Made by a program: the position numbers and the translations under genes. The notes beneath the pieces were generated by a model. That model was given only the letters and a program-made list of their open reading frames with translations. It did no database searches and was not told the origin of the DNA. This document shows positions 1-42,320 of a stretch of DNA of 42,320 nt, piece after piece. The first letter of the stretch is position 1, and the number at the start of each line of letters is the position of its first letter. The stretch covers positions 1 to 42,320 of the forward strand of contig CALDUF010000074.1 in the NCBI GenBank assembly GCA_937923515.1, given 5' to 3'. Origin of the DNA: an uncultured Flavobacteriaceae bacterium (GTDB lineage: Bacteria > Bacteroidota > Bacteroidia > Flavobacteriales > Flavobacteriaceae).

Positions 1-504
1 AGCAATAGTTTAAATACTGACGAAATTATAAAGCTTGGTTTTAAAACATCAATTGAAGTAGCAACCACATATACCCTGTCTATTGCGCAATTACAAGGCG
101 ACTTTTTATCAAGTAACACAGTATATTTAAAAGATAATGTAGCAGATACGATTCATAATTTATCAGAAAGTGATTATAATTTTACTTCTGAAGTAGGCGA
201 GTTTAACGACCGTTTTGAAATTGCATTTAGTACCACTGCATTATTATCTACTACCGATTTTGAATTCGATACCAATGCTATTAAAATAGTACAGTTAAAC
301 GATAGCTACGTACAGTTTACTGCTGAAACATCAACATTTGCAGCAATAGCTATCTATGATTTGTTAGGAAGACCTTTATATTCAGTAAGTGCACAAGGTA
401 ACGACAATACTTATGATTTAAGTAACTTAAAAAATTCAGTGTACATTGCTAATATTACTTTAGCCAACGGTGTTACTGTAAGTAAAAAGTTTATCAAGCA
501 ATAG
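1..504 (+). CDS. 3' end of a T9SS-secreted protein (partial)
   Basis: The window opens inside a gene read in frame 1; 167 codons remain before the TAG at 502-504. The last 70 or so residues show a type A T9SS C-terminal sorting domain: a hydrophobic stretch IAIYDLLGRPLYS, then a short strand ending DLSNLKNSVYIANI and a final lysine-rich VSKKFIKQ. Such tails direct export across the outer membrane through the PorU/V machinery and are then removed. The preceding part is a beta-rich segment of the sort seen before these tails, and no enzymatic domain is visible. The N-terminus and function lie outside the window. A strong hairpin terminator follows immediately. Confidence 0.85.
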   Translation, partial: SNSLNTDEIIKLGFKTSIEVATTYTLSIAQLQGDFLSSNTVYLKDNVADTIHNLSESDYNFTSEVGEFNDRFEIAFSTTALLSTTDFEFDTNAIKIVQLNDSYVQFTAETSTFAAIAIYDLLGRPLYSVSAQGNDNTYDLSNLKNSVYIANITLANGVTVSKKFIKQ

Positions 505-538
505 GCGATTAAATATCGATTATTACTAATGACACAAT

Positions 539-574
539 ACACGTTATTCTATTTATAGAGTGGCGTGTTTTTTT
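539..574 (+). terminator. Rho-independent terminator of the T9SS gene
   Basis: Arms at 539-551 and 556-568 pair over 13 positions (several G-U), with loop TTTA and a T run at 568-574. The U-tract is on the plus strand, so it serves the upstream secreted-protein gene. It reaches the last codon of the convergent receptor gene. Confidence 0.8.
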
Positions 575-2984
575 ATAACTTATATTTTAAGGCTAAAACA
601 AGGTTTCTGCCTGGTGCTGAGATACCTGAAGAATAAGGCCTGTAGCGTTGGTTTGTAATATTTTCTAAAGCAGCAGTTAACGTAGTGTTTGTATTGACTT
701 TATATTGTGTTCTAAAATTTAAAGTGTACCAAGATGGAGAAAACGGATTGCCATTAGCATCAGCTGCATAAATAAAGTCCTTCACAGTTTCTGAAGGTGC
801 TAGTTGGTTAAACGATAGTTCACCATTATAATTAGCAAAAGCATCTAAGGTTAAGTTATTGTGCTTCCAAACTAAATGCGTATTCCCAAAATTAGGGGCA
901 ACGTGTCGTATAGGCACTTCAATATTATCATTTTCTTCTGTACCGCCAATAACACTGTATTGCGATAAAAATTCTAAATGTTTTGAAAGTAATAATTTCA
1001 ATCCAACTTCAAAACCATAAATCCAAGCTTTTGATGCATTTTGTATGGATTGCACATTGCTTAATTCGCCATCATACAGTATTTCTGTTTCACCATTTAA
1101 ATTAGAATCGCGTCTTACAAGGGCGTTGTCCAAATAGGTGTAATAGGTGCTTACATCCAAAATTAGTTTTTTATTAAAATCAAGTTTTAAACCAACTTCA
1201 CCTCCAAAGGCGTACTCTGGCCTTAGTGCCTCGTTGGGTACAACAACAGAGCCAGGTTCAGAATCAAATACTTTACCAATATCGTCAATATTTGGAGCTC
1301 TAAATGCCGATGCTGTATTTAGTTTCCATTGTATAGTTTCATTTGGAGACCACGTTATTCCTGCAGTACCTGTAAGTGCACCGGCTGTGTTTTTAGAGGT
1401 TTGAAATGGGAGATTTAAAAACCTATTATTTTCTATAAAATTTGCCTCAGAGCTTACACGATTAAAGCGTAAGCCCGATTGTAATACAAACTTAGTACTA
1501 GGTTTATACTTTAAGTTTGTATAAATGGCTGCCGATGCCCAAGTAGCACCATTTGGATATCGCGAAACTGCATCTGTAACAGTTCCTGTGGTTATATTTT
1601 CGGTAGTTCCTACAGAGCCTACTTTATTAAACACATATTCGCCACCGTAAAATAGTTTCGTTTTTTCACTTAGTTTTTTTTCAAAATCTAGATTAAACGA
1701 ATAGGCATCTACAGCTTCTTCTCTTATTCTTCGATCCACAGTTTGAAAATCTCTATCTATCCTACTTTCTTTAAAATTTTGATACGCAAGTGTTGCTTTT
1801 ACCTTATCGTATAAATTAGAGCGACTACTAAGTTTTGTAATTTGTAAATTAGACATAAACCACTGCTGTGGCCCGTAATTCCATTCAGCAGAGCGTAGGG
1901 TATCACCACGAAAACGAATAAGTCTGTCGTATCTTGGAATGTCAGACGATTTAGAAAAATGCACGCCTAAATCAAAACTTAAGTTTTTACGAGGTTCAAA
2001 CTTTATTTTTTGAGTTAAGTTTAACTGATTATAACCAGAAAACCGTTGTACTCTTGGATTTGGATTGGAAACAATAACGTCAGTACCATTATTAGAAACT
2101 ATAAATTCATTCCTTAAATAATCATCGGGTCCATGCGCTCCCATTTTTAAATCATTAAAATCGGTGTAACTTGCACTGGTTAAAACCCCCCATTTTTTAT
2201 ACCCTAAGTTAATATCAAAATGGCCTGTTTTTTCATCACTTGCAGAAGCGTATCTTACAGTTGTATTTGCTTTGACTAATAGTGAATCTGTATAAGATAA
2301 CTGCGGATTTTTAGTATAGAAACTCATAACGCCACCAATAGCATCACTACCATAAATTACAGAACCCGAGCCTAATGTTACTTCGGTATTTTGAATTGCG
2401 AATGGGTCTACGGCAATAACATTATGAATGTTACCACCTCTAAAAATAGCATTATTCATGCGTACACCATCAACTGTTATGAGTAATCGGTTTGTAGAAA
2501 AACCTCTAATCATTGGGCTTCCACCACCTAATTGGCTTTTTTGCACAAATACTGCACCAGTATTTTGCAATGCATCAGCACTGGTTTGCGGGTTAATAAA
2601 CTCTATAATAGCAGCATTACTACTTACTATTTTTTGTGTAATATCTTTTTTGTGTTGCTCGAATTTTGAAGCAGAAATAACAATTTCATTCAACCCCTGT
2701 GTATTGGCATTTAAGTACACAACACCAGTTTCTACAACTTTAGATTTAAGTAAAGATGTAGTAATGTGCGATAAATGTTGAAAATAGAGCGTATCTGTCG
2801 CTGCAAATTTATCTAAATTGGCAACACCTTTAAAGTTAGTGATGGTGCTTTTAGTTTTATTTGCATCGAATATAGCAACACCAAAAATAGGTTCTTCGGT
2901 AATTGCATTTAGAACTTTTATGTTTTGCGCTTCTACTACTTTAGTTAGTAGTAAAAACAATAAAAGCATATAATTGCGACTCAT
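573..2984 (-). CDS. TonB-dependent outer-membrane receptor, heme/hemoglobin-receptor-like
   Basis: 803 residues. A signal peptide (1-19, ending VVEAQ) is followed by a carboxypeptidase-regulatory-like domain (about 21-95), a plug (about 100-225, with MIRGFSTNRLLITVDGVRM and SVIYGSDAIGGVMSF) and a beta-barrel ending in the hydrophobic LVLALKYKL. It should import a bulky ligand across the outer membrane using TonB energy. Residues 561-568 read FRAPNIDD and 583-590 read PNEALRPE, which resemble the FRAP...NPNL box of hemoglobin/heme receptors; this makes a heme-type ligand plausible but unproven. Its start lies 3 bases from the stop of recO, so it is probably co-transcribed with recO-porZ. Iron, cobalamin or a peptide are other possible ligands. 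Confidence 0.9.
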   Translation of the reverse strand: MSRNYMLLLFLLLTKVVEAQNIKVLNAITEEPIFGVAIFDANKTKSTITNFKGVANLDKFAATDTLYFQHLSHITTSLLKSKVVETGVVYLNANTQGLNEIVISASKFEQHKKDITQKIVSSNAAIIEFINPQTSADALQNTGAVFVQKSQLGGGSPMIRGFSTNRLLITVDGVRMNNAIFRGGNIHNVIAVDPFAIQNTEVTLGSGSVIYGSDAIGGVMSFYTKNPQLSYTDSLLVKANTTVRYASASDEKTGHFDINLGYKKWGVLTSASYTDFNDLKMGAHGPDDYLRNEFIVSNNGTDVIVSNPNPRVQRFSGYNQLNLTQKIKFEPRKNLSFDLGVHFSKSSDIPRYDRLIRFRGDTLRSAEWNYGPQQWFMSNLQITKLSSRSNLYDKVKATLAYQNFKESRIDRDFQTVDRRIREEAVDAYSFNLDFEKKLSEKTKLFYGGEYVFNKVGSVGTTENITTGTVTDAVSRYPNGATWASAAIYTNLKYKPSTKFVLQSGLRFNRVSSEANFIENNRFLNLPFQTSKNTAGALTGTAGITWSPNETIQWKLNTASAFRAPNIDDIGKVFDSEPGSVVVPNEALRPEYAFGGEVGLKLDFNKKLILDVSTYYTYLDNALVRRDSNLNGETEILYDGELSNVQSIQNASKAWIYGFEVGLKLLLSKHLEFLSQYSVIGGTEENDNIEVPIRHVAPNFGNTHLVWKHNNLTLDAFANYNGELSFNQLAPSETVKDFIYAADANGNPFSPSWYTLNFRTQYKVNTNTTLTAALENITNQRYRPYSSGISAPGRNLVLALKYKL

Positions 2985-2987
2985 TTT

Positions 2988-3707
2988 TTAATTAAAAACC
3001 TGATTAAAAATTTGTAGTGATTTAGGAGTTCTAAAACTACCCAAATGTAATTCAAAATACAGCAACATCATATTTAAAAAGGATTGTCTTTTTTGTGCAT
3101 TTATCTTTATTGAAGGTAATGCATCAAATTTTATACCTAAAAGCTGTTTTAAAAGTATTAAATTTTCACCTGAAATGCTATGCTTCCCAAAATCTTTCAT
3201 TTGAAAACTACCATCTTCTAAATTAAAAAACATACTATCTATATGTGTAGTATCAGGATAAAACCCTAGGTATTTGCTGAGTTTTAATAAAAATAACAAA
3301 TGAAAATTAGCATATTCAGTATCTGCATCAAACCATAATAGCGTTGTTTCTAGATAGCTATATAGTGCATCGTTTTTTTCTTCTTCTTGTAATGTAGTTG
3401 CAAGTATTTCAGAGAGAAACATTACAACTGCACTTTTTAGGATATGCGAATGTAAACTCGTGTAAACCGTATTTGTTCTAACTTCTTTTAAGGTATAAAG
3501 GGTGCGGGTTTTGGTATAGTTAAACACCACCTGTATTTGAGATAGTAGTTGAAAATATGCCGTTTTAGTATTCGATTTTTTTGATTTTAAAACGCCTCTT
3601 ACTAAAAAACTAATAACCCCATGCTCTTGGGTGTAGCATTTTACTATTAAATCGTTATCGCGATATTTTAATTTTGATAATACAATGGCATTTGTAGTGC
3701 TTAACAT
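2988..3707 (-). CDS. recO: DNA repair protein RecO
   Basis: 239 residues, the normal length for RecO. The N-terminal OB-fold half (1-80) has the typical opening TNAIVLSKLKYRDNDLIVKCYT and GVISFLVRGVLKSKK, followed by an alpha-helical C-terminal half. RecO works in the RecFOR pathway, loading RecA onto SSB-coated single-stranded DNA. No zinc-finger cysteine set is visible, as in many Bacteroidota RecO proteins. The ATG overlaps the stop of porZ by one base (TAATG), indicating translational coupling, an arrangement I recall from other flavobacteria. Confidence 0.93.
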   Translation of the reverse strand: MLSTTNAIVLSKLKYRDNDLIVKCYTQEHGVISFLVRGVLKSKKSNTKTAYFQLLSQIQVVFNYTKTRTLYTLKEVRTNTVYTSLHSHILKSAVVMFLSEILATTLQEEEKNDALYSYLETTLLWFDADTEYANFHLLFLLKLSKYLGFYPDTTHIDSMFFNLEDGSFQMKDFGKHSISGENLILLKQLLGIKFDALPSIKINAQKRQSFLNMMLLYFELHLGSFRTPKSLQIFNQVFN

Positions 3708-6046
3708 TACCTTACTACCATTAGTTTTATTGCTCTAGTTTCAAAACTATCAAGATCTGATAGCATTACAAGATATACACCAGAGGCTACGATATTATTG
3801 GCAAGGTTTTTACCGTTCCAATACGCTGTACCACCATCTATTTCTAAATTAAAACCACGGAATCTTTGGTTTGTTCTAGATTGTGCTTCGGCAACTAGGT
3901 TTCCTTCAATATCTGTAATTTTTATATTTACATTTTCAGGAAGATCTGTAATTTTCACTTTGTCTTCCACAATATCAAAACCTGGTCTCACAGGATTAGG
4001 GTACGCATGTGCTCTAGAAAAATCTTCTCTAGTAATTGTGCTTCCAGATTTAAATGATACCAAACCTCTTTCAGTACCAATATACACTAGTCCGTTAATG
4101 TTATCTATAGAAATGTCATTTACATCGTTTGATGGTAATGGCGAATTATCCGTTGTAAAGTGAAAGATTGTATTTTGACCGTTTGGCGATAAGTAAAATA
4201 CACCTGCGCCTATTGTAGCTACCCATTTGTTATTAGAGCCATCAACTTTAATATCTGATATAAATTGTTCATCAAATAATTCTCTAGCAACCCCGTCTTC
4301 TTCTATAATTATTTCTTCTGCCCTTGGGTTGTCGTCGTCTAGAAAATTTGATGGATTGAATAGAATTCGGAGTCCGCTAGGAGTTCCAATCCATAATTGA
4401 TTTCTTCTATCAAGTGCTAAAGCTTTAATATCAAACGTTGGTAAATTTTGCGACTCTTCGCTAATGTTATTCATACGTTGTCTGCCATTACTTTCATTAA
4501 AGGCTATAACACCGTTAAAGTGCGAGCCAATAAATTTTGTACCCTCACTATCAATAACTACATCGCTAAAACCACGGTCATCACTTAAACCATCAGGAAT
4601 AATTTCAGAAAAATCAAAAGACGACCATCGGTTATTTTCAAACTTATTCAATGGTCGTTGTACTCTACCATTCATAAGCCACAATGCTCCATCTGAATCA
4701 TAGGTTCCACCTAGGGTGAGATTAATACCATTAAAAAAGGACTCTAAAGTACTGTTGTTTTCATCAAAAAGGCCTACTACTTCGTTGTCATTTAGTTCTA
4801 TCAATCCTGTAAAAAAAGAACTGATAAATACCTGACTTGGATTTAACGGGTTTATAGCTATATGCGATAAGTTTCTTGGATTGTCAACTTTAGCACTTAT
4901 AGAATCATAAGGTATGTTGAGCCATTCGCCGCGTTTTAGATGGCTAATACCAGAGTTTCTAATACCACCTCCAAAATTAAAAAACCTAGAATAACCACCA
5001 GAAACCATCCATAATTCTCCATTAAAGTTTCGTATTTTAAACACTCTATTTAATAAAGGGCCGTCTGGAAGAATTTCTTCAAACGTTGTTGGGTTTGTTG
5101 TGTTTACAGATAGAACACCAAAGTCTTCAGAACCTATGTATATAGTGTTGGCATCTATAGAGGCAGCACTAAAGGCTGTGTCGAAATTACTTTCTGCAAC
5201 AGAAGTTTGAAATGTTAAGTTGAAATTTGTATCGTAAATAAACACATTAGTATTGGTTGTTATCAACGTACTGTTATCTACAGATTTTAGACCGATTATA
5301 TCATTATTATAAGTAAATAGATTAACCAAAGCATCATTTACAACTTCATAAATTGTTCTATTAGTTCTTGCTGTATACAGCCTGTTGTTATTTGAAAAAA
5401 CCCCTGCAAAATCACCTGTAGCTATGGTATCCCAATTCCTAAAATCTATTAAATTAGGATTAGAAAGGTCAGCTTTTTTTAAGCCATTGTTGTTTTGGCA
5501 AGCGGCGTAAATATTACCGTTTAAAATGGATACTTGTTTTACTGTAATTTGAGATCCTCCATCTCCTATAAAAAAGGTGTCTCTAAATTCTAATCTTTCT
5601 AAATCGAAAACTGAAATTCCAAAATTGGTAGAAATATAAACGAGGTTTTCATTGATAAAAAAATGATTTATTCGGCGGTCGTTTGACGGTATTGTTAGTT
5701 TATTAATAATGTCTACCACTGCCAAAACCTGATCGTCATTATCAAACACAATTTCTATTAAACCACTTTCGTAACCTATAATAAGTAATTCGTATAGTTC
5801 ACTGTAAATTATAGTAGATATGAGTTCTCCCGAAAGCCCATCTACAGTTGTTATTTCTGTAATCTCATTGGTTTCAAGATCTAAACTAAATACGGTGTTT
5901 TCGCCAGCAGCAAAAATTTTATTATTTCCCTTAACGACATCTTTAATATTATTATATGAAAAATGCCCATTCCATGATTCTGAAAAATCTTGGCTAAATT
6001 GAAGTAGCGGAAATAATATAAAAACGAGTAAAAACAGTTTCTTCAA
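3707..6046 (-). CDS. porZ: PorZ-like T9SS component, beta-propeller with sorting tail
   Basis: 779 residues. A signal peptide (1-18) is followed by two-component-regulator-type beta-propeller repeats (about 20-670), with recurrent segments such as ALDRRNQLWIGTPSGLRIL and DNINGLVYIGTERGLVSF. The C-terminal domain (about 690-779) starts HAYPNPVRPG and ends IKLMVVR, a type IX sorting-like domain. PorZ belongs to the outer-membrane attachment complex of T9SS and, in Porphyromonas, delivers anionic LPS to the sortase PorU. The adjacency and one-base overlap with recO support the call. The molecular role in Flavobacteriaceae, where A-LPS differs, is inferred from the family. Confidence 0.85.
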   Translation of the reverse strand: MKKLFLLVFILFPLLQFSQDFSESWNGHFSYNNIKDVVKGNNKIFAAGENTVFSLDLETNEITEITTVDGLSGELISTIIYSELYELLIIGYESGLIEIVFDNDDQVLAVVDIINKLTIPSNDRRINHFFINENLVYISTNFGISVFDLERLEFRDTFFIGDGGSQITVKQVSILNGNIYAACQNNNGLKKADLSNPNLIDFRNWDTIATGDFAGVFSNNNRLYTARTNRTIYEVVNDALVNLFTYNNDIIGLKSVDNSTLITTNTNVFIYDTNFNLTFQTSVAESNFDTAFSAASIDANTIYIGSEDFGVLSVNTTNPTTFEEILPDGPLLNRVFKIRNFNGELWMVSGGYSRFFNFGGGIRNSGISHLKRGEWLNIPYDSISAKVDNPRNLSHIAINPLNPSQVFISSFFTGLIELNDNEVVGLFDENNSTLESFFNGINLTLGGTYDSDGALWLMNGRVQRPLNKFENNRWSSFDFSEIIPDGLSDDRGFSDVVIDSEGTKFIGSHFNGVIAFNESNGRQRMNNISEESQNLPTFDIKALALDRRNQLWIGTPSGLRILFNPSNFLDDDNPRAEEIIIEEDGVARELFDEQFISDIKVDGSNNKWVATIGAGVFYLSPNGQNTIFHFTTDNSPLPSNDVNDISIDNINGLVYIGTERGLVSFKSGSTITREDFSRAHAYPNPVRPGFDIVEDKVKITDLPENVNIKITDIEGNLVAEAQSRTNQRFRGFNLEIDGGTAYWNGKNLANNIVASGVYLVMLSDLDSFETRAIKLMVVR

Positions 6047-6124
6047 AATAACAACGTATGTTTTAAATTCATGTAATGATTTAACGTATTTTCAATAGCT
6101 ACAGTATATGTTACATTAAATTAT

Positions 6125-7165
6125 TTAGGCAGTGTTTGTAAATAATTTTTTATGCCTTAGTTTTCGGTTTTTAGACAAATAGCGCAATTCTATAAAATAC
6201 CAAGATACTATTGAAGCTATAAACACCAAAATTAACACTAATAAGCTAATTAATACAGGATTGTATTTATGAAATAAATTATAATGCACAAAAACTTGAA
6301 TTATGGGGAAATGATAAATATATATACCATAAGTAAAGTCGCCATATTTCCCAAAATTGTTTAGCAATTCAAAACTGTAAGCGATATAAAACACCATAAA
6401 ACCATAAGTAATTGGTTTTAAATAGTGCGTTTTAAGTATGTACTGCTCAACAAAAAATAGTGCTAAGCATGGAATGATGATATAGTGCTTTTGTTTTAAA
6501 AGAACATTGAAATTACGATAGAACATTACGCCCGTAATAAAAAAGGCCAAAGCACCAGGAAGTTGCTTTGCAATTTTATACATATCTATACTTAAAAAGT
6601 AATTAAAATAGCCTACAGAAGTAACGTACACTAAAATACTTAAGAGATAAACATTAATTTTTTTGGAGTCTATTAAATAGTAGAAAACAGGTAATAGTAA
6701 ATAAAAGGCTTCTTCTATCTTAATAGTCCAAAGTGCACCATTAACAGCACAAATTAAATTGCCATTAAAAACCCCAGGTAAACACGGTTCTATATAATTT
6801 TGAAAAGATAAATTTGCTATTAGATATTTCCAAAACTGGGCATCAAAAAAATAATTTGAAACTGAATGGGAAGAAATAAAACTAAATAAAATAGCGCAGA
6901 GTAGAATTAAAAAGAAATATGCAGGCACTATTCTTTTAATTCGTTTTGTAATATAACTTTTAAAATTTTTGTTGCTTTCGTAGCTCTTAGCAATTAAAAA
7001 GCCACTAATTACAAAAAAGCCATCTATAGCTAAGCGCGTATTAAAAAAACCTAGATAAGGTTGAAACACTTTTACTTGACTTAATTCTATTAAGTGCGCA
7101 AGTGCTACTGTAAGTGCAAATACTACCCTTAAAAAGTCAAAATTATTTGTATTGATTTTAGTCAC
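6125..7165 (-). CDS. Acyltransferase family 3 membrane protein
   Basis: 346 residues with about ten hydrophobic helices. The N-terminal region has the family-3 (OafA/YrhL type) landmarks: DFLRVVFALTVALAH with the conserved His in helix 1, and AIDGFFVISGFLIAKSY. Such enzymes transfer acetyl or other acyl groups to surface polysaccharides, lipids or peptidoglycan from the inner membrane. The gene lies 78 bases upstream of porZ on the same strand. No glycosyltransferase or polysaccharide cluster is next to it, so the acceptor is unknown. A proline/glycine-rich cysteine loop (EPCLPGVFNGNLICAVNGALWT) sits between helices. Confidence 0.85.
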   Translation of the reverse strand: MTKINTNNFDFLRVVFALTVALAHLIELSQVKVFQPYLGFFNTRLAIDGFFVISGFLIAKSYESNKNFKSYITKRIKRIVPAYFFLILLCAILFSFISSHSVSNYFFDAQFWKYLIANLSFQNYIEPCLPGVFNGNLICAVNGALWTIKIEEAFYLLLPVFYYLIDSKKINVYLLSILVYVTSVGYFNYFLSIDMYKIAKQLPGALAFFITGVMFYRNFNVLLKQKHYIIIPCLALFFVEQYILKTHYLKPITYGFMVFYIAYSFELLNNFGKYGDFTYGIYIYHFPIIQVFVHYNLFHKYNPVLISLLVLILVFIASIVSWYFIELRYLSKNRKLRHKKLFTNTA

Positions 7166-7252
7166 AAGCTTATGAAGTGGGCTATTTAATAACCATTTAA
7201 AGCAAATATATTTATAACAAACGAATATTGAATTAAATTACTTTAACGAAAT

Positions 7253-7285
7253 AAAAAGAGCCTCTTTTACTAAGAGACTCTTTTT
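7253..7285 (-). terminator. Terminator of gdhA
   Basis: Inverted repeat with 14-base arms 7253-7266 and 7272-7285 and a 5-base loop. The only non-identity becomes a G-U pair in the minus-strand transcript, and the 3' arm ends in five U. It lies just past the gdhA stop. Confidence 0.85.
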
Positions 7286-7308
7286 AGAATTATAAAATAG
7301 TGTAAAGG

Positions 7309-8652
7309 TTACACAACACCTTGTGCTAACATAGCATCTGCAACCTTAACAAAACCTGCAATATTTGCACCTTTTACATAGTCTATATAACCATCTTCAT
7401 TGGTGCCATAATCAATACATGATTGATGTATGTCGCCCATAATTTCTTTAAGTTTATTATCTACCTCTTCTCTTGTCCATTTATAGCGTAACGAATTTTG
7501 AGTCATTTCTAAACCAGAAGTAGCAACACCACCTGCGTTTGAGGCTTTACCTGGAGCAAATAAAATTTTAGCTTTATGAAACTCTGCAATAGCTTCTTTT
7601 GTAGATGGCATATTAGCACCTTCACTCACACACATACAGCCGTTTGAAAGAAGTGCTTTTGCGTTATCGCCATCTAGTTCATTTTGGGTAGCACAAGGTA
7701 ATGCAATATCACATGTTTCATTCCAAGGTGTTTTGCCTTTGAAAAATTTAGCATTTGGATACTCGTCTGCATATTCACTAATTCTTCCACGTTTTTCATT
7801 TTTTAAATGCATAACGTACTTTAATTTTTCTTCATCTATACCTTCTTCATCAAAGATATATCCAGAAGAATCTGAAAGTGTTACAACCTTTGCGCCTAAT
7901 TGAATAGATTTTTCGGCAGCGTACTGTGCTACATTACCAGAGCCTGATATTACAACGGTTTTTCCTTTAAAACTATCATTTTTAGTTTTAAGCATATTTT
8001 CTGCAAAATAAACAGTACCATAGCCAGTAGCTTCAGGTCTAATTAGAGAACCTCCCCAAGTCATACCTTTTCCTGTTAATACACCAGTAAATTCGTTTCT
8101 TAACTTTCTATACATTCCAAATAAAAAGCCTATTTCTCTTTGGCCAACACCAATATCTCCAGCAGGAATATCTGTATTAGGACCAATGTGTCGGAATAAT
8201 TCGCCCATAAAAGCATGACAAAATCGCATAATTTCGTTATCACTTTTGCCTTTAGGGTTAAAATCACTACCGCCTTTACCACCACCCATTGGTAATGTTG
8301 TTAAGCTATTTTTGAATACTTGTTCAAAAGCTAAAAATTTTAAAATACTTGCATTAACTGTAGGATGAAAGCGCAAACCGCCTTTGTAAGGCCCAATTGC
8401 AGAGTTCATTTGTATTCTATAGCCTCTATTTACTTGAATTTCGCCATTATCATCTACCCAGCATACTCTAAATGAAATTAACCGTTCTGGTTCTACCATT
8501 CTAAGCAGAACGTTTTTACCGTAATAAATATCATTTTTCACTATATATGGAATAACAGTTTCTGCCACTTCTTCAACTGCTTGTAAAAATTCTGGTTCAT
8601 GAGCGTTGCGCTTTTTAACCATATCCAAAAATTCTGCAATTACTTCTTTCAT
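7309..8652 (-). CDS. gdhA: Glutamate dehydrogenase (hexameric, probably NADP-dependent)
   Basis: 447 residues, the standard length of the 50-kDa hexameric class. The substrate-binding segment KGGLRFHP and the catalytic-lysine motif PMGGGKGG (K126) are intact, as is the Rossmann motif VVISGSGNVAQYAAE. The enzyme interconverts 2-oxoglutarate plus ammonium and glutamate in the cytosol. The overall pattern fits the biosynthetic NADP-linked subgroup; cofactor preference is inferred, not seen. It is monocistronic: a strong terminator follows, and upstream there is a divergent promoter region with an inverted repeat (8700-8718). Confidence 0.95.
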   Translation of the reverse strand: MKEVIAEFLDMVKKRNAHEPEFLQAVEEVAETVIPYIVKNDIYYGKNVLLRMVEPERLISFRVCWVDDNGEIQVNRGYRIQMNSAIGPYKGGLRFHPTVNASILKFLAFEQVFKNSLTTLPMGGGKGGSDFNPKGKSDNEIMRFCHAFMGELFRHIGPNTDIPAGDIGVGQREIGFLFGMYRKLRNEFTGVLTGKGMTWGGSLIRPEATGYGTVYFAENMLKTKNDSFKGKTVVISGSGNVAQYAAEKSIQLGAKVVTLSDSSGYIFDEEGIDEEKLKYVMHLKNEKRGRISEYADEYPNAKFFKGKTPWNETCDIALPCATQNELDGDNAKALLSNGCMCVSEGANMPSTKEAIAEFHKAKILFAPGKASNAGGVATSGLEMTQNSLRYKWTREEVDNKLKEIMGDIHQSCIDYGTNEDGYIDYVKGANIAGFVKVADAMLAQGVV

Positions 8653-8699
8653 GAATTAACAAATGTTTAAAATTTAAATGAAATTACAATTTAGTAATG

Positions 8700-8718
8700 T
8701 AAAGATACGTTATCTTTA
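8700..8718. promoter_or_regulatory. Inverted repeat in the gdhA upstream region
   Basis: TAAAGATA-CGT-TATCTTTA is a perfect 8-base inverted repeat about 50 bases upstream of the gdhA ATG. Read on the minus strand, its TATCTTTA half nearly matches the -7 consensus TAnnTTTG, so a protein bound here would cover the promoter. The operator role is inferred. Confidence 0.4.
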
Positions 8719-8786
8719 AAAAAATTATCATTTATTAAATAATCTCGCAATATATACGACACGCTAAATGCATTTTATCAGAATAA

Positions 8787-8817
8787 TTTGGTAGTTCGTC
8801 GAGTTTTTATATATTTG
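8787..8817 (+). promoter_or_regulatory. Bacteroidota-type promoter of the outer-membrane family gene
   Basis: TTTG at 8787-8790, a 19-base spacer, then TATATTTG at 8810-8817 match the TTTG-N19-TAnnTTTG consensus exactly. The ATG follows 31 bases later. Confidence 0.75.
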
Positions 8818-8848
8818 TCGCGTTAACGCCTCCAAAACTAAACATCAT

Positions 8849-9652
8849 ATGATGCTTAACTTAAAACGTTTAGCGCTTTCTCTCGGTTTGTTTGTCTTTT
8901 GCCAAACATCGAATGCTCAATTAGGCTTCTCTCATGAAATTGGAGTTATAGCTGGTCCTGTTCAATTCAGATCTGATTTTGGTAGTCGTCAAGACGAACG
9001 TACCAACTTTGGTAATTCTGGTATTGGTATTGGCTTAGTACACTACATTAACTTTTCCTATAGAGCTGATTGTAATTGCTACACTACAGACACGTATTTT
9101 AACGATCATTTTAAATTAAGAAATGAAATTTCTTGGAATAAAACTAAACTAGAGCACTTTGGTAGATGGATACAACCCGATAGAACTAGTGATAATGCGG
9201 ATAGATTAAGAGGTCATTCAGGTTTTGCTAAAAATTTAGATATAGGCACTCAACTAGAGTTTTTTCCGTTAAGTATTCGTTCTTTTCAATCTTACGGTTA
9301 TCGTATTGCTCCATTTGTTAGTTTAGGGATACATTACACCTCTTTTACGCCAGAAGTTATTACAACGTATGATAATGGTACAAATGATGTTGGAAATGTT
9401 GGTGATCCTAACAACTTTTACTCGATTTGGGCTCCTGGATCGGTTGATCCTGCACCAGGAAGCACATGGTCTACAGTAGCAAGTGTTGGCTTTAGATATA
9501 AAGTAGGTAAATTAGCTGATGTGATGCTAGACTTGAGATGGCAGTATTATTTTGATGATTGGGTAGATGGTTTAAATCATGATTTAGTTTTTAACAAAAA
9601 TAACGATTGGTTGCTTTGGCTAAATGTTGGCTATATTTATTATCTAGACTAA
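8849..9652 (+). CDS. Outer-membrane beta-barrel-like protein of a flavobacterial family
   Basis: 267 residues. A signal peptide (1-23, ending TSNAQ) is followed by beta-strand-rich sequence with alternating aromatics and a C-terminal strand WLNVGYIYYLD, consistent with an outer-membrane barrel. The opening LGFSHEIGVIAGPVQFRSDFG is one I recall from a family annotated THC0290_0291 in flavobacteria; its function is unknown. A Cys-x-Cys pair (CNCY, near residue 70) is unusual and may be oxidised in the periplasm. Two consecutive ATG codons open the gene; either could start it. It is divergent from gdhA and has its own clear promoter. Confidence 0.75.
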   Translation: MMLNLKRLALSLGLFVFCQTSNAQLGFSHEIGVIAGPVQFRSDFGSRQDERTNFGNSGIGIGLVHYINFSYRADCNCYTTDTYFNDHFKLRNEISWNKTKLEHFGRWIQPDRTSDNADRLRGHSGFAKNLDIGTQLEFFPLSIRSFQSYGYRIAPFVSLGIHYTSFTPEVITTYDNGTNDVGNVGDPNNFYSIWAPGSVDPAPGSTWSTVASVGFRYKVGKLADVMLDLRWQYYFDDWVDGLNHDLVFNKNNDWLLWLNVGYIYYLD

Positions 9653-9661
9653 TTATTCTTT

Positions 9662-9681
9662 AGCTGAAAAAACAGCTTTTT
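9662..9681 (+). terminator. Weak terminator after the outer-membrane family gene
   Basis: AGCTG (9662-9666) pairs with CAGCT (9673-9677) around an A6 loop and is followed by T5. The stem is only 5 base pairs, so this is tentative. Confidence 0.5.
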
Positions 9682-9784
9682 ACTACGTTCAATATATCGC
9701 AATACTAAGTAAAATTATAAGGTTTGCGTATATATTTTTTGATACTTCCAAATACTACAACATTATAAAGCTAGCTAGTATTTA

Positions 9785-10249
9785 TTAATTTTTAATAGCC
9801 TTTAAAAGTGCTAAAACGTAGCCATAGTGTAAACCCTCGTGAATTACTATAAACTGTAATGCTTCATCAATAGTAGTTAGTGTGTTTCCTGTTGTAGATA
9901 CTGTGTAAGCATTGTAGGTTTTAAAAACACTATTACTATAATCAATCTTAGTTTGTTCAACTGTGCTTAGTAATAGGTTTTTTATATCATTAACGTCTTC
10001 TTGAGATATATCGCCGTTTGGCTTACTGTCTTTTCTGTACTTATTTATTAATTCATCAGATAGTGAAGATTCTAAACCTGACAACTTATAGGCTAAAAGT
10101 TGATGCGACACCACGGTGTGTGCAATATTCCAGATGATATTGTTATTGAATCCTTCAGGTATTTTATTTAAATCTTCTAATGTGTTATTCTCAATTATAT
10201 CTTTAAAAATACTTCTTGTATTTTGTAAAACCTTAAATGTAAAATCCAT
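9785..10249 (-). CDS. DinB-like (DinB_2) four-helix protein
   Basis: 154 residues in the DinB/YfiT four-helix-bundle fold. Potential metal ligands are visible: His near 44 and 49 in the IAHTVVSHQLLAYKL segment, and HEGLHYGYV near the C-terminus. Members of this superfamily are metal-dependent thiol transferases or uncharacterised damage-inducible proteins, and the substrate here is unknown. The gene is divergent from the ArsC-like gene with only 57 bases between the two starts. Confidence 0.75.
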   Translation of the reverse strand: MDFTFKVLQNTRSIFKDIIENNTLEDLNKIPEGFNNNIIWNIAHTVVSHQLLAYKLSGLESSLSDELINKYRKDSKPNGDISQEDVNDIKNLLLSTVEQTKIDYSNSVFKTYNAYTVSTTGNTLTTIDEALQFIVIHEGLHYGYVLALLKAIKN

Positions 10250-10265
10250 ATTGTTTATTTTTTGG

Positions 10266-10273
10266 CAAATATA
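10266..10273 (-). promoter_or_regulatory. Candidate -7 element for the DinB-like gene
   Basis: On the minus strand this reads TATATTTG, an exact TAnnTTTG match, 17 bases before the ATG. No clear TTTG -33 element precedes it at the right distance. Confidence 0.4.
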
Positions 10274-10306
10274 GTTTTAATTTGCTTTTTTAAACTTAAA
10301 GCATCT

Positions 10307-10657
10307 ATGAAAAAAGTATATTATTTGAAGACTTGTGATACCTGTAGAAGAATATTAAAAGCACTAGATTTACCTTCTGAATTTGAGCTACAGAATATTA
10401 AAACCGATGCTATTACGGAAGCACAACTTGATGAGATGCATGCCTTATCAGGAAGTTACGAGTCGCTTTTTAGTAAACGTTCGCAACAATACAAAGCATT
10501 AGATTTAAAGAATAAAAACTTGACTGAAACAGATTTTAGAAATTACATTTTAGAACATTATACATTTTTAAGCAGACCTGTATTTATAATTGACGATAAA
10601 ATTTTTATTGGTAATTCTAATAAAAACGTTGAGGCTGTAAAAGCTGCGTTACTTTAA
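10307..10657 (+). CDS. ArsC/Spx-family thioredoxin-fold protein
   Basis: 116 residues from the ATG at 10307; a longer frame from 10262 would overlap the divergent promoter and adds no family sequence. KTCDTCRRIL near the N-terminus gives a CxxC site, and RPVFIIDDKIFIGN near the C-terminus carries the conserved Arg-Pro of ArsC-like proteins. The family includes glutaredoxin-dependent arsenate reductases, Spx regulators and YffB-type proteins, and no ars genes lie nearby, so arsenate reduction is not implied. Its 3' end abuts the decayed GIY-YIG fragment that starts the accessory block. Confidence 0.8.
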   Translation: MKKVYYLKTCDTCRRILKALDLPSEFELQNIKTDAITEAQLDEMHALSGSYESLFSKRSQQYKALDLKNKNLTETDFRNYILEHYTFLSRPVFIIDDKIFIGNSNKNVEAVKAALL

Positions 10658-10682
10658 AATTAAACTTATCTTTACCTGTATT

Positions 10683-10761
10683 AGTGCCAGTTATAAAAAC
10701 TGTTCTTAAAACCCCTTGACCTGTATTTTGAAGTTTAGGTGTTACATTTTGAAGTGTTGAG
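10683..10761 (-). pseudogene. Decayed middle fragment of a GIY-YIG nuclease gene
   Basis: Read on the minus strand, this stretch aligns with codons 30-55 of the intact GIY-YIG gene at 13528-13833, matching at 62 of 78 positions (about 79%) by my hand count, with one extra G. It has an in-frame TAA at the position of codon 38 and a +1 shift at codon 45, so it is dead. It lies between the ArsC-like gene and the first gene of the cassette-like block. It is collinear with, and nearly complementary to, the codon 1-26 fragment at 13349-13453. Confidence 0.75.
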
Positions 10762-10785
10762 GTTATATAAGTATTGTAAAAAATT

Positions 10786-11532
10786 ATGAGAAAAAATATT
10801 AAAAAATTCTTAATAGCTAAATTTTTATTTTTCAGTATTTCTATTTTAAATGCTCAAAATGAATTTAATGATTATTTTATATTTAAAAATGGAGACACTA
10901 TAAAATGTAATATTAGTAAAGTAAAAAATCAAAATATTTATTTTTCGATATCCCCCAATAATAAATTTGTACTGAAAAGAGAGATGTATAGAGATTTGAA
11001 AGCTAGAAAATCGACACTACCAAGCTCAAAAAAGAAATATTATATCCCTAAGAATTTAAACTTTTATAGCTGCAATGACATACATATTTCTTCTATAACT
11101 AAGCATAAATTAAAATTGAACAAAATTGAAAAGCCAAAAGATGGATACGCTCATATATACTTTTATAAACCAAATGCAGGTATGGAACCAATTGGAAGTT
11201 TTATAGTTAGAGAAGGAAATACCAAAATAGTAAATTTAAAAAGTAATAGTTATTTTCTAATAAAAGTAAAAGCTGAGACTAAGCATACATATTATGTAAA
11301 AAGAAATCTATTTAGTGAAGATGAAGTAACTATTACAGCTAAAAACAAAGAAATTTATTACATAAAAGCTTTTGATGTCGTATGTCAAGGTGCTAATATT
11401 GTGCATAATGGGAATATGACAATGACAAATAGCGGTGGAAATTGTGGCAGAAACATCTCTATATATGAAGATAAATATCCTGAATTACAATTAATGTCAA
11501 TGTACAAAAAACCTAAAACATTCAATAAATAA
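10786..11532 (+). CDS. Secreted protein with DUF2846-like C-terminal region
   Basis: 248 residues. A signal peptide (about 1-23, ending ILNAQ) leads to a basic segment beginning FNDYFIFKNGDTIKCNIS, a form common in Bacteroidota exported proteins. From about residue 115 the sequence PKDGYAHIYFYKPN, then GSFIVREGNTKIVNLKSNSYFLIKV, resembles DUF2846, a small beta-rich domain of unknown role. Four cysteines occur in the mature part. It is the first gene of the three-gene cassette-like array, is very AT-rich, and has no recognisable TAnnTTTG promoter of its own. Confidence 0.6.
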   Translation: MRKNIKKFLIAKFLFFSISILNAQNEFNDYFIFKNGDTIKCNISKVKNQNIYFSISPNNKFVLKREMYRDLKARKSTLPSSKKKYYIPKNLNFYSCNDIHISSITKHKLKLNKIEKPKDGYAHIYFYKPNAGMEPIGSFIVREGNTKIVNLKSNSYFLIKVKAETKHTYYVKRNLFSEDEVTITAKNKEIYYIKAFDVVCQGANIVHNGNMTMTNSGGNCGRNISIYEDKYPELQLMSMYKKPKTFNK

Positions 11533-11538
11533 CTTTTT

Positions 11539-11666
11539 ACAACATCGTATATAATTTATTGCTAGTTCTAGCTTACTTACGAAAATCCTCGCGGATTTTC
11601 TATTCGGTTTTTATTTGCTAAGTTACGTGCACAAACCACGCAACAAACCATATACAACAATGTTGT
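11539..11666. repeat. Fold-back (attC-like) site 1 of the cassette array
   Basis: This 128-bp imperfect palindrome starts ACAACAT and ends ATGTTGT. Inside, GTATAT (11547-11552) pairs with ATATAC (11650-11655). Nested hairpins include GCTAG-TT-CTAGC and a perfect 8-base pair GAAAATCC / GGATTTTC (11581-11588, 11593-11600) with loop TCGC. The right end carries GTTGTGT, the exact complement of ACACAAC at the left end of site 2. It begins 7 bases after the stop of the preceding gene. The architecture resembles integron attC sites, but the core differs from RYYYAAC/GTTRRRY. Confidence 0.55.
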
Positions 11667-11695
11667 GTGCAGGCTTGGAAAAATTTGGAGTAATA

Positions 11696-12490
11696 ATGAA
11701 ATTAATAACACTATTTTTACTAATGTTTTGCTGTTCTTGTTCTGGACAAAACAAGGAATTTCCATATCCAAATCTTAAGGGAAACCCTAAAGTAGTCGGT
11801 CCTAAAATTGTTGACTCTGGCTTTCCAATGCCCATTGCCATTTTTTCAGATAGTACAAGAACGGATGTGTATTATAGTGGATGGACAAACTATAGTGATT
11901 TTTATATTGCTAACCCTGACGACCCCAATTCACCCATTATAGTTCATGAAAAAGTTCTAGCTAAGAATATAACTTTTGACTCTGCTGCTACTGAAGTTGC
12001 AAAAAAATACGGGTTTGATAATTTTGAAATTGACCTAATAAAACAAAGCCCATTTTATCTTAGCTATGGTTTGACCATTGCACATGGTTTGGCAAAAACA
12101 GAATTGAATAATAAAACTGCAACTGGTATTATCCAAGGACAAAAATTAGATGATAATTCCGTATTAATTGCACTAACCATTTTACAAGATGATTTATTTG
12201 AAAAATGGGCTGGAATCAATATTTTGCTCATGCAAATGGGCTACATACAGACATTTAAAACGCTACCACAGAAAAAAATAGAAATTGCTGTAAATAGCTC
12301 TGCTAGTGAAAAACTAGCATACTTTGAAAGTGTTAATTCAAATGCACAAAAAGCAATATCAAATCAGTCCTTAGAAAAAGGAAAAATAAATGACCAAATA
12401 ATGAAGATGTTGTCTGATCAAGGGCAATTAGATGTTATTCAGTTCCAATGGGACATGAATAATGATATTTTATACGGTAGCGGTTGGTAG
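11696..12490 (+). CDS. Putative lipoprotein of unknown function (cassette gene)
   Basis: 264 residues from the ATG at 11696, chosen because it opens on a lipoprotein signal (ITLFLLMFCCSCSGQNKE). An upstream extension would encode the fold-back site. The mature part contains a segment VVGPKIVDSGFPMPIAIFSDS, then mixed alpha/beta sequence with no family I recognise, ending DMNNDILYGSGW. It is probably anchored to a membrane by the cysteine of the lipobox. It is the second gene of the array, flanked by fold-back sites on both sides, with no promoter of its own seen. Confidence 0.65.
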   Translation: MKLITLFLLMFCCSCSGQNKEFPYPNLKGNPKVVGPKIVDSGFPMPIAIFSDSTRTDVYYSGWTNYSDFYIANPDDPNSPIIVHEKVLAKNITFDSAATEVAKKYGFDNFEIDLIKQSPFYLSYGLTIAHGLAKTELNNKTATGIIQGQKLDDNSVLIALTILQDDLFEKWAGINILLMQMGYIQTFKTLPQKKIEIAVNSSASEKLAYFESVNSNAQKAISNQSLEKGKINDQIMKMLSDQGQLDVIQFQWDMNNDILYGSGW

Positions 12491-12528
12491 ATATTTAGCT
12501 TCGTCAAGTTTAATAACTAAAAGCCAGT

Positions 12529-12655
12529 ACACAACATTGTATAACCACAATTACGGCTGACTCGACTACCTCAGAATCCACTCGGAAATGCTAAAGCCTG
12601 TGCTAAACAGGAGATTAACTTATATTAATCCGTAACTGACGGTCATACGCAACCT
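12529..12655. repeat. Fold-back (attC-like) site 2 of the cassette array
   Basis: It begins with ACACAAC (12529-12535), then GTATAACC (12539-12546) pairs with GGTCATAC (12641-12648) with one mismatch, and TTACGG (12551-12556) pairs with CCGTAA (12630-12635). An inner hairpin CCTGT-GCTAA-ACAGG lies at 12597-12611. The nested-arm layout is the same as site 1, though the loop sequence is unrelated. The left end is very similar to site 3 (shared GTATAACC, then CAATTA). Confidence 0.55.
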
Positions 12656-12674
12656 AAAAACCAACCTAAAAACA

Positions 12675-13268
12675 ATGGTAAAAACATTAAACGATTTAAC
12701 TAAAGAGGATTGGAATACACTTTTCCCGATTGAATTGGTAGACCATAACCCTGAGTGGAAAAACATCTACAAAAACGAAAAACAGCGGATTCTAGGAAAG
12801 GTAGGACAAGAAAAAATATTGAGAATTGAGCACTTTGGCAGTTCGTCAATTGCATCAATAAAATCTAAACCTTATATCGACTTAATGATTGAAATTCCAA
12901 AAGATTTATTGTTTGACAAACAATTAATCAACCAATTTACGGAATTAGGTTATTCTCATTTCAAAGTTCCCGAGAGAGAAAATATTGCGGAGTATTCATC
13001 ATTTGGAAAGGGATATAATATTGACGGAACAAAAGCACAGATTTTTCACATTCACATGTGTCCGAAAGAAAATGCAATGTGGAAACAAATAGGCTTTAGA
13101 AACTTTCTAAACGCAAATAAAAAACGAGCAAAAGAATACGAAAATTTAAAAATTGAATTGGCGTCTAAGTTTAAAAACGATAGAGGTTCGTATGTCCTTG
13201 GAAAAACAGATTTCATCAATGAGACATTGCAATTAATAGAAAAAAAGTCTATACAAAACAATGTATAA
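12675..13268 (+). CDS. GrpB family (UPF0157) nucleotidyltransferase-fold protein
   Basis: 197 residues. The family core is clear: RIEHFGSSSIASIKSKPYIDLMIEI (about 51-75), a nucleotidyltransferase-like GS...D(L)xIE pattern, followed by the GrpB-type HIHMCP segment and FRNFLNANKKRAKEYENLK. GrpB proteins are widespread accessory genes, often acquired horizontally; biochemical roles are poorly defined. It is the third gene of the array, and its stop codon lies inside the left arm of fold-back site 3, as is common for genes in integron cassettes. Confidence 0.85.
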   Translation: MVKTLNDLTKEDWNTLFPIELVDHNPEWKNIYKNEKQRILGKVGQEKILRIEHFGSSSIASIKSKPYIDLMIEIPKDLLFDKQLINQFTELGYSHFKVPERENIAEYSSFGKGYNIDGTKAQIFHIHMCPKENAMWKQIGFRNFLNANKKRAKEYENLKIELASKFKNDRGSYVLGKTDFINETLQLIEKKSIQNNV

Positions 13269-13330
13269 CCTCAATTAGGTTGGATTCGATTTGTCCGAAT
13301 CTGCTGGTACTACTAAAATCTATACTAATT
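13253..13330. repeat. Fold-back (attC-like) site 3, probably incomplete
   Basis: ACAAAACAATGTATAACC at 13253-13270 matches the left end of site 2, and the stop of the GrpB gene is inside it. AATTAG (13273-13278) pairs with CTAATT (13325-13330), and GATTCG pairs with CGAATC around 13283-13301. A right-hand GGTTATAC arm is not found before the truncated GIY-YIG fragment begins, so the site may be cut off. Confidence 0.45.
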
Positions 13331-13348
13331 ACAAAAGTTTGCGTGCTT

Positions 13349-13453
13349 TTACCAATTTCTGACTTTTATACAATCCCGCAACCAAGGATCTTGCGAAGTA
13401 CCAACATAAAACCTAGCAAAAGCTTCTGAATATATAATATAAACGTAGTACAT
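13349..13453 (-). pseudogene. Truncated GIY-YIG nuclease gene (codons 1-26)
   Basis: On the minus strand, the ATG at 13451-13453 starts a frame identical to the intact GIY-YIG gene through codon 26, after which unrelated codons lead to a TAA at 13349-13351. Only 34 codons remain. The homology breaks at 13377, within the codon for the likely catalytic Arg26. The DNA is 99% identical to the intact copy, because it lies in the 155-bp direct repeat. The missing codons 30-55 survive in diverged form at 10683-10761, beyond the three-gene array. Confidence 0.8.
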
Positions 13454-13531
13454 AAATGAAAAAAGTCTAACATTTCTGTTAGACTTTGTAAGCTCCTCAG
13501 GCTGGGCTCGAACCAGCGACCCTCTGATTAA
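13377..13531. repeat. 155-bp direct repeat, copy 1
   Basis: It is identical to 13757-13911 except for one base (T at 13427, C at 13807), offset by 380 bp. It spans codons 1-26 of GIY-YIG, the hairpin terminator and the 3' half of tRNA-Asn. Confidence 0.95.
13458..13487 (-). terminator. Duplicate of the tRNA-Asn terminator
   Basis: AAAGTCTAACA / TGTTAGACTTT around a GAAA loop (minus strand) with a U6 tail. It is an exact copy of the element at 13838-13867, here downstream of the tRNA pseudogene. Confidence 0.85.
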
Positions 13532-13572
13532 TCCCGCACGTGCGGGACTCTAACCAACTGAGCTAGTTTGCC
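13493..13572 (-). pseudogene. Broken tRNA-Asn copy with a 16-bp palindrome in the anticodon arm
   Basis: The D-arm and the whole 3' half match the intact tRNA-Asn at 13873-13946. The 5' acceptor strand is GGCAAAC, which cannot pair with the 3' strand CTGAGGA. The ten bases CATCTGACTG (5' anticodon stem through first anticodon base) are replaced by the perfect palindrome TCCCGCACGTGCGGGA (13532-13547). It cannot give a working tRNA. Its 5' half also encodes the last 14 residues of the GIY-YIG protein and its stop codon (13528-13530). Confidence 0.85.
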
Positions 13573-13833
13573 TGATAATACAAAACTAGGGTCAATCATT
13601 TTTAATATTAAAGTTTTACTCTTTTGCTTTTTTATAAATTTTTCAATTTGTTCAGTGTCACTTCTAGTGGTTCCAGCTAAAAAGACTGCTTTTAAAACCC
13701 ATGGTCTGTATTTTGACGTGTAGGTGTTAAATTTTGATGTGTTATGCTTTTCTAAGCGCAACCAAGGATCTTGCGAAGTACCAACATAAAACCTAGCAAA
13801 AGCTTCCGAATATATAATATAAACGTAGTACAT
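13528..13833 (-). CDS. GIY-YIG nuclease with tRNA-derived C-terminus
   Basis: 101 residues. The GIY-YIG core is present: YYVYIIYS (2-9), FYVG (15-18), the catalytic-type Arg26 in WLRLEKHN and the metal-binding-type Glu in EQIEKFIKKQK (61-71). This is the small single-domain class (YhbQ/UvrC-N-like). Residues 88-101 are encoded inside a broken tRNA-Asn copy: LAQLVR comes from the D-arm and VPHVRD from a 16-bp palindrome. The ATG lies just past the terminator of the intact tRNA-Asn, leaving no room for a normal promoter, so expression probably relies on read-through. Function may be DNA nicking or homing; this is inference. Confidence 0.85.
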   Translation of the reverse strand: MYYVYIIYSEAFARFYVGTSQDPWLRLEKHNTSKFNTYTSKYRPWVLKAVFLAGTTRSDTEQIEKFIKKQKSKTLILKMIDPSFVLSGKLAQLVRVPHVRD

Positions 13834-13911
13834 AAATGAAAAAAGTCTAACATTTCTGTTAGACTTTGTAAGCTCCTCAGGCTGGGCTCGAACCAGCGAC
13901 CCTCTGATTAA
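13757..13911. repeat. 155-bp direct repeat, copy 2
   Basis: Partner of 13377-13531; this copy holds the 5' codons of the intact GIY-YIG gene and the 3' half of the functional tRNA-Asn. The homology resumes in the D-arm (13922-13939 matches 13548-13565) after the ten-versus-sixteen-base replacement. Confidence 0.95.
13838..13867 (-). terminator. Terminator of tRNA-Asn
   Basis: Eleven-base arms 13842-13852 and 13857-13867 with a GAAA tetraloop on the transcript and a six-base U run. It sits 5 bases past the tRNA 3' end and ends 4 bases before the GIY-YIG ATG. Confidence 0.9.
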
Positions 13912-13946
13912 CAGTCAGATGCTCTAACCAACTGAGCTACTGAGGA
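13873..13946 (-). tRNA. tRNA-Asn (GTT)
   Basis: 74 bases. Acceptor TCCTCAG pairs with CTGAGGA, discriminator G at 13873; D-arm GCTC-AGTTGGTTA-GAGC; anticodon arm CTGACTGTTAATCAG gives anticodon GTT; T-arm GCTGGTTCGAGCCCAGC. CCA is not encoded. A terminator follows and a TAnnTTTG element lies upstream. A damaged copy follows 380 bp downstream on the same strand. Confidence 0.97.
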
Positions 13947-13971
13947 AGGTATTATTTCGCTTTTGCGAGCG

Positions 13972-13979
13972 CAAATATA
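13972..13979 (-). promoter_or_regulatory. -7 element of tRNA-Asn
   Basis: TATATTTG on the minus strand, an exact TAnnTTTG match, 26 bases before the tRNA 5' end. A TTG-containing segment lies about 20 bases further upstream. Confidence 0.55.
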
Positions 13980-14016
13980 TATTAATTTTTATTTACCAAC
14001 AATAGATTTCTAAAAA

Positions 14017-15363
14017 TTATTTTGAATTTATCCATTCACTTATTGCTTTGTAGATGTCGTTTCCGTTTGCAAATAAAACCAGACCTATTAAAATAAAAAA
14101 TCCTACCATTTGGGCATACTCCATAAACTTGTCTCCTGGCTTTCTTCCAGACACCATTTCATAAAGTAAAAACATCACATGACCACCATCTAAAGCAGGT
14201 ATTGGTAATAGGTTTAAAACACCTAACATAATAGAAAGAAATGCTGTTAAATACCAAAAGGCTTGCCAATTCCATTGCGCTGGAAACATTTGTCCTATAG
14301 CAGCAAAACCACCTATTTGTGATGCGCCTTTTTTGGTAAAAATATATTTAAATTGTGCTAAATAATCTTTTACTTCCCAATAGGCTTGATTAAAGCCTCC
14401 TGAGATACTTTCAGCAAAGGTATATTCTCTAGTGCTGTATGTAATATAATCTTCGTCGGTTACACCTCTATAAAAGCCCATTTTGTTTTCCTCATCTGGC
14501 GTAATTACTAAATTTATATTTTCATTGTTTCTAGTTATTTCTAAAGCAAACTCTTTACCTGCATTATTTTTGATGCCATAGGCGTAATCTGAAAAATACT
14601 CAACTTTTTGTCCGTTTATTGCTATAATCTTGTCTTCTGGACGTAAGCCAGCTTTGTCTGCAGGTGAGCCAGAATCAATAGAATCTATATCGAAAGGATA
14701 ACGCGCCTCTAAGGCAGGTAAATCTCCTGCTTCAAATAATTGTGTGCCTATGTCTTCGGGTAGTTCTAAAACTTCTACAACACCATTTGTATGTTCTACT
14801 TTTATGTTTTTAATATCACGAAACATTAAGTATTTATTGATAGGAATGGTAACATCCTCAATAGCTTCTTCATTTATCGAAATAATTTTATCACCTTGTT
14901 GAAACCCATAGTTTTCTAGAGTTTTGGTTACCCCATATCCGTATTTGGCGCTATCTTTTGTAACGTAGTTGGTACCCCAAACCGATAACATGATAATAAA
15001 TAAAACAATGGCCAATAAAAAATTAACAGTTACACCACCTAGCATAATAATTAAGCGTTGCCACGCAGGTTTAGAGCGAAACTCCCAAGGTTGTGGCGGT
15101 TTAGCCATTTGCTCGGTATCCATACTTTCATCTATCATACCAGCTATTTTTACATAACCTCCTAGTGGTAACCAACCTATACCATACACGGTTTCTCCAA
15201 TTTTCTTTTTAAATAATGAAAATTTCACATCAAAAAATAAGTAGAATTTTTCTACTCGAGTTTTAAATAACTTAGCAGGAATAAAATGCCCTAACTCGTG
15301 TAATACTACTAGTATGGAAAGGCTCAAAAGTAATTGAGCTGTTTTTATTATGAATACTGACAT
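14017..15363 (-). CDS. rseP: RIP metalloprotease RseP (site-2 protease)
   Basis: 448 residues, normal for RseP. The zinc motif HELGH is at 22-26 in the first membrane helix, and the second active-site motif LDG at 391-393 lies in LLPIPALDGGH. One clear PDZ segment (about 215-285, DSGSPADKAGLRPEDKIIAINGQ) follows a more degenerate one (about 145-200). The protease cleaves membrane-embedded substrates such as anti-sigma factors and cleans signal peptides from the inner membrane. It is monocistronic here and is preceded by a short region shared with the divergent SCO-like gene. Confidence 0.95.
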   Translation of the reverse strand: MSVFIIKTAQLLLSLSILVVLHELGHFIPAKLFKTRVEKFYLFFDVKFSLFKKKIGETVYGIGWLPLGGYVKIAGMIDESMDTEQMAKPPQPWEFRSKPAWQRLIIMLGGVTVNFLLAIVLFIIMLSVWGTNYVTKDSAKYGYGVTKTLENYGFQQGDKIISINEEAIEDVTIPINKYLMFRDIKNIKVEHTNGVVEVLELPEDIGTQLFEAGDLPALEARYPFDIDSIDSGSPADKAGLRPEDKIIAINGQKVEYFSDYAYGIKNNAGKEFALEITRNNENINLVITPDEENKMGFYRGVTDEDYITYSTREYTFAESISGGFNQAYWEVKDYLAQFKYIFTKKGASQIGGFAAIGQMFPAQWNWQAFWYLTAFLSIMLGVLNLLPIPALDGGHVMFLLYEMVSGRKPGDKFMEYAQMVGFFILIGLVLFANGNDIYKAISEWINSK

Positions 15364-15467
15364 CTACATTTTTTTATAACCGCACAAAAGTAAGGTTTTC
15401 AACCTAGTTTAAAAAGCAATTGAGCGATTGCAAAATGTTTTAACAGTAATTTAAGTGAATACAGCCT

Positions 15468-15497
15468 TTTGTGCGATTTAAAATCACCGTATTTTTG
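15468..15497 (+). promoter_or_regulatory. Promoter of the SCO-family gene
   Basis: TTTG (15468-15471), an 18-base spacer, then TATTTTTG (15490-15497). It overlaps a potential GTG start at 15471 and therefore favours the ATG at 15519. Confidence 0.65.
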
Positions 15498-15518
15498 CAT
15501 AAACTTTATTGCATTACA

Positions 15519-16187
15519 ATGCTATCCTTTTTTAAAGATTACAAACTGTTTGCCATTGTTTTTAGTGGTATTTCTATAGTTATTATACTATTAATTTATA
15601 ATACTTTAAATGTTTATAAACCTTTGCCTATTTACCAACCTACTATGGTGAGTACGCAATTGGTTGATAGTACGTTGCACTACAAAAAAAAATACCATAA
15701 AATTGCTGATTTTAGTTTGATAAATCAGAATGGTGATACCGTGACTCATGATACTTATAAGAATAAAATTTATGTAGTAGATTTCTTTTTTACCACTTGC
15801 CAAACCATTTGCCCTGTAATGACAGACCACATGGCCGAAATACAGAAAAGCATTATGAGCGATACTGATGTAATGCTTTTATCGCATACTGTAACTCCTG
15901 AAATTGATACCGTGGCGCAATTAAAGCGATACGCGATAAAAAAGGGGGTGAATGATGAAAAATGGAATTTAGTAACGGGCGATAAACGGCAGATTTATGA
16001 ATTGGCACGTAAAAGCTATTTGGCTGTTAAGGATAATGGTGACGGCGGCCCTTTTGATATGATACATACTGAAAATTTTATGTTGATTGATAAAAAACGC
16101 CAAATTCGAGGGTTTTATGATGGTACCAAGATTGAAGATATTGATAAGCTTTTAGGTGATATTAAAATTTTAAAGCAGGAGCAATAA
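15519..16187 (+). CDS. SCO1/SenC family copper-binding thioredoxin-fold protein
   Basis: 222 residues from the ATG at 15519; an earlier GTG lies inside the promoter. One N-terminal membrane anchor (about 9-27) tethers a periplasmic thioredoxin-like domain. The copper motif CxxxC is TCQTICP (C94, C98) and the third ligand is H183 in MIHTENFML. SCO proteins deliver copper to the CuA site of cytochrome c oxidase or act as thiol reductases. No oxidase genes are adjacent. The gene is convergent with gpsA, with a structured GC-rich element between them. Confidence 0.9.
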   Translation: MLSFFKDYKLFAIVFSGISIVIILLIYNTLNVYKPLPIYQPTMVSTQLVDSTLHYKKKYHKIADFSLINQNGDTVTHDTYKNKIYVVDFFFTTCQTICPVMTDHMAEIQKSIMSDTDVMLLSHTVTPEIDTVAQLKRYAIKKGVNDEKWNLVTGDKRQIYELARKSYLAVKDNGDGGPFDMIHTENFMLIDKKRQIRGFYDGTKIEDIDKLLGDIKILKQEQ

Positions 16188-16370
16188 TAGTTTTTGCAGA
16201 TTGCTGAGGTTTTGGGGTTTAATAAGGCGTTTGCGGATGGGAGCGTTAGGGATTGCAGTGGATAGCCCACAGCTTTTGCGCCTTAGCGCATAAGCGAGGA
16301 CTTGCAACGTAAAGCCCGACCCCGTTTGCACCGAGCTTGCGAAGGGCGGGGTAACGCCCCAAAAAAAAAT
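16188..16370. repeat. GC-rich structured intergenic element
   Basis: 183 bp that stand out from the AT-rich surroundings. Visible stems are CTTtTGCGC / GCGCAtAAG (16273-16294, loop CTTA), ACCCCG (16319-16324) with CGGGGT (16347-16352), and a competing hairpin GGGCG (16344-16348) with CGCCC (16355-16359). It ends in A9 (16361-16369), the U-tract of the gpsA terminator on the minus strand. I recall similar 'GGGATTGCAGTGGATAGCCC' intergenic sequences from other flavobacteria, so it is likely a dispersed repeat; no ORF is apparent. Confidence 0.55.
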
Positions 16371-16391
16371 TTAGTCTAACAAATCTGTTAG
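16361..16391 (-). terminator. Terminator overlapping the gpsA stop
   Basis: CTAACA / TGTTAG arms at 16376-16381 and 16386-16391, loop AATC, formed by the last gpsA codons. On the minus strand it is followed by a short gap and nine U. The stem is short, but the U-tract is strong. Confidence 0.55.
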
Positions 16392-17372
16392 TTTTTTAAA
16401 TACTTTTTTAGGATTTTTATTTTCGTAAAGTATGGTGTAAACAGCATTAATTATTGGGGTGTTTGCTTTGTTCTGGTTATTCTCATTAATAATGTAGGCG
16501 CTTTTTGTGGCGTAATACCCTTCTGCTACCATACTCATTTCCATTTGTGCAGATTTTACGGTGTAGCCTTTACCAATCATATTACCAAACATTCTGTTTC
16601 TAGAAAATGTGGAGTACCCTGTTACCAATAAATCGCCTAAATACGCAGAGTTATTGATGTTACGCTTTGTTTTATGTACTCGTTTTATGTAACGCTTCAT
16701 TTCTCTAATGGCATTACTCATTAAGATACTTTGAAAATTATCGCCATATCCCAAACCATGAGCTATTCCTGCAGCTATGGCGTAAATGTTTTTAAGCATT
16801 ACACCGTATTCTATACCAATAACATCGTCGCTTATTTTGGTTTTTATGTAATCGCTAGATAAACTATCGGCAATGTATTGTGCTTTTTTTGCATCCCAAC
16901 ACGAAATAGTTAGATACGATAAACGCTCTAGTGCCACCTCTTCTGCATGGCACGGGCCTGCTATAATTGCAATATTGTTGAAAGGTACTTTGTAGTGCTC
17001 GTTAATGTGTTCTCCTAGTAATAATCCAGACTCTGGTACAATACCTTTTACTGCCGAAACTATAGTTTTATTAGTAATGTTTACAGTAAGTTTTTCTAAT
17101 TCGCTATGAATAAAGGCTGATGGAATAACAAATATTAAAACATCTGCCCATGTAGCCATTTCGTTAATATCGTTACTAAGTTTTAATTGCTCTAAATGAA
17201 ACTCTACGGAGCTTAAATAATTGGGGTTGTGTTGCTCTCTTAACAAATGTTCTTTGGTATAAACACTTCGCATATACCAACCTATTTCATCTAAGTTTTC
17301 GCTAAGCATTTTTACAATTGCTGTAGCCCAACTTCCTGCACCAAACACTGCATATTTTAAAGGTTTGCCCAT
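16371..17372 (-). CDS. gpsA: Glycerol-3-phosphate dehydrogenase [NAD(P)+]
   Basis: 333 residues from the ATG at 17370-17372 (MGKPLKYAVFGAGSWATA). A longer frame up to 17462 adds 30 residues without homology and covers the promoter element at 17399-17406. The Rossmann motif GAGSWATA is at 11-18, AIIAGPCHAEE marks the dehydrogenase core, and VMLKNIYAIAAGIAHGLGYGDN carries the catalytic lysine. The enzyme reduces dihydroxyacetone phosphate to sn-glycerol-3-phosphate for phospholipid synthesis. It is divergent from the lipoprotein gene at 17501. Confidence 0.93.
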   Translation of the reverse strand: MGKPLKYAVFGAGSWATAIVKMLSENLDEIGWYMRSVYTKEHLLREQHNPNYLSSVEFHLEQLKLSNDINEMATWADVLIFVIPSAFIHSELEKLTVNITNKTIVSAVKGIVPESGLLLGEHINEHYKVPFNNIAIIAGPCHAEEVALERLSYLTISCWDAKKAQYIADSLSSDYIKTKISDDVIGIEYGVMLKNIYAIAAGIAHGLGYGDNFQSILMSNAIREMKRYIKRVHKTKRNINNSAYLGDLLVTGYSTFSRNRMFGNMIGKGYTVKSAQMEMSMVAEGYYATKSAYIINENNQNKANTPIINAVYTILYENKNPKKVFKKLTDLLD

Positions 17373-17398
17373 AAAAGATTTGAAATTATTTTCACCTT

Positions 17399-17406
17399 CA
17401 AAAGTA
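17399..17406 (-). promoter_or_regulatory. -7 element of gpsA
   Basis: TACTTTTG on the minus strand (TAnnTTTG), 26 bases before the chosen gpsA ATG. It decides the start against the longer frame. Confidence 0.5.
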
Positions 17407-17500
17407 CATAAAAATATAGAAGATGAAGCACTCAGCTTTTTTTTAAAAACGTTTTTTGGCATGCTGTTTGGATATGTGTAAACAGAAACCCTAAAAATGG

Positions 17501-18448
17501 ATGATTATGAAGACTGCAAAATTACTTTTAAACGTTGTGTTGATAACAACACTTTTTACGTCGTGTTATACAGAAGTTATTGTTGACGATTTTGTTGAAG
17601 CTCCTGTTGTTAATGTAAATCAAGTACTAAATTCTCACGAACTTTGGTATGTAGATATTAACCAAACTGTAGGTTTTGGAGAGGTACCTTTTTTGCAAAA
17701 AGCGTTTACCATCTCTTTTATAAATGGCGTAGTGTATGCTAATAATAATTTAGTTGGAATTGGGAGCAGTGGTGATGGTTTTGGTATAGACGTGGCAACC
17801 TACAATGCAAATAATATGATACTTGATGTAAACCATGATATTGATGGTTTTACAACCTTTGATGTGTTTATTATAGATGGCAATACTATAGAGCTTTATA
17901 ACCCTACTACAGATACATCGTATTTCTTAGACGGTTACCAAAGAAACACTTTTGATTACGATTTTGTGTTCTACGACAATATTCATTATTTCTTGCAAGA
18001 GTATGAAGCATGGGAAAAAACCTATACTAGCGAAATGGGAGCGATTAATGAATTTGATAACGAAAACTATTTACAGTTTTTATCTGGTGGCAACGATTCT
18101 ACGTTTAGAAGCTCTCAAGACGGTTTTGATACCATTGCAAATAACTTGGTATGGGATTATACCGGTGTGTATGGTATCGCAGATATAGCAGGTAATTTAA
18201 ATTTAAAAACTTTAACATTAGATTATGATTTCTTTGACAATGAATTTTTTGAATTGAGCGTTATAGATGATAGTACAATAGCGTTGTATCATTCATCTTC
18301 TGATACTGTGTATGAGTTTGAAGGAAGAGGTTATATACAATATTTAAAGCGCAGTAATGCAAAAGAAAAAGGTGCTATTAGTGTTGAGAAAAAAAGAAAG
18401 TTTAAAAACGAAAGAAAAGATAACCCTAGAGATAATACTAGAGGGTAG
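17501..18448 (+). CDS. Flavobacterial lipoprotein of unknown function
   Basis: 315 residues; a second in-frame ATG at 17507 (MKTAKLL) is equally likely as the start. The signal ends in a lipobox LFTSC, so the mature protein is probably lipid-anchored. Two related beta-rich halves are visible: ELWYVDINQTVG...TIELYNPTTDTSYFLDGYQ and a later LDYDFF...STIALYHSSSDTVYEFEGRGYIQYL. This points to an internal duplication of a lipocalin-like or sandwich unit. The C-terminal 30 residues are strongly basic. I recall relatives mislabelled as nicotinic acid mononucleotide adenylyltransferase; no such motif is present. Confidence 0.75.
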   Translation: MIMKTAKLLLNVVLITTLFTSCYTEVIVDDFVEAPVVNVNQVLNSHELWYVDINQTVGFGEVPFLQKAFTISFINGVVYANNNLVGIGSSGDGFGIDVATYNANNMILDVNHDIDGFTTFDVFIIDGNTIELYNPTTDTSYFLDGYQRNTFDYDFVFYDNIHYFLQEYEAWEKTYTSEMGAINEFDNENYLQFLSGGNDSTFRSSQDGFDTIANNLVWDYTGVYGIADIAGNLNLKTLTLDYDFFDNEFFELSVIDDSTIALYHSSSDTVYEFEGRGYIQYLKRSNAKEKGAISVEKKRKFKNERKDNPRDNTRG

Positions 18449-18573
18449 TTTATAACATATAAAGTGAGATCTCGTATTAAAGCGAGATTGGTTTAACTAC
18501 TAAATTTGTATCTGGTTTTTCAAACCATATAAAATTAAGTTTCACTAAAAATTTTGGTTGGTTATTTAGTTTA

Positions 18574-18615
18574 GAAATCGTTTAAAGCATCTTGCTTTAG
18601 GCGGTTTCTTTTTTT
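18574..18615 (+). terminator. Strong terminator after the lipoprotein gene
   Basis: Arms 18574-18588 and 18594-18608 pair along all 15 positions (three G-U), with loop ATCTT and T7 after. Confidence 0.9.
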
Positions 18616-18715
18616 GAGTTAAATTATGTGACATTTAGGCTATTTTGGTGTCTAAAAATTGCGTAGCTTTAATGCTGTATAAAACATATAATTAACATTT
18701 TAAATTTGAATTTTT

Positions 18716-19201
18716 ATGGGATTATTTTCGTTTATTAAAAATGCCGGTGCTAAAGTTTTCGGTATTGGAAAAACAGATGAAGAGGCTGCTGCAGAAGCTG
18801 CTGAAAAAGAATTAAAATTAGAGGAATTAGCTGCTCAAAAATTAGAAGAAACGATAAACGACTTGCAATTGCAGGTTGAAAATCTTAATGTATTTATAGA
18901 TGATGAGACCGCTACAGTTAGTGGTAGTGCTTACAACCAAGCAACAAAAGAGAAAGTTGTTCTTGTTGTTGGAAATTCTAACGGTATAGCTTTTGTTGAT
19001 GACCAAATGACTGTTGAAAATGTAGAGCCAGAAGCACAGTTTTACACTGTAGTAAGTGGAGATACCTTAGGAAAAATTGCAAAAGCACACTACGGAAATG
19101 CTATGAAGTATCCTGTAATATTTGAAGCGAACACGCCAATGCTTTCTGATCCGGATAAAATTTATCCAGGACAAGTATTGCGCATCCCTGCCTTAGACTA
19201 A
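18716..19201 (+). CDS. LysM/BON-type protein (YgaU/Kbp-like)
   Basis: 161 residues with no signal peptide. An Ala/Glu-rich N-terminal helix (16-45) is followed by a BON-like segment (about 48-105, VENLNVFIDDETATVSGSA) and a C-terminal LysM domain (about 108-158, FYTVVSGDTLGKIAKAHYGN...YPGQVLRIP). This is the order in E. coli YgaU (Kbp), a cytoplasmic potassium-binding protein. Whether this one binds potassium is inferred from architecture only. It is a single gene with a strong downstream terminator. Confidence 0.88.
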   Translation: MGLFSFIKNAGAKVFGIGKTDEEAAAEAAEKELKLEELAAQKLEETINDLQLQVENLNVFIDDETATVSGSAYNQATKEKVVLVVGNSNGIAFVDDQMTVENVEPEAQFYTVVSGDTLGKIAKAHYGNAMKYPVIFEANTPMLSDPDKIYPGQVLRIPALD

Positions 19202-19226
19202 AAATATCCTACATATTTATGTTATG

Positions 19227-19258
19227 AAAAACCCAACTCATTTAGAGTTGGGTTTTTT
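19227..19258. terminator. Bidirectional terminator between lysM-type gene and hybrid kinase
   Basis: Perfect 13-base arms 19227-19239 and 19245-19257, loop ATTTA. T runs flank it on both strands, so it can end both convergent transcripts. Confidence 0.92.
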
Positions 19259-19295
19259 AGTGATATTGAATAGCAGCATTGCGCAAAAAAAATTA

Positions 19296-22200
19296 TTATA
19301 CAACCCATTTTTCTAAGGTTTCAAATAGCTTATCTTTTACTACAGGTTTAGATAAAAAATCTACTGCACCTTTGTTAAAACATTTTTCTTTTTCTTCTGG
19401 CATTACATAGGCAGTTTGCATTATTATTTTAGCCTCAGGATTGATTTTTAATATTTGTTCTAGAGCATCAATACCATTCATTTCGGGCATTCTAATATCT
19501 AATAAAACGATATCTATATTTGGTGTTTCAGTATAAGTTTCAACAGCAATTTTACCAGTATCGGCAAAAATTAATTTGGCACCACTTTGTTTTAAAACAA
19601 TTTGGAATAGGAGTTGAATAAGTGCATCATCTTCGGCAATTAAAATGGTTTTATTCTTTAAAAACGATTTTTTAATCTTGGGTTTTGGCACTATTTTTTT
19701 CTTCTTATTTTGGTTTTGTTTGATAGGTATTTTAAACTCAAACTCTGTGCCTTCATTTAACTTGGATCTCAGTGAGATTTCACCATCCAGTAGTTCTACA
19801 ATTCCTTTACAAATGGCTAAGCCCAAGCCCGTACCACCATATTTAGCATTGTTTTCGTAGTTTATTTGCTTAAAACGTTCAAAAATTTCATTCTGTTTGC
19901 TTTTTTGAATTCCTATACCTTCATCTTTTACAAAAAATTTAATGTGTTTGCCTTCTACATCGTATCCGAATGAAATTTTTCCTTTTTCTGAAAACTTAAG
20001 CGCATTATTTAAAAGATTGGATATTACCTGTTGTAGACGTTGCGGATCTGTAACTATAGTTAAATCTTTATAGTTCTCAGGAATAATAGTTGCTATAGAT
20101 ATGTGTTTTTTGTGTTTTTCTTTTTTAAGTTGGTTGTAAGTAATTTCTAAATTTTGGATTAAGTTGTATACTTGACATTCTTTATAAATAATTTTAATTT
20201 CATTAGATTCTATTTTGGCTACATCAATGATATCATCAATAAGATTTAGTAGCTGTTTTGAGTTGCTATCTATTATTTCTAGATATTTTACGCGCTCTTT
20301 TTGAGATAGTTTGTCATTTTTTAAAAGTTCTGAAAATCCTAAAACACCATTCATTGGTGTTCTAATTTCATGACTCATATTTGCTAAAAAATAGTTTTTG
20401 TGATTATTAGCGTCTTCAGCAATTTTTTTTGCTTTAATTAATTCAGCTTCATTTAATTTTTGCTGGGTAATATCTTGAGCAGCGCCACGAAGACCAATAA
20501 TTTCGTTATTTTCATTTTTCACAGCTTCACCTTGAGCCCATAGCCAACCACTTTCTCCATTTTCTCTAACCATATTAAGCTCTAACTCATATGGAATACC
20601 CGTATTTCTGGTTGTTTCTACACATTGTGAAAGTGTTTCCCAGCTTTTTTTGGTGAAAAGTTTTGCATGTTCTGTATAATCTGGAGGTGGTAGTAATGGA
20701 TCAAAACCGTACATTTTATACAACTCTAAGGTCCAAGTTACCTTATTGCTTAATAAATCAAGATACCAACTACCAACATGAGTTATTTCTTGTACACGTG
20801 TTAATTCGCTCTCGCTTTTAGAAAGTGCCTCTGTTTTGTTTCTTAGTTCTGTAATATCAGTAAAAGTAGCGGCAAATTCTCCTTTTGATGGAGAAAAAAG
20901 TTGAACGTGATAATGTTTGCCATTTTGTGCATTATAATCAGCAATATATTGTTCTTTTCCAGTAATAGCTGTAGTGCCAAATGTATCGATCCAATCTGAT
21001 GGATCATCTTTTACGTATGGTAAAATATCCAATAACCTATTGCCTACAACATCTTCGCTTTTTAAACCAATTAGATTTTCATAAGCAGGATTGATACTTA
21101 TAAATTTCCAATCAATTGGTACATTTTTTTTATTAGTAATTATTTCTGCATGCAAAAAGCTGGCGTTTAAATGTTCAAACAGGTTTTTAAAACGTTGTTC
21201 GGTAATTTTTAGCTCATTTTCAGTTTCTTTTAAATTATTAATATTATTTAGAGTGATAACAACCCCACTAATTTTTTTATTAGAGGTAATAAAGGGGCTT
21301 GCCCTAAATAAATAATAATTTAAGTCTTTGTCTTTTAGTTGTTTTTCTATCGTTGTGAGATTATCTAAGACTGTTATGGAATCTTTAATTATAGATTCTC
21401 TTGTTATCTCTTCAAAGTTTGAGGTAAAACTAGATAACGGTCTGCCCAAATCGTCTTCACGCAAATTAAATACTTCTTTTAGAGCAGGGGTAAATTTTCT
21501 TATACGTAAATCGGTATCAAGAAAAAGAGTGGCTATTTCGGTGTTATCTAAAAGGTTGGTAACATCATTACTTAAATTTGTTAGCTCTTTATTTTTTTCT
21601 TGCATTTCAGAGTTAACGGTGTACAATTCCTCATTTACAGATTGTAATTCTTCGTTTGTACTTTGTAATTCCTCGTTAGAGGCCATAAGTTCTTCGTTAG
21701 ATGATTGTAATTCTTCATTACTGGTTTCCAACTCTTCAATAGCATTTTGTAATTCAGTTTTTACAATCTTTAATTCATTTTCTAAATCTGCTAAACGTTG
21801 ATTTGATGCCTCATCTACATCTAAATTTTTTAAAACAACAGATTCGCTTTTAGAAATGGCCCTATCATCACTAAATTCTAACAGGTAACAATTTTCAAGA
21901 CTATTTGATGTTACAGGTTTGTGAAACGTAAGATCAAAACTATAGATTTCATCTTCACTCTTATTTATAACGTCTTTAATAGTTACGTCTTTATCTTCAG
22001 ATTTTAGTCTTCTAACGCCGTTGCGAATTACAGCAGCTATCTCAGGATTAACTACTTTAAGTAAGTTTTTTTCAAAAACACCTTCGTTATGTGATAATCG
22101 TTTACCAGCATTCCCTTTTATGAAGAGAATGTCATAATTTTTGTCAATGAATATCGAAGCAGGACTGTATTTTTTACTCAAATATTTATGATAAATTGAT

Positions 22201-23732
22201 TCTGGATTTTCCTTGATCGTATATTGTTTTAAAGACTTTGTTTCTACGGGGCTTTTATAATTTAGCGTAGTAACGCGTTCTATAGGGTTTGTTTGAGATG
22301 GGATATGTTTGGTTACAGAAATATTTTGGTACATTTTCCACTTAACATCTAAAACATCAAAGTACGATGCTGCAGCTCCAAGAGATTCGCTATTGCCTAA
22401 AAATAAGTAAGAGTATTGATTAAGTGCAAATTGAAAATTAAGTAATACTTTTTTCTGTATTTTGCTATCTAAGTAAATTAGTAAGTTTCTACAAGATATA
22501 AGATCCATCCTAATAAACGGCGGGTCTTTTATAAGATTATGGCTTGAGAATACAATTTTTTCTCTTATGCGTTTTGCAATTTGTATTTTATCACCAGTTT
22601 TTACGAAATAGTGGTCTAAATATTCCTTATCAATTTCGTTTATTATATTTATATGATATGTTCCTAGGCCTGCTACTGAAAGGCCTCTTGGGTCGATATC
22701 AGTAGCAAAAATCTTAAAATCAAGATTAAGCTTGTGTGTACTAATGTAGTCGTCAATTAAAATAGCTATAGAATATACTTCTTCACCAGTGGAGCATCCT
22801 GGAATCCAAACCCTTATAGTTTCATTTTCGCTTTTAGATTTACAAATATTTGGGATGATATTTTTTTTGAGTCGTTCAAAAGCCTCCGTATCTCTAAAAA
22901 ATCGTGTTACCCCTATTAGAAAATCTTCTTTTAGCGCTTGTTTTTCGTTTTTGTTACTAGCCAAAAAAGTTGTGTAATCAAATAAGTAATCTATATTGTT
23001 GATATGCATTCGTTTTTCAAGACGCCTGAGTAATGTGTTTTTTTTGTATTCTCTAAAATCAATACCAGAAAATTTGTAAATTATGGTTAGAATGTCGTTA
23101 ATGAGCGACTCGTTAGTAGATTTATTTTCTAGAGAGTTATTTGCTGTAAGTAACTGTGTTTTAATGGGTTTTTTATAAAACACTTCCGCTAAACCTTCCG
23201 GATTCAATATATAGTCTACCGTATTTGTTAATATTGCAGAGTTAGGCATACCATCAAACTGAGCAGATACAGGATCTTGTACCAAAATTGTACCTCCACC
23301 TTCTTTAATGGTTCTTATACCCCTTGATCCATCAGAACCAGTACCAGATAATATGACTCCATAAGATTTTTCTTTGTATTCTTCACCCAAAGTGTGGAAA
23401 AAAATATCAATTGGCAGATTAAGATTATGTTTTGGGCCTTTATCTAAAAGATAAAGTTTTCCGCCTTTAATATGTAGGTTTTTGTTGCGCTGGTTGAGAT
23501 AAACGCAATTGGGTTTAATGGCTTGTTTATCTTTGGCAGTGTAAATAGGCATACTAGTATGCTTACTTAATAATTCGGGCATTAAGCTTTTAAAATCAGG
23601 TGAGAGATGTTGAATGATTATAAACGCCATACCAGTGTTGTTGGGTATGTGATCAAAAAGGGTTTGTATAGCATCCAAACCTCCAGCTGATGCACCGATG
23701 CCCACAACATGTAAGTTGGGATCTTTCTTCAT
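19296..23732 (-). CDS. CheB-CheR-PAS hybrid histidine kinase with receiver
   Basis: 1478 residues. CheB methylesterase (1-190) has the triad Ser15 (GASAGG), His42 (QHLS) and Asp134 (GTGSDG). CheR methyltransferase (about 210-470) has the SAM motif WIPGCSTGEEVYS and DLISCRNLLIYL. A coiled coil (about 645-720) is built of SNEEL repeats. PAS domains lie near 725-835, 848-965 and 985-1090; HisKA has His1121 in SHEIRTP; HATPase has NLLNNALKFS and GGTGLGL. The C-terminal receiver has phospho-acceptor Asp1412 (LLDIRMP), Thr1440 and Lys1462. No chemotaxis operon is nearby, so the methylation target may be the protein's own coiled coil or another sensor. It is likely cytosolic, with no membrane helix seen. 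Confidence 0.93.
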   Translation of the reverse strand: MKKDPNLHVVGIGASAGGLDAIQTLFDHIPNNTGMAFIIIQHLSPDFKSLMPELLSKHTSMPIYTAKDKQAIKPNCVYLNQRNKNLHIKGGKLYLLDKGPKHNLNLPIDIFFHTLGEEYKEKSYGVILSGTGSDGSRGIRTIKEGGGTILVQDPVSAQFDGMPNSAILTNTVDYILNPEGLAEVFYKKPIKTQLLTANNSLENKSTNESLINDILTIIYKFSGIDFREYKKNTLLRRLEKRMHINNIDYLFDYTTFLASNKNEKQALKEDFLIGVTRFFRDTEAFERLKKNIIPNICKSKSENETIRVWIPGCSTGEEVYSIAILIDDYISTHKLNLDFKIFATDIDPRGLSVAGLGTYHINIINEIDKEYLDHYFVKTGDKIQIAKRIREKIVFSSHNLIKDPPFIRMDLISCRNLLIYLDSKIQKKVLLNFQFALNQYSYLFLGNSESLGAAASYFDVLDVKWKMYQNISVTKHIPSQTNPIERVTTLNYKSPVETKSLKQYTIKENPESIYHKYLSKKYSPASIFIDKNYDILFIKGNAGKRLSHNEGVFEKNLLKVVNPEIAAVIRNGVRRLKSEDKDVTIKDVINKSEDEIYSFDLTFHKPVTSNSLENCYLLEFSDDRAISKSESVVLKNLDVDEASNQRLADLENELKIVKTELQNAIEELETSNEELQSSNEELMASNEELQSTNEELQSVNEELYTVNSEMQEKNKELTNLSNDVTNLLDNTEIATLFLDTDLRIRKFTPALKEVFNLREDDLGRPLSSFTSNFEEITRESIIKDSITVLDNLTTIEKQLKDKDLNYYLFRASPFITSNKKISGVVITLNNINNLKETENELKITEQRFKNLFEHLNASFLHAEIITNKKNVPIDWKFISINPAYENLIGLKSEDVVGNRLLDILPYVKDDPSDWIDTFGTTAITGKEQYIADYNAQNGKHYHVQLFSPSKGEFAATFTDITELRNKTEALSKSESELTRVQEITHVGSWYLDLLSNKVTWTLELYKMYGFDPLLPPPDYTEHAKLFTKKSWETLSQCVETTRNTGIPYELELNMVRENGESGWLWAQGEAVKNENNEIIGLRGAAQDITQQKLNEAELIKAKKIAEDANNHKNYFLANMSHEIRTPMNGVLGFSELLKNDKLSQKERVKYLEIIDSNSKQLLNLIDDIIDVAKIESNEIKIIYKECQVYNLIQNLEITYNQLKKEKHKKHISIATIIPENYKDLTIVTDPQRLQQVISNLLNNALKFSEKGKISFGYDVEGKHIKFFVKDEGIGIQKSKQNEIFERFKQINYENNAKYGGTGLGLAICKGIVELLDGEISLRSKLNEGTEFEFKIPIKQNQNKKKKIVPKPKIKKSFLKNKTILIAEDDALIQLLFQIVLKQSGAKLIFADTGKIAVETYTETPNIDIVLLDIRMPEMNGIDALEQILKINPEAKIIMQTAYVMPEEKEKCFNKGAVDFLSKPVVKDKLFETLEKWVV

Positions 23733-23914
23733 CGAGATAAAATAAATTTATCGAATTTAATGAATTTTCATACAATAAAAACAAATTTTTCGTTTTAATT
23801 GAAAAAATATACTTATTGTAATAGTTTATTATTACTGCAATTATGCAACTGGCGATAAATTGTGCAGGAAAACGTAATTTATTTTCAATTTAATTTTCAA
23901 AAACTGAAATTTAT

Positions 23915-24493
23915 CTAAACGTAATTTAGCTTTTTCTTGTCTTTTCTTTGAAGATGAACTTTCCTAAGAAAAAATACCCATAATATCAGTATGGTGCCGT
24001 ACATCACATATTTAAATAAGTGGTCGTGAGCAACACTAAAATAAGATTGATGGTATAAATTAATGTACGCTAAAGCGGCACATCTTATAATATTTAAAAT
24101 ATGTATAATGATGGCTCCTAGAATTACATAAAAAAGCTTACGTTTTATACCAGAAGGAAAGCAAAATATAAAACTTAAATAGCGCATAAAGGCTATTAAA
24201 CCATTGCAGGAATCTGCAATAAAAACTATTTTTTTATTTTTAAAATATATTTGAGAAGAAGGTGTGGTTTGACCTTTAACAAACTCTGTATTTACGCTAA
24301 AGTATGGAGCATCTACAAACGTATTAAGGAGAATTGTAGTATACTTTCCAACGTGAGAGGTTAAGGGGTAGTGTACTGTTTTTAATTCTAAAAAAAACAA
24401 AAATTTATAAAACATAAAAAACAGTAAGGCTTTAATTAATATAAGCCTTACTGTTGATGGAAAATAATTGTTTAAAATTTCTTTTAAGGGCAA
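23915..24493 (-). CDS. Exosortase/archaeosortase-family sortase
   Basis: 192 residues with about four to five membrane helices. The catalytic triad of the family is intact: Cys96 in ADSCNGL, Arg137 in NIIRCAAL and His156 or His158 in VAHDHLFKY. Such enzymes cleave C-terminal PEP-CTERM-like signals at the inner membrane. The likely substrate is the adjacent 69-residue PID-CTERM protein, 6 bases upstream in the same operon. The exact Xrt class could not be assigned by eye. The operon also carries a T9SS-sorted protein. Confidence 0.88.
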   Translation of the reverse strand: MPLKEILNNYFPSTVRLILIKALLFFMFYKFLFFLELKTVHYPLTSHVGKYTTILLNTFVDAPYFSVNTEFVKGQTTPSSQIYFKNKKIVFIADSCNGLIAFMRYLSFIFCFPSGIKRKLFYVILGAIIIHILNIIRCAALAYINLYHQSYFSVAHDHLFKYVMYGTILILWVFFLRKVHLQRKDKKKLNYV

Positions 24494-24499
24494 TACGTA

Positions 24500-24709
24500 T
24501 TACTTTTTAGTATTGTCTCTAAGTTTTTTAATTCCAAATGCGGCAGCACCTATAATAAGCACAGCAATACCACCATCTAAAGGTACTCCAGAATTGTTAT
24601 CTTCTACATTATCATCAAATCCTCCTGGACCTTGAGCCATTAAACTTGTAGTACATACAAAAGCAAACACTAGAATAGTTGCTTTTAAGGTTTTTAAACT
24701 TTTTTTCAT
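24500..24709 (-). CDS. PID-CTERM small protein, likely exosortase substrate
   Basis: 69 residues. A signal peptide (1-25, ending SLMAQ) is followed by a short acidic, glycine-rich mature part (GPGGFDDNVEDNNS), then PLDGG at 43-47, a hydrophobic helix (48-60) and a basic end KKLRDNTKK. This tripartite tail (Pro-hydrophobic-Asp-Gly motif, helix, positive cluster) is the PID-CTERM type of sorting signal. After processing, only about 18-20 residues would remain, so the mature product is a tiny peptide or just a membrane-anchored tag. It lies between the sortase gene and the large secreted-protein gene. Confidence 0.85.
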   Translation of the reverse strand: MKKSLKTLKATILVFAFVCTTSLMAQGPGGFDDNVEDNNSGVPLDGGIAVLIIGAAAFGIKKLRDNTKK

Positions 24710-24720
24710 TTTTTTATTTA

Positions 24721-27558
24721 TTAATTAATAATTAACTTTTTGGTGGTAGTTAAATCGTTAGAGGTTAACTCTACGAAATAGATACCATTACTTTTATTAG
24801 ATGTACTTCCAAAAGGAATTTTAGTTCCAGTAGTTAAGTTTTTACTGTGAAAAACTTTAGCACCTAATGCATTATATATGTTAACTTCCAAATTATCTAT
24901 ACCTTGAGGGATAGTTAAGTAAAAATCTCCTGTATTAGAAGGGTTTGGATACATTGCAATGTTATTTAATGCTATATCATCAGTAGATAATACACCGTTG
25001 CTCTGAAAGATTATTTTAAATCTATCTCCTGCAAAAGAAGCTGGTATCCCTGTATCAATAGTATAGTCGTATCTAGTTTCTCCGTCTTGAGATATTTCTG
25101 TTCTTATATCTAAGTAAGTATCTAATAAAATTGGTAAATCTCCTTGTAAGCCAACGGCATTAGCTATAATAGTATATTCTGTATTTCTATAAGTGTTTAT
25201 TTCTAAAAGAATTTCGTCGCCATCTTTTGGTGTAGCTCTATTTTCAACACTTAATAAGGTATTACCATTTTTTGTAGCAAAGTTTTCATCTAAGTTTGTG
25301 AAATCTACCGCATCAAAAGCATCTACATCGTTATTACCATTGTCATCAAAGAAAATCCATAATCCATCAGCCTCAGTACCATTTGATGCGAGCGCATTTC
25401 TTTCATATAGTTTCAAGTTTAGCTGCCCAGTATTTACTACTTTACTATTGCCCGATGACTTAAATACTTTGGTTTCTGGGGCAGACGTAAATTTATTTTC
25501 TTGTGTAAAGGCTAAAAATGCTGGACTAGAAGCAGTAGTTTGTACAAAACAAGCTTGTCCTGCTTGTAAATATTGATTTTGTTCTCCAGCAGTTGCAGTG
25601 CCCGATGGTACAATTACAGTTGCATAAGCACCTCTTATTCCTAAATTAGGATCCCATACCCAATAAAATGTTGGGTTTACGTTAGTAGTGTTATTTACCA
25701 ATGTAGTTTGCATATTCATTTGTGCTTGAAAAGGGTTTCCAACAAAACTAAACCCACCGGCAGTTGCGTTTAAAGGAATTTGTTCTGATACTTCGTTATT
25801 TTCAGAAGTTAAAACACCTGTAGATACTAAAGTTGTTTCAGATGGTGTTGCAAAATTATCTGATAAATCAACAGTTCTATCTCCTCTTACAAATACGCGA
25901 TATGGTACACCCGATACTAAATTAGTTGCATCAGTATTTGCTATAGCATTCCATCTTTGTGTTACATTATCATAACTAAACATTGATGGGTTTCCGGTAT
26001 TTGTTATATCAAATCCATTAGCTCCTGTTCTAGAGCCTGTAATGTGTGTGCCCAATTGCCAGTTATTAGATATGAAATCATCAGTAGTTACAGGAGAACT
26101 TAAAAAGCGAAAAGCTCTTCTGGCAGGTATAAAGCGCTCAATAGTCGCATCTCCAACAAAACTACCAGAACCTGTACCAATATATGATGAACCTGAGTTA
26201 TCAGATTCAAAAATTAATGAGCCATTATTTGTTACTATACCGTCGTTGGTCACTACAGCGTTAGCACTTACATTTAATGAAGCACCACTATCTATAGTTA
26301 CTGACGAACAGTTGCCTATGTATAAATTTTCACTAGCGTTTAAAACAGGATAATTAGCTAATCCGGCAGGTATGGTAACGCTTGAAGATAGCATAAAACC
26401 AGGAGCTGCTCCATCTTGCCAGTTTCCAGAATTATCCCAATCGGTGTTAATATTACCTGTCCATATATTTTCATCATTGGTTACTGTTACAGTTTGTGTA
26501 CAACTCACACTGTTGCCATCTGCATCAGTAGCTGTCCAAGTTACTGTTGTATCTCCAACAGGGAAAGTAGCAACGTTAGATCCATTAAAAGTTACAGTAG
26601 CCTCGGCATTATTTCCTATATCTAAAACAGTAGGATTGTAAGCAACAGGTGCATCATTAGTTATTGTTATGCCACTGAATGTTTTACCTTCAACCCAGTT
26701 TGAAGAAGGACCGTTTAGAACAAAATCGTTTAATTTAACATCAAAACCATTACCTGAAGCATCTATAGCAGTTGTAACGCCTGCGTTGTCACCACCAGCA
26801 ATACCCTGATTTAAGTGGTATAAAGCAATTAAACCTGGTTGCACTGATATTTCATTATTCATATCGTTTTTAATCTGTTCTTGAGTACGTATAATATTCC
26901 AAATGCGAACTTCATCAATTGTACCTCCCAAAGTAGTAAATGGTAAATTATCGGTAACCATTTGCTTTAAACTTTCAAAAGAGATAGGAACGTTTATATC
27001 TGTGCCAATATGGATATCTTGATCTAATAATTCTCCAAGTGGGATGTTTAATTTTATAGAGCCTATAAAATCACCATTATAGTATACTTTTAATGTTTGG
27101 GCATCAAAAGTTAAAGCTATATGTTGCCATGTATTAAGTTGCATGATATCATTTAGAAAAGCTAAATCTGGATTTGTAGTATTTTCAACTCTAGGATTTA
27201 CCCAAGCACTAACTGTTACTTGAAAATTTCGCAATAATAACGGCGTAATGTCTGGTGCGGTTATGCCATTTTCTATACCTTCAAAATCTAAGGCGTTACC
27301 AGTTAAAGGCGTGTTGTTAATGAGTGTAGGTGTCCCTAAATCAACGTGAGAAGCACCACATGTTTCAGCATCTTTATTTATAACAACATCAGGTGGACAA
27401 TCAATTTCTGGTAATGCTGTAGTTTGAGCACTTAAGCTATGCACACTAATACCAGCAATCAAAATCAAAAATAGTGAGATGTAGCGTTTTGATAGTAGAG
27501 ATTTAGAAAAAAGGTTTGATTTAAGACGGGGGATTTTAAAAATGTAAAGTTTAGTCAT
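24721..27558 (-). CDS. Secreted LamG/HYR protein with T9SS sorting domain
   Basis: 945 residues. A signal-like helix (about 26-44) is followed by CPPDVVINKDAETCGA (from 54), the first strands of an HYR repeat. A LamG/concanavalin-like domain follows (about 85-290, with WQHIALTFDAQTLKVYYNG and GTIDEVRIWNIIRT), then the closing HYR part (297-362, FPVGDTTVTWTATDADGNSVSC). A beta-sandwich region follows to about 850. The last 85 residues (MYPNPSNTGDFYLTIP... TTTKKLIIN) are a type A T9SS tail. It should be exported to the cell surface or medium, perhaps as an adhesin or glycan binder. It is the first gene of the operon with the PID-CTERM peptide and the sortase. Confidence 0.88.
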   Translation of the reverse strand: MTKLYIFKIPRLKSNLFSKSLLSKRYISLFLILIAGISVHSLSAQTTALPEIDCPPDVVINKDAETCGASHVDLGTPTLINNTPLTGNALDFEGIENGITAPDITPLLLRNFQVTVSAWVNPRVENTTNPDLAFLNDIMQLNTWQHIALTFDAQTLKVYYNGDFIGSIKLNIPLGELLDQDIHIGTDINVPISFESLKQMVTDNLPFTTLGGTIDEVRIWNIIRTQEQIKNDMNNEISVQPGLIALYHLNQGIAGGDNAGVTTAIDASGNGFDVKLNDFVLNGPSSNWVEGKTFSGITITNDAPVAYNPTVLDIGNNAEATVTFNGSNVATFPVGDTTVTWTATDADGNSVSCTQTVTVTNDENIWTGNINTDWDNSGNWQDGAAPGFMLSSSVTIPAGLANYPVLNASENLYIGNCSSVTIDSGASLNVSANAVVTNDGIVTNNGSLIFESDNSGSSYIGTGSGSFVGDATIERFIPARRAFRFLSSPVTTDDFISNNWQLGTHITGSRTGANGFDITNTGNPSMFSYDNVTQRWNAIANTDATNLVSGVPYRVFVRGDRTVDLSDNFATPSETTLVSTGVLTSENNEVSEQIPLNATAGGFSFVGNPFQAQMNMQTTLVNNTTNVNPTFYWVWDPNLGIRGAYATVIVPSGTATAGEQNQYLQAGQACFVQTTASSPAFLAFTQENKFTSAPETKVFKSSGNSKVVNTGQLNLKLYERNALASNGTEADGLWIFFDDNGNNDVDAFDAVDFTNLDENFATKNGNTLLSVENRATPKDGDEILLEINTYRNTEYTIIANAVGLQGDLPILLDTYLDIRTEISQDGETRYDYTIDTGIPASFAGDRFKIIFQSNGVLSTDDIALNNIAMYPNPSNTGDFYLTIPQGIDNLEVNIYNALGAKVFHSKNLTTGTKIPFGSTSNKSNGIYFVELTSNDLTTTKKLIIN

Positions 27559-27865
27559 TAGTCTGTCTAATTTAGTTAATAGTTTAAATACAACAGAAGG
27601 CTAAATTGTAATGATTTTGAAAAATCGAAATTTTACAATTAATAGTAGATTTTGGGAATCTCTAATCAATTTTAAGAATTAAATAGCAAGCTTTAATCTT
27701 AAGTAATTGTTATCGAATATGATATATTTTTTTCTAAGCTAATTTATTTTTCGATAAAAAGCAATAAAACCCCAATAAGGTGTTGACTTTAAAGTCTAGG
27801 GCATAAGGCGTTACGAAAGAATTAGGCTACTTATAGGCAGTTAAACTTGTCTTTTAAAATGCAAT
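27559..27865. other. 307-bp intergenic region between nadD and the LamG operon
   Basis: Very AT-rich with no convincing ORF. The only structure seen is an inverted repeat AATTGTAA (27604-27611) / TTACAATT (27633-27640), about 46 bases upstream of the LamG-protein ATG, which could be an operator or leader hairpin. No exact TTTG-N19-TAnnTTTG promoter and no clear nadD terminator were found. Confidence 0.5.
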
Positions 27866-28444
27866 TTATTTGTAAAAATTCATTTCATCTAAATACTCCC
27901 AAACATTTTTGGGAAGCATTGGCGAAACGTTCTTTCCAGCGCTTATAGCTTTTCTAATAAATGTAGATGATAATTGCATAATGGGTGCCTCTACAAAATG
28001 AATTTTTGGGTGATTGTGAAATTGAGTTTCTATTTTATTTTCAGAAATTCTTGGATAGGTGTAAATGTGATGATTTTCTAAAATAAGCTCAAAGTTTTTC
28101 CATTTATGAAAGCCCTTTAAATTATCCTCTCCCATTATTAGAGCAAATTCATGTTTAGGATATTTTTCTTGCAAATACACTAAAGTATTTATGGTGTAGT
28201 TAGGTTGCGGTAATTTAAACTCTATATCGCTTGGTTTTAGTTTATCAAAATCTTTAGTGGCTTGATATACCATTTCTAAGCGTTGGTAATTATCCAATAA
28301 AGAGCTCTTTTTTTTAAAAGGGTTATGCGGTGTAACTACAAACCAAACCTGATCTAGATTACTATATTCAGCCATGTGGTTTCCTATAACCAAATGCCCT
28401 ATGTGTATAGGGTTAAATGATCCGAAAAATAAGCCAACTTTCAT
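27866..28444 (-). CDS. nadD: Nicotinate-nucleotide adenylyltransferase
   Basis: 192 residues. GLFFGSFNPIHIGHL (4-18) is the nucleotidyltransferase signature with the HxGH motif (His14, His17), and the C-terminal LSSTFIRKAI is the SSTxIR motif. It converts nicotinate mononucleotide and ATP to deamido-NAD+ in NAD synthesis. It is the last gene of the yicC-gmk-nadD operon, 6 bases after gmk. Confidence 0.95.
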   Translation of the reverse strand: MKVGLFFGSFNPIHIGHLVIGNHMAEYSNLDQVWFVVTPHNPFKKKSSLLDNYQRLEMVYQATKDFDKLKPSDIEFKLPQPNYTINTLVYLQEKYPKHEFALIMGEDNLKGFHKWKNFELILENHHIYTYPRISENKIETQFHNHPKIHFVEAPIMQLSSTFIRKAISAGKNVSPMLPKNVWEYLDEMNFYK

Positions 28445-28450
28445 GATATT

Positions 28451-29041
28451 TTACGAATTAATAAATTGTCTTACACGTGTTTCAGCATTTTTAAGCGCAT
28501 GCTCTAAATTATCGTTTACAATAATTGTATCAAAAAGAGGTGCCGTGGCTAATTCTGCCGAAGCTTTTGCTACGCGCATGTTTATTTTATCGTCACTTTC
28601 TGTTTTACGTTTTTTAAGCCTTATTTTAAGCTCATCAATACTTGGTGGTTTTACAAAAATAGCTAAAGTTTCATCAGGAAATTTGCGTTTAATCCTAAGA
28701 CCTCCAGAAACATCAATATCAAAAATTACATTTTTACCTAAGGCCCAAATGCGTTCTATTTCAGTTTTTAAAGTGCCATAAAAGTTATCTCTATATACTT
28801 CTTCCCATTCTAAAAACGCATTGTTTTTTATTTTAGATTTAAACGCTTTAGCCGATAAAAAATAATAATCTTCTCCATCAACTTCTTGCCCGCGTTTGTC
28901 TCGTGAGGTTGCAGATATTGAAAACTCTAAATTCAAATCTTCAATCCCTAATAAATGTCTCACAATAGTTGTTTTTCCAGAACCAGAAGGTGCAGAAAAT
29001 ACAATGAGTTTACCTTGTTTATTATTTTGGTTTTTAGCCAC
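28451..29041 (-). CDS. gmk: Guanylate kinase
   Basis: 196 residues. The P-loop is FSAPSGSGKTTIV (about 15-27), followed by the GMP-binding segment ISATSRDKRGQEVDGEDYYFLS and the lid region. It phosphorylates GMP to GDP. It is the middle gene of a three-gene operon, 36 bases after yicC. Confidence 0.96.
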   Translation of the reverse strand: MAKNQNNKQGKLIVFSAPSGSGKTTIVRHLLGIEDLNLEFSISATSRDKRGQEVDGEDYYFLSAKAFKSKIKNNAFLEWEEVYRDNFYGTLKTEIERIWALGKNVIFDIDVSGGLRIKRKFPDETLAIFVKPPSIDELKIRLKKRKTESDDKINMRVAKASAELATAPLFDTIIVNDNLEHALKNAETRVRQFINS

Positions 29042-29077
29042 TAGTGCACGAATATTATTAATTTACTACTAGCTTAT

Positions 29078-29935
29078 TTAAAGCACGTTTAGTAATTGTT
29101 CTTTAATTTTTTCAAGTTCATCCTTCATTTGTACTACCAATTGTTGCATTGGCGCATAATTACTTTTAGAACCTATGGTGTTAATTTCGCGTCCCATTTC
29201 TTGACTTATAAAACCAAGTTTTTTACCATTAGAGTCTTTAGAGTTAATAGATTCTATAAAGTAGTTAAGGTGATTTTTTAAGCGAACTTTTTCTTCAGTA
29301 ATATCAAATTTCTCAATATAATATACCAACTCCTGCTCAAAACGATTTTCATCGTATTTTTCTCGTAATTCTGAAACCCCTTTTTTAAGGCGTTCTCTAA
29401 CACCCTCAACACGCTCTGGGTCTATTGCAATAACATTATCAAGAATTTGTTCAATGCTAGAAACTCTAGCATTAAAATCTTTTTCTAAAACGTTGCCTTC
29501 GTTCAGTCTATGTTTTACTAAGTCTTCAGTTGCTATATTTATGTGTTTTGAAATAGATTGCCATTCATCCTCATCAATTTCTTCTCTTACAGTATTTAAT
29601 GCGTCGGGAAACCTAACGGCCATTTCTAAAAGTTTTGCATCATCTGCATCAACAATATCTTTTAATTGAGATATGTATTGTTTAACAACTGGAGTGTTAA
29701 TTTTAGTAGAAGTATCCTCTGCAGTGGCCTCTACAAATATTGAAAAATCAATTTTACCACGAACTAATTTATCAGCCAATGTTTTCCTAATGGCTAATTC
29801 CTTCTCTCTATAAATTGAAGGCATGCGTGCATTTAAATCTAAATTTTTACTATTTAAAGATTTAAGCTCTATAGTAATTTTCTTGGTTGGTAATTGTAAA
29901 ACAGATTTTCCGTAACCTGTCATTGAATAAATCAT
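29078..29935 (-). CDS. YicC/YloC family endoribonuclease
   Basis: 285 residues, the family's length. The N-terminus MIYSMTGYGKS and the C-terminal IKEQLLNVL region with GRE-INTIGSKSN are typical of YicC. E. coli YicC is reported to be a metal-dependent endoribonuclease linked to RyhB decay. The gene precedes gmk, a conserved neighbour in many bacteria. Confidence 0.93.
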   Translation of the reverse strand: MIYSMTGYGKSVLQLPTKKITIELKSLNSKNLDLNARMPSIYREKELAIRKTLADKLVRGKIDFSIFVEATAEDTSTKINTPVVKQYISQLKDIVDADDAKLLEMAVRFPDALNTVREEIDEDEWQSISKHINIATEDLVKHRLNEGNVLEKDFNARVSSIEQILDNVIAIDPERVEGVRERLKKGVSELREKYDENRFEQELVYYIEKFDITEEKVRLKNHLNYFIESINSKDSNGKKLGFISQEMGREINTIGSKSNYAPMQQLVVQMKDELEKIKEQLLNVL

Positions 29936-29958
29936 AAACGTAGTATTTTTTAGATATG

Positions 29959-29966
29959 CAAAGGTA
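29959..29966 (-). promoter_or_regulatory. -7 element of the yicC-gmk-nadD operon
   Basis: TACCTTTG on the minus strand (TAnnTTTG), 23 bases before the yicC ATG. No matching TTTG upstream. Confidence 0.45.
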
Positions 29967-30158
29967 ATTAAAACTTAAGAACAGGAATTGATGTAAATGC
30001 CTTTTAAAAATAATAGATTAAAGCGTGCTGTTACGTTGTGTATTTCAAGGTTTTCTTTTGAAGTTTATTGGCGTAGCGGTAGTAACGTTTCAAAATAAAT
30101 AGTAGTTTTTTTGTAAATTAAAATCACTATTTTTGATGTTGAAATAAATAATCATATC

Positions 30159-30599
30159 ATGTACGAAACAGTTAAAGTATTACATTCTTATTGGGCTTAT
30201 TTAGTATTAGTAATATTAATTATTGCAACAATTAATGCTATTGTTAAATCTGTTGGCGGAAAGGAATATAGTGCCAAAGATTTTAGAATTTCGCTTTTTA
30301 CTTTAATTGTATCGCATATACAACTACTTATTGGGCTAGTTTTATATTTTGTGTCTCCACGATTGGCACTTTTTAGCGAATTAGGAATGGGAGGCGTAAT
30401 GAAAGATGCTGTGAATAGATTGTATTTGGTTGAGCACCCTACAATAAATATTATTGCTGTAGCTTTAATTACCATTGGGTATTCAAAACATAAAAAGAAA
30501 TTAACCTCTGGTCCAAAATTAAAAATCATAGCTATATTTTATACCATTGCTTTGGTGTTGTTTTTGTCAAGAATTCCATGGAGTACTTGGTTAGGATAA
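30159..30599 (+). CDS. Four-helix membrane protein, 'cytochrome B'-like
   Basis: 146 residues with four membrane helices (about 10-30, 44-68, 92-108, 120-138). Histidines in or near helices (HSYWAYLV, VSHIQLLIG, EHPTINII) suggest heme or metal binding. Homologues in flavobacteria are often labelled cytochrome B. It may be a small redox or heme-handling membrane protein; no partner is encoded beside it. A TATTTTTG element (30128-30135) lies upstream and a strong terminator follows. Confidence 0.7.
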   Translation: MYETVKVLHSYWAYLVLVILIIATINAIVKSVGGKEYSAKDFRISLFTLIVSHIQLLIGLVLYFVSPRLALFSELGMGGVMKDAVNRLYLVEHPTINIIAVALITIGYSKHKKKLTSGPKLKIIAIFYTIALVLFLSRIPWSTWLG

Positions 30600-30625
30600 T
30601 TTTTAGATTAAAATTATAATATTTT

Positions 30626-30661
30626 AAAACCTGCGATGTATTAAACATTGCAGGTTTTTTT
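30626..30661 (+). terminator. Terminator after the four-helix membrane protein
   Basis: Fourteen-base arms 30626-30639 and 30645-30658 (one G-U), loop ATTAA, T7 tail. Confidence 0.9.
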
Positions 30662-30802
30662 AATTAGAACAAATTGTAAATAATATGAGTCATGTTAAAG
30701 CGTCATTACTGTAATTAAATAATTTTATTAATATAATTTGGTAGCCAATTAAAAAAGTAAACTGTAATGTAATGTTGTGTATTTATAGCGGACTAAGGGG
30801 AA

Positions 30803-31645
30803 ATGCAAAAAACATTTACAGAGTTTTCTACAAATGCAGTTTTAAAAATAGGCAACGAGAGCCTTTTACAATCTTATACAACAGCAAAACAACCAGACTT
30901 ATATACCTTTATTAGAACTACAAATGTTAAGACCGAAATTGTTGTAGATAGTATACCTTATACTATTGCACCTAATAGTGTTTTTGCATTAACTACAGTA
31001 CAGTATTTTCAATTTATTTCTGGAAACGCTTTAATTGTTTACCAATTTAATAGAGAGTTTTATTGTATCAAAGATCACGACCAAGAAGTAAGTTGTGCAG
31101 GGTTGTTATTTTTTGGTAATGTGCACATACCAATTATAGAATTGGTTGAAAAAGAACAAAGAAAACTTGATGTATTACATGATGTTTTTTTAGATGAATT
31201 AGCAACTGAAGATACTATACAAGCAGAAATGTTACGTATGCTTATGGCACGTTTTATTATTATAAGTACGCGCTTACTTAAAGCCAAAGAAGGTTTTGTA
31301 GAAACAACAAAAACTACTAAAATTGATTTATTACGAGAATTTAATTTATTAGTAGAATCTTTTTTTAAAACTGAGCATAGCGTGTCGTTTTACGCAAATA
31401 AACTGTTTAAATCTCCTAAAACTTTATCCAACAATTTCGCTAAATTAAATACGAGTCCGTTACAAATTATTCACGAACGTATTATTCTTGAAGCTAAACG
31501 CTTATTAATCTACACCGATAAAACTGCTAAAGAAATAGCTTATGAAGTAGGTTTCGAAGACGCATCACATTTAAGCCGATTATTTAAAAAACACACTGCG
31601 TTATCGCCTTCAGACTTTAAAAAACAACTTCAAAAAGCAGTTTAG
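30803..31645 (+). CDS. AraC-family transcriptional regulator
   Basis: 280 residues. The N-terminal half (about 1-160) is a cupin-like sensory region. The C-terminal HTH pair covers about 193-214 (SVSFYANKLFKSPKTLSNNFAK) and 242-272 (AKEIAYEVGFEDASHLSRLFKK, ending ALSPSDFK), the hallmark of the family. Its likely targets are the twin upstream regions at 31644-31710 and 31912-31978. These precede the next two genes and share blocks at fixed spacing. The first of them begins at the regulator's own stop codon. The inducer is unknown. Confidence 0.9.
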   Translation: MQKTFTEFSTNAVLKIGNESLLQSYTTAKQPDLYTFIRTTNVKTEIVVDSIPYTIAPNSVFALTTVQYFQFISGNALIVYQFNREFYCIKDHDQEVSCAGLLFFGNVHIPIIELVEKEQRKLDVLHDVFLDELATEDTIQAEMLRMLMARFIIISTRLLKAKEGFVETTKTTKIDLLREFNLLVESFFKTEHSVSFYANKLFKSPKTLSNNFAKLNTSPLQIIHERIILEAKRLLIYTDKTAKEIAYEVGFEDASHLSRLFKKHTALSPSDFKKQLQKAV

Positions 31646-31710
31646 GGAAGAATTGACAATGTATCGGGAAATACAACTATGGTATTGCGCTTTCATTTCA
31701 TTCATCTTTG
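31644..31710 (+). promoter_or_regulatory. AraC-linked promoter region, copy 1
   Basis: Shares AGGGAA, AAT, GACAAT, GGAAATAC, ATGGTA and CATCTTTG with copy 2 at identical positions, 42 of 67 bases by hand count. CATCTTTG (31703-31710) is a -7-like element; ATGGTA 18 bases upstream replaces the usual TTTG, as expected for an activator-dependent promoter. Drives the 52-residue ORF at 31736. Confidence 0.65.
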
Positions 31711-31735
31711 CATAGTATAATTAAAATATCAAGTT

Positions 31736-31894
31736 ATGAAATTAAAACATATATCAATATTCAACATGATTGAAATATTCAGAGGAAAAGGAAGAAAAGT
31801 ATTAAATACCATTTCACCTAAAACACATTGCGAACAAAAACATATTCACGATTATTATTGTGATGCAGAAATGCCTTATGTTTCAGGCAAATAA
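31736..31894 (+). CDS. 52-residue Cys/His-containing small protein
   Basis: 52 codons starting MKLKHISIFNMIEIFRGKGR and ending EMPYVSGK. The centre reads HCEQKHIHDYYCD: Cys32, His36, His38 and Cys42 form a CxxxHxHxxxC pattern that could bind Zn, Cu or Fe. No signal peptide or membrane helix is seen, and I recognise no family. It lies between the AraC regulator and the AhpD-like gene, and its upstream region matches that of the AhpD-like gene. A real gene is supported by the specific promoter and the coding start placed 25 bases after the -7 element; translation is unproven. Confidence 0.6.
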   Translation: MKLKHISIFNMIEIFRGKGRKVLNTISPKTHCEQKHIHDYYCDAEMPYVSGK

Positions 31895-31911
31895 TTGGTT
31901 ATAAACCTAAA

Positions 31912-31978
31912 AGGGAAAAATAGACAATTATAAAGGAAATACTAACATGGTACAACCTTCAAAACGATTGCATCTTTG
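31912..31978 (+). promoter_or_regulatory. AraC-linked promoter region, copy 2
   Basis: Second copy of the 67-bp arrangement, ungapped against copy 1, with CATCTTTG at 31971-31978. It precedes the AhpD-like gene by 47 bases. Confidence 0.65.
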
Positions 31979-32025
31979 TACCATCAAAATAAAACAATAA
32001 CATTTTAAACAATTAAATAAAAACA

Positions 32026-32574
32026 ATGAGCACATTTAATATTCCAACAAGAGATCAAGTAAGCGCAAATAACCAAGCTATTTTTGATAATTTAAATAAA
32101 GCTTTAGGCTTTGTACCAAACTTATATGCAACCTATGCTAATAGTGATACAGCTTTAGAAAATTACTTAAATTTTGCAAATGCAAAAACATCATTATCAG
32201 CTAAAGAGAAAGAGGTAGTAAACTTAGCAGTAAGCGAGGTAAACAATTGTATATACTGTTTGTCTGCACACACAGCAATTGGTAAAATGAATGGTTTTAC
32301 AGATGAACAAATTCTAGAAATAAGATCAGGAAGAGCATCATTTGATAACAAGTTAGATGCCTTAGCACAATTAGCTAAAAACATTACCGAAAATAGAGGA
32401 AGAACTGATGGGGCAGTATTAGAAAACTACTTTAATGCAGGATATTCTAAAGGAAATCTTATAGATACTATTTCTTTAGTGGGTGATAAAACAATTTCTA
32501 ATTACGTCCACAGCACAACGCAAGTACCAGTAGATTTTCCAATAGCGCAGCCATTAGAATCTGCAACAGTATAA
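32026..32574 (+). CDS. Carboxymuconolactone decarboxylase / AhpD-like protein
   Basis: 182 residues. The alkylhydroperoxidase D-like motif NCIYCLSAHTAIG (Cys75, Cys78, His82) is intact, in an all-helical fold. Related proteins act as peroxidase reductants or as thiol-dependent antioxidants, and flavobacterial relatives are often induced by nitrosative or oxidative stress; the reaction here is inferred. The cupredoxin-like gene follows 74 bases later and may be co-transcribed. Promoter copy 2 lies upstream, linking it to the AraC regulator. Confidence 0.88.
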   Translation: MSTFNIPTRDQVSANNQAIFDNLNKALGFVPNLYATYANSDTALENYLNFANAKTSLSAKEKEVVNLAVSEVNNCIYCLSAHTAIGKMNGFTDEQILEIRSGRASFDNKLDALAQLAKNITENRGRTDGAVLENYFNAGYSKGNLIDTISLVGDKTISNYVHSTTQVPVDFPIAQPLESATV

Positions 32575-32648
32575 GTAAAAATAACAAATCAATAATAATT
32601 AATAATTAAATCAATAACCAGAGCTAAAAGCTCAAAACAATTAAAACA

Positions 32649-33035
32649 ATGAAAAAAGTAATAGCAATTTTAGTAGTAGCATTAGGTTTCGCATTAAACG
32701 GTAACGCACAAGAAGCCATGATGGACAAGGCAGTAAAAACAATTTCTCTTGAACAAACTAAAGGAGAGTTTGTACAAAAAGCCTTAACAGTTAGCGAAGG
32801 TACTTATGTATTTGAAGTATCTAACAACCATGCTGCGAAAGAAGTAGGTTTAGTTTTAGTAAAAAAAGGTGCTGATGCTAGCAACCCAGAAAACCACATT
32901 AAAACTGCATACGTAACAGCAGTTGCTAAAGATGGTGAAACACAAAAAACAAATCCTACAACATTAGCTAAAGGAGAATATGTGTATTTCTGCCCATTAA
33001 ATCCAACACCACAATACACACTTACAGTACAGTAA
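32649..33035 (+). CDS. Secreted cupredoxin-like protein with incomplete copper site
   Basis: 128 residues. The signal peptide is 1-20 (ending LNGNA). The mature part is a plastocyanin-like beta-sandwich, with His61 in SNNHAAKEVGLVLVKKG and Cys115 in YVYFCPLNPTPQYTLTV. Those match the first His and the Cys of blue-copper sites. The usual second His and Met after the Cys are replaced by Pro-Thr-Pro-Gln. Type 1 copper binding is therefore doubtful, though another metal or a structural role is possible. It ends with a perfect terminator, so AhpD-like plus cupredoxin-like form the last unit of the AraC-linked block. Confidence 0.75.
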   Translation: MKKVIAILVVALGFALNGNAQEAMMDKAVKTISLEQTKGEFVQKALTVSEGTYVFEVSNNHAAKEVGLVLVKKGADASNPENHIKTAYVTAVAKDGETQKTNPTTLAKGEYVYFCPLNPTPQYTLTVQ

Positions 33036-33060
33036 GATAGAATTGATTATAATAGCTAAG

Positions 33061-33094
33061 AAAGGTTATCCTAATTATAGGATAACCTTTTTTT
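33061..33094 (+). terminator. Terminator after the cupredoxin-like gene
   Basis: Perfect 13-base arms 33061-33073 and 33078-33090, loop ATTA, T run to 33094. Confidence 0.93.
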
Positions 33095-33151
33095 ATGGTT
33101 TAAATTTAATAGCATTGCCTAAATTTATAACTTTACAAAAAACCAAGAATT

Positions 33152-33670
33152 ATGTTATCAAAAACTATAGAAAACGCTTTAAACAATCAAATACGTGTAG
33201 AAGCAGAATCTTCTCAAATATATTTAGCCATGGCATGTTGGGCAGAGGTTAAAGGTTTAGAAGGTGTTGCTAATTTTATGTATGCCCAAAGTGATGAGGA
33301 ACGCGAACACATGTTAAAACTAGTTAAGTTTGTAAACGAACGTGGCGGACACGCAAAAATTTCGCAATTAAAAGCACCTAATGTTACCTTTAAATCTTTT
33401 AAAGAGATGTTTGAGAAATTGTTTGATCATGAAGTATTTGTATCTCAAAGTATAAATGAGTTGGTGCATATTTCGCTTCAAGAACGCGATTACGCAACTC
33501 ATAACTTTTTACAATGGTATGTTGCAGAACAAATAGAAGAAGAGGCTGTTGCGCGCACTATACTAGATAAAATTAATATGATTGGTGATGATAAGGGTGG
33601 CCTGTATTTATTTGATAGAGATATTGAAAATTTAACAGTAACTACAGCCGCCATTGATAATCCTGAATAG
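33152..33670 (+). CDS. Ferritin (non-heme, bacterial type)
   Basis: 172 residues. The ferroxidase ligands are in place: Glu near 17 (EAESSQIYLAMA), Glu and His in the EEREHMLKLVKF segment, and the C-terminal Gln-Glu helix (AEQIEEEAVARTILDKINMIG). It stores iron as mineral and protects against Fenton chemistry. Its own promoter region contains a TAACTTTA element. It follows the cupredoxin-like terminator, so it is a separate transcription unit. Confidence 0.94.
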   Translation: MLSKTIENALNNQIRVEAESSQIYLAMACWAEVKGLEGVANFMYAQSDEEREHMLKLVKFVNERGGHAKISQLKAPNVTFKSFKEMFEKLFDHEVFVSQSINELVHISLQERDYATHNFLQWYVAEQIEEEAVARTILDKINMIGDDKGGLYLFDRDIENLTVTTAAIDNPE

Positions 33671-33709
33671 TTTAACATTTAAACTTATTTAGATTTAATA
33701 AAAATAACT

Positions 33710-33717
33710 TATTTTTG
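33710..33717 (+). promoter_or_regulatory. -7 element upstream of the 54-residue peptide
   Basis: TATTTTTG, an exact TAnnTTTG match, 26 bases before the GTG start at 33744. Confidence 0.5.
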
Positions 33718-33743
33718 CCTGCAGAATTGAATATCTATTCGCT

Positions 33744-33908
33744 GTGGGCAAAAAAAAGAAACAAAAAAAGGCAATTAAAAAGTTACGAAAGTTAGGAATA
33801 AACCTTCCTGAAAAAGTAAAAACCAGTTGCTGTAAAAAATTTAAAAAAGGTGAGCATAAACGCTGTAAAAAATGCCCTTGTTTTGATTTGATTAAGAAAG
33901 TGGCTTAA
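33744..33908 (+). CDS. 54-residue basic Cys-rich protein
   Basis: 54 codons from a GTG start at 33744 to TAA at 33906-33908. The first 25 residues are Lys-rich (GKKKKQKKAIKKLRKLGINLPE). The rest holds TSCCKKFKKGEHKRCKKCPCFDLIKK in two parts, with five cysteines (29, 30, 41, 44, 46) and one His. I recall similar small Bacteroidota proteins with CCKK...KRCKxCPxFD, and the pattern suggests a zinc-binding nucleic-acid or ribosome-associated role, which is inferred. It lacks an upstream ATG. A -7 element is 26 bases before it and a terminator follows. Confidence 0.7.
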   Translation: MGKKKKQKKAIKKLRKLGINLPEKVKTSCCKKFKKGEHKRCKKCPCFDLIKKVA

Positions 33909-33936
33909 AACTTTTTTTAGACACAAAAACATATTT

Positions 33937-33975
33937 AAACCTGTTGAGTTTTAAAAAACCTGACAGGTTTTTTTT
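33937..33975 (+). terminator. Terminator after the 54-residue peptide gene
   Basis: AAACCTGT (33937-33944) pairs with ACAGGTTT (33963-33970), followed by T's to 33975. Confidence 0.7.
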
Positions 33976-34033
33976 ATTAAAATAAGTCTTAAATTAATTA
34001 GATTTGATTAAAATTTTACAGCTTCAAATTTAT

Positions 34034-36151
34034 ATGATTAAATATATAATTAGACACACGCAACTTCCAGAGAATTCGGTAAAAAACACCATTCAATTAC
34101 TTGATGAAGACTGCACCATTCCTTTTATTTCGCGTTATCGTAAAGAACGCACAGGAAATCTTGATGAAGTTCAAATAGAAAATATTGTAAAATTTAAAGA
34201 ACAATTTGAGGCTTTAGAAAAGCGAAAAAAAGCAATTTTAAAAGCATTACAAGACCAAGAAGTACTATCTCAAGAACTAGAACAAAAAATTAAAGTTGCA
34301 GCAGATTTAGTAACGTTAGAAGACATATACTTACCCTATAAAAAAAGTCGAAAAACAAAAGCAGAAAAAGCACGACAAAACGGGTTAGAGCCGCTGGCAA
34401 AAATTATAATGTCTCAAAACGCTAACAACCTAGAAGGTATTGCATACAAATACGTAAAAGGCACTGTTAATTCTGTTGAAGAGGCTTTGGAAGGTGCAGG
34501 TCATATTATTGCAGAGTGGATAAATGAGCGTACTGATATTAGAAATAATATCCGAAGGCAGTTAGAGCGTTATGCAATGATTTCTACAAAAGTGGTGAAA
34601 ACAAAAATTGAAGATGAAAATGCTCAAAAATTTAGAGACTATTTTGATTGGGAGGAACATTTGGGGCGTATACCATCACACAGGCTTTTAGCCATATTAA
34701 GAGCAGAAAAAGAAGGATACATTCGTGTAAAAATTGAAATTGATAATTATCGTGCTCTTGATAATATAAAAAGGCGTATCATTAAAGGCAATAACGCTTG
34801 CGCTACACAAATTGAAATTGCGATTACCGATGCTTATAAACGATTACTATTACCATCTTTAAGTAACGAAGCGTTGCAAATTGCAAAAGATAAAGCAGAT
34901 GCAGCTGCAATATCGGTTTTTGCTAAAAATTTAAAACAATTATTACTTGGGTCGCCACTAGGCGAAAAACGTGTTTTAGCTATCGATCCTGGTTTTAGAA
35001 CAGGTTGCAAACTTGTATGCTTAGATGCGCAAGGGCAATTAAAATACAACGAAACTATATATCCACATCCTCCAAAAAGCGATAGTGCGGGTGCTATAAA
35101 AAAAATAAGCTCGCTTTGTGAGTCCTATAAAATTGAAGCTATAGCCATTGGTAATGGAACAGCTTCTAGAGAAACCGAGGCGCTTATTAGAAAAATACAT
35201 TTTAAAAACAACGTTCAGGTTTTTGTAGTAAGCGAAGCTGGAGCAAGTATTTATTCTGCTTCAAAAATTGCACGAGAAGAATTTCCAAATTACGATGTTA
35301 CCGTACGCGGTTCGGTATCTATCGGTAGACGTTTGCAAGACCCTTTAGCTGAATTGGTAAAAATTGATGCGAAGTCTATTGGTGTGGGCCAATACCAACA
35401 TGATGTAGACCAAAATAAACTTCAAAAACGTTTGGATGTGGTTGTAGAAAACTGTGTAAATGCAGTTGGTGTTAATATCAATACAGCAAGTAAATCGCTA
35501 TTAAGTTATGTGTCAGGAATTGGCCCAAAATTAGCGGAAAATATTGTTAATTACAGAAGCGAAAACGGCGCGTTTACATCCAGAAATGCCATTAAAAACG
35601 TACCGCGTTTAGGCGGAAAAGCCTTTGAGCAAGGTGCCGCATTTTTAAGAATAAAAGATGCTAAAAATCCTTTAGATGATTCTGCAGTGCATCCAGAGCG
35701 GTATAGTGTGGTTACAAAAATGGCTAAAGATTTAAAAACATCAGTTGCTGATTTAATTGGGAACAAAGCACAACTTCAAAAGATAAATTTAAAACAATAC
35801 TGTACAGCAACGGTTGGTTTATTAACCCTAGAGGATATTATTAAAGAATTAGAAAAACCAGGTTTAGATATTAGAGCACAAGCCAAAGTATTTTCCTTTA
35901 ATCAAAATATTAAAACAATTAATGATTTAAAGGAAGGCCAGTTACTACCTGGTATAGTAAATAACATCACAAATTTTGGTTGTTTTGTAGACATTGGTAT
36001 TAAAGAAAGTGGATTGATTCATGTATCAAATCTATCTGATACTTTTGTAAAAGATGTAAATGCGCATGTAAGTCTTCATCAGCAAATCATAGTAAAGGTG
36101 TTGCAAGTAGATGTTTCGCGAAAGCGCATTCAATTAAAACTTCATAAATAA
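34034..36151 (+). CDS. tex: Tex-family RNA-binding transcription accessory protein
   Basis: 705 residues from the ATG at 34034 (MIKYIIRHTQLPE), the usual Tex opening; an earlier ATG at 34004 adds ten unrelated residues. Domains in order are the Tex N-terminal helical domain (1-190), a YqgF/RNase H-like domain with LAIDPGFRTGCKLVCLD (about 315-440), helix-hairpin-helix (about 480-560, SGIGPKLAENIVNYR) and a C-terminal S1 domain (about 635-705, GQLLPGIVNNITNFGCFVDIG). Tex binds RNA and nucleic acids and affects transcription and RNA stability. It lies alone, with no conserved partner visible. Confidence 0.95.
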   Translation: MIKYIIRHTQLPENSVKNTIQLLDEDCTIPFISRYRKERTGNLDEVQIENIVKFKEQFEALEKRKKAILKALQDQEVLSQELEQKIKVAADLVTLEDIYLPYKKSRKTKAEKARQNGLEPLAKIIMSQNANNLEGIAYKYVKGTVNSVEEALEGAGHIIAEWINERTDIRNNIRRQLERYAMISTKVVKTKIEDENAQKFRDYFDWEEHLGRIPSHRLLAILRAEKEGYIRVKIEIDNYRALDNIKRRIIKGNNACATQIEIAITDAYKRLLLPSLSNEALQIAKDKADAAAISVFAKNLKQLLLGSPLGEKRVLAIDPGFRTGCKLVCLDAQGQLKYNETIYPHPPKSDSAGAIKKISSLCESYKIEAIAIGNGTASRETEALIRKIHFKNNVQVFVVSEAGASIYSASKIAREEFPNYDVTVRGSVSIGRRLQDPLAELVKIDAKSIGVGQYQHDVDQNKLQKRLDVVVENCVNAVGVNINTASKSLLSYVSGIGPKLAENIVNYRSENGAFTSRNAIKNVPRLGGKAFEQGAAFLRIKDAKNPLDDSAVHPERYSVVTKMAKDLKTSVADLIGNKAQLQKINLKQYCTATVGLLTLEDIIKELEKPGLDIRAQAKVFSFNQNIKTINDLKEGQLLPGIVNNITNFGCFVDIGIKESGLIHVSNLSDTFVKDVNAHVSLHQQIIVKVLQVDVSRKRIQLKLHK

Positions 36152-36308
36152 TACATAAGTAATTAAAATAAAATGAGTTAACTAAAATGTGCTGTAGTAT
36201 ATTTAATAATGGTTTACGTTAAAATAGTTGTACTTTATACTATTTTTTTGTACGTTTATTCTTTAATCCAACCAACGTAAGTATCCAACCTAATCCAAAC
36301 TTAAATGT

Positions 36309-37187
36309 ATGAAGTTATTTTCGTATTTGTTATCATTTTTATATCCTAAAATAATATTAAGAATAAGATGTAGTGTGTTGAAAAACATTGTATTATGTGT
36401 TTTCTGTGTAAGTATTTGTGCCAGTGTTTTGGCTCAAGATGAAACTGAACACTGGGAAACCTATCTAGCATCTTACGAAAATGGTAAACCTGGGTCTACC
36501 ACAGTGAGGATGGACATGATAGAAAAGGCACCAATTCAAGGTTATAATTATGTTGTTATAACAGGTGTAAACTATAAAAGTGGGCGTAAGGATGGTTTGC
36601 CTGAAAATGATGTAACCTTTAACGAATTGCATACTATAGCAAATGCATTAAAAACACTTTTAAATAAAGAAACAGATGTTGTTGCAGTTGGTGCGTTTAC
36701 TTATAATTTAGAACGTTTAGAGTATTTTTATTTAAAATCAGATGCGGGAATTAAAGAGAAAATTGAAGCATTCTACACTACTAATTATCCTGATAAAACA
36801 TATTATTTAAATATTGAAGAAGATAAAAAATGGGAACGCTACACAACGTTTTTGTATCCTAATGCAATAACACAAAATTACATGACGGATGTTCGACTTG
36901 TGAATGCATTAAAAGCAGAAGGCGATAACTTAAAAAAAGCAAGACGTGTAGACCACTGGATGTATTTTAGAACAAAAGAAGATTTAGATCGTTTTATAGA
37001 AACCATACAAACCCTAAATTTTAAAATTGAATTTTCAGGTAGTAAAGGCGTTGCTAAATTTCCATACAGTCTGCAATTTTACAAGTATAGTAAGGTGGAT
37101 ATGAATACGATTAATGCAATTACAACTACATTAGTAGAAATGACTAAAAACTACAATGCAACTTATGACGGTTGGGAAACCAAATAG
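36309..37187 (+). CDS. Secreted DUF695/RraB-like protein
   Basis: 292 residues. An unusually long leader (1-43, two basic clusters before the hydrophobic core VLCVFCVSICASVLAQ) suggests a signal peptide whose true start may be further downstream; no better ATG exists. The middle (about 45-170) resembles DUF695. The C-terminal part (about 215-290, RRVDHWMYFRTKEDLDRFIETI) resembles RraB, a regulator-of-RNase-E-type fold, here exported. Function is unknown. It ends 3 bases before the HDAC-family gene, so the two are probably co-transcribed. Confidence 0.75.
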   Translation: MKLFSYLLSFLYPKIILRIRCSVLKNIVLCVFCVSICASVLAQDETEHWETYLASYENGKPGSTTVRMDMIEKAPIQGYNYVVITGVNYKSGRKDGLPENDVTFNELHTIANALKTLLNKETDVVAVGAFTYNLERLEYFYLKSDAGIKEKIEAFYTTNYPDKTYYLNIEEDKKWERYTTFLYPNAITQNYMTDVRLVNALKAEGDNLKKARRVDHWMYFRTKEDLDRFIETIQTLNFKIEFSGSKGVAKFPYSLQFYKYSKVDMNTINAITTTLVEMTKNYNATYDGWETK

Positions 37188-37190
37188 TAT

Positions 37191-38093
37191 ATGCTAAAAA
37201 TAGCATACCACAATATTTATAAACATCCACTTCCAGAAGGGCATCGGTTTCCCATGCTTAAATACGAGTTATTGCCAGAGCAATTGCTGTACGAAGGCAC
37301 GTGTACTAAAGCTAATTTTTTTGAGCCAAATGTACCCAGTAGTGCACATATTTTAAAAGTTCATACAAAAGCTTATTATCAAGATTTACAACATTTAACT
37401 TTAGATGCTAGAGCAGCCAGAAAAATAGGGTTTCCGTTAAGTAAGGCACTTGTAGAACGCGAAGTTATTATTGCCGACGGCACATTAAAAGCGAGTGAAT
37501 TTGCCTTAAAATATGGTATTGCTATGAATATTGCCGGCGGTACGCATCACGCTTATTCTAATAGAGGTGAAGCTTTTTGCTTATTGAACGACCAAGCTAT
37601 TGGCGCTCAATATATGTTAGATAAAACCTTGGCATCAAAAGTGTTGATTGTTGATTTAGATGTGCACCAAGGCAATGGCACTGCCGAAATTTTTAAGAAT
37701 AATACCAACGTATTTACATTTTCCATGCACGGTAAAGGTAATTATCCGTTTAAAAAAGAAGAGAGCGATCTTGATATTGCTTTAGAAAATGATACTAACG
37801 ACGCGCTTTATTTATCCATTTTAAAAGACACACTGCCAAAATTAATTGAAAGCGAAACGCCCGATTTTATATACTATTTATGCGGTGTAGATGTTTTAGC
37901 TTCTGATAAACTAGGAAAACTAGGTATGACCTTAGAAGGTTGTAAAGCCCGAGACCGTTTTGTGTTAGAAACTTGTAAAACGCATCAAATTCCTGTAATG
38001 TGTTCTATGGGTGGTGGTTATTCTCCAGATATAAAAATTATTATCGAGGCGCATGCCAATACCTTTCGGTTGGCTCAAGAAATTTTCTTTTAG
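37191..38093 (+). CDS. Histone deacetylase / acetylpolyamine amidohydrolase family
   Basis: 300 residues. The class-wide active site is complete: paired His119-His120 in GGTHHAYSNRGEAFC, zinc ligands Asp157 and His159 in VDLDVHQGNG and Asp234 in CGVDVLASD, and catalytic Tyr277 in GGGYSPD. Such bacterial enzymes deacetylate acetyl-CoA synthetase (AcuC type), acetylpolyamines or small acetylated compounds; which one applies here cannot be told. It lies in tight spacing after the DUF695 gene, though one protein is exported and this is cytosolic. Confidence 0.92.
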   Translation: MLKIAYHNIYKHPLPEGHRFPMLKYELLPEQLLYEGTCTKANFFEPNVPSSAHILKVHTKAYYQDLQHLTLDARAARKIGFPLSKALVEREVIIADGTLKASEFALKYGIAMNIAGGTHHAYSNRGEAFCLLNDQAIGAQYMLDKTLASKVLIVDLDVHQGNGTAEIFKNNTNVFTFSMHGKGNYPFKKEESDLDIALENDTNDALYLSILKDTLPKLIESETPDFIYYLCGVDVLASDKLGKLGMTLEGCKARDRFVLETCKTHQIPVMCSMGGGYSPDIKIIIEAHANTFRLAQEIFF

Positions 38094-38141
38094 ATACATC
38101 CAAAAGGATTTTATTATCTTGGTTTAAAAGTTGAAGAATTA

Positions 38142-41100
38142 ATGGCTCATAGAACGATTTTATATCTTCTTATTGCACTAGTGTTTTGGTCTTGTAAGGA
38201 TGATTTACCACCACCTTATAATGATGGTAAAAACATCATGTTTACCAATATTCCTTCGAGCCATTCTAACATCAATTTTCAAAATTCTATTAAAGAAACA
38301 CCCGATTTTAACTTTTTAAATTACTCTTATATCTATAATGGTGGCGGTGTTGCAGTTGGTGATATTAATAATGATGGGTTAGAGGATATTTACTTTACAT
38401 CCAATCAAAATTCAAACACGTTATACCTCAATAAAGGTAATTTTGTTTTTGAAGACATTACAAAATCTGCAGGTGTTACAGATGCCAAAGGATGGTCTAC
38501 AGGCGTTAGTATGATAGATATAAACAACGATGGTTGGTTAGATATTTACGTATGTAAATCGGCTTCCGTAAAAAGTAGAAGTTTAAGACAAAACAAGCTT
38601 TATATCAATCAAAGAAACAATAAATTTAAAGAGCAAGCTCTAGAGTATGGTTTAAAAGAATATGGGTTTTCTACCCAAGCCTATTTTTTTGACTACGATA
38701 AAGATGGCGATTTAGATATGTATTTGGTAAATCATAGTTTAGAAGCCAAATTGCAAACATTACTAAACCCAAGTTTACAAACCCGAATTACTAAAGATGA
38801 TTTAGATAAATTATTTAGAAATGATAATGGAAAATTCGTTGATGTATCTAAAGCAGCTGGCATGCAAAAGAAAGCTTGGGGATTAAGTGCATCTATTGGT
38901 GATTTTAATAATGATAATTGGCCAGATATTTACGTAGCCAACGATTTTTTAGAACCCGATTTTCTATGGATAAACAATAAAGATGGCACATTTACAGATG
39001 AGGTGTTAACCAGATTTAAACACATTTCTAACAACAGTATGGGTTCTGATTTTGCCGATATCAACAATGATTTAAAACCCGATTTGGTGGTTTTAGATAT
39101 GTCTGCAGCTGATAGAAAACGCGGAAAAGAAAACATGGCCTCTATGGATATTGCCAAATTTAATCGCATGGTCAATAGAGGTTGGCATCATCAATATATG
39201 TCCAACATGTTACAGTTAAATATGGGCAATGGCACGTATAGTGAAATTGGGCAGTTTTCAGGCATTGCTAAAACCGACTGGAGTTGGGCACCTTTGGTGG
39301 CCGATTTTAATAATGATGGCTATAACGATGTGTTTGTAACCAATGGTATTGAAAAGGATATTGCCAATCAGGATTTTAGGAAAGAGATGGGGAAAAAATT
39401 GTCAAAATTTGACGAAAGGCAAAACTTAGAAACGGCATTACAACTGATACCTTCGGCAAAATTAGAAAACTACATGTTTCTAAATAATAAAGATCTTACT
39501 TTTAAAAATGTGTCTCTTGTCTTTGGATTTGATACAAAAATCAATTCAAATGGTGCCGCTTATGCAGATTTTGATAACGATGGTGATTTAGATTTGGTAC
39601 TTAACAACCAATCTGATAAAGCGTCTATTTATAGAAATAATAGTATTGCTAATTATATTAAAATAAACTTAGAAGGTTCAAATAAAAACAAAAACGGCAT
39701 TGGCGCTAAAGTTTTGGTTTATGCTGGTAATTTACAGCAAGTAAAACAGGTTTATCCATCTAGAGGTTATCAATCTACGGTAGCTAATAATTTAATTTTT
39801 GGATTGGATAAATTAAAACGTATTGACAGTTTAAAAGTAATTTGGAATGATGGTAAACAAGAAATTCTAACCCAGATTAAAACCAACCAACACATAACCT
39901 TAACGCATAAAAATGCAAAAGAAAATGATACCATTATTAAAACTACAGATTTGCGTTTTAAAAGTATTTCGGCTTCGGCATTAGGTGTCAATTACAAACA
40001 CCAATCGGTAAAATTTAACGATTACAATCTTCAAGTTTTATTACCACAAAAACAATCTACCATTGATGCAGCTTTAACAGTTGCTGATGTAAATAATGAT
40101 GGTTTAGAGGATCTGTTTTTAGGCAATACAGCAGGTTTTTCTTCTGAATTATATTTTCAAAATACAAAAGGAGAATTCACATTGTCTAATCAACTAATTT
40201 TCGAAAAAGATAAAGCGTACAACGATAATAATGCCTTGTTTTTTGATGCGGATAATGATGGTGATGTAGACCTCTATGTGGCCTCTGGAAATTATAGTTT
40301 GCCCGAAAACGATAAGCTGTTACAAGACCGCTTGTATATAAACAATGGAAAGGGTAAGTTTTCTAAAGGAAGATTGCCAAACATGTTAAACGTGACTAAA
40401 GCGATTACCGCAGATGATTTTGATGGTGATGGCGATATAGATTTGTTTGTTGGCGGGCGTGTGGTTCCTGGAAAATACCCTAAAGCACCAGAATCATACT
40501 TGCTTGAAAATAGAAATGGTACGTTTACAAACGCCACAAATAAGAGAGCAAAAGCATTAAATAATTTGGGCTTGGTAAATGACGCGGTGTTTTCAGATTA
40601 TGATGGTGATGGCGATTCTGATTTAATTGTGGTGGGCGAATGGATGCCAGTAACGTTTTTCAACAACGATAACGGTATTTTCAAAAAAGTAGAATTCCCC
40701 AGCGATTCTAAAACTGGCTGGTTTCAAACTATTAAAGCGATTGATTTTGATAACGATGGCGACGAAGACTACTTTGTTGGCAACATTGGCGAAAACAACA
40801 AATTTCATCCTTCAGAAACAAAACCGCTCCATATTTATGCCAATTATTTTGATAATAATGACAGCTACGATTTTGCATTAAGTAAAACCTATGAGGACGA
40901 TATTTTTCCTATTCGCGGTAAAGAATGTTCTACCCAACAAACCCCATTTTTAAAGGATAAAATTGCATCTTATAAAGCATTTGCAAATGCTACTATTTTT
41001 GATGTTTACGGTAAAGAAACTATTGAGAACGCATTGCATTTAAGCGCAACAACCTTTAGTTCTTATTATATTGAAAACAAAGGGAATTATAATTTAGAAT

Positions 41101-41408
41101 TTCACAGATTGCCCAATAAAGCGCAATTTGGACCAACTTTAGATTTCGAATTTTTGAATAATAATAAAAATGAAACAACAGAAGTAATAGGTGTAGGAAC
41201 TATCTATGATGCTGAGGTGGAAACGGTACGTTATGATGCGTCTCAAGGTTATATTTTGAGAGCTAACGGCAACTCAAAATTTATTACTTTAAATCAAACT
41301 ATTTCAAATACCGAAACCAAAGCTATTGAAAAAATTAAAATCAATGGCAAATTACATTTGGTGTTGTTCAATGCCGATAGTCAACTGCAATTTTTAAAAT
41401 TGGAGTAA
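38142..41408 (+). CDS. FG-GAP/VCBS and ASPIC/UnbV surface lipoprotein
   Basis: 1088 residues. The lipoprotein signal ends WSC (Cys18), followed by Lys-Asp-Asp, a residue pattern reported as a surface export signal in Bacteroidota lipoproteins. At least twelve calcium-binding FG-GAP/VCBS motifs of the type DxNNDGxxD occur in two groups: seven before and five after a central ASPIC/UnbV segment (about 505-580, GIGAKVLVYAG...SRGYQSTVANNLIFGL). That predicts two beta-propellers joined by the UnbV domain. It probably binds a surface glycan or protein, with calcium. There is no SusC/SusD pair in the window. Its last 28 bases overlap the convergent gene. Confidence 0.92.
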   Translation: MAHRTILYLLIALVFWSCKDDLPPPYNDGKNIMFTNIPSSHSNINFQNSIKETPDFNFLNYSYIYNGGGVAVGDINNDGLEDIYFTSNQNSNTLYLNKGNFVFEDITKSAGVTDAKGWSTGVSMIDINNDGWLDIYVCKSASVKSRSLRQNKLYINQRNNKFKEQALEYGLKEYGFSTQAYFFDYDKDGDLDMYLVNHSLEAKLQTLLNPSLQTRITKDDLDKLFRNDNGKFVDVSKAAGMQKKAWGLSASIGDFNNDNWPDIYVANDFLEPDFLWINNKDGTFTDEVLTRFKHISNNSMGSDFADINNDLKPDLVVLDMSAADRKRGKENMASMDIAKFNRMVNRGWHHQYMSNMLQLNMGNGTYSEIGQFSGIAKTDWSWAPLVADFNNDGYNDVFVTNGIEKDIANQDFRKEMGKKLSKFDERQNLETALQLIPSAKLENYMFLNNKDLTFKNVSLVFGFDTKINSNGAAYADFDNDGDLDLVLNNQSDKASIYRNNSIANYIKINLEGSNKNKNGIGAKVLVYAGNLQQVKQVYPSRGYQSTVANNLIFGLDKLKRIDSLKVIWNDGKQEILTQIKTNQHITLTHKNAKENDTIIKTTDLRFKSISASALGVNYKHQSVKFNDYNLQVLLPQKQSTIDAALTVADVNNDGLEDLFLGNTAGFSSELYFQNTKGEFTLSNQLIFEKDKAYNDNNALFFDADNDGDVDLYVASGNYSLPENDKLLQDRLYINNGKGKFSKGRLPNMLNVTKAITADDFDGDGDIDLFVGGRVVPGKYPKAPESYLLENRNGTFTNATNKRAKALNNLGLVNDAVFSDYDGDGDSDLIVVGEWMPVTFFNNDNGIFKKVEFPSDSKTGWFQTIKAIDFDNDGDEDYFVGNIGENNKFHPSETKPLHIYANYFDNNDSYDFALSKTYEDDIFPIRGKECSTQQTPFLKDKIASYKAFANATIFDVYGKETIENALHLSATTFSSYYIENKGNYNLEFHRLPNKAQFGPTLDFEFLNNNKNETTEVIGVGTIYDAEVETVRYDASQGYILRANGNSKFITLNQTISNTETKAIEKIKINGKLHLVLFNADSQLQFLKLE

Positions 41409-42211
41409 TAAACACCTGTTTCATTCATAAAAGTGTTCCCCTTTTTATTCAAATTCAATGGTAAACCATTAAAACTTGTCGCTGGTAAGTCTAGTTCCTG
41501 ATATATACAAGCAGTTGCCGCATAATCCCAAATGCTACCGCCACCAGTTGCTGTTTTAGGCAGTTTTAAAAAACAAGCGGGTCCGTTTTCTAAAACCAAA
41601 ATGGCACACATTACTGCGCCCGCACCCGATATTTCTTTAATGTTTTTTAGTCCCAAACTTATTTTGTGTTTATTAAGAATATTTTGGATTTCTTCGTGCT
41701 TAGGTGTGTCGCTCAACTTTTTATCGGTGACGTAAGTTAAATAATCGTTAGTGTTTTTAATATGCCAAGGCTTTTTGTTTTTATAAGCGCCCTGTCCTTT
41801 TACAGCGTGGTACAAGGTATCTGTACTAGGATTAAACACAACGCCAATTACAGGCGTACCATCTTTAGCAATTAAAGCAATTGAAACCGAAAAACCAAGT
41901 TGTTTATTAATGAATGCGAGTGTGCCATCCAAAGGATCTATACACCAAAAAAAGTCTTTTTTAAATCGGCTACCATCATCTTGTGTTTCTTCAGATAGTA
42001 AACCGATATTAAAGGCTTCACAAGTGGGTTGTAAATGCGATAAGATAATACGTTCGCATTCGTGGTCTACTTTTGTAACAACTTGAGAGGCGTATGTAGA
42101 GCCGCCTTCTTTTTGTTCTACAACAATAGCATCATTTATATATTTGTTGATGATTTTTCCAGCTGAAAGTGCTGCTTCAATAGCTAGAGTTGTTAAATGT
42201 TGTAAATCCAT
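41381..42211 (-). CDS. Inositol monophosphatase/CysQ-family phosphatase
   Basis: 276 residues. The metal-binding signature is complete: LLSEET, then CIDPLDGTLAFI, the DPLDGT core, and the C-terminal GGGSIWDYAATACIYQE that resembles WDxAA. Either 3'(2'),5'-bisphosphate nucleotidase (CysQ) or inositol-phosphate phosphatase activity is possible, and I cannot separate them by eye. It is convergent with the FG-GAP gene, overlapping it by 28 bases. The gene upstream on the same strand ends 2 bases before its ATG, so both form an operon. Confidence 0.85.
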   Translation of the reverse strand: MDLQHLTTLAIEAALSAGKIINKYINDAIVVEQKEGGSTYASQVVTKVDHECERIILSHLQPTCEAFNIGLLSEETQDDGSRFKKDFFWCIDPLDGTLAFINKQLGFSVSIALIAKDGTPVIGVVFNPSTDTLYHAVKGQGAYKNKKPWHIKNTNDYLTYVTDKKLSDTPKHEEIQNILNKHKISLGLKNIKEISGAGAVMCAILVLENGPACFLKLPKTATGGGSIWDYAATACIYQELDLPATSFNGLPLNLNKKGNTFMNETGVYYSNFKNCS

Positions 42212-42213
42212 TG

Positions 42214-42320
42214 CTATAGGTTTTTGATGACTTTTGCAGTAATACGTTCGCTATAGCTATTAATTTTCCAATGTCCAGGACTCCAACCTTTTAAAAACCG
42301 ATGAAAATCTGCCCAAGCTA
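42214..42320 (-). CDS. 3' end of an unidentified gene (partial)
   Basis: Thirty-five codons remain on the minus strand, reading [18 protein letters not shown]...ITAKVIKNL before the TAG at 42214-42216. The tail is rich in tryptophan and basic residues. No family could be recognised from the fragment. It ends 2 bases before the start of the phosphatase gene, so the two are probably co-transcribed. Confidence 0.6.

Follow-up and report, generated by a model that had tools for sequence, protein, structure and literature searches.

Small GIY-YIG nuclease genes seated beside tRNA genes in the Bacteroidota suggest a family of selfish elements

We report the analysis of a small GIY-YIG nuclease gene that lies between an intact and a broken copy of a tRNA-Asn gene in the DNA of an uncultured Flavobacteriaceae bacterium; the whole stretch analysed, 42,320 nucleotides of contig CALDUF010000074.1, is referred to here as the window. 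Relatives of this gene adjoin tRNA genes of many isotypes, commonly together with a damaged copy of the neighbouring tRNA, which suggests an undescribed selfish gene family living on tRNA genes across the Bacteroidota. The reading that we favour, at a probability of roughly 55%, is that the window carries one member of a Bacteroidota-wide family of free-standing endonuclease genes that parasitise tRNA genes and would work like SegB of T-even phages.

On the minus strand the locus is preceded by an rseP-like M50 peptidase gene (14017-15363, identified with Pfam). The intact tRNA-Asn (anticodon gtt; 13872..13946, minus strand) was called by ARAGORN and scores 71.6 bits against the Rfam tRNA model; the end of the tRNA gene is marked by a terminator-like hairpin followed by a run of T on the minus strand (13842..13867, minus strand; inverted repeat I1). 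Eight bases past this hairpin in the window sequence stands the ATG of the nuclease gene (13528..13833, minus strand), which encodes 101 amino acids with the C terminus ..GKLAQLVRVPHVRD and matches Pfam PF01541 at E=1.7e-12. Its 3' end overlaps a broken tRNA-Asn copy (13492..13565, minus strand) that retains tRNA positions 8-25 and 36-75, and whose anticodon side has ten bases, CATCTGACTG, swapped for the 16-bp palindrome TCCCGCACGTGCGGGA (13532..13547, no strand assigned). The initial annotation of this DNA had described a tRNA-Asn followed by a 101-residue GIY-YIG gene that ends inside a broken tRNA-Asn copy, and ARAGORN, Pfam and the sequence confirm this order; the claimed replacement of ten tRNA bases by the palindrome is likewise borne out by alignment of the copy with the intact tRNA. 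The same annotation placed the last 14 codons of the gene within the copy, where the overlap stands and the count does not, about 12 codons lying in recognisable tRNA sequence.

The broken copy is predicted to fold into something other than a cloverleaf and escapes Rfam even at E<=1, a search in which the intact tRNA is detected. Past it lies a second copy of the terminator-like hairpin (13462..13487, minus strand). The unit between the two tRNA copies measures 0.38 kb; the GIY-YIG gene is its sole gene and no integrase gene lies inside it. Intron homing was considered and rejected, as none of the three Rfam matches found between window positions 10000 and 15000 at E<=1 belongs to an intron family. 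The 14-mer core of the palindrome, allowing two mismatches or fewer, occurs once in the window against 0.01 copies expected by chance, and a search of the source genome (88% complete) gave no second exact copy.

A 155-bp repeat, 99% identical, comprises the tRNA 3' half, the terminator-like hairpin and the first GIY-YIG codons, and it therefore reveals a second, dead GIY-YIG copy downstream of the broken tRNA. The 5' part of this copy (13377..13453, minus strand) falls within the repeat, and the remainder (10684..10771, minus strand; 78% identical DNA) contains a stop. The two pieces part at 13376/13377, the alignment breaking at query bases 244/245, and are separated by a 2.6-kb block (10772..13376, plus strand) whose three ORFs comprise a DUF2846-like one that falls below the cut-off, a GrpB and an unknown one. 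It seems, then, that this array formerly contained a pair of nuclease genes. Within the block (10772-13376), two genes lie between inverted repeats (11657-11676/12521-12540 and 10774-10787/11529-11542) and resemble small mobile gene cassettes. The source genome also contains a second family member, at tRNA-Pro; there the intact tRNA lies downstream of the gene, and the upstream copy is partial, with no TCC...GGA palindrome scored.

The residues Y5, Y16, G18, R26, H30 and E64 are invariant among 66 aligned members of the family, and we take these to be the catalytic residues of the GIY-YIG domain, which is the sole domain of the window protein, Pfam giving no second one. The AlphaFold model of the protein has a pLDDT of 93, and its nearest solved structures are UPF0213 and SLX1/HIGLE proteins (1zg2, E=9.7e-15; 7cq2, E=1.8e-8; also 7wme and 6seh). 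Among the 20 closest of the pairs listed for the tRNA-Asn clade, nine had a usable dS and eight gave dN/dS values of 0.08-0.17; one nearly identical pair of the clade gave 1.35. Judged by these ratios, the nuclease gene of this clade is under purifying selection. For the window protein, PHROG gave no match at E<=0.01, and tblastn against 50,697 phage records gave none at E<=1e-3; carriage of close relatives by phages or plasmids was rejected for lack of any match.

The tRNA-derived tail of the gene behaves differently from its body. In six loci that were not chosen by their tails, fourfold sites are identical at 67/77 positions of the tail versus 35/105 of the body. A larger set gives 1182/1281 versus 375/989 and is biased, its loci having mostly been retrieved by the tail, so that the six-locus set is preferred. 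With the fourfold sites of the tail nearly frozen and those of the body not, the tail is kept as DNA. That it is conserved for its protein was rejected on the same fourfold sites and on the occurrence of tail DNA outside any GIY-YIG frame upstream of tRNA-Asn. Across the family, the gene terminates within tRNA-derived DNA in 31 of 100 cases, against 0 in the control; 13 of the 31 belong to tRNA-Asn, and part of those 13 come from tail-chosen loci.

The distribution of the family was surveyed in 198 Bacteroidota genomes chosen by completeness alone and not for the trait. Relatives at E<=1e-7 are present in 52 of them, at 77 places besides the window's own two, and form 63 arrays. Four arrays at contig edges were left out; 51 of the other 59 lie within 300 bp of a tRNA on the same strand (46 with the tRNA upstream, five with it downstream), and 55 lie within 531 bp of a tRNA or tmRNA. 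The eight arrays beyond 300 bp comprise three with a tRNA at 370-428 bp, one with a tmRNA at 531 bp (Rfam) and four with no tRNA or tmRNA in the stretch examined. For the 71 genes with a tRNA at most 300 bp upstream, the median start is 49 nt past the tRNA, and in the loci inspected closely the gene directly follows a terminator-like hairpin. From these arrays a general plan emerges of tRNA copy, nuclease gene and tRNA copy, in which one tRNA is intact and the other broken. Two loci show other arrangements. One (L169, genome G448) has two tandem members (1308-1553 and 1696-1941, minus strand) behind a tmRNA (2076-2436, minus strand) in place of a tRNA; the other (L197, genome G413, Belliella kenyensis) has members with a tRNA-Asn tail at 3755-4060 and 6753-7058, 3 kb apart, and no same-strand tRNA in the 9.5 kb examined, as if the unit had departed from its tRNA.

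The suggestion that the element recurs elsewhere proved correct. The 26-mer formed by the tRNA D arm and the palindrome is found exactly in 32 stretches of named genomes, mostly Bacteroidota, and relatives of the gene adjoin many other tRNAs, with paralogues beside tRNA-Phe, Ser, Pro, Arg, Thr, Asp and Met genes in 15 genomes to which named loci belong. Two of the hosts are metagenome-assembled genomes (MAGs) labelled Chlorobiota and one is a MAG labelled Thioalkalivibrio, which may be wrongly binned. The 32 loci, selected by the exact 26-mer, cannot gauge how often the gene carries it; the palindromic copy terminates the GIY-YIG frame in 17 of them and does not in 15, contig edges hiding some. 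In 13 of the 32 palindromic tRNA-Asn loci there is no nuclease match in the stretch examined, although at least two of these (L010 and L017) do contain the end of a GIY-YIG frame that the contig edge truncates.

Protein lineages tend to favour a tRNA isotype of their own. On a tree of 74 columns, with the tail excluded, 89 labelled rows and 47 of 106 forks left open, isotype changes number 25 versus 49.6 after shuffling, and none of 200 shuffles gave so low a value. This association is loose, since five changes are required for tRNA-Asn and five for tRNA-Asp. The window protein falls in a clade of 26 rows (SH-aLRT 95) whose 20 labelled rows are all associated with tRNA-Asn and whose hosts range over Flavobacteriaceae, Chitinophagaceae, Bacteroidales, a Chlorobiota MAG and the Thioalkalivibrio-labelled MAG. 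The initial annotation had proposed tRNA-Asn as the target; the family as a whole is not confined to it and sits at many isotypes.

A broken copy of the linked tRNA itself accompanies 48 of 54 comparable arrays, and in 38 of the 54 at least one copy bears a TCC...GGA palindrome with arms of at least 5, as do 58 of 85 copies overall. The control of 28 tRNAs without the gene, taken from L042-L071 (the window's genus) and L120-L200 and none of them matching the family HMM, yielded two short partial matches and no palindromic copy; the random background of 144 in 3000 pieces was drawn from the control loci themselves and is therefore an overestimate. The palindromes, reported at 14-20 bp, replace a single strand of a tRNA arm, and the site of replacement is shared within an isotype across host families: between GAG and TTAA in Asn, between GTCG and AGTCTCG in Gly and Asp, between CATA and CAGG or CGAAG in Met and between GGTTC and CTGG in Phe, among others. 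The break was first assigned to the anticodon arm, which is right for the copy in the window and wrong for many Asp, Gly and Phe loci, where it falls in the T arm. An insert-blind search (GTTAGAG, 12 to 24 free bases, TTAATCAGAGG) of 397 genomes of the window's taxonomic family returned nine matches in six genomes, and all nine have exactly 16 free bases that form exact or near palindromes of one type.

Copies upstream of the intact tRNA retain its 5' half, and most downstream copies retain the 3' half with the hairpin that follows it, usually without the 5' acceptor strand. An intact tRNA at one end with a damaged one at the other is what the arrays of the family present, as had been foreseen for the window; that the damaged copy marks the far end is true here and not throughout, since elsewhere it also lies upstream of the intact tRNA, and some damaged copies have no nuclease gene within the stretch examined. 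In three loci (L012, L019 and L022) palindromic first halves of tRNA-Asn stand upstream of the intact tRNA-Asn, and in two (L019, at 240-500 and 950-1050 with a period of ~79 bp, and L020) such first halves with the palindrome are in tandem; none of these four loci gave a nuclease match in the stretch examined.

Filled and empty tRNA-Asn sites had been anticipated in close relatives, and within the genus they do alternate. All 12 genus genomes, the source included, have the tRNA-Asn; its sequence is the same in ten, and the other two each carry two base changes. In each of the 12 it stands behind an apparent rseP end, confirmed as an ORF for the window and one congener (L052) only. The nuclease gene is at this tRNA-Asn (E<=1e-10) in four of the 12 (G000, G006, G009 and G011) and was not found in the other eight, one of which (G008) has a contig that stops ~180 bp past the tRNA. 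A tree of the upstream 1.35 kb groups the empty G004 with the filled G006, with the filled G011 adjacent. In G011 the sequence past the broken copy matches that of G004 and G002, both empty, and runs on into a shared tRNA-Arg-like stretch, which was called as tRNA-Arg in G011. The patchiness within the genus could also reflect losses. Tandem copies number three in G009, five in G580 and eight in G184. At a given locus the terminator-like hairpin behind the intact tRNA is similar to the one behind the broken copy, and both resemble those of empty relatives, which points to local duplication and not to a terminator borne by the element.

Two further features of this site deserve record. The T stem of the intact tRNA-Asn is altered on both strands in G009 (G009:C28:45396-45470, L053) and in G007 (L052), and the broken copies of G009 retain the genus-typical T stem, unlike its intact tRNA; these are either fossil copies or the result of a tRNA 3' half imported from outside. 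In the same congener G007 (L052/L054, G007:C12:806779-818131) this tRNA-Asn has a tyrosine-integrase gene (Pfam E=1.3e-17) behind it and a 68-nt partial copy of itself at a distance of 8.2 kb, which is probably a conventional island occupying that seat. Elements that integrate into tRNA genes resemble the present unit in having an intact tRNA and a partial copy at the far end; the latter differs in its size of ~0.38 kb without an integrase, in its palindromic copy and in a nuclease gene that overlaps the copy.

The closest functional parallel is SegB, a GIY-YIG enzyme which, according to PMC13096335, cleaves inside tRNA genes in vitro and is required for tandem amplification of tRNA-Tyr, probably by recombination between the tRNA 5' end and the segB 3' end. 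The same paper, together with PMC2988022, describes segB as widespread beside phage tRNA genes of various isotypes, and the former also reports that SegB-driven tRNA amplification shields phage T6 from Septu. The two systems share a GIY-YIG gene at tRNAs of various isotypes and outside introns, a gene 3' end homologous to the tRNA and tandem amplification of tRNA and nuclease together (PMC13096335 and PMC2988022). They differ in that the Bacteroidota family is chromosomal, single-domain, SLX1-like and isotype-tending, with a putative cutting activity, and in that its spare tRNA copy is broken by palindromes. By its sequence, the window protein does not belong to the Seg family.

It is the shared seat, the 3'-end homology and the amplification that lead us to propose a SegB-like action with isotype-linked targets. 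The putative enzyme would cut or nick the DNA of its own tRNA gene, and recombinational repair by way of the tRNA-derived 3' end could then copy the unit into empty tRNA loci and amplify it in tandem. One tRNA copy would stay intact because the cell needs it; the spare copy would be killed by insertion of the palindrome, which destroys the cloverleaf and perhaps the cutting site too. Expression of the nuclease may come from weak read-through of the tRNA terminator. We infer the cutting, the transfer and the origin of the palindromes alike from comparison of sequences. The tRNA linkage in genomes not selected for it, the broken copies of the linked tRNA set against the control tRNAs, the purifying selection and the tail preserved as DNA speak for this reading too; the isotype-linked lineages and the alternation of filled and empty sites support cutting and copying into empty alleles indirectly. 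Several points weigh against the SegB-like reading. Besides possible losses within the genus and hairpins that point to local duplication, they include the palindromic tRNA-Asn loci lacking a nuclease match, the four arrays without a tRNA or tmRNA in the stretch examined and the looseness of the isotype link. The adjoining intact tRNA should be cut as well, unless cutting of the donor is inefficient or the site reaches beyond the tRNA; inefficient donor cutting is reported for free-standing GIY-YIG enzymes in PMC13096335. Further, the single-domain protein is, on sequence comparison, nearer to SLX1/UPF0213 than to the seg enzymes. SLX1, HIGLE and UPF0213 proteins provide its best matches in sequence and fold among solved structures; the differences are that Pfam detects the GIY-YIG domain alone, the seat beside tRNAs and, in part of the Bacteroidota family, the tRNA-derived C-terminal tail.

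This kinship lends some weight to a different account, doubtful in our estimation, in which the nuclease mobilises or makes the palindromes. An SLX1-like, structure-specific enzyme would nick hairpins or cruciforms, TCC...GGA sequences would replace tRNA arms and other hairpins, and the tRNA seat would be mere storage. RAYTs are HUH/Y1 nucleases linked to REP palindromes, and the likeness to them lies in short scattered palindromes that are commoner in genomes with a given nuclease family; here the nuclease is GIY-YIG and not HUH/Y1, and the palindromes of 14-20 bp replace tRNA arms. A tentative version of the idea, to which we give no greater credence, envisages, across the phylum, an SLX1-like GIY-YIG nuclease that lives on tRNA or tmRNA genes and would spread TCC...GGA palindromes in exchange for one strand of a tRNA arm, as a GIY-YIG counterpart of RAYT/REP, with isotype-specific editing of spare copies, the edited copy being immune and the host tRNA indispensable.

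Counts over whole genomes bear on both versions. TCCCG-N6-CGGGA occurs 2135 times in the 198 genomes versus 582 for the reversed control, and the median excess is 12 in the 52 gene-bearing genomes versus 3 in those without the gene (p=4e-10, kinship ignored). Permutation within families gives p=0.001 for 142 genomes, which are not independent beyond the family; one family was divided into its two genera, and 56 of the 198 genomes were dropped as belonging to families without contrast, two gene-bearing ones (G456 and G582) among them. The excess over the control, and its rise with the gene, would fit a palindrome-making nuclease, as would the presence of different palindromes at one site of one locus (L121/L187 and L171). 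In G580, of the window's family, the palindrome of the tRNA-Phe copy is one scattered in its intergenic-looking repeats, which again accords with this account; by eye, TCCCGA..TCGGGA also occurs inside other repeats of that genome (L201-L220), some apparently at the centres of longer imperfect inverted repeats. Yet G436 and G570 hold 101 and 72 palindromes without a gene match (E<=1e-7), G485 has the gene and no TCCCG-N6-CGGGA, and the source genome has the gene and six such sites. Within the window's clade, moreover, the palindrome is nearly identical in most hosts, G534 excepted, which counts against this account too. A palindrome exclusive to the element was rejected, TCCCG-N6-CGGGA palindromes being found phylum-wide and their interior varying from locus to locus; the genome-wide counts indicate instead a wider feature of the phylum that meets the GIY-YIG family in the tRNA copies.

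We regard it as unlikely that the gene is a passive hitch-hiker, trapped long ago in tRNA loci that duplicate themselves and kept for repair, with the spare copies decaying and gathering palindromes. The terminator-like hairpins are duplicated along with the tRNA part, palindromes are found in other repeated non-coding DNA, and for some broken copies the stretch examined contains no nuclease gene, all as such an account would have it. Chance trapping, however, sits poorly with a family most of whose members adjoin tRNAs of many isotypes and whose clades tend to track isotype, with gene-free control tRNAs that lack palindromic copies in all 28 cases and with the patchy presence in the genus. 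A defensive role, in which transcribed broken tRNAs distract tRNA-cutting toxins or arrays amplify a tRNA under attack with the nuclease as amplifier, is highly improbable, for although the tRNA amplification of T6 by SegB against Septu is a precedent (PMC13096335) and upstream copies keep the tRNA 5' half, downstream copies usually lack the 5' acceptor strand and the broken copy in the window has a non-cloverleaf fold unseen by Rfam.

Among the matches listed from a library of open-access papers, nothing concerns tRNA-seated GIY-YIG genes of Bacteroidota. If the SegB-like reading is right, the family would be a large and apparently undescribed group of selfish nucleases, present in roughly one in four of the Bacteroidota genomes surveyed (52/198), for which essential tRNA genes and, in one case, a tmRNA serve as seats. 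Parasitism of tRNA genes in the manner of SegB would then extend from phages to bacterial chromosomes, and this would account for the clustering of broken tRNA copies and for small GIY-YIG ORFs whose tails are encoded by tRNA sequence. The isotype-linked lineages make the cutting hypothesis accessible to small proteins and short DNA substrates, and the family may, if this reading holds, offer a handle on the spread of tiny palindromes in Bacteroidota genomes.
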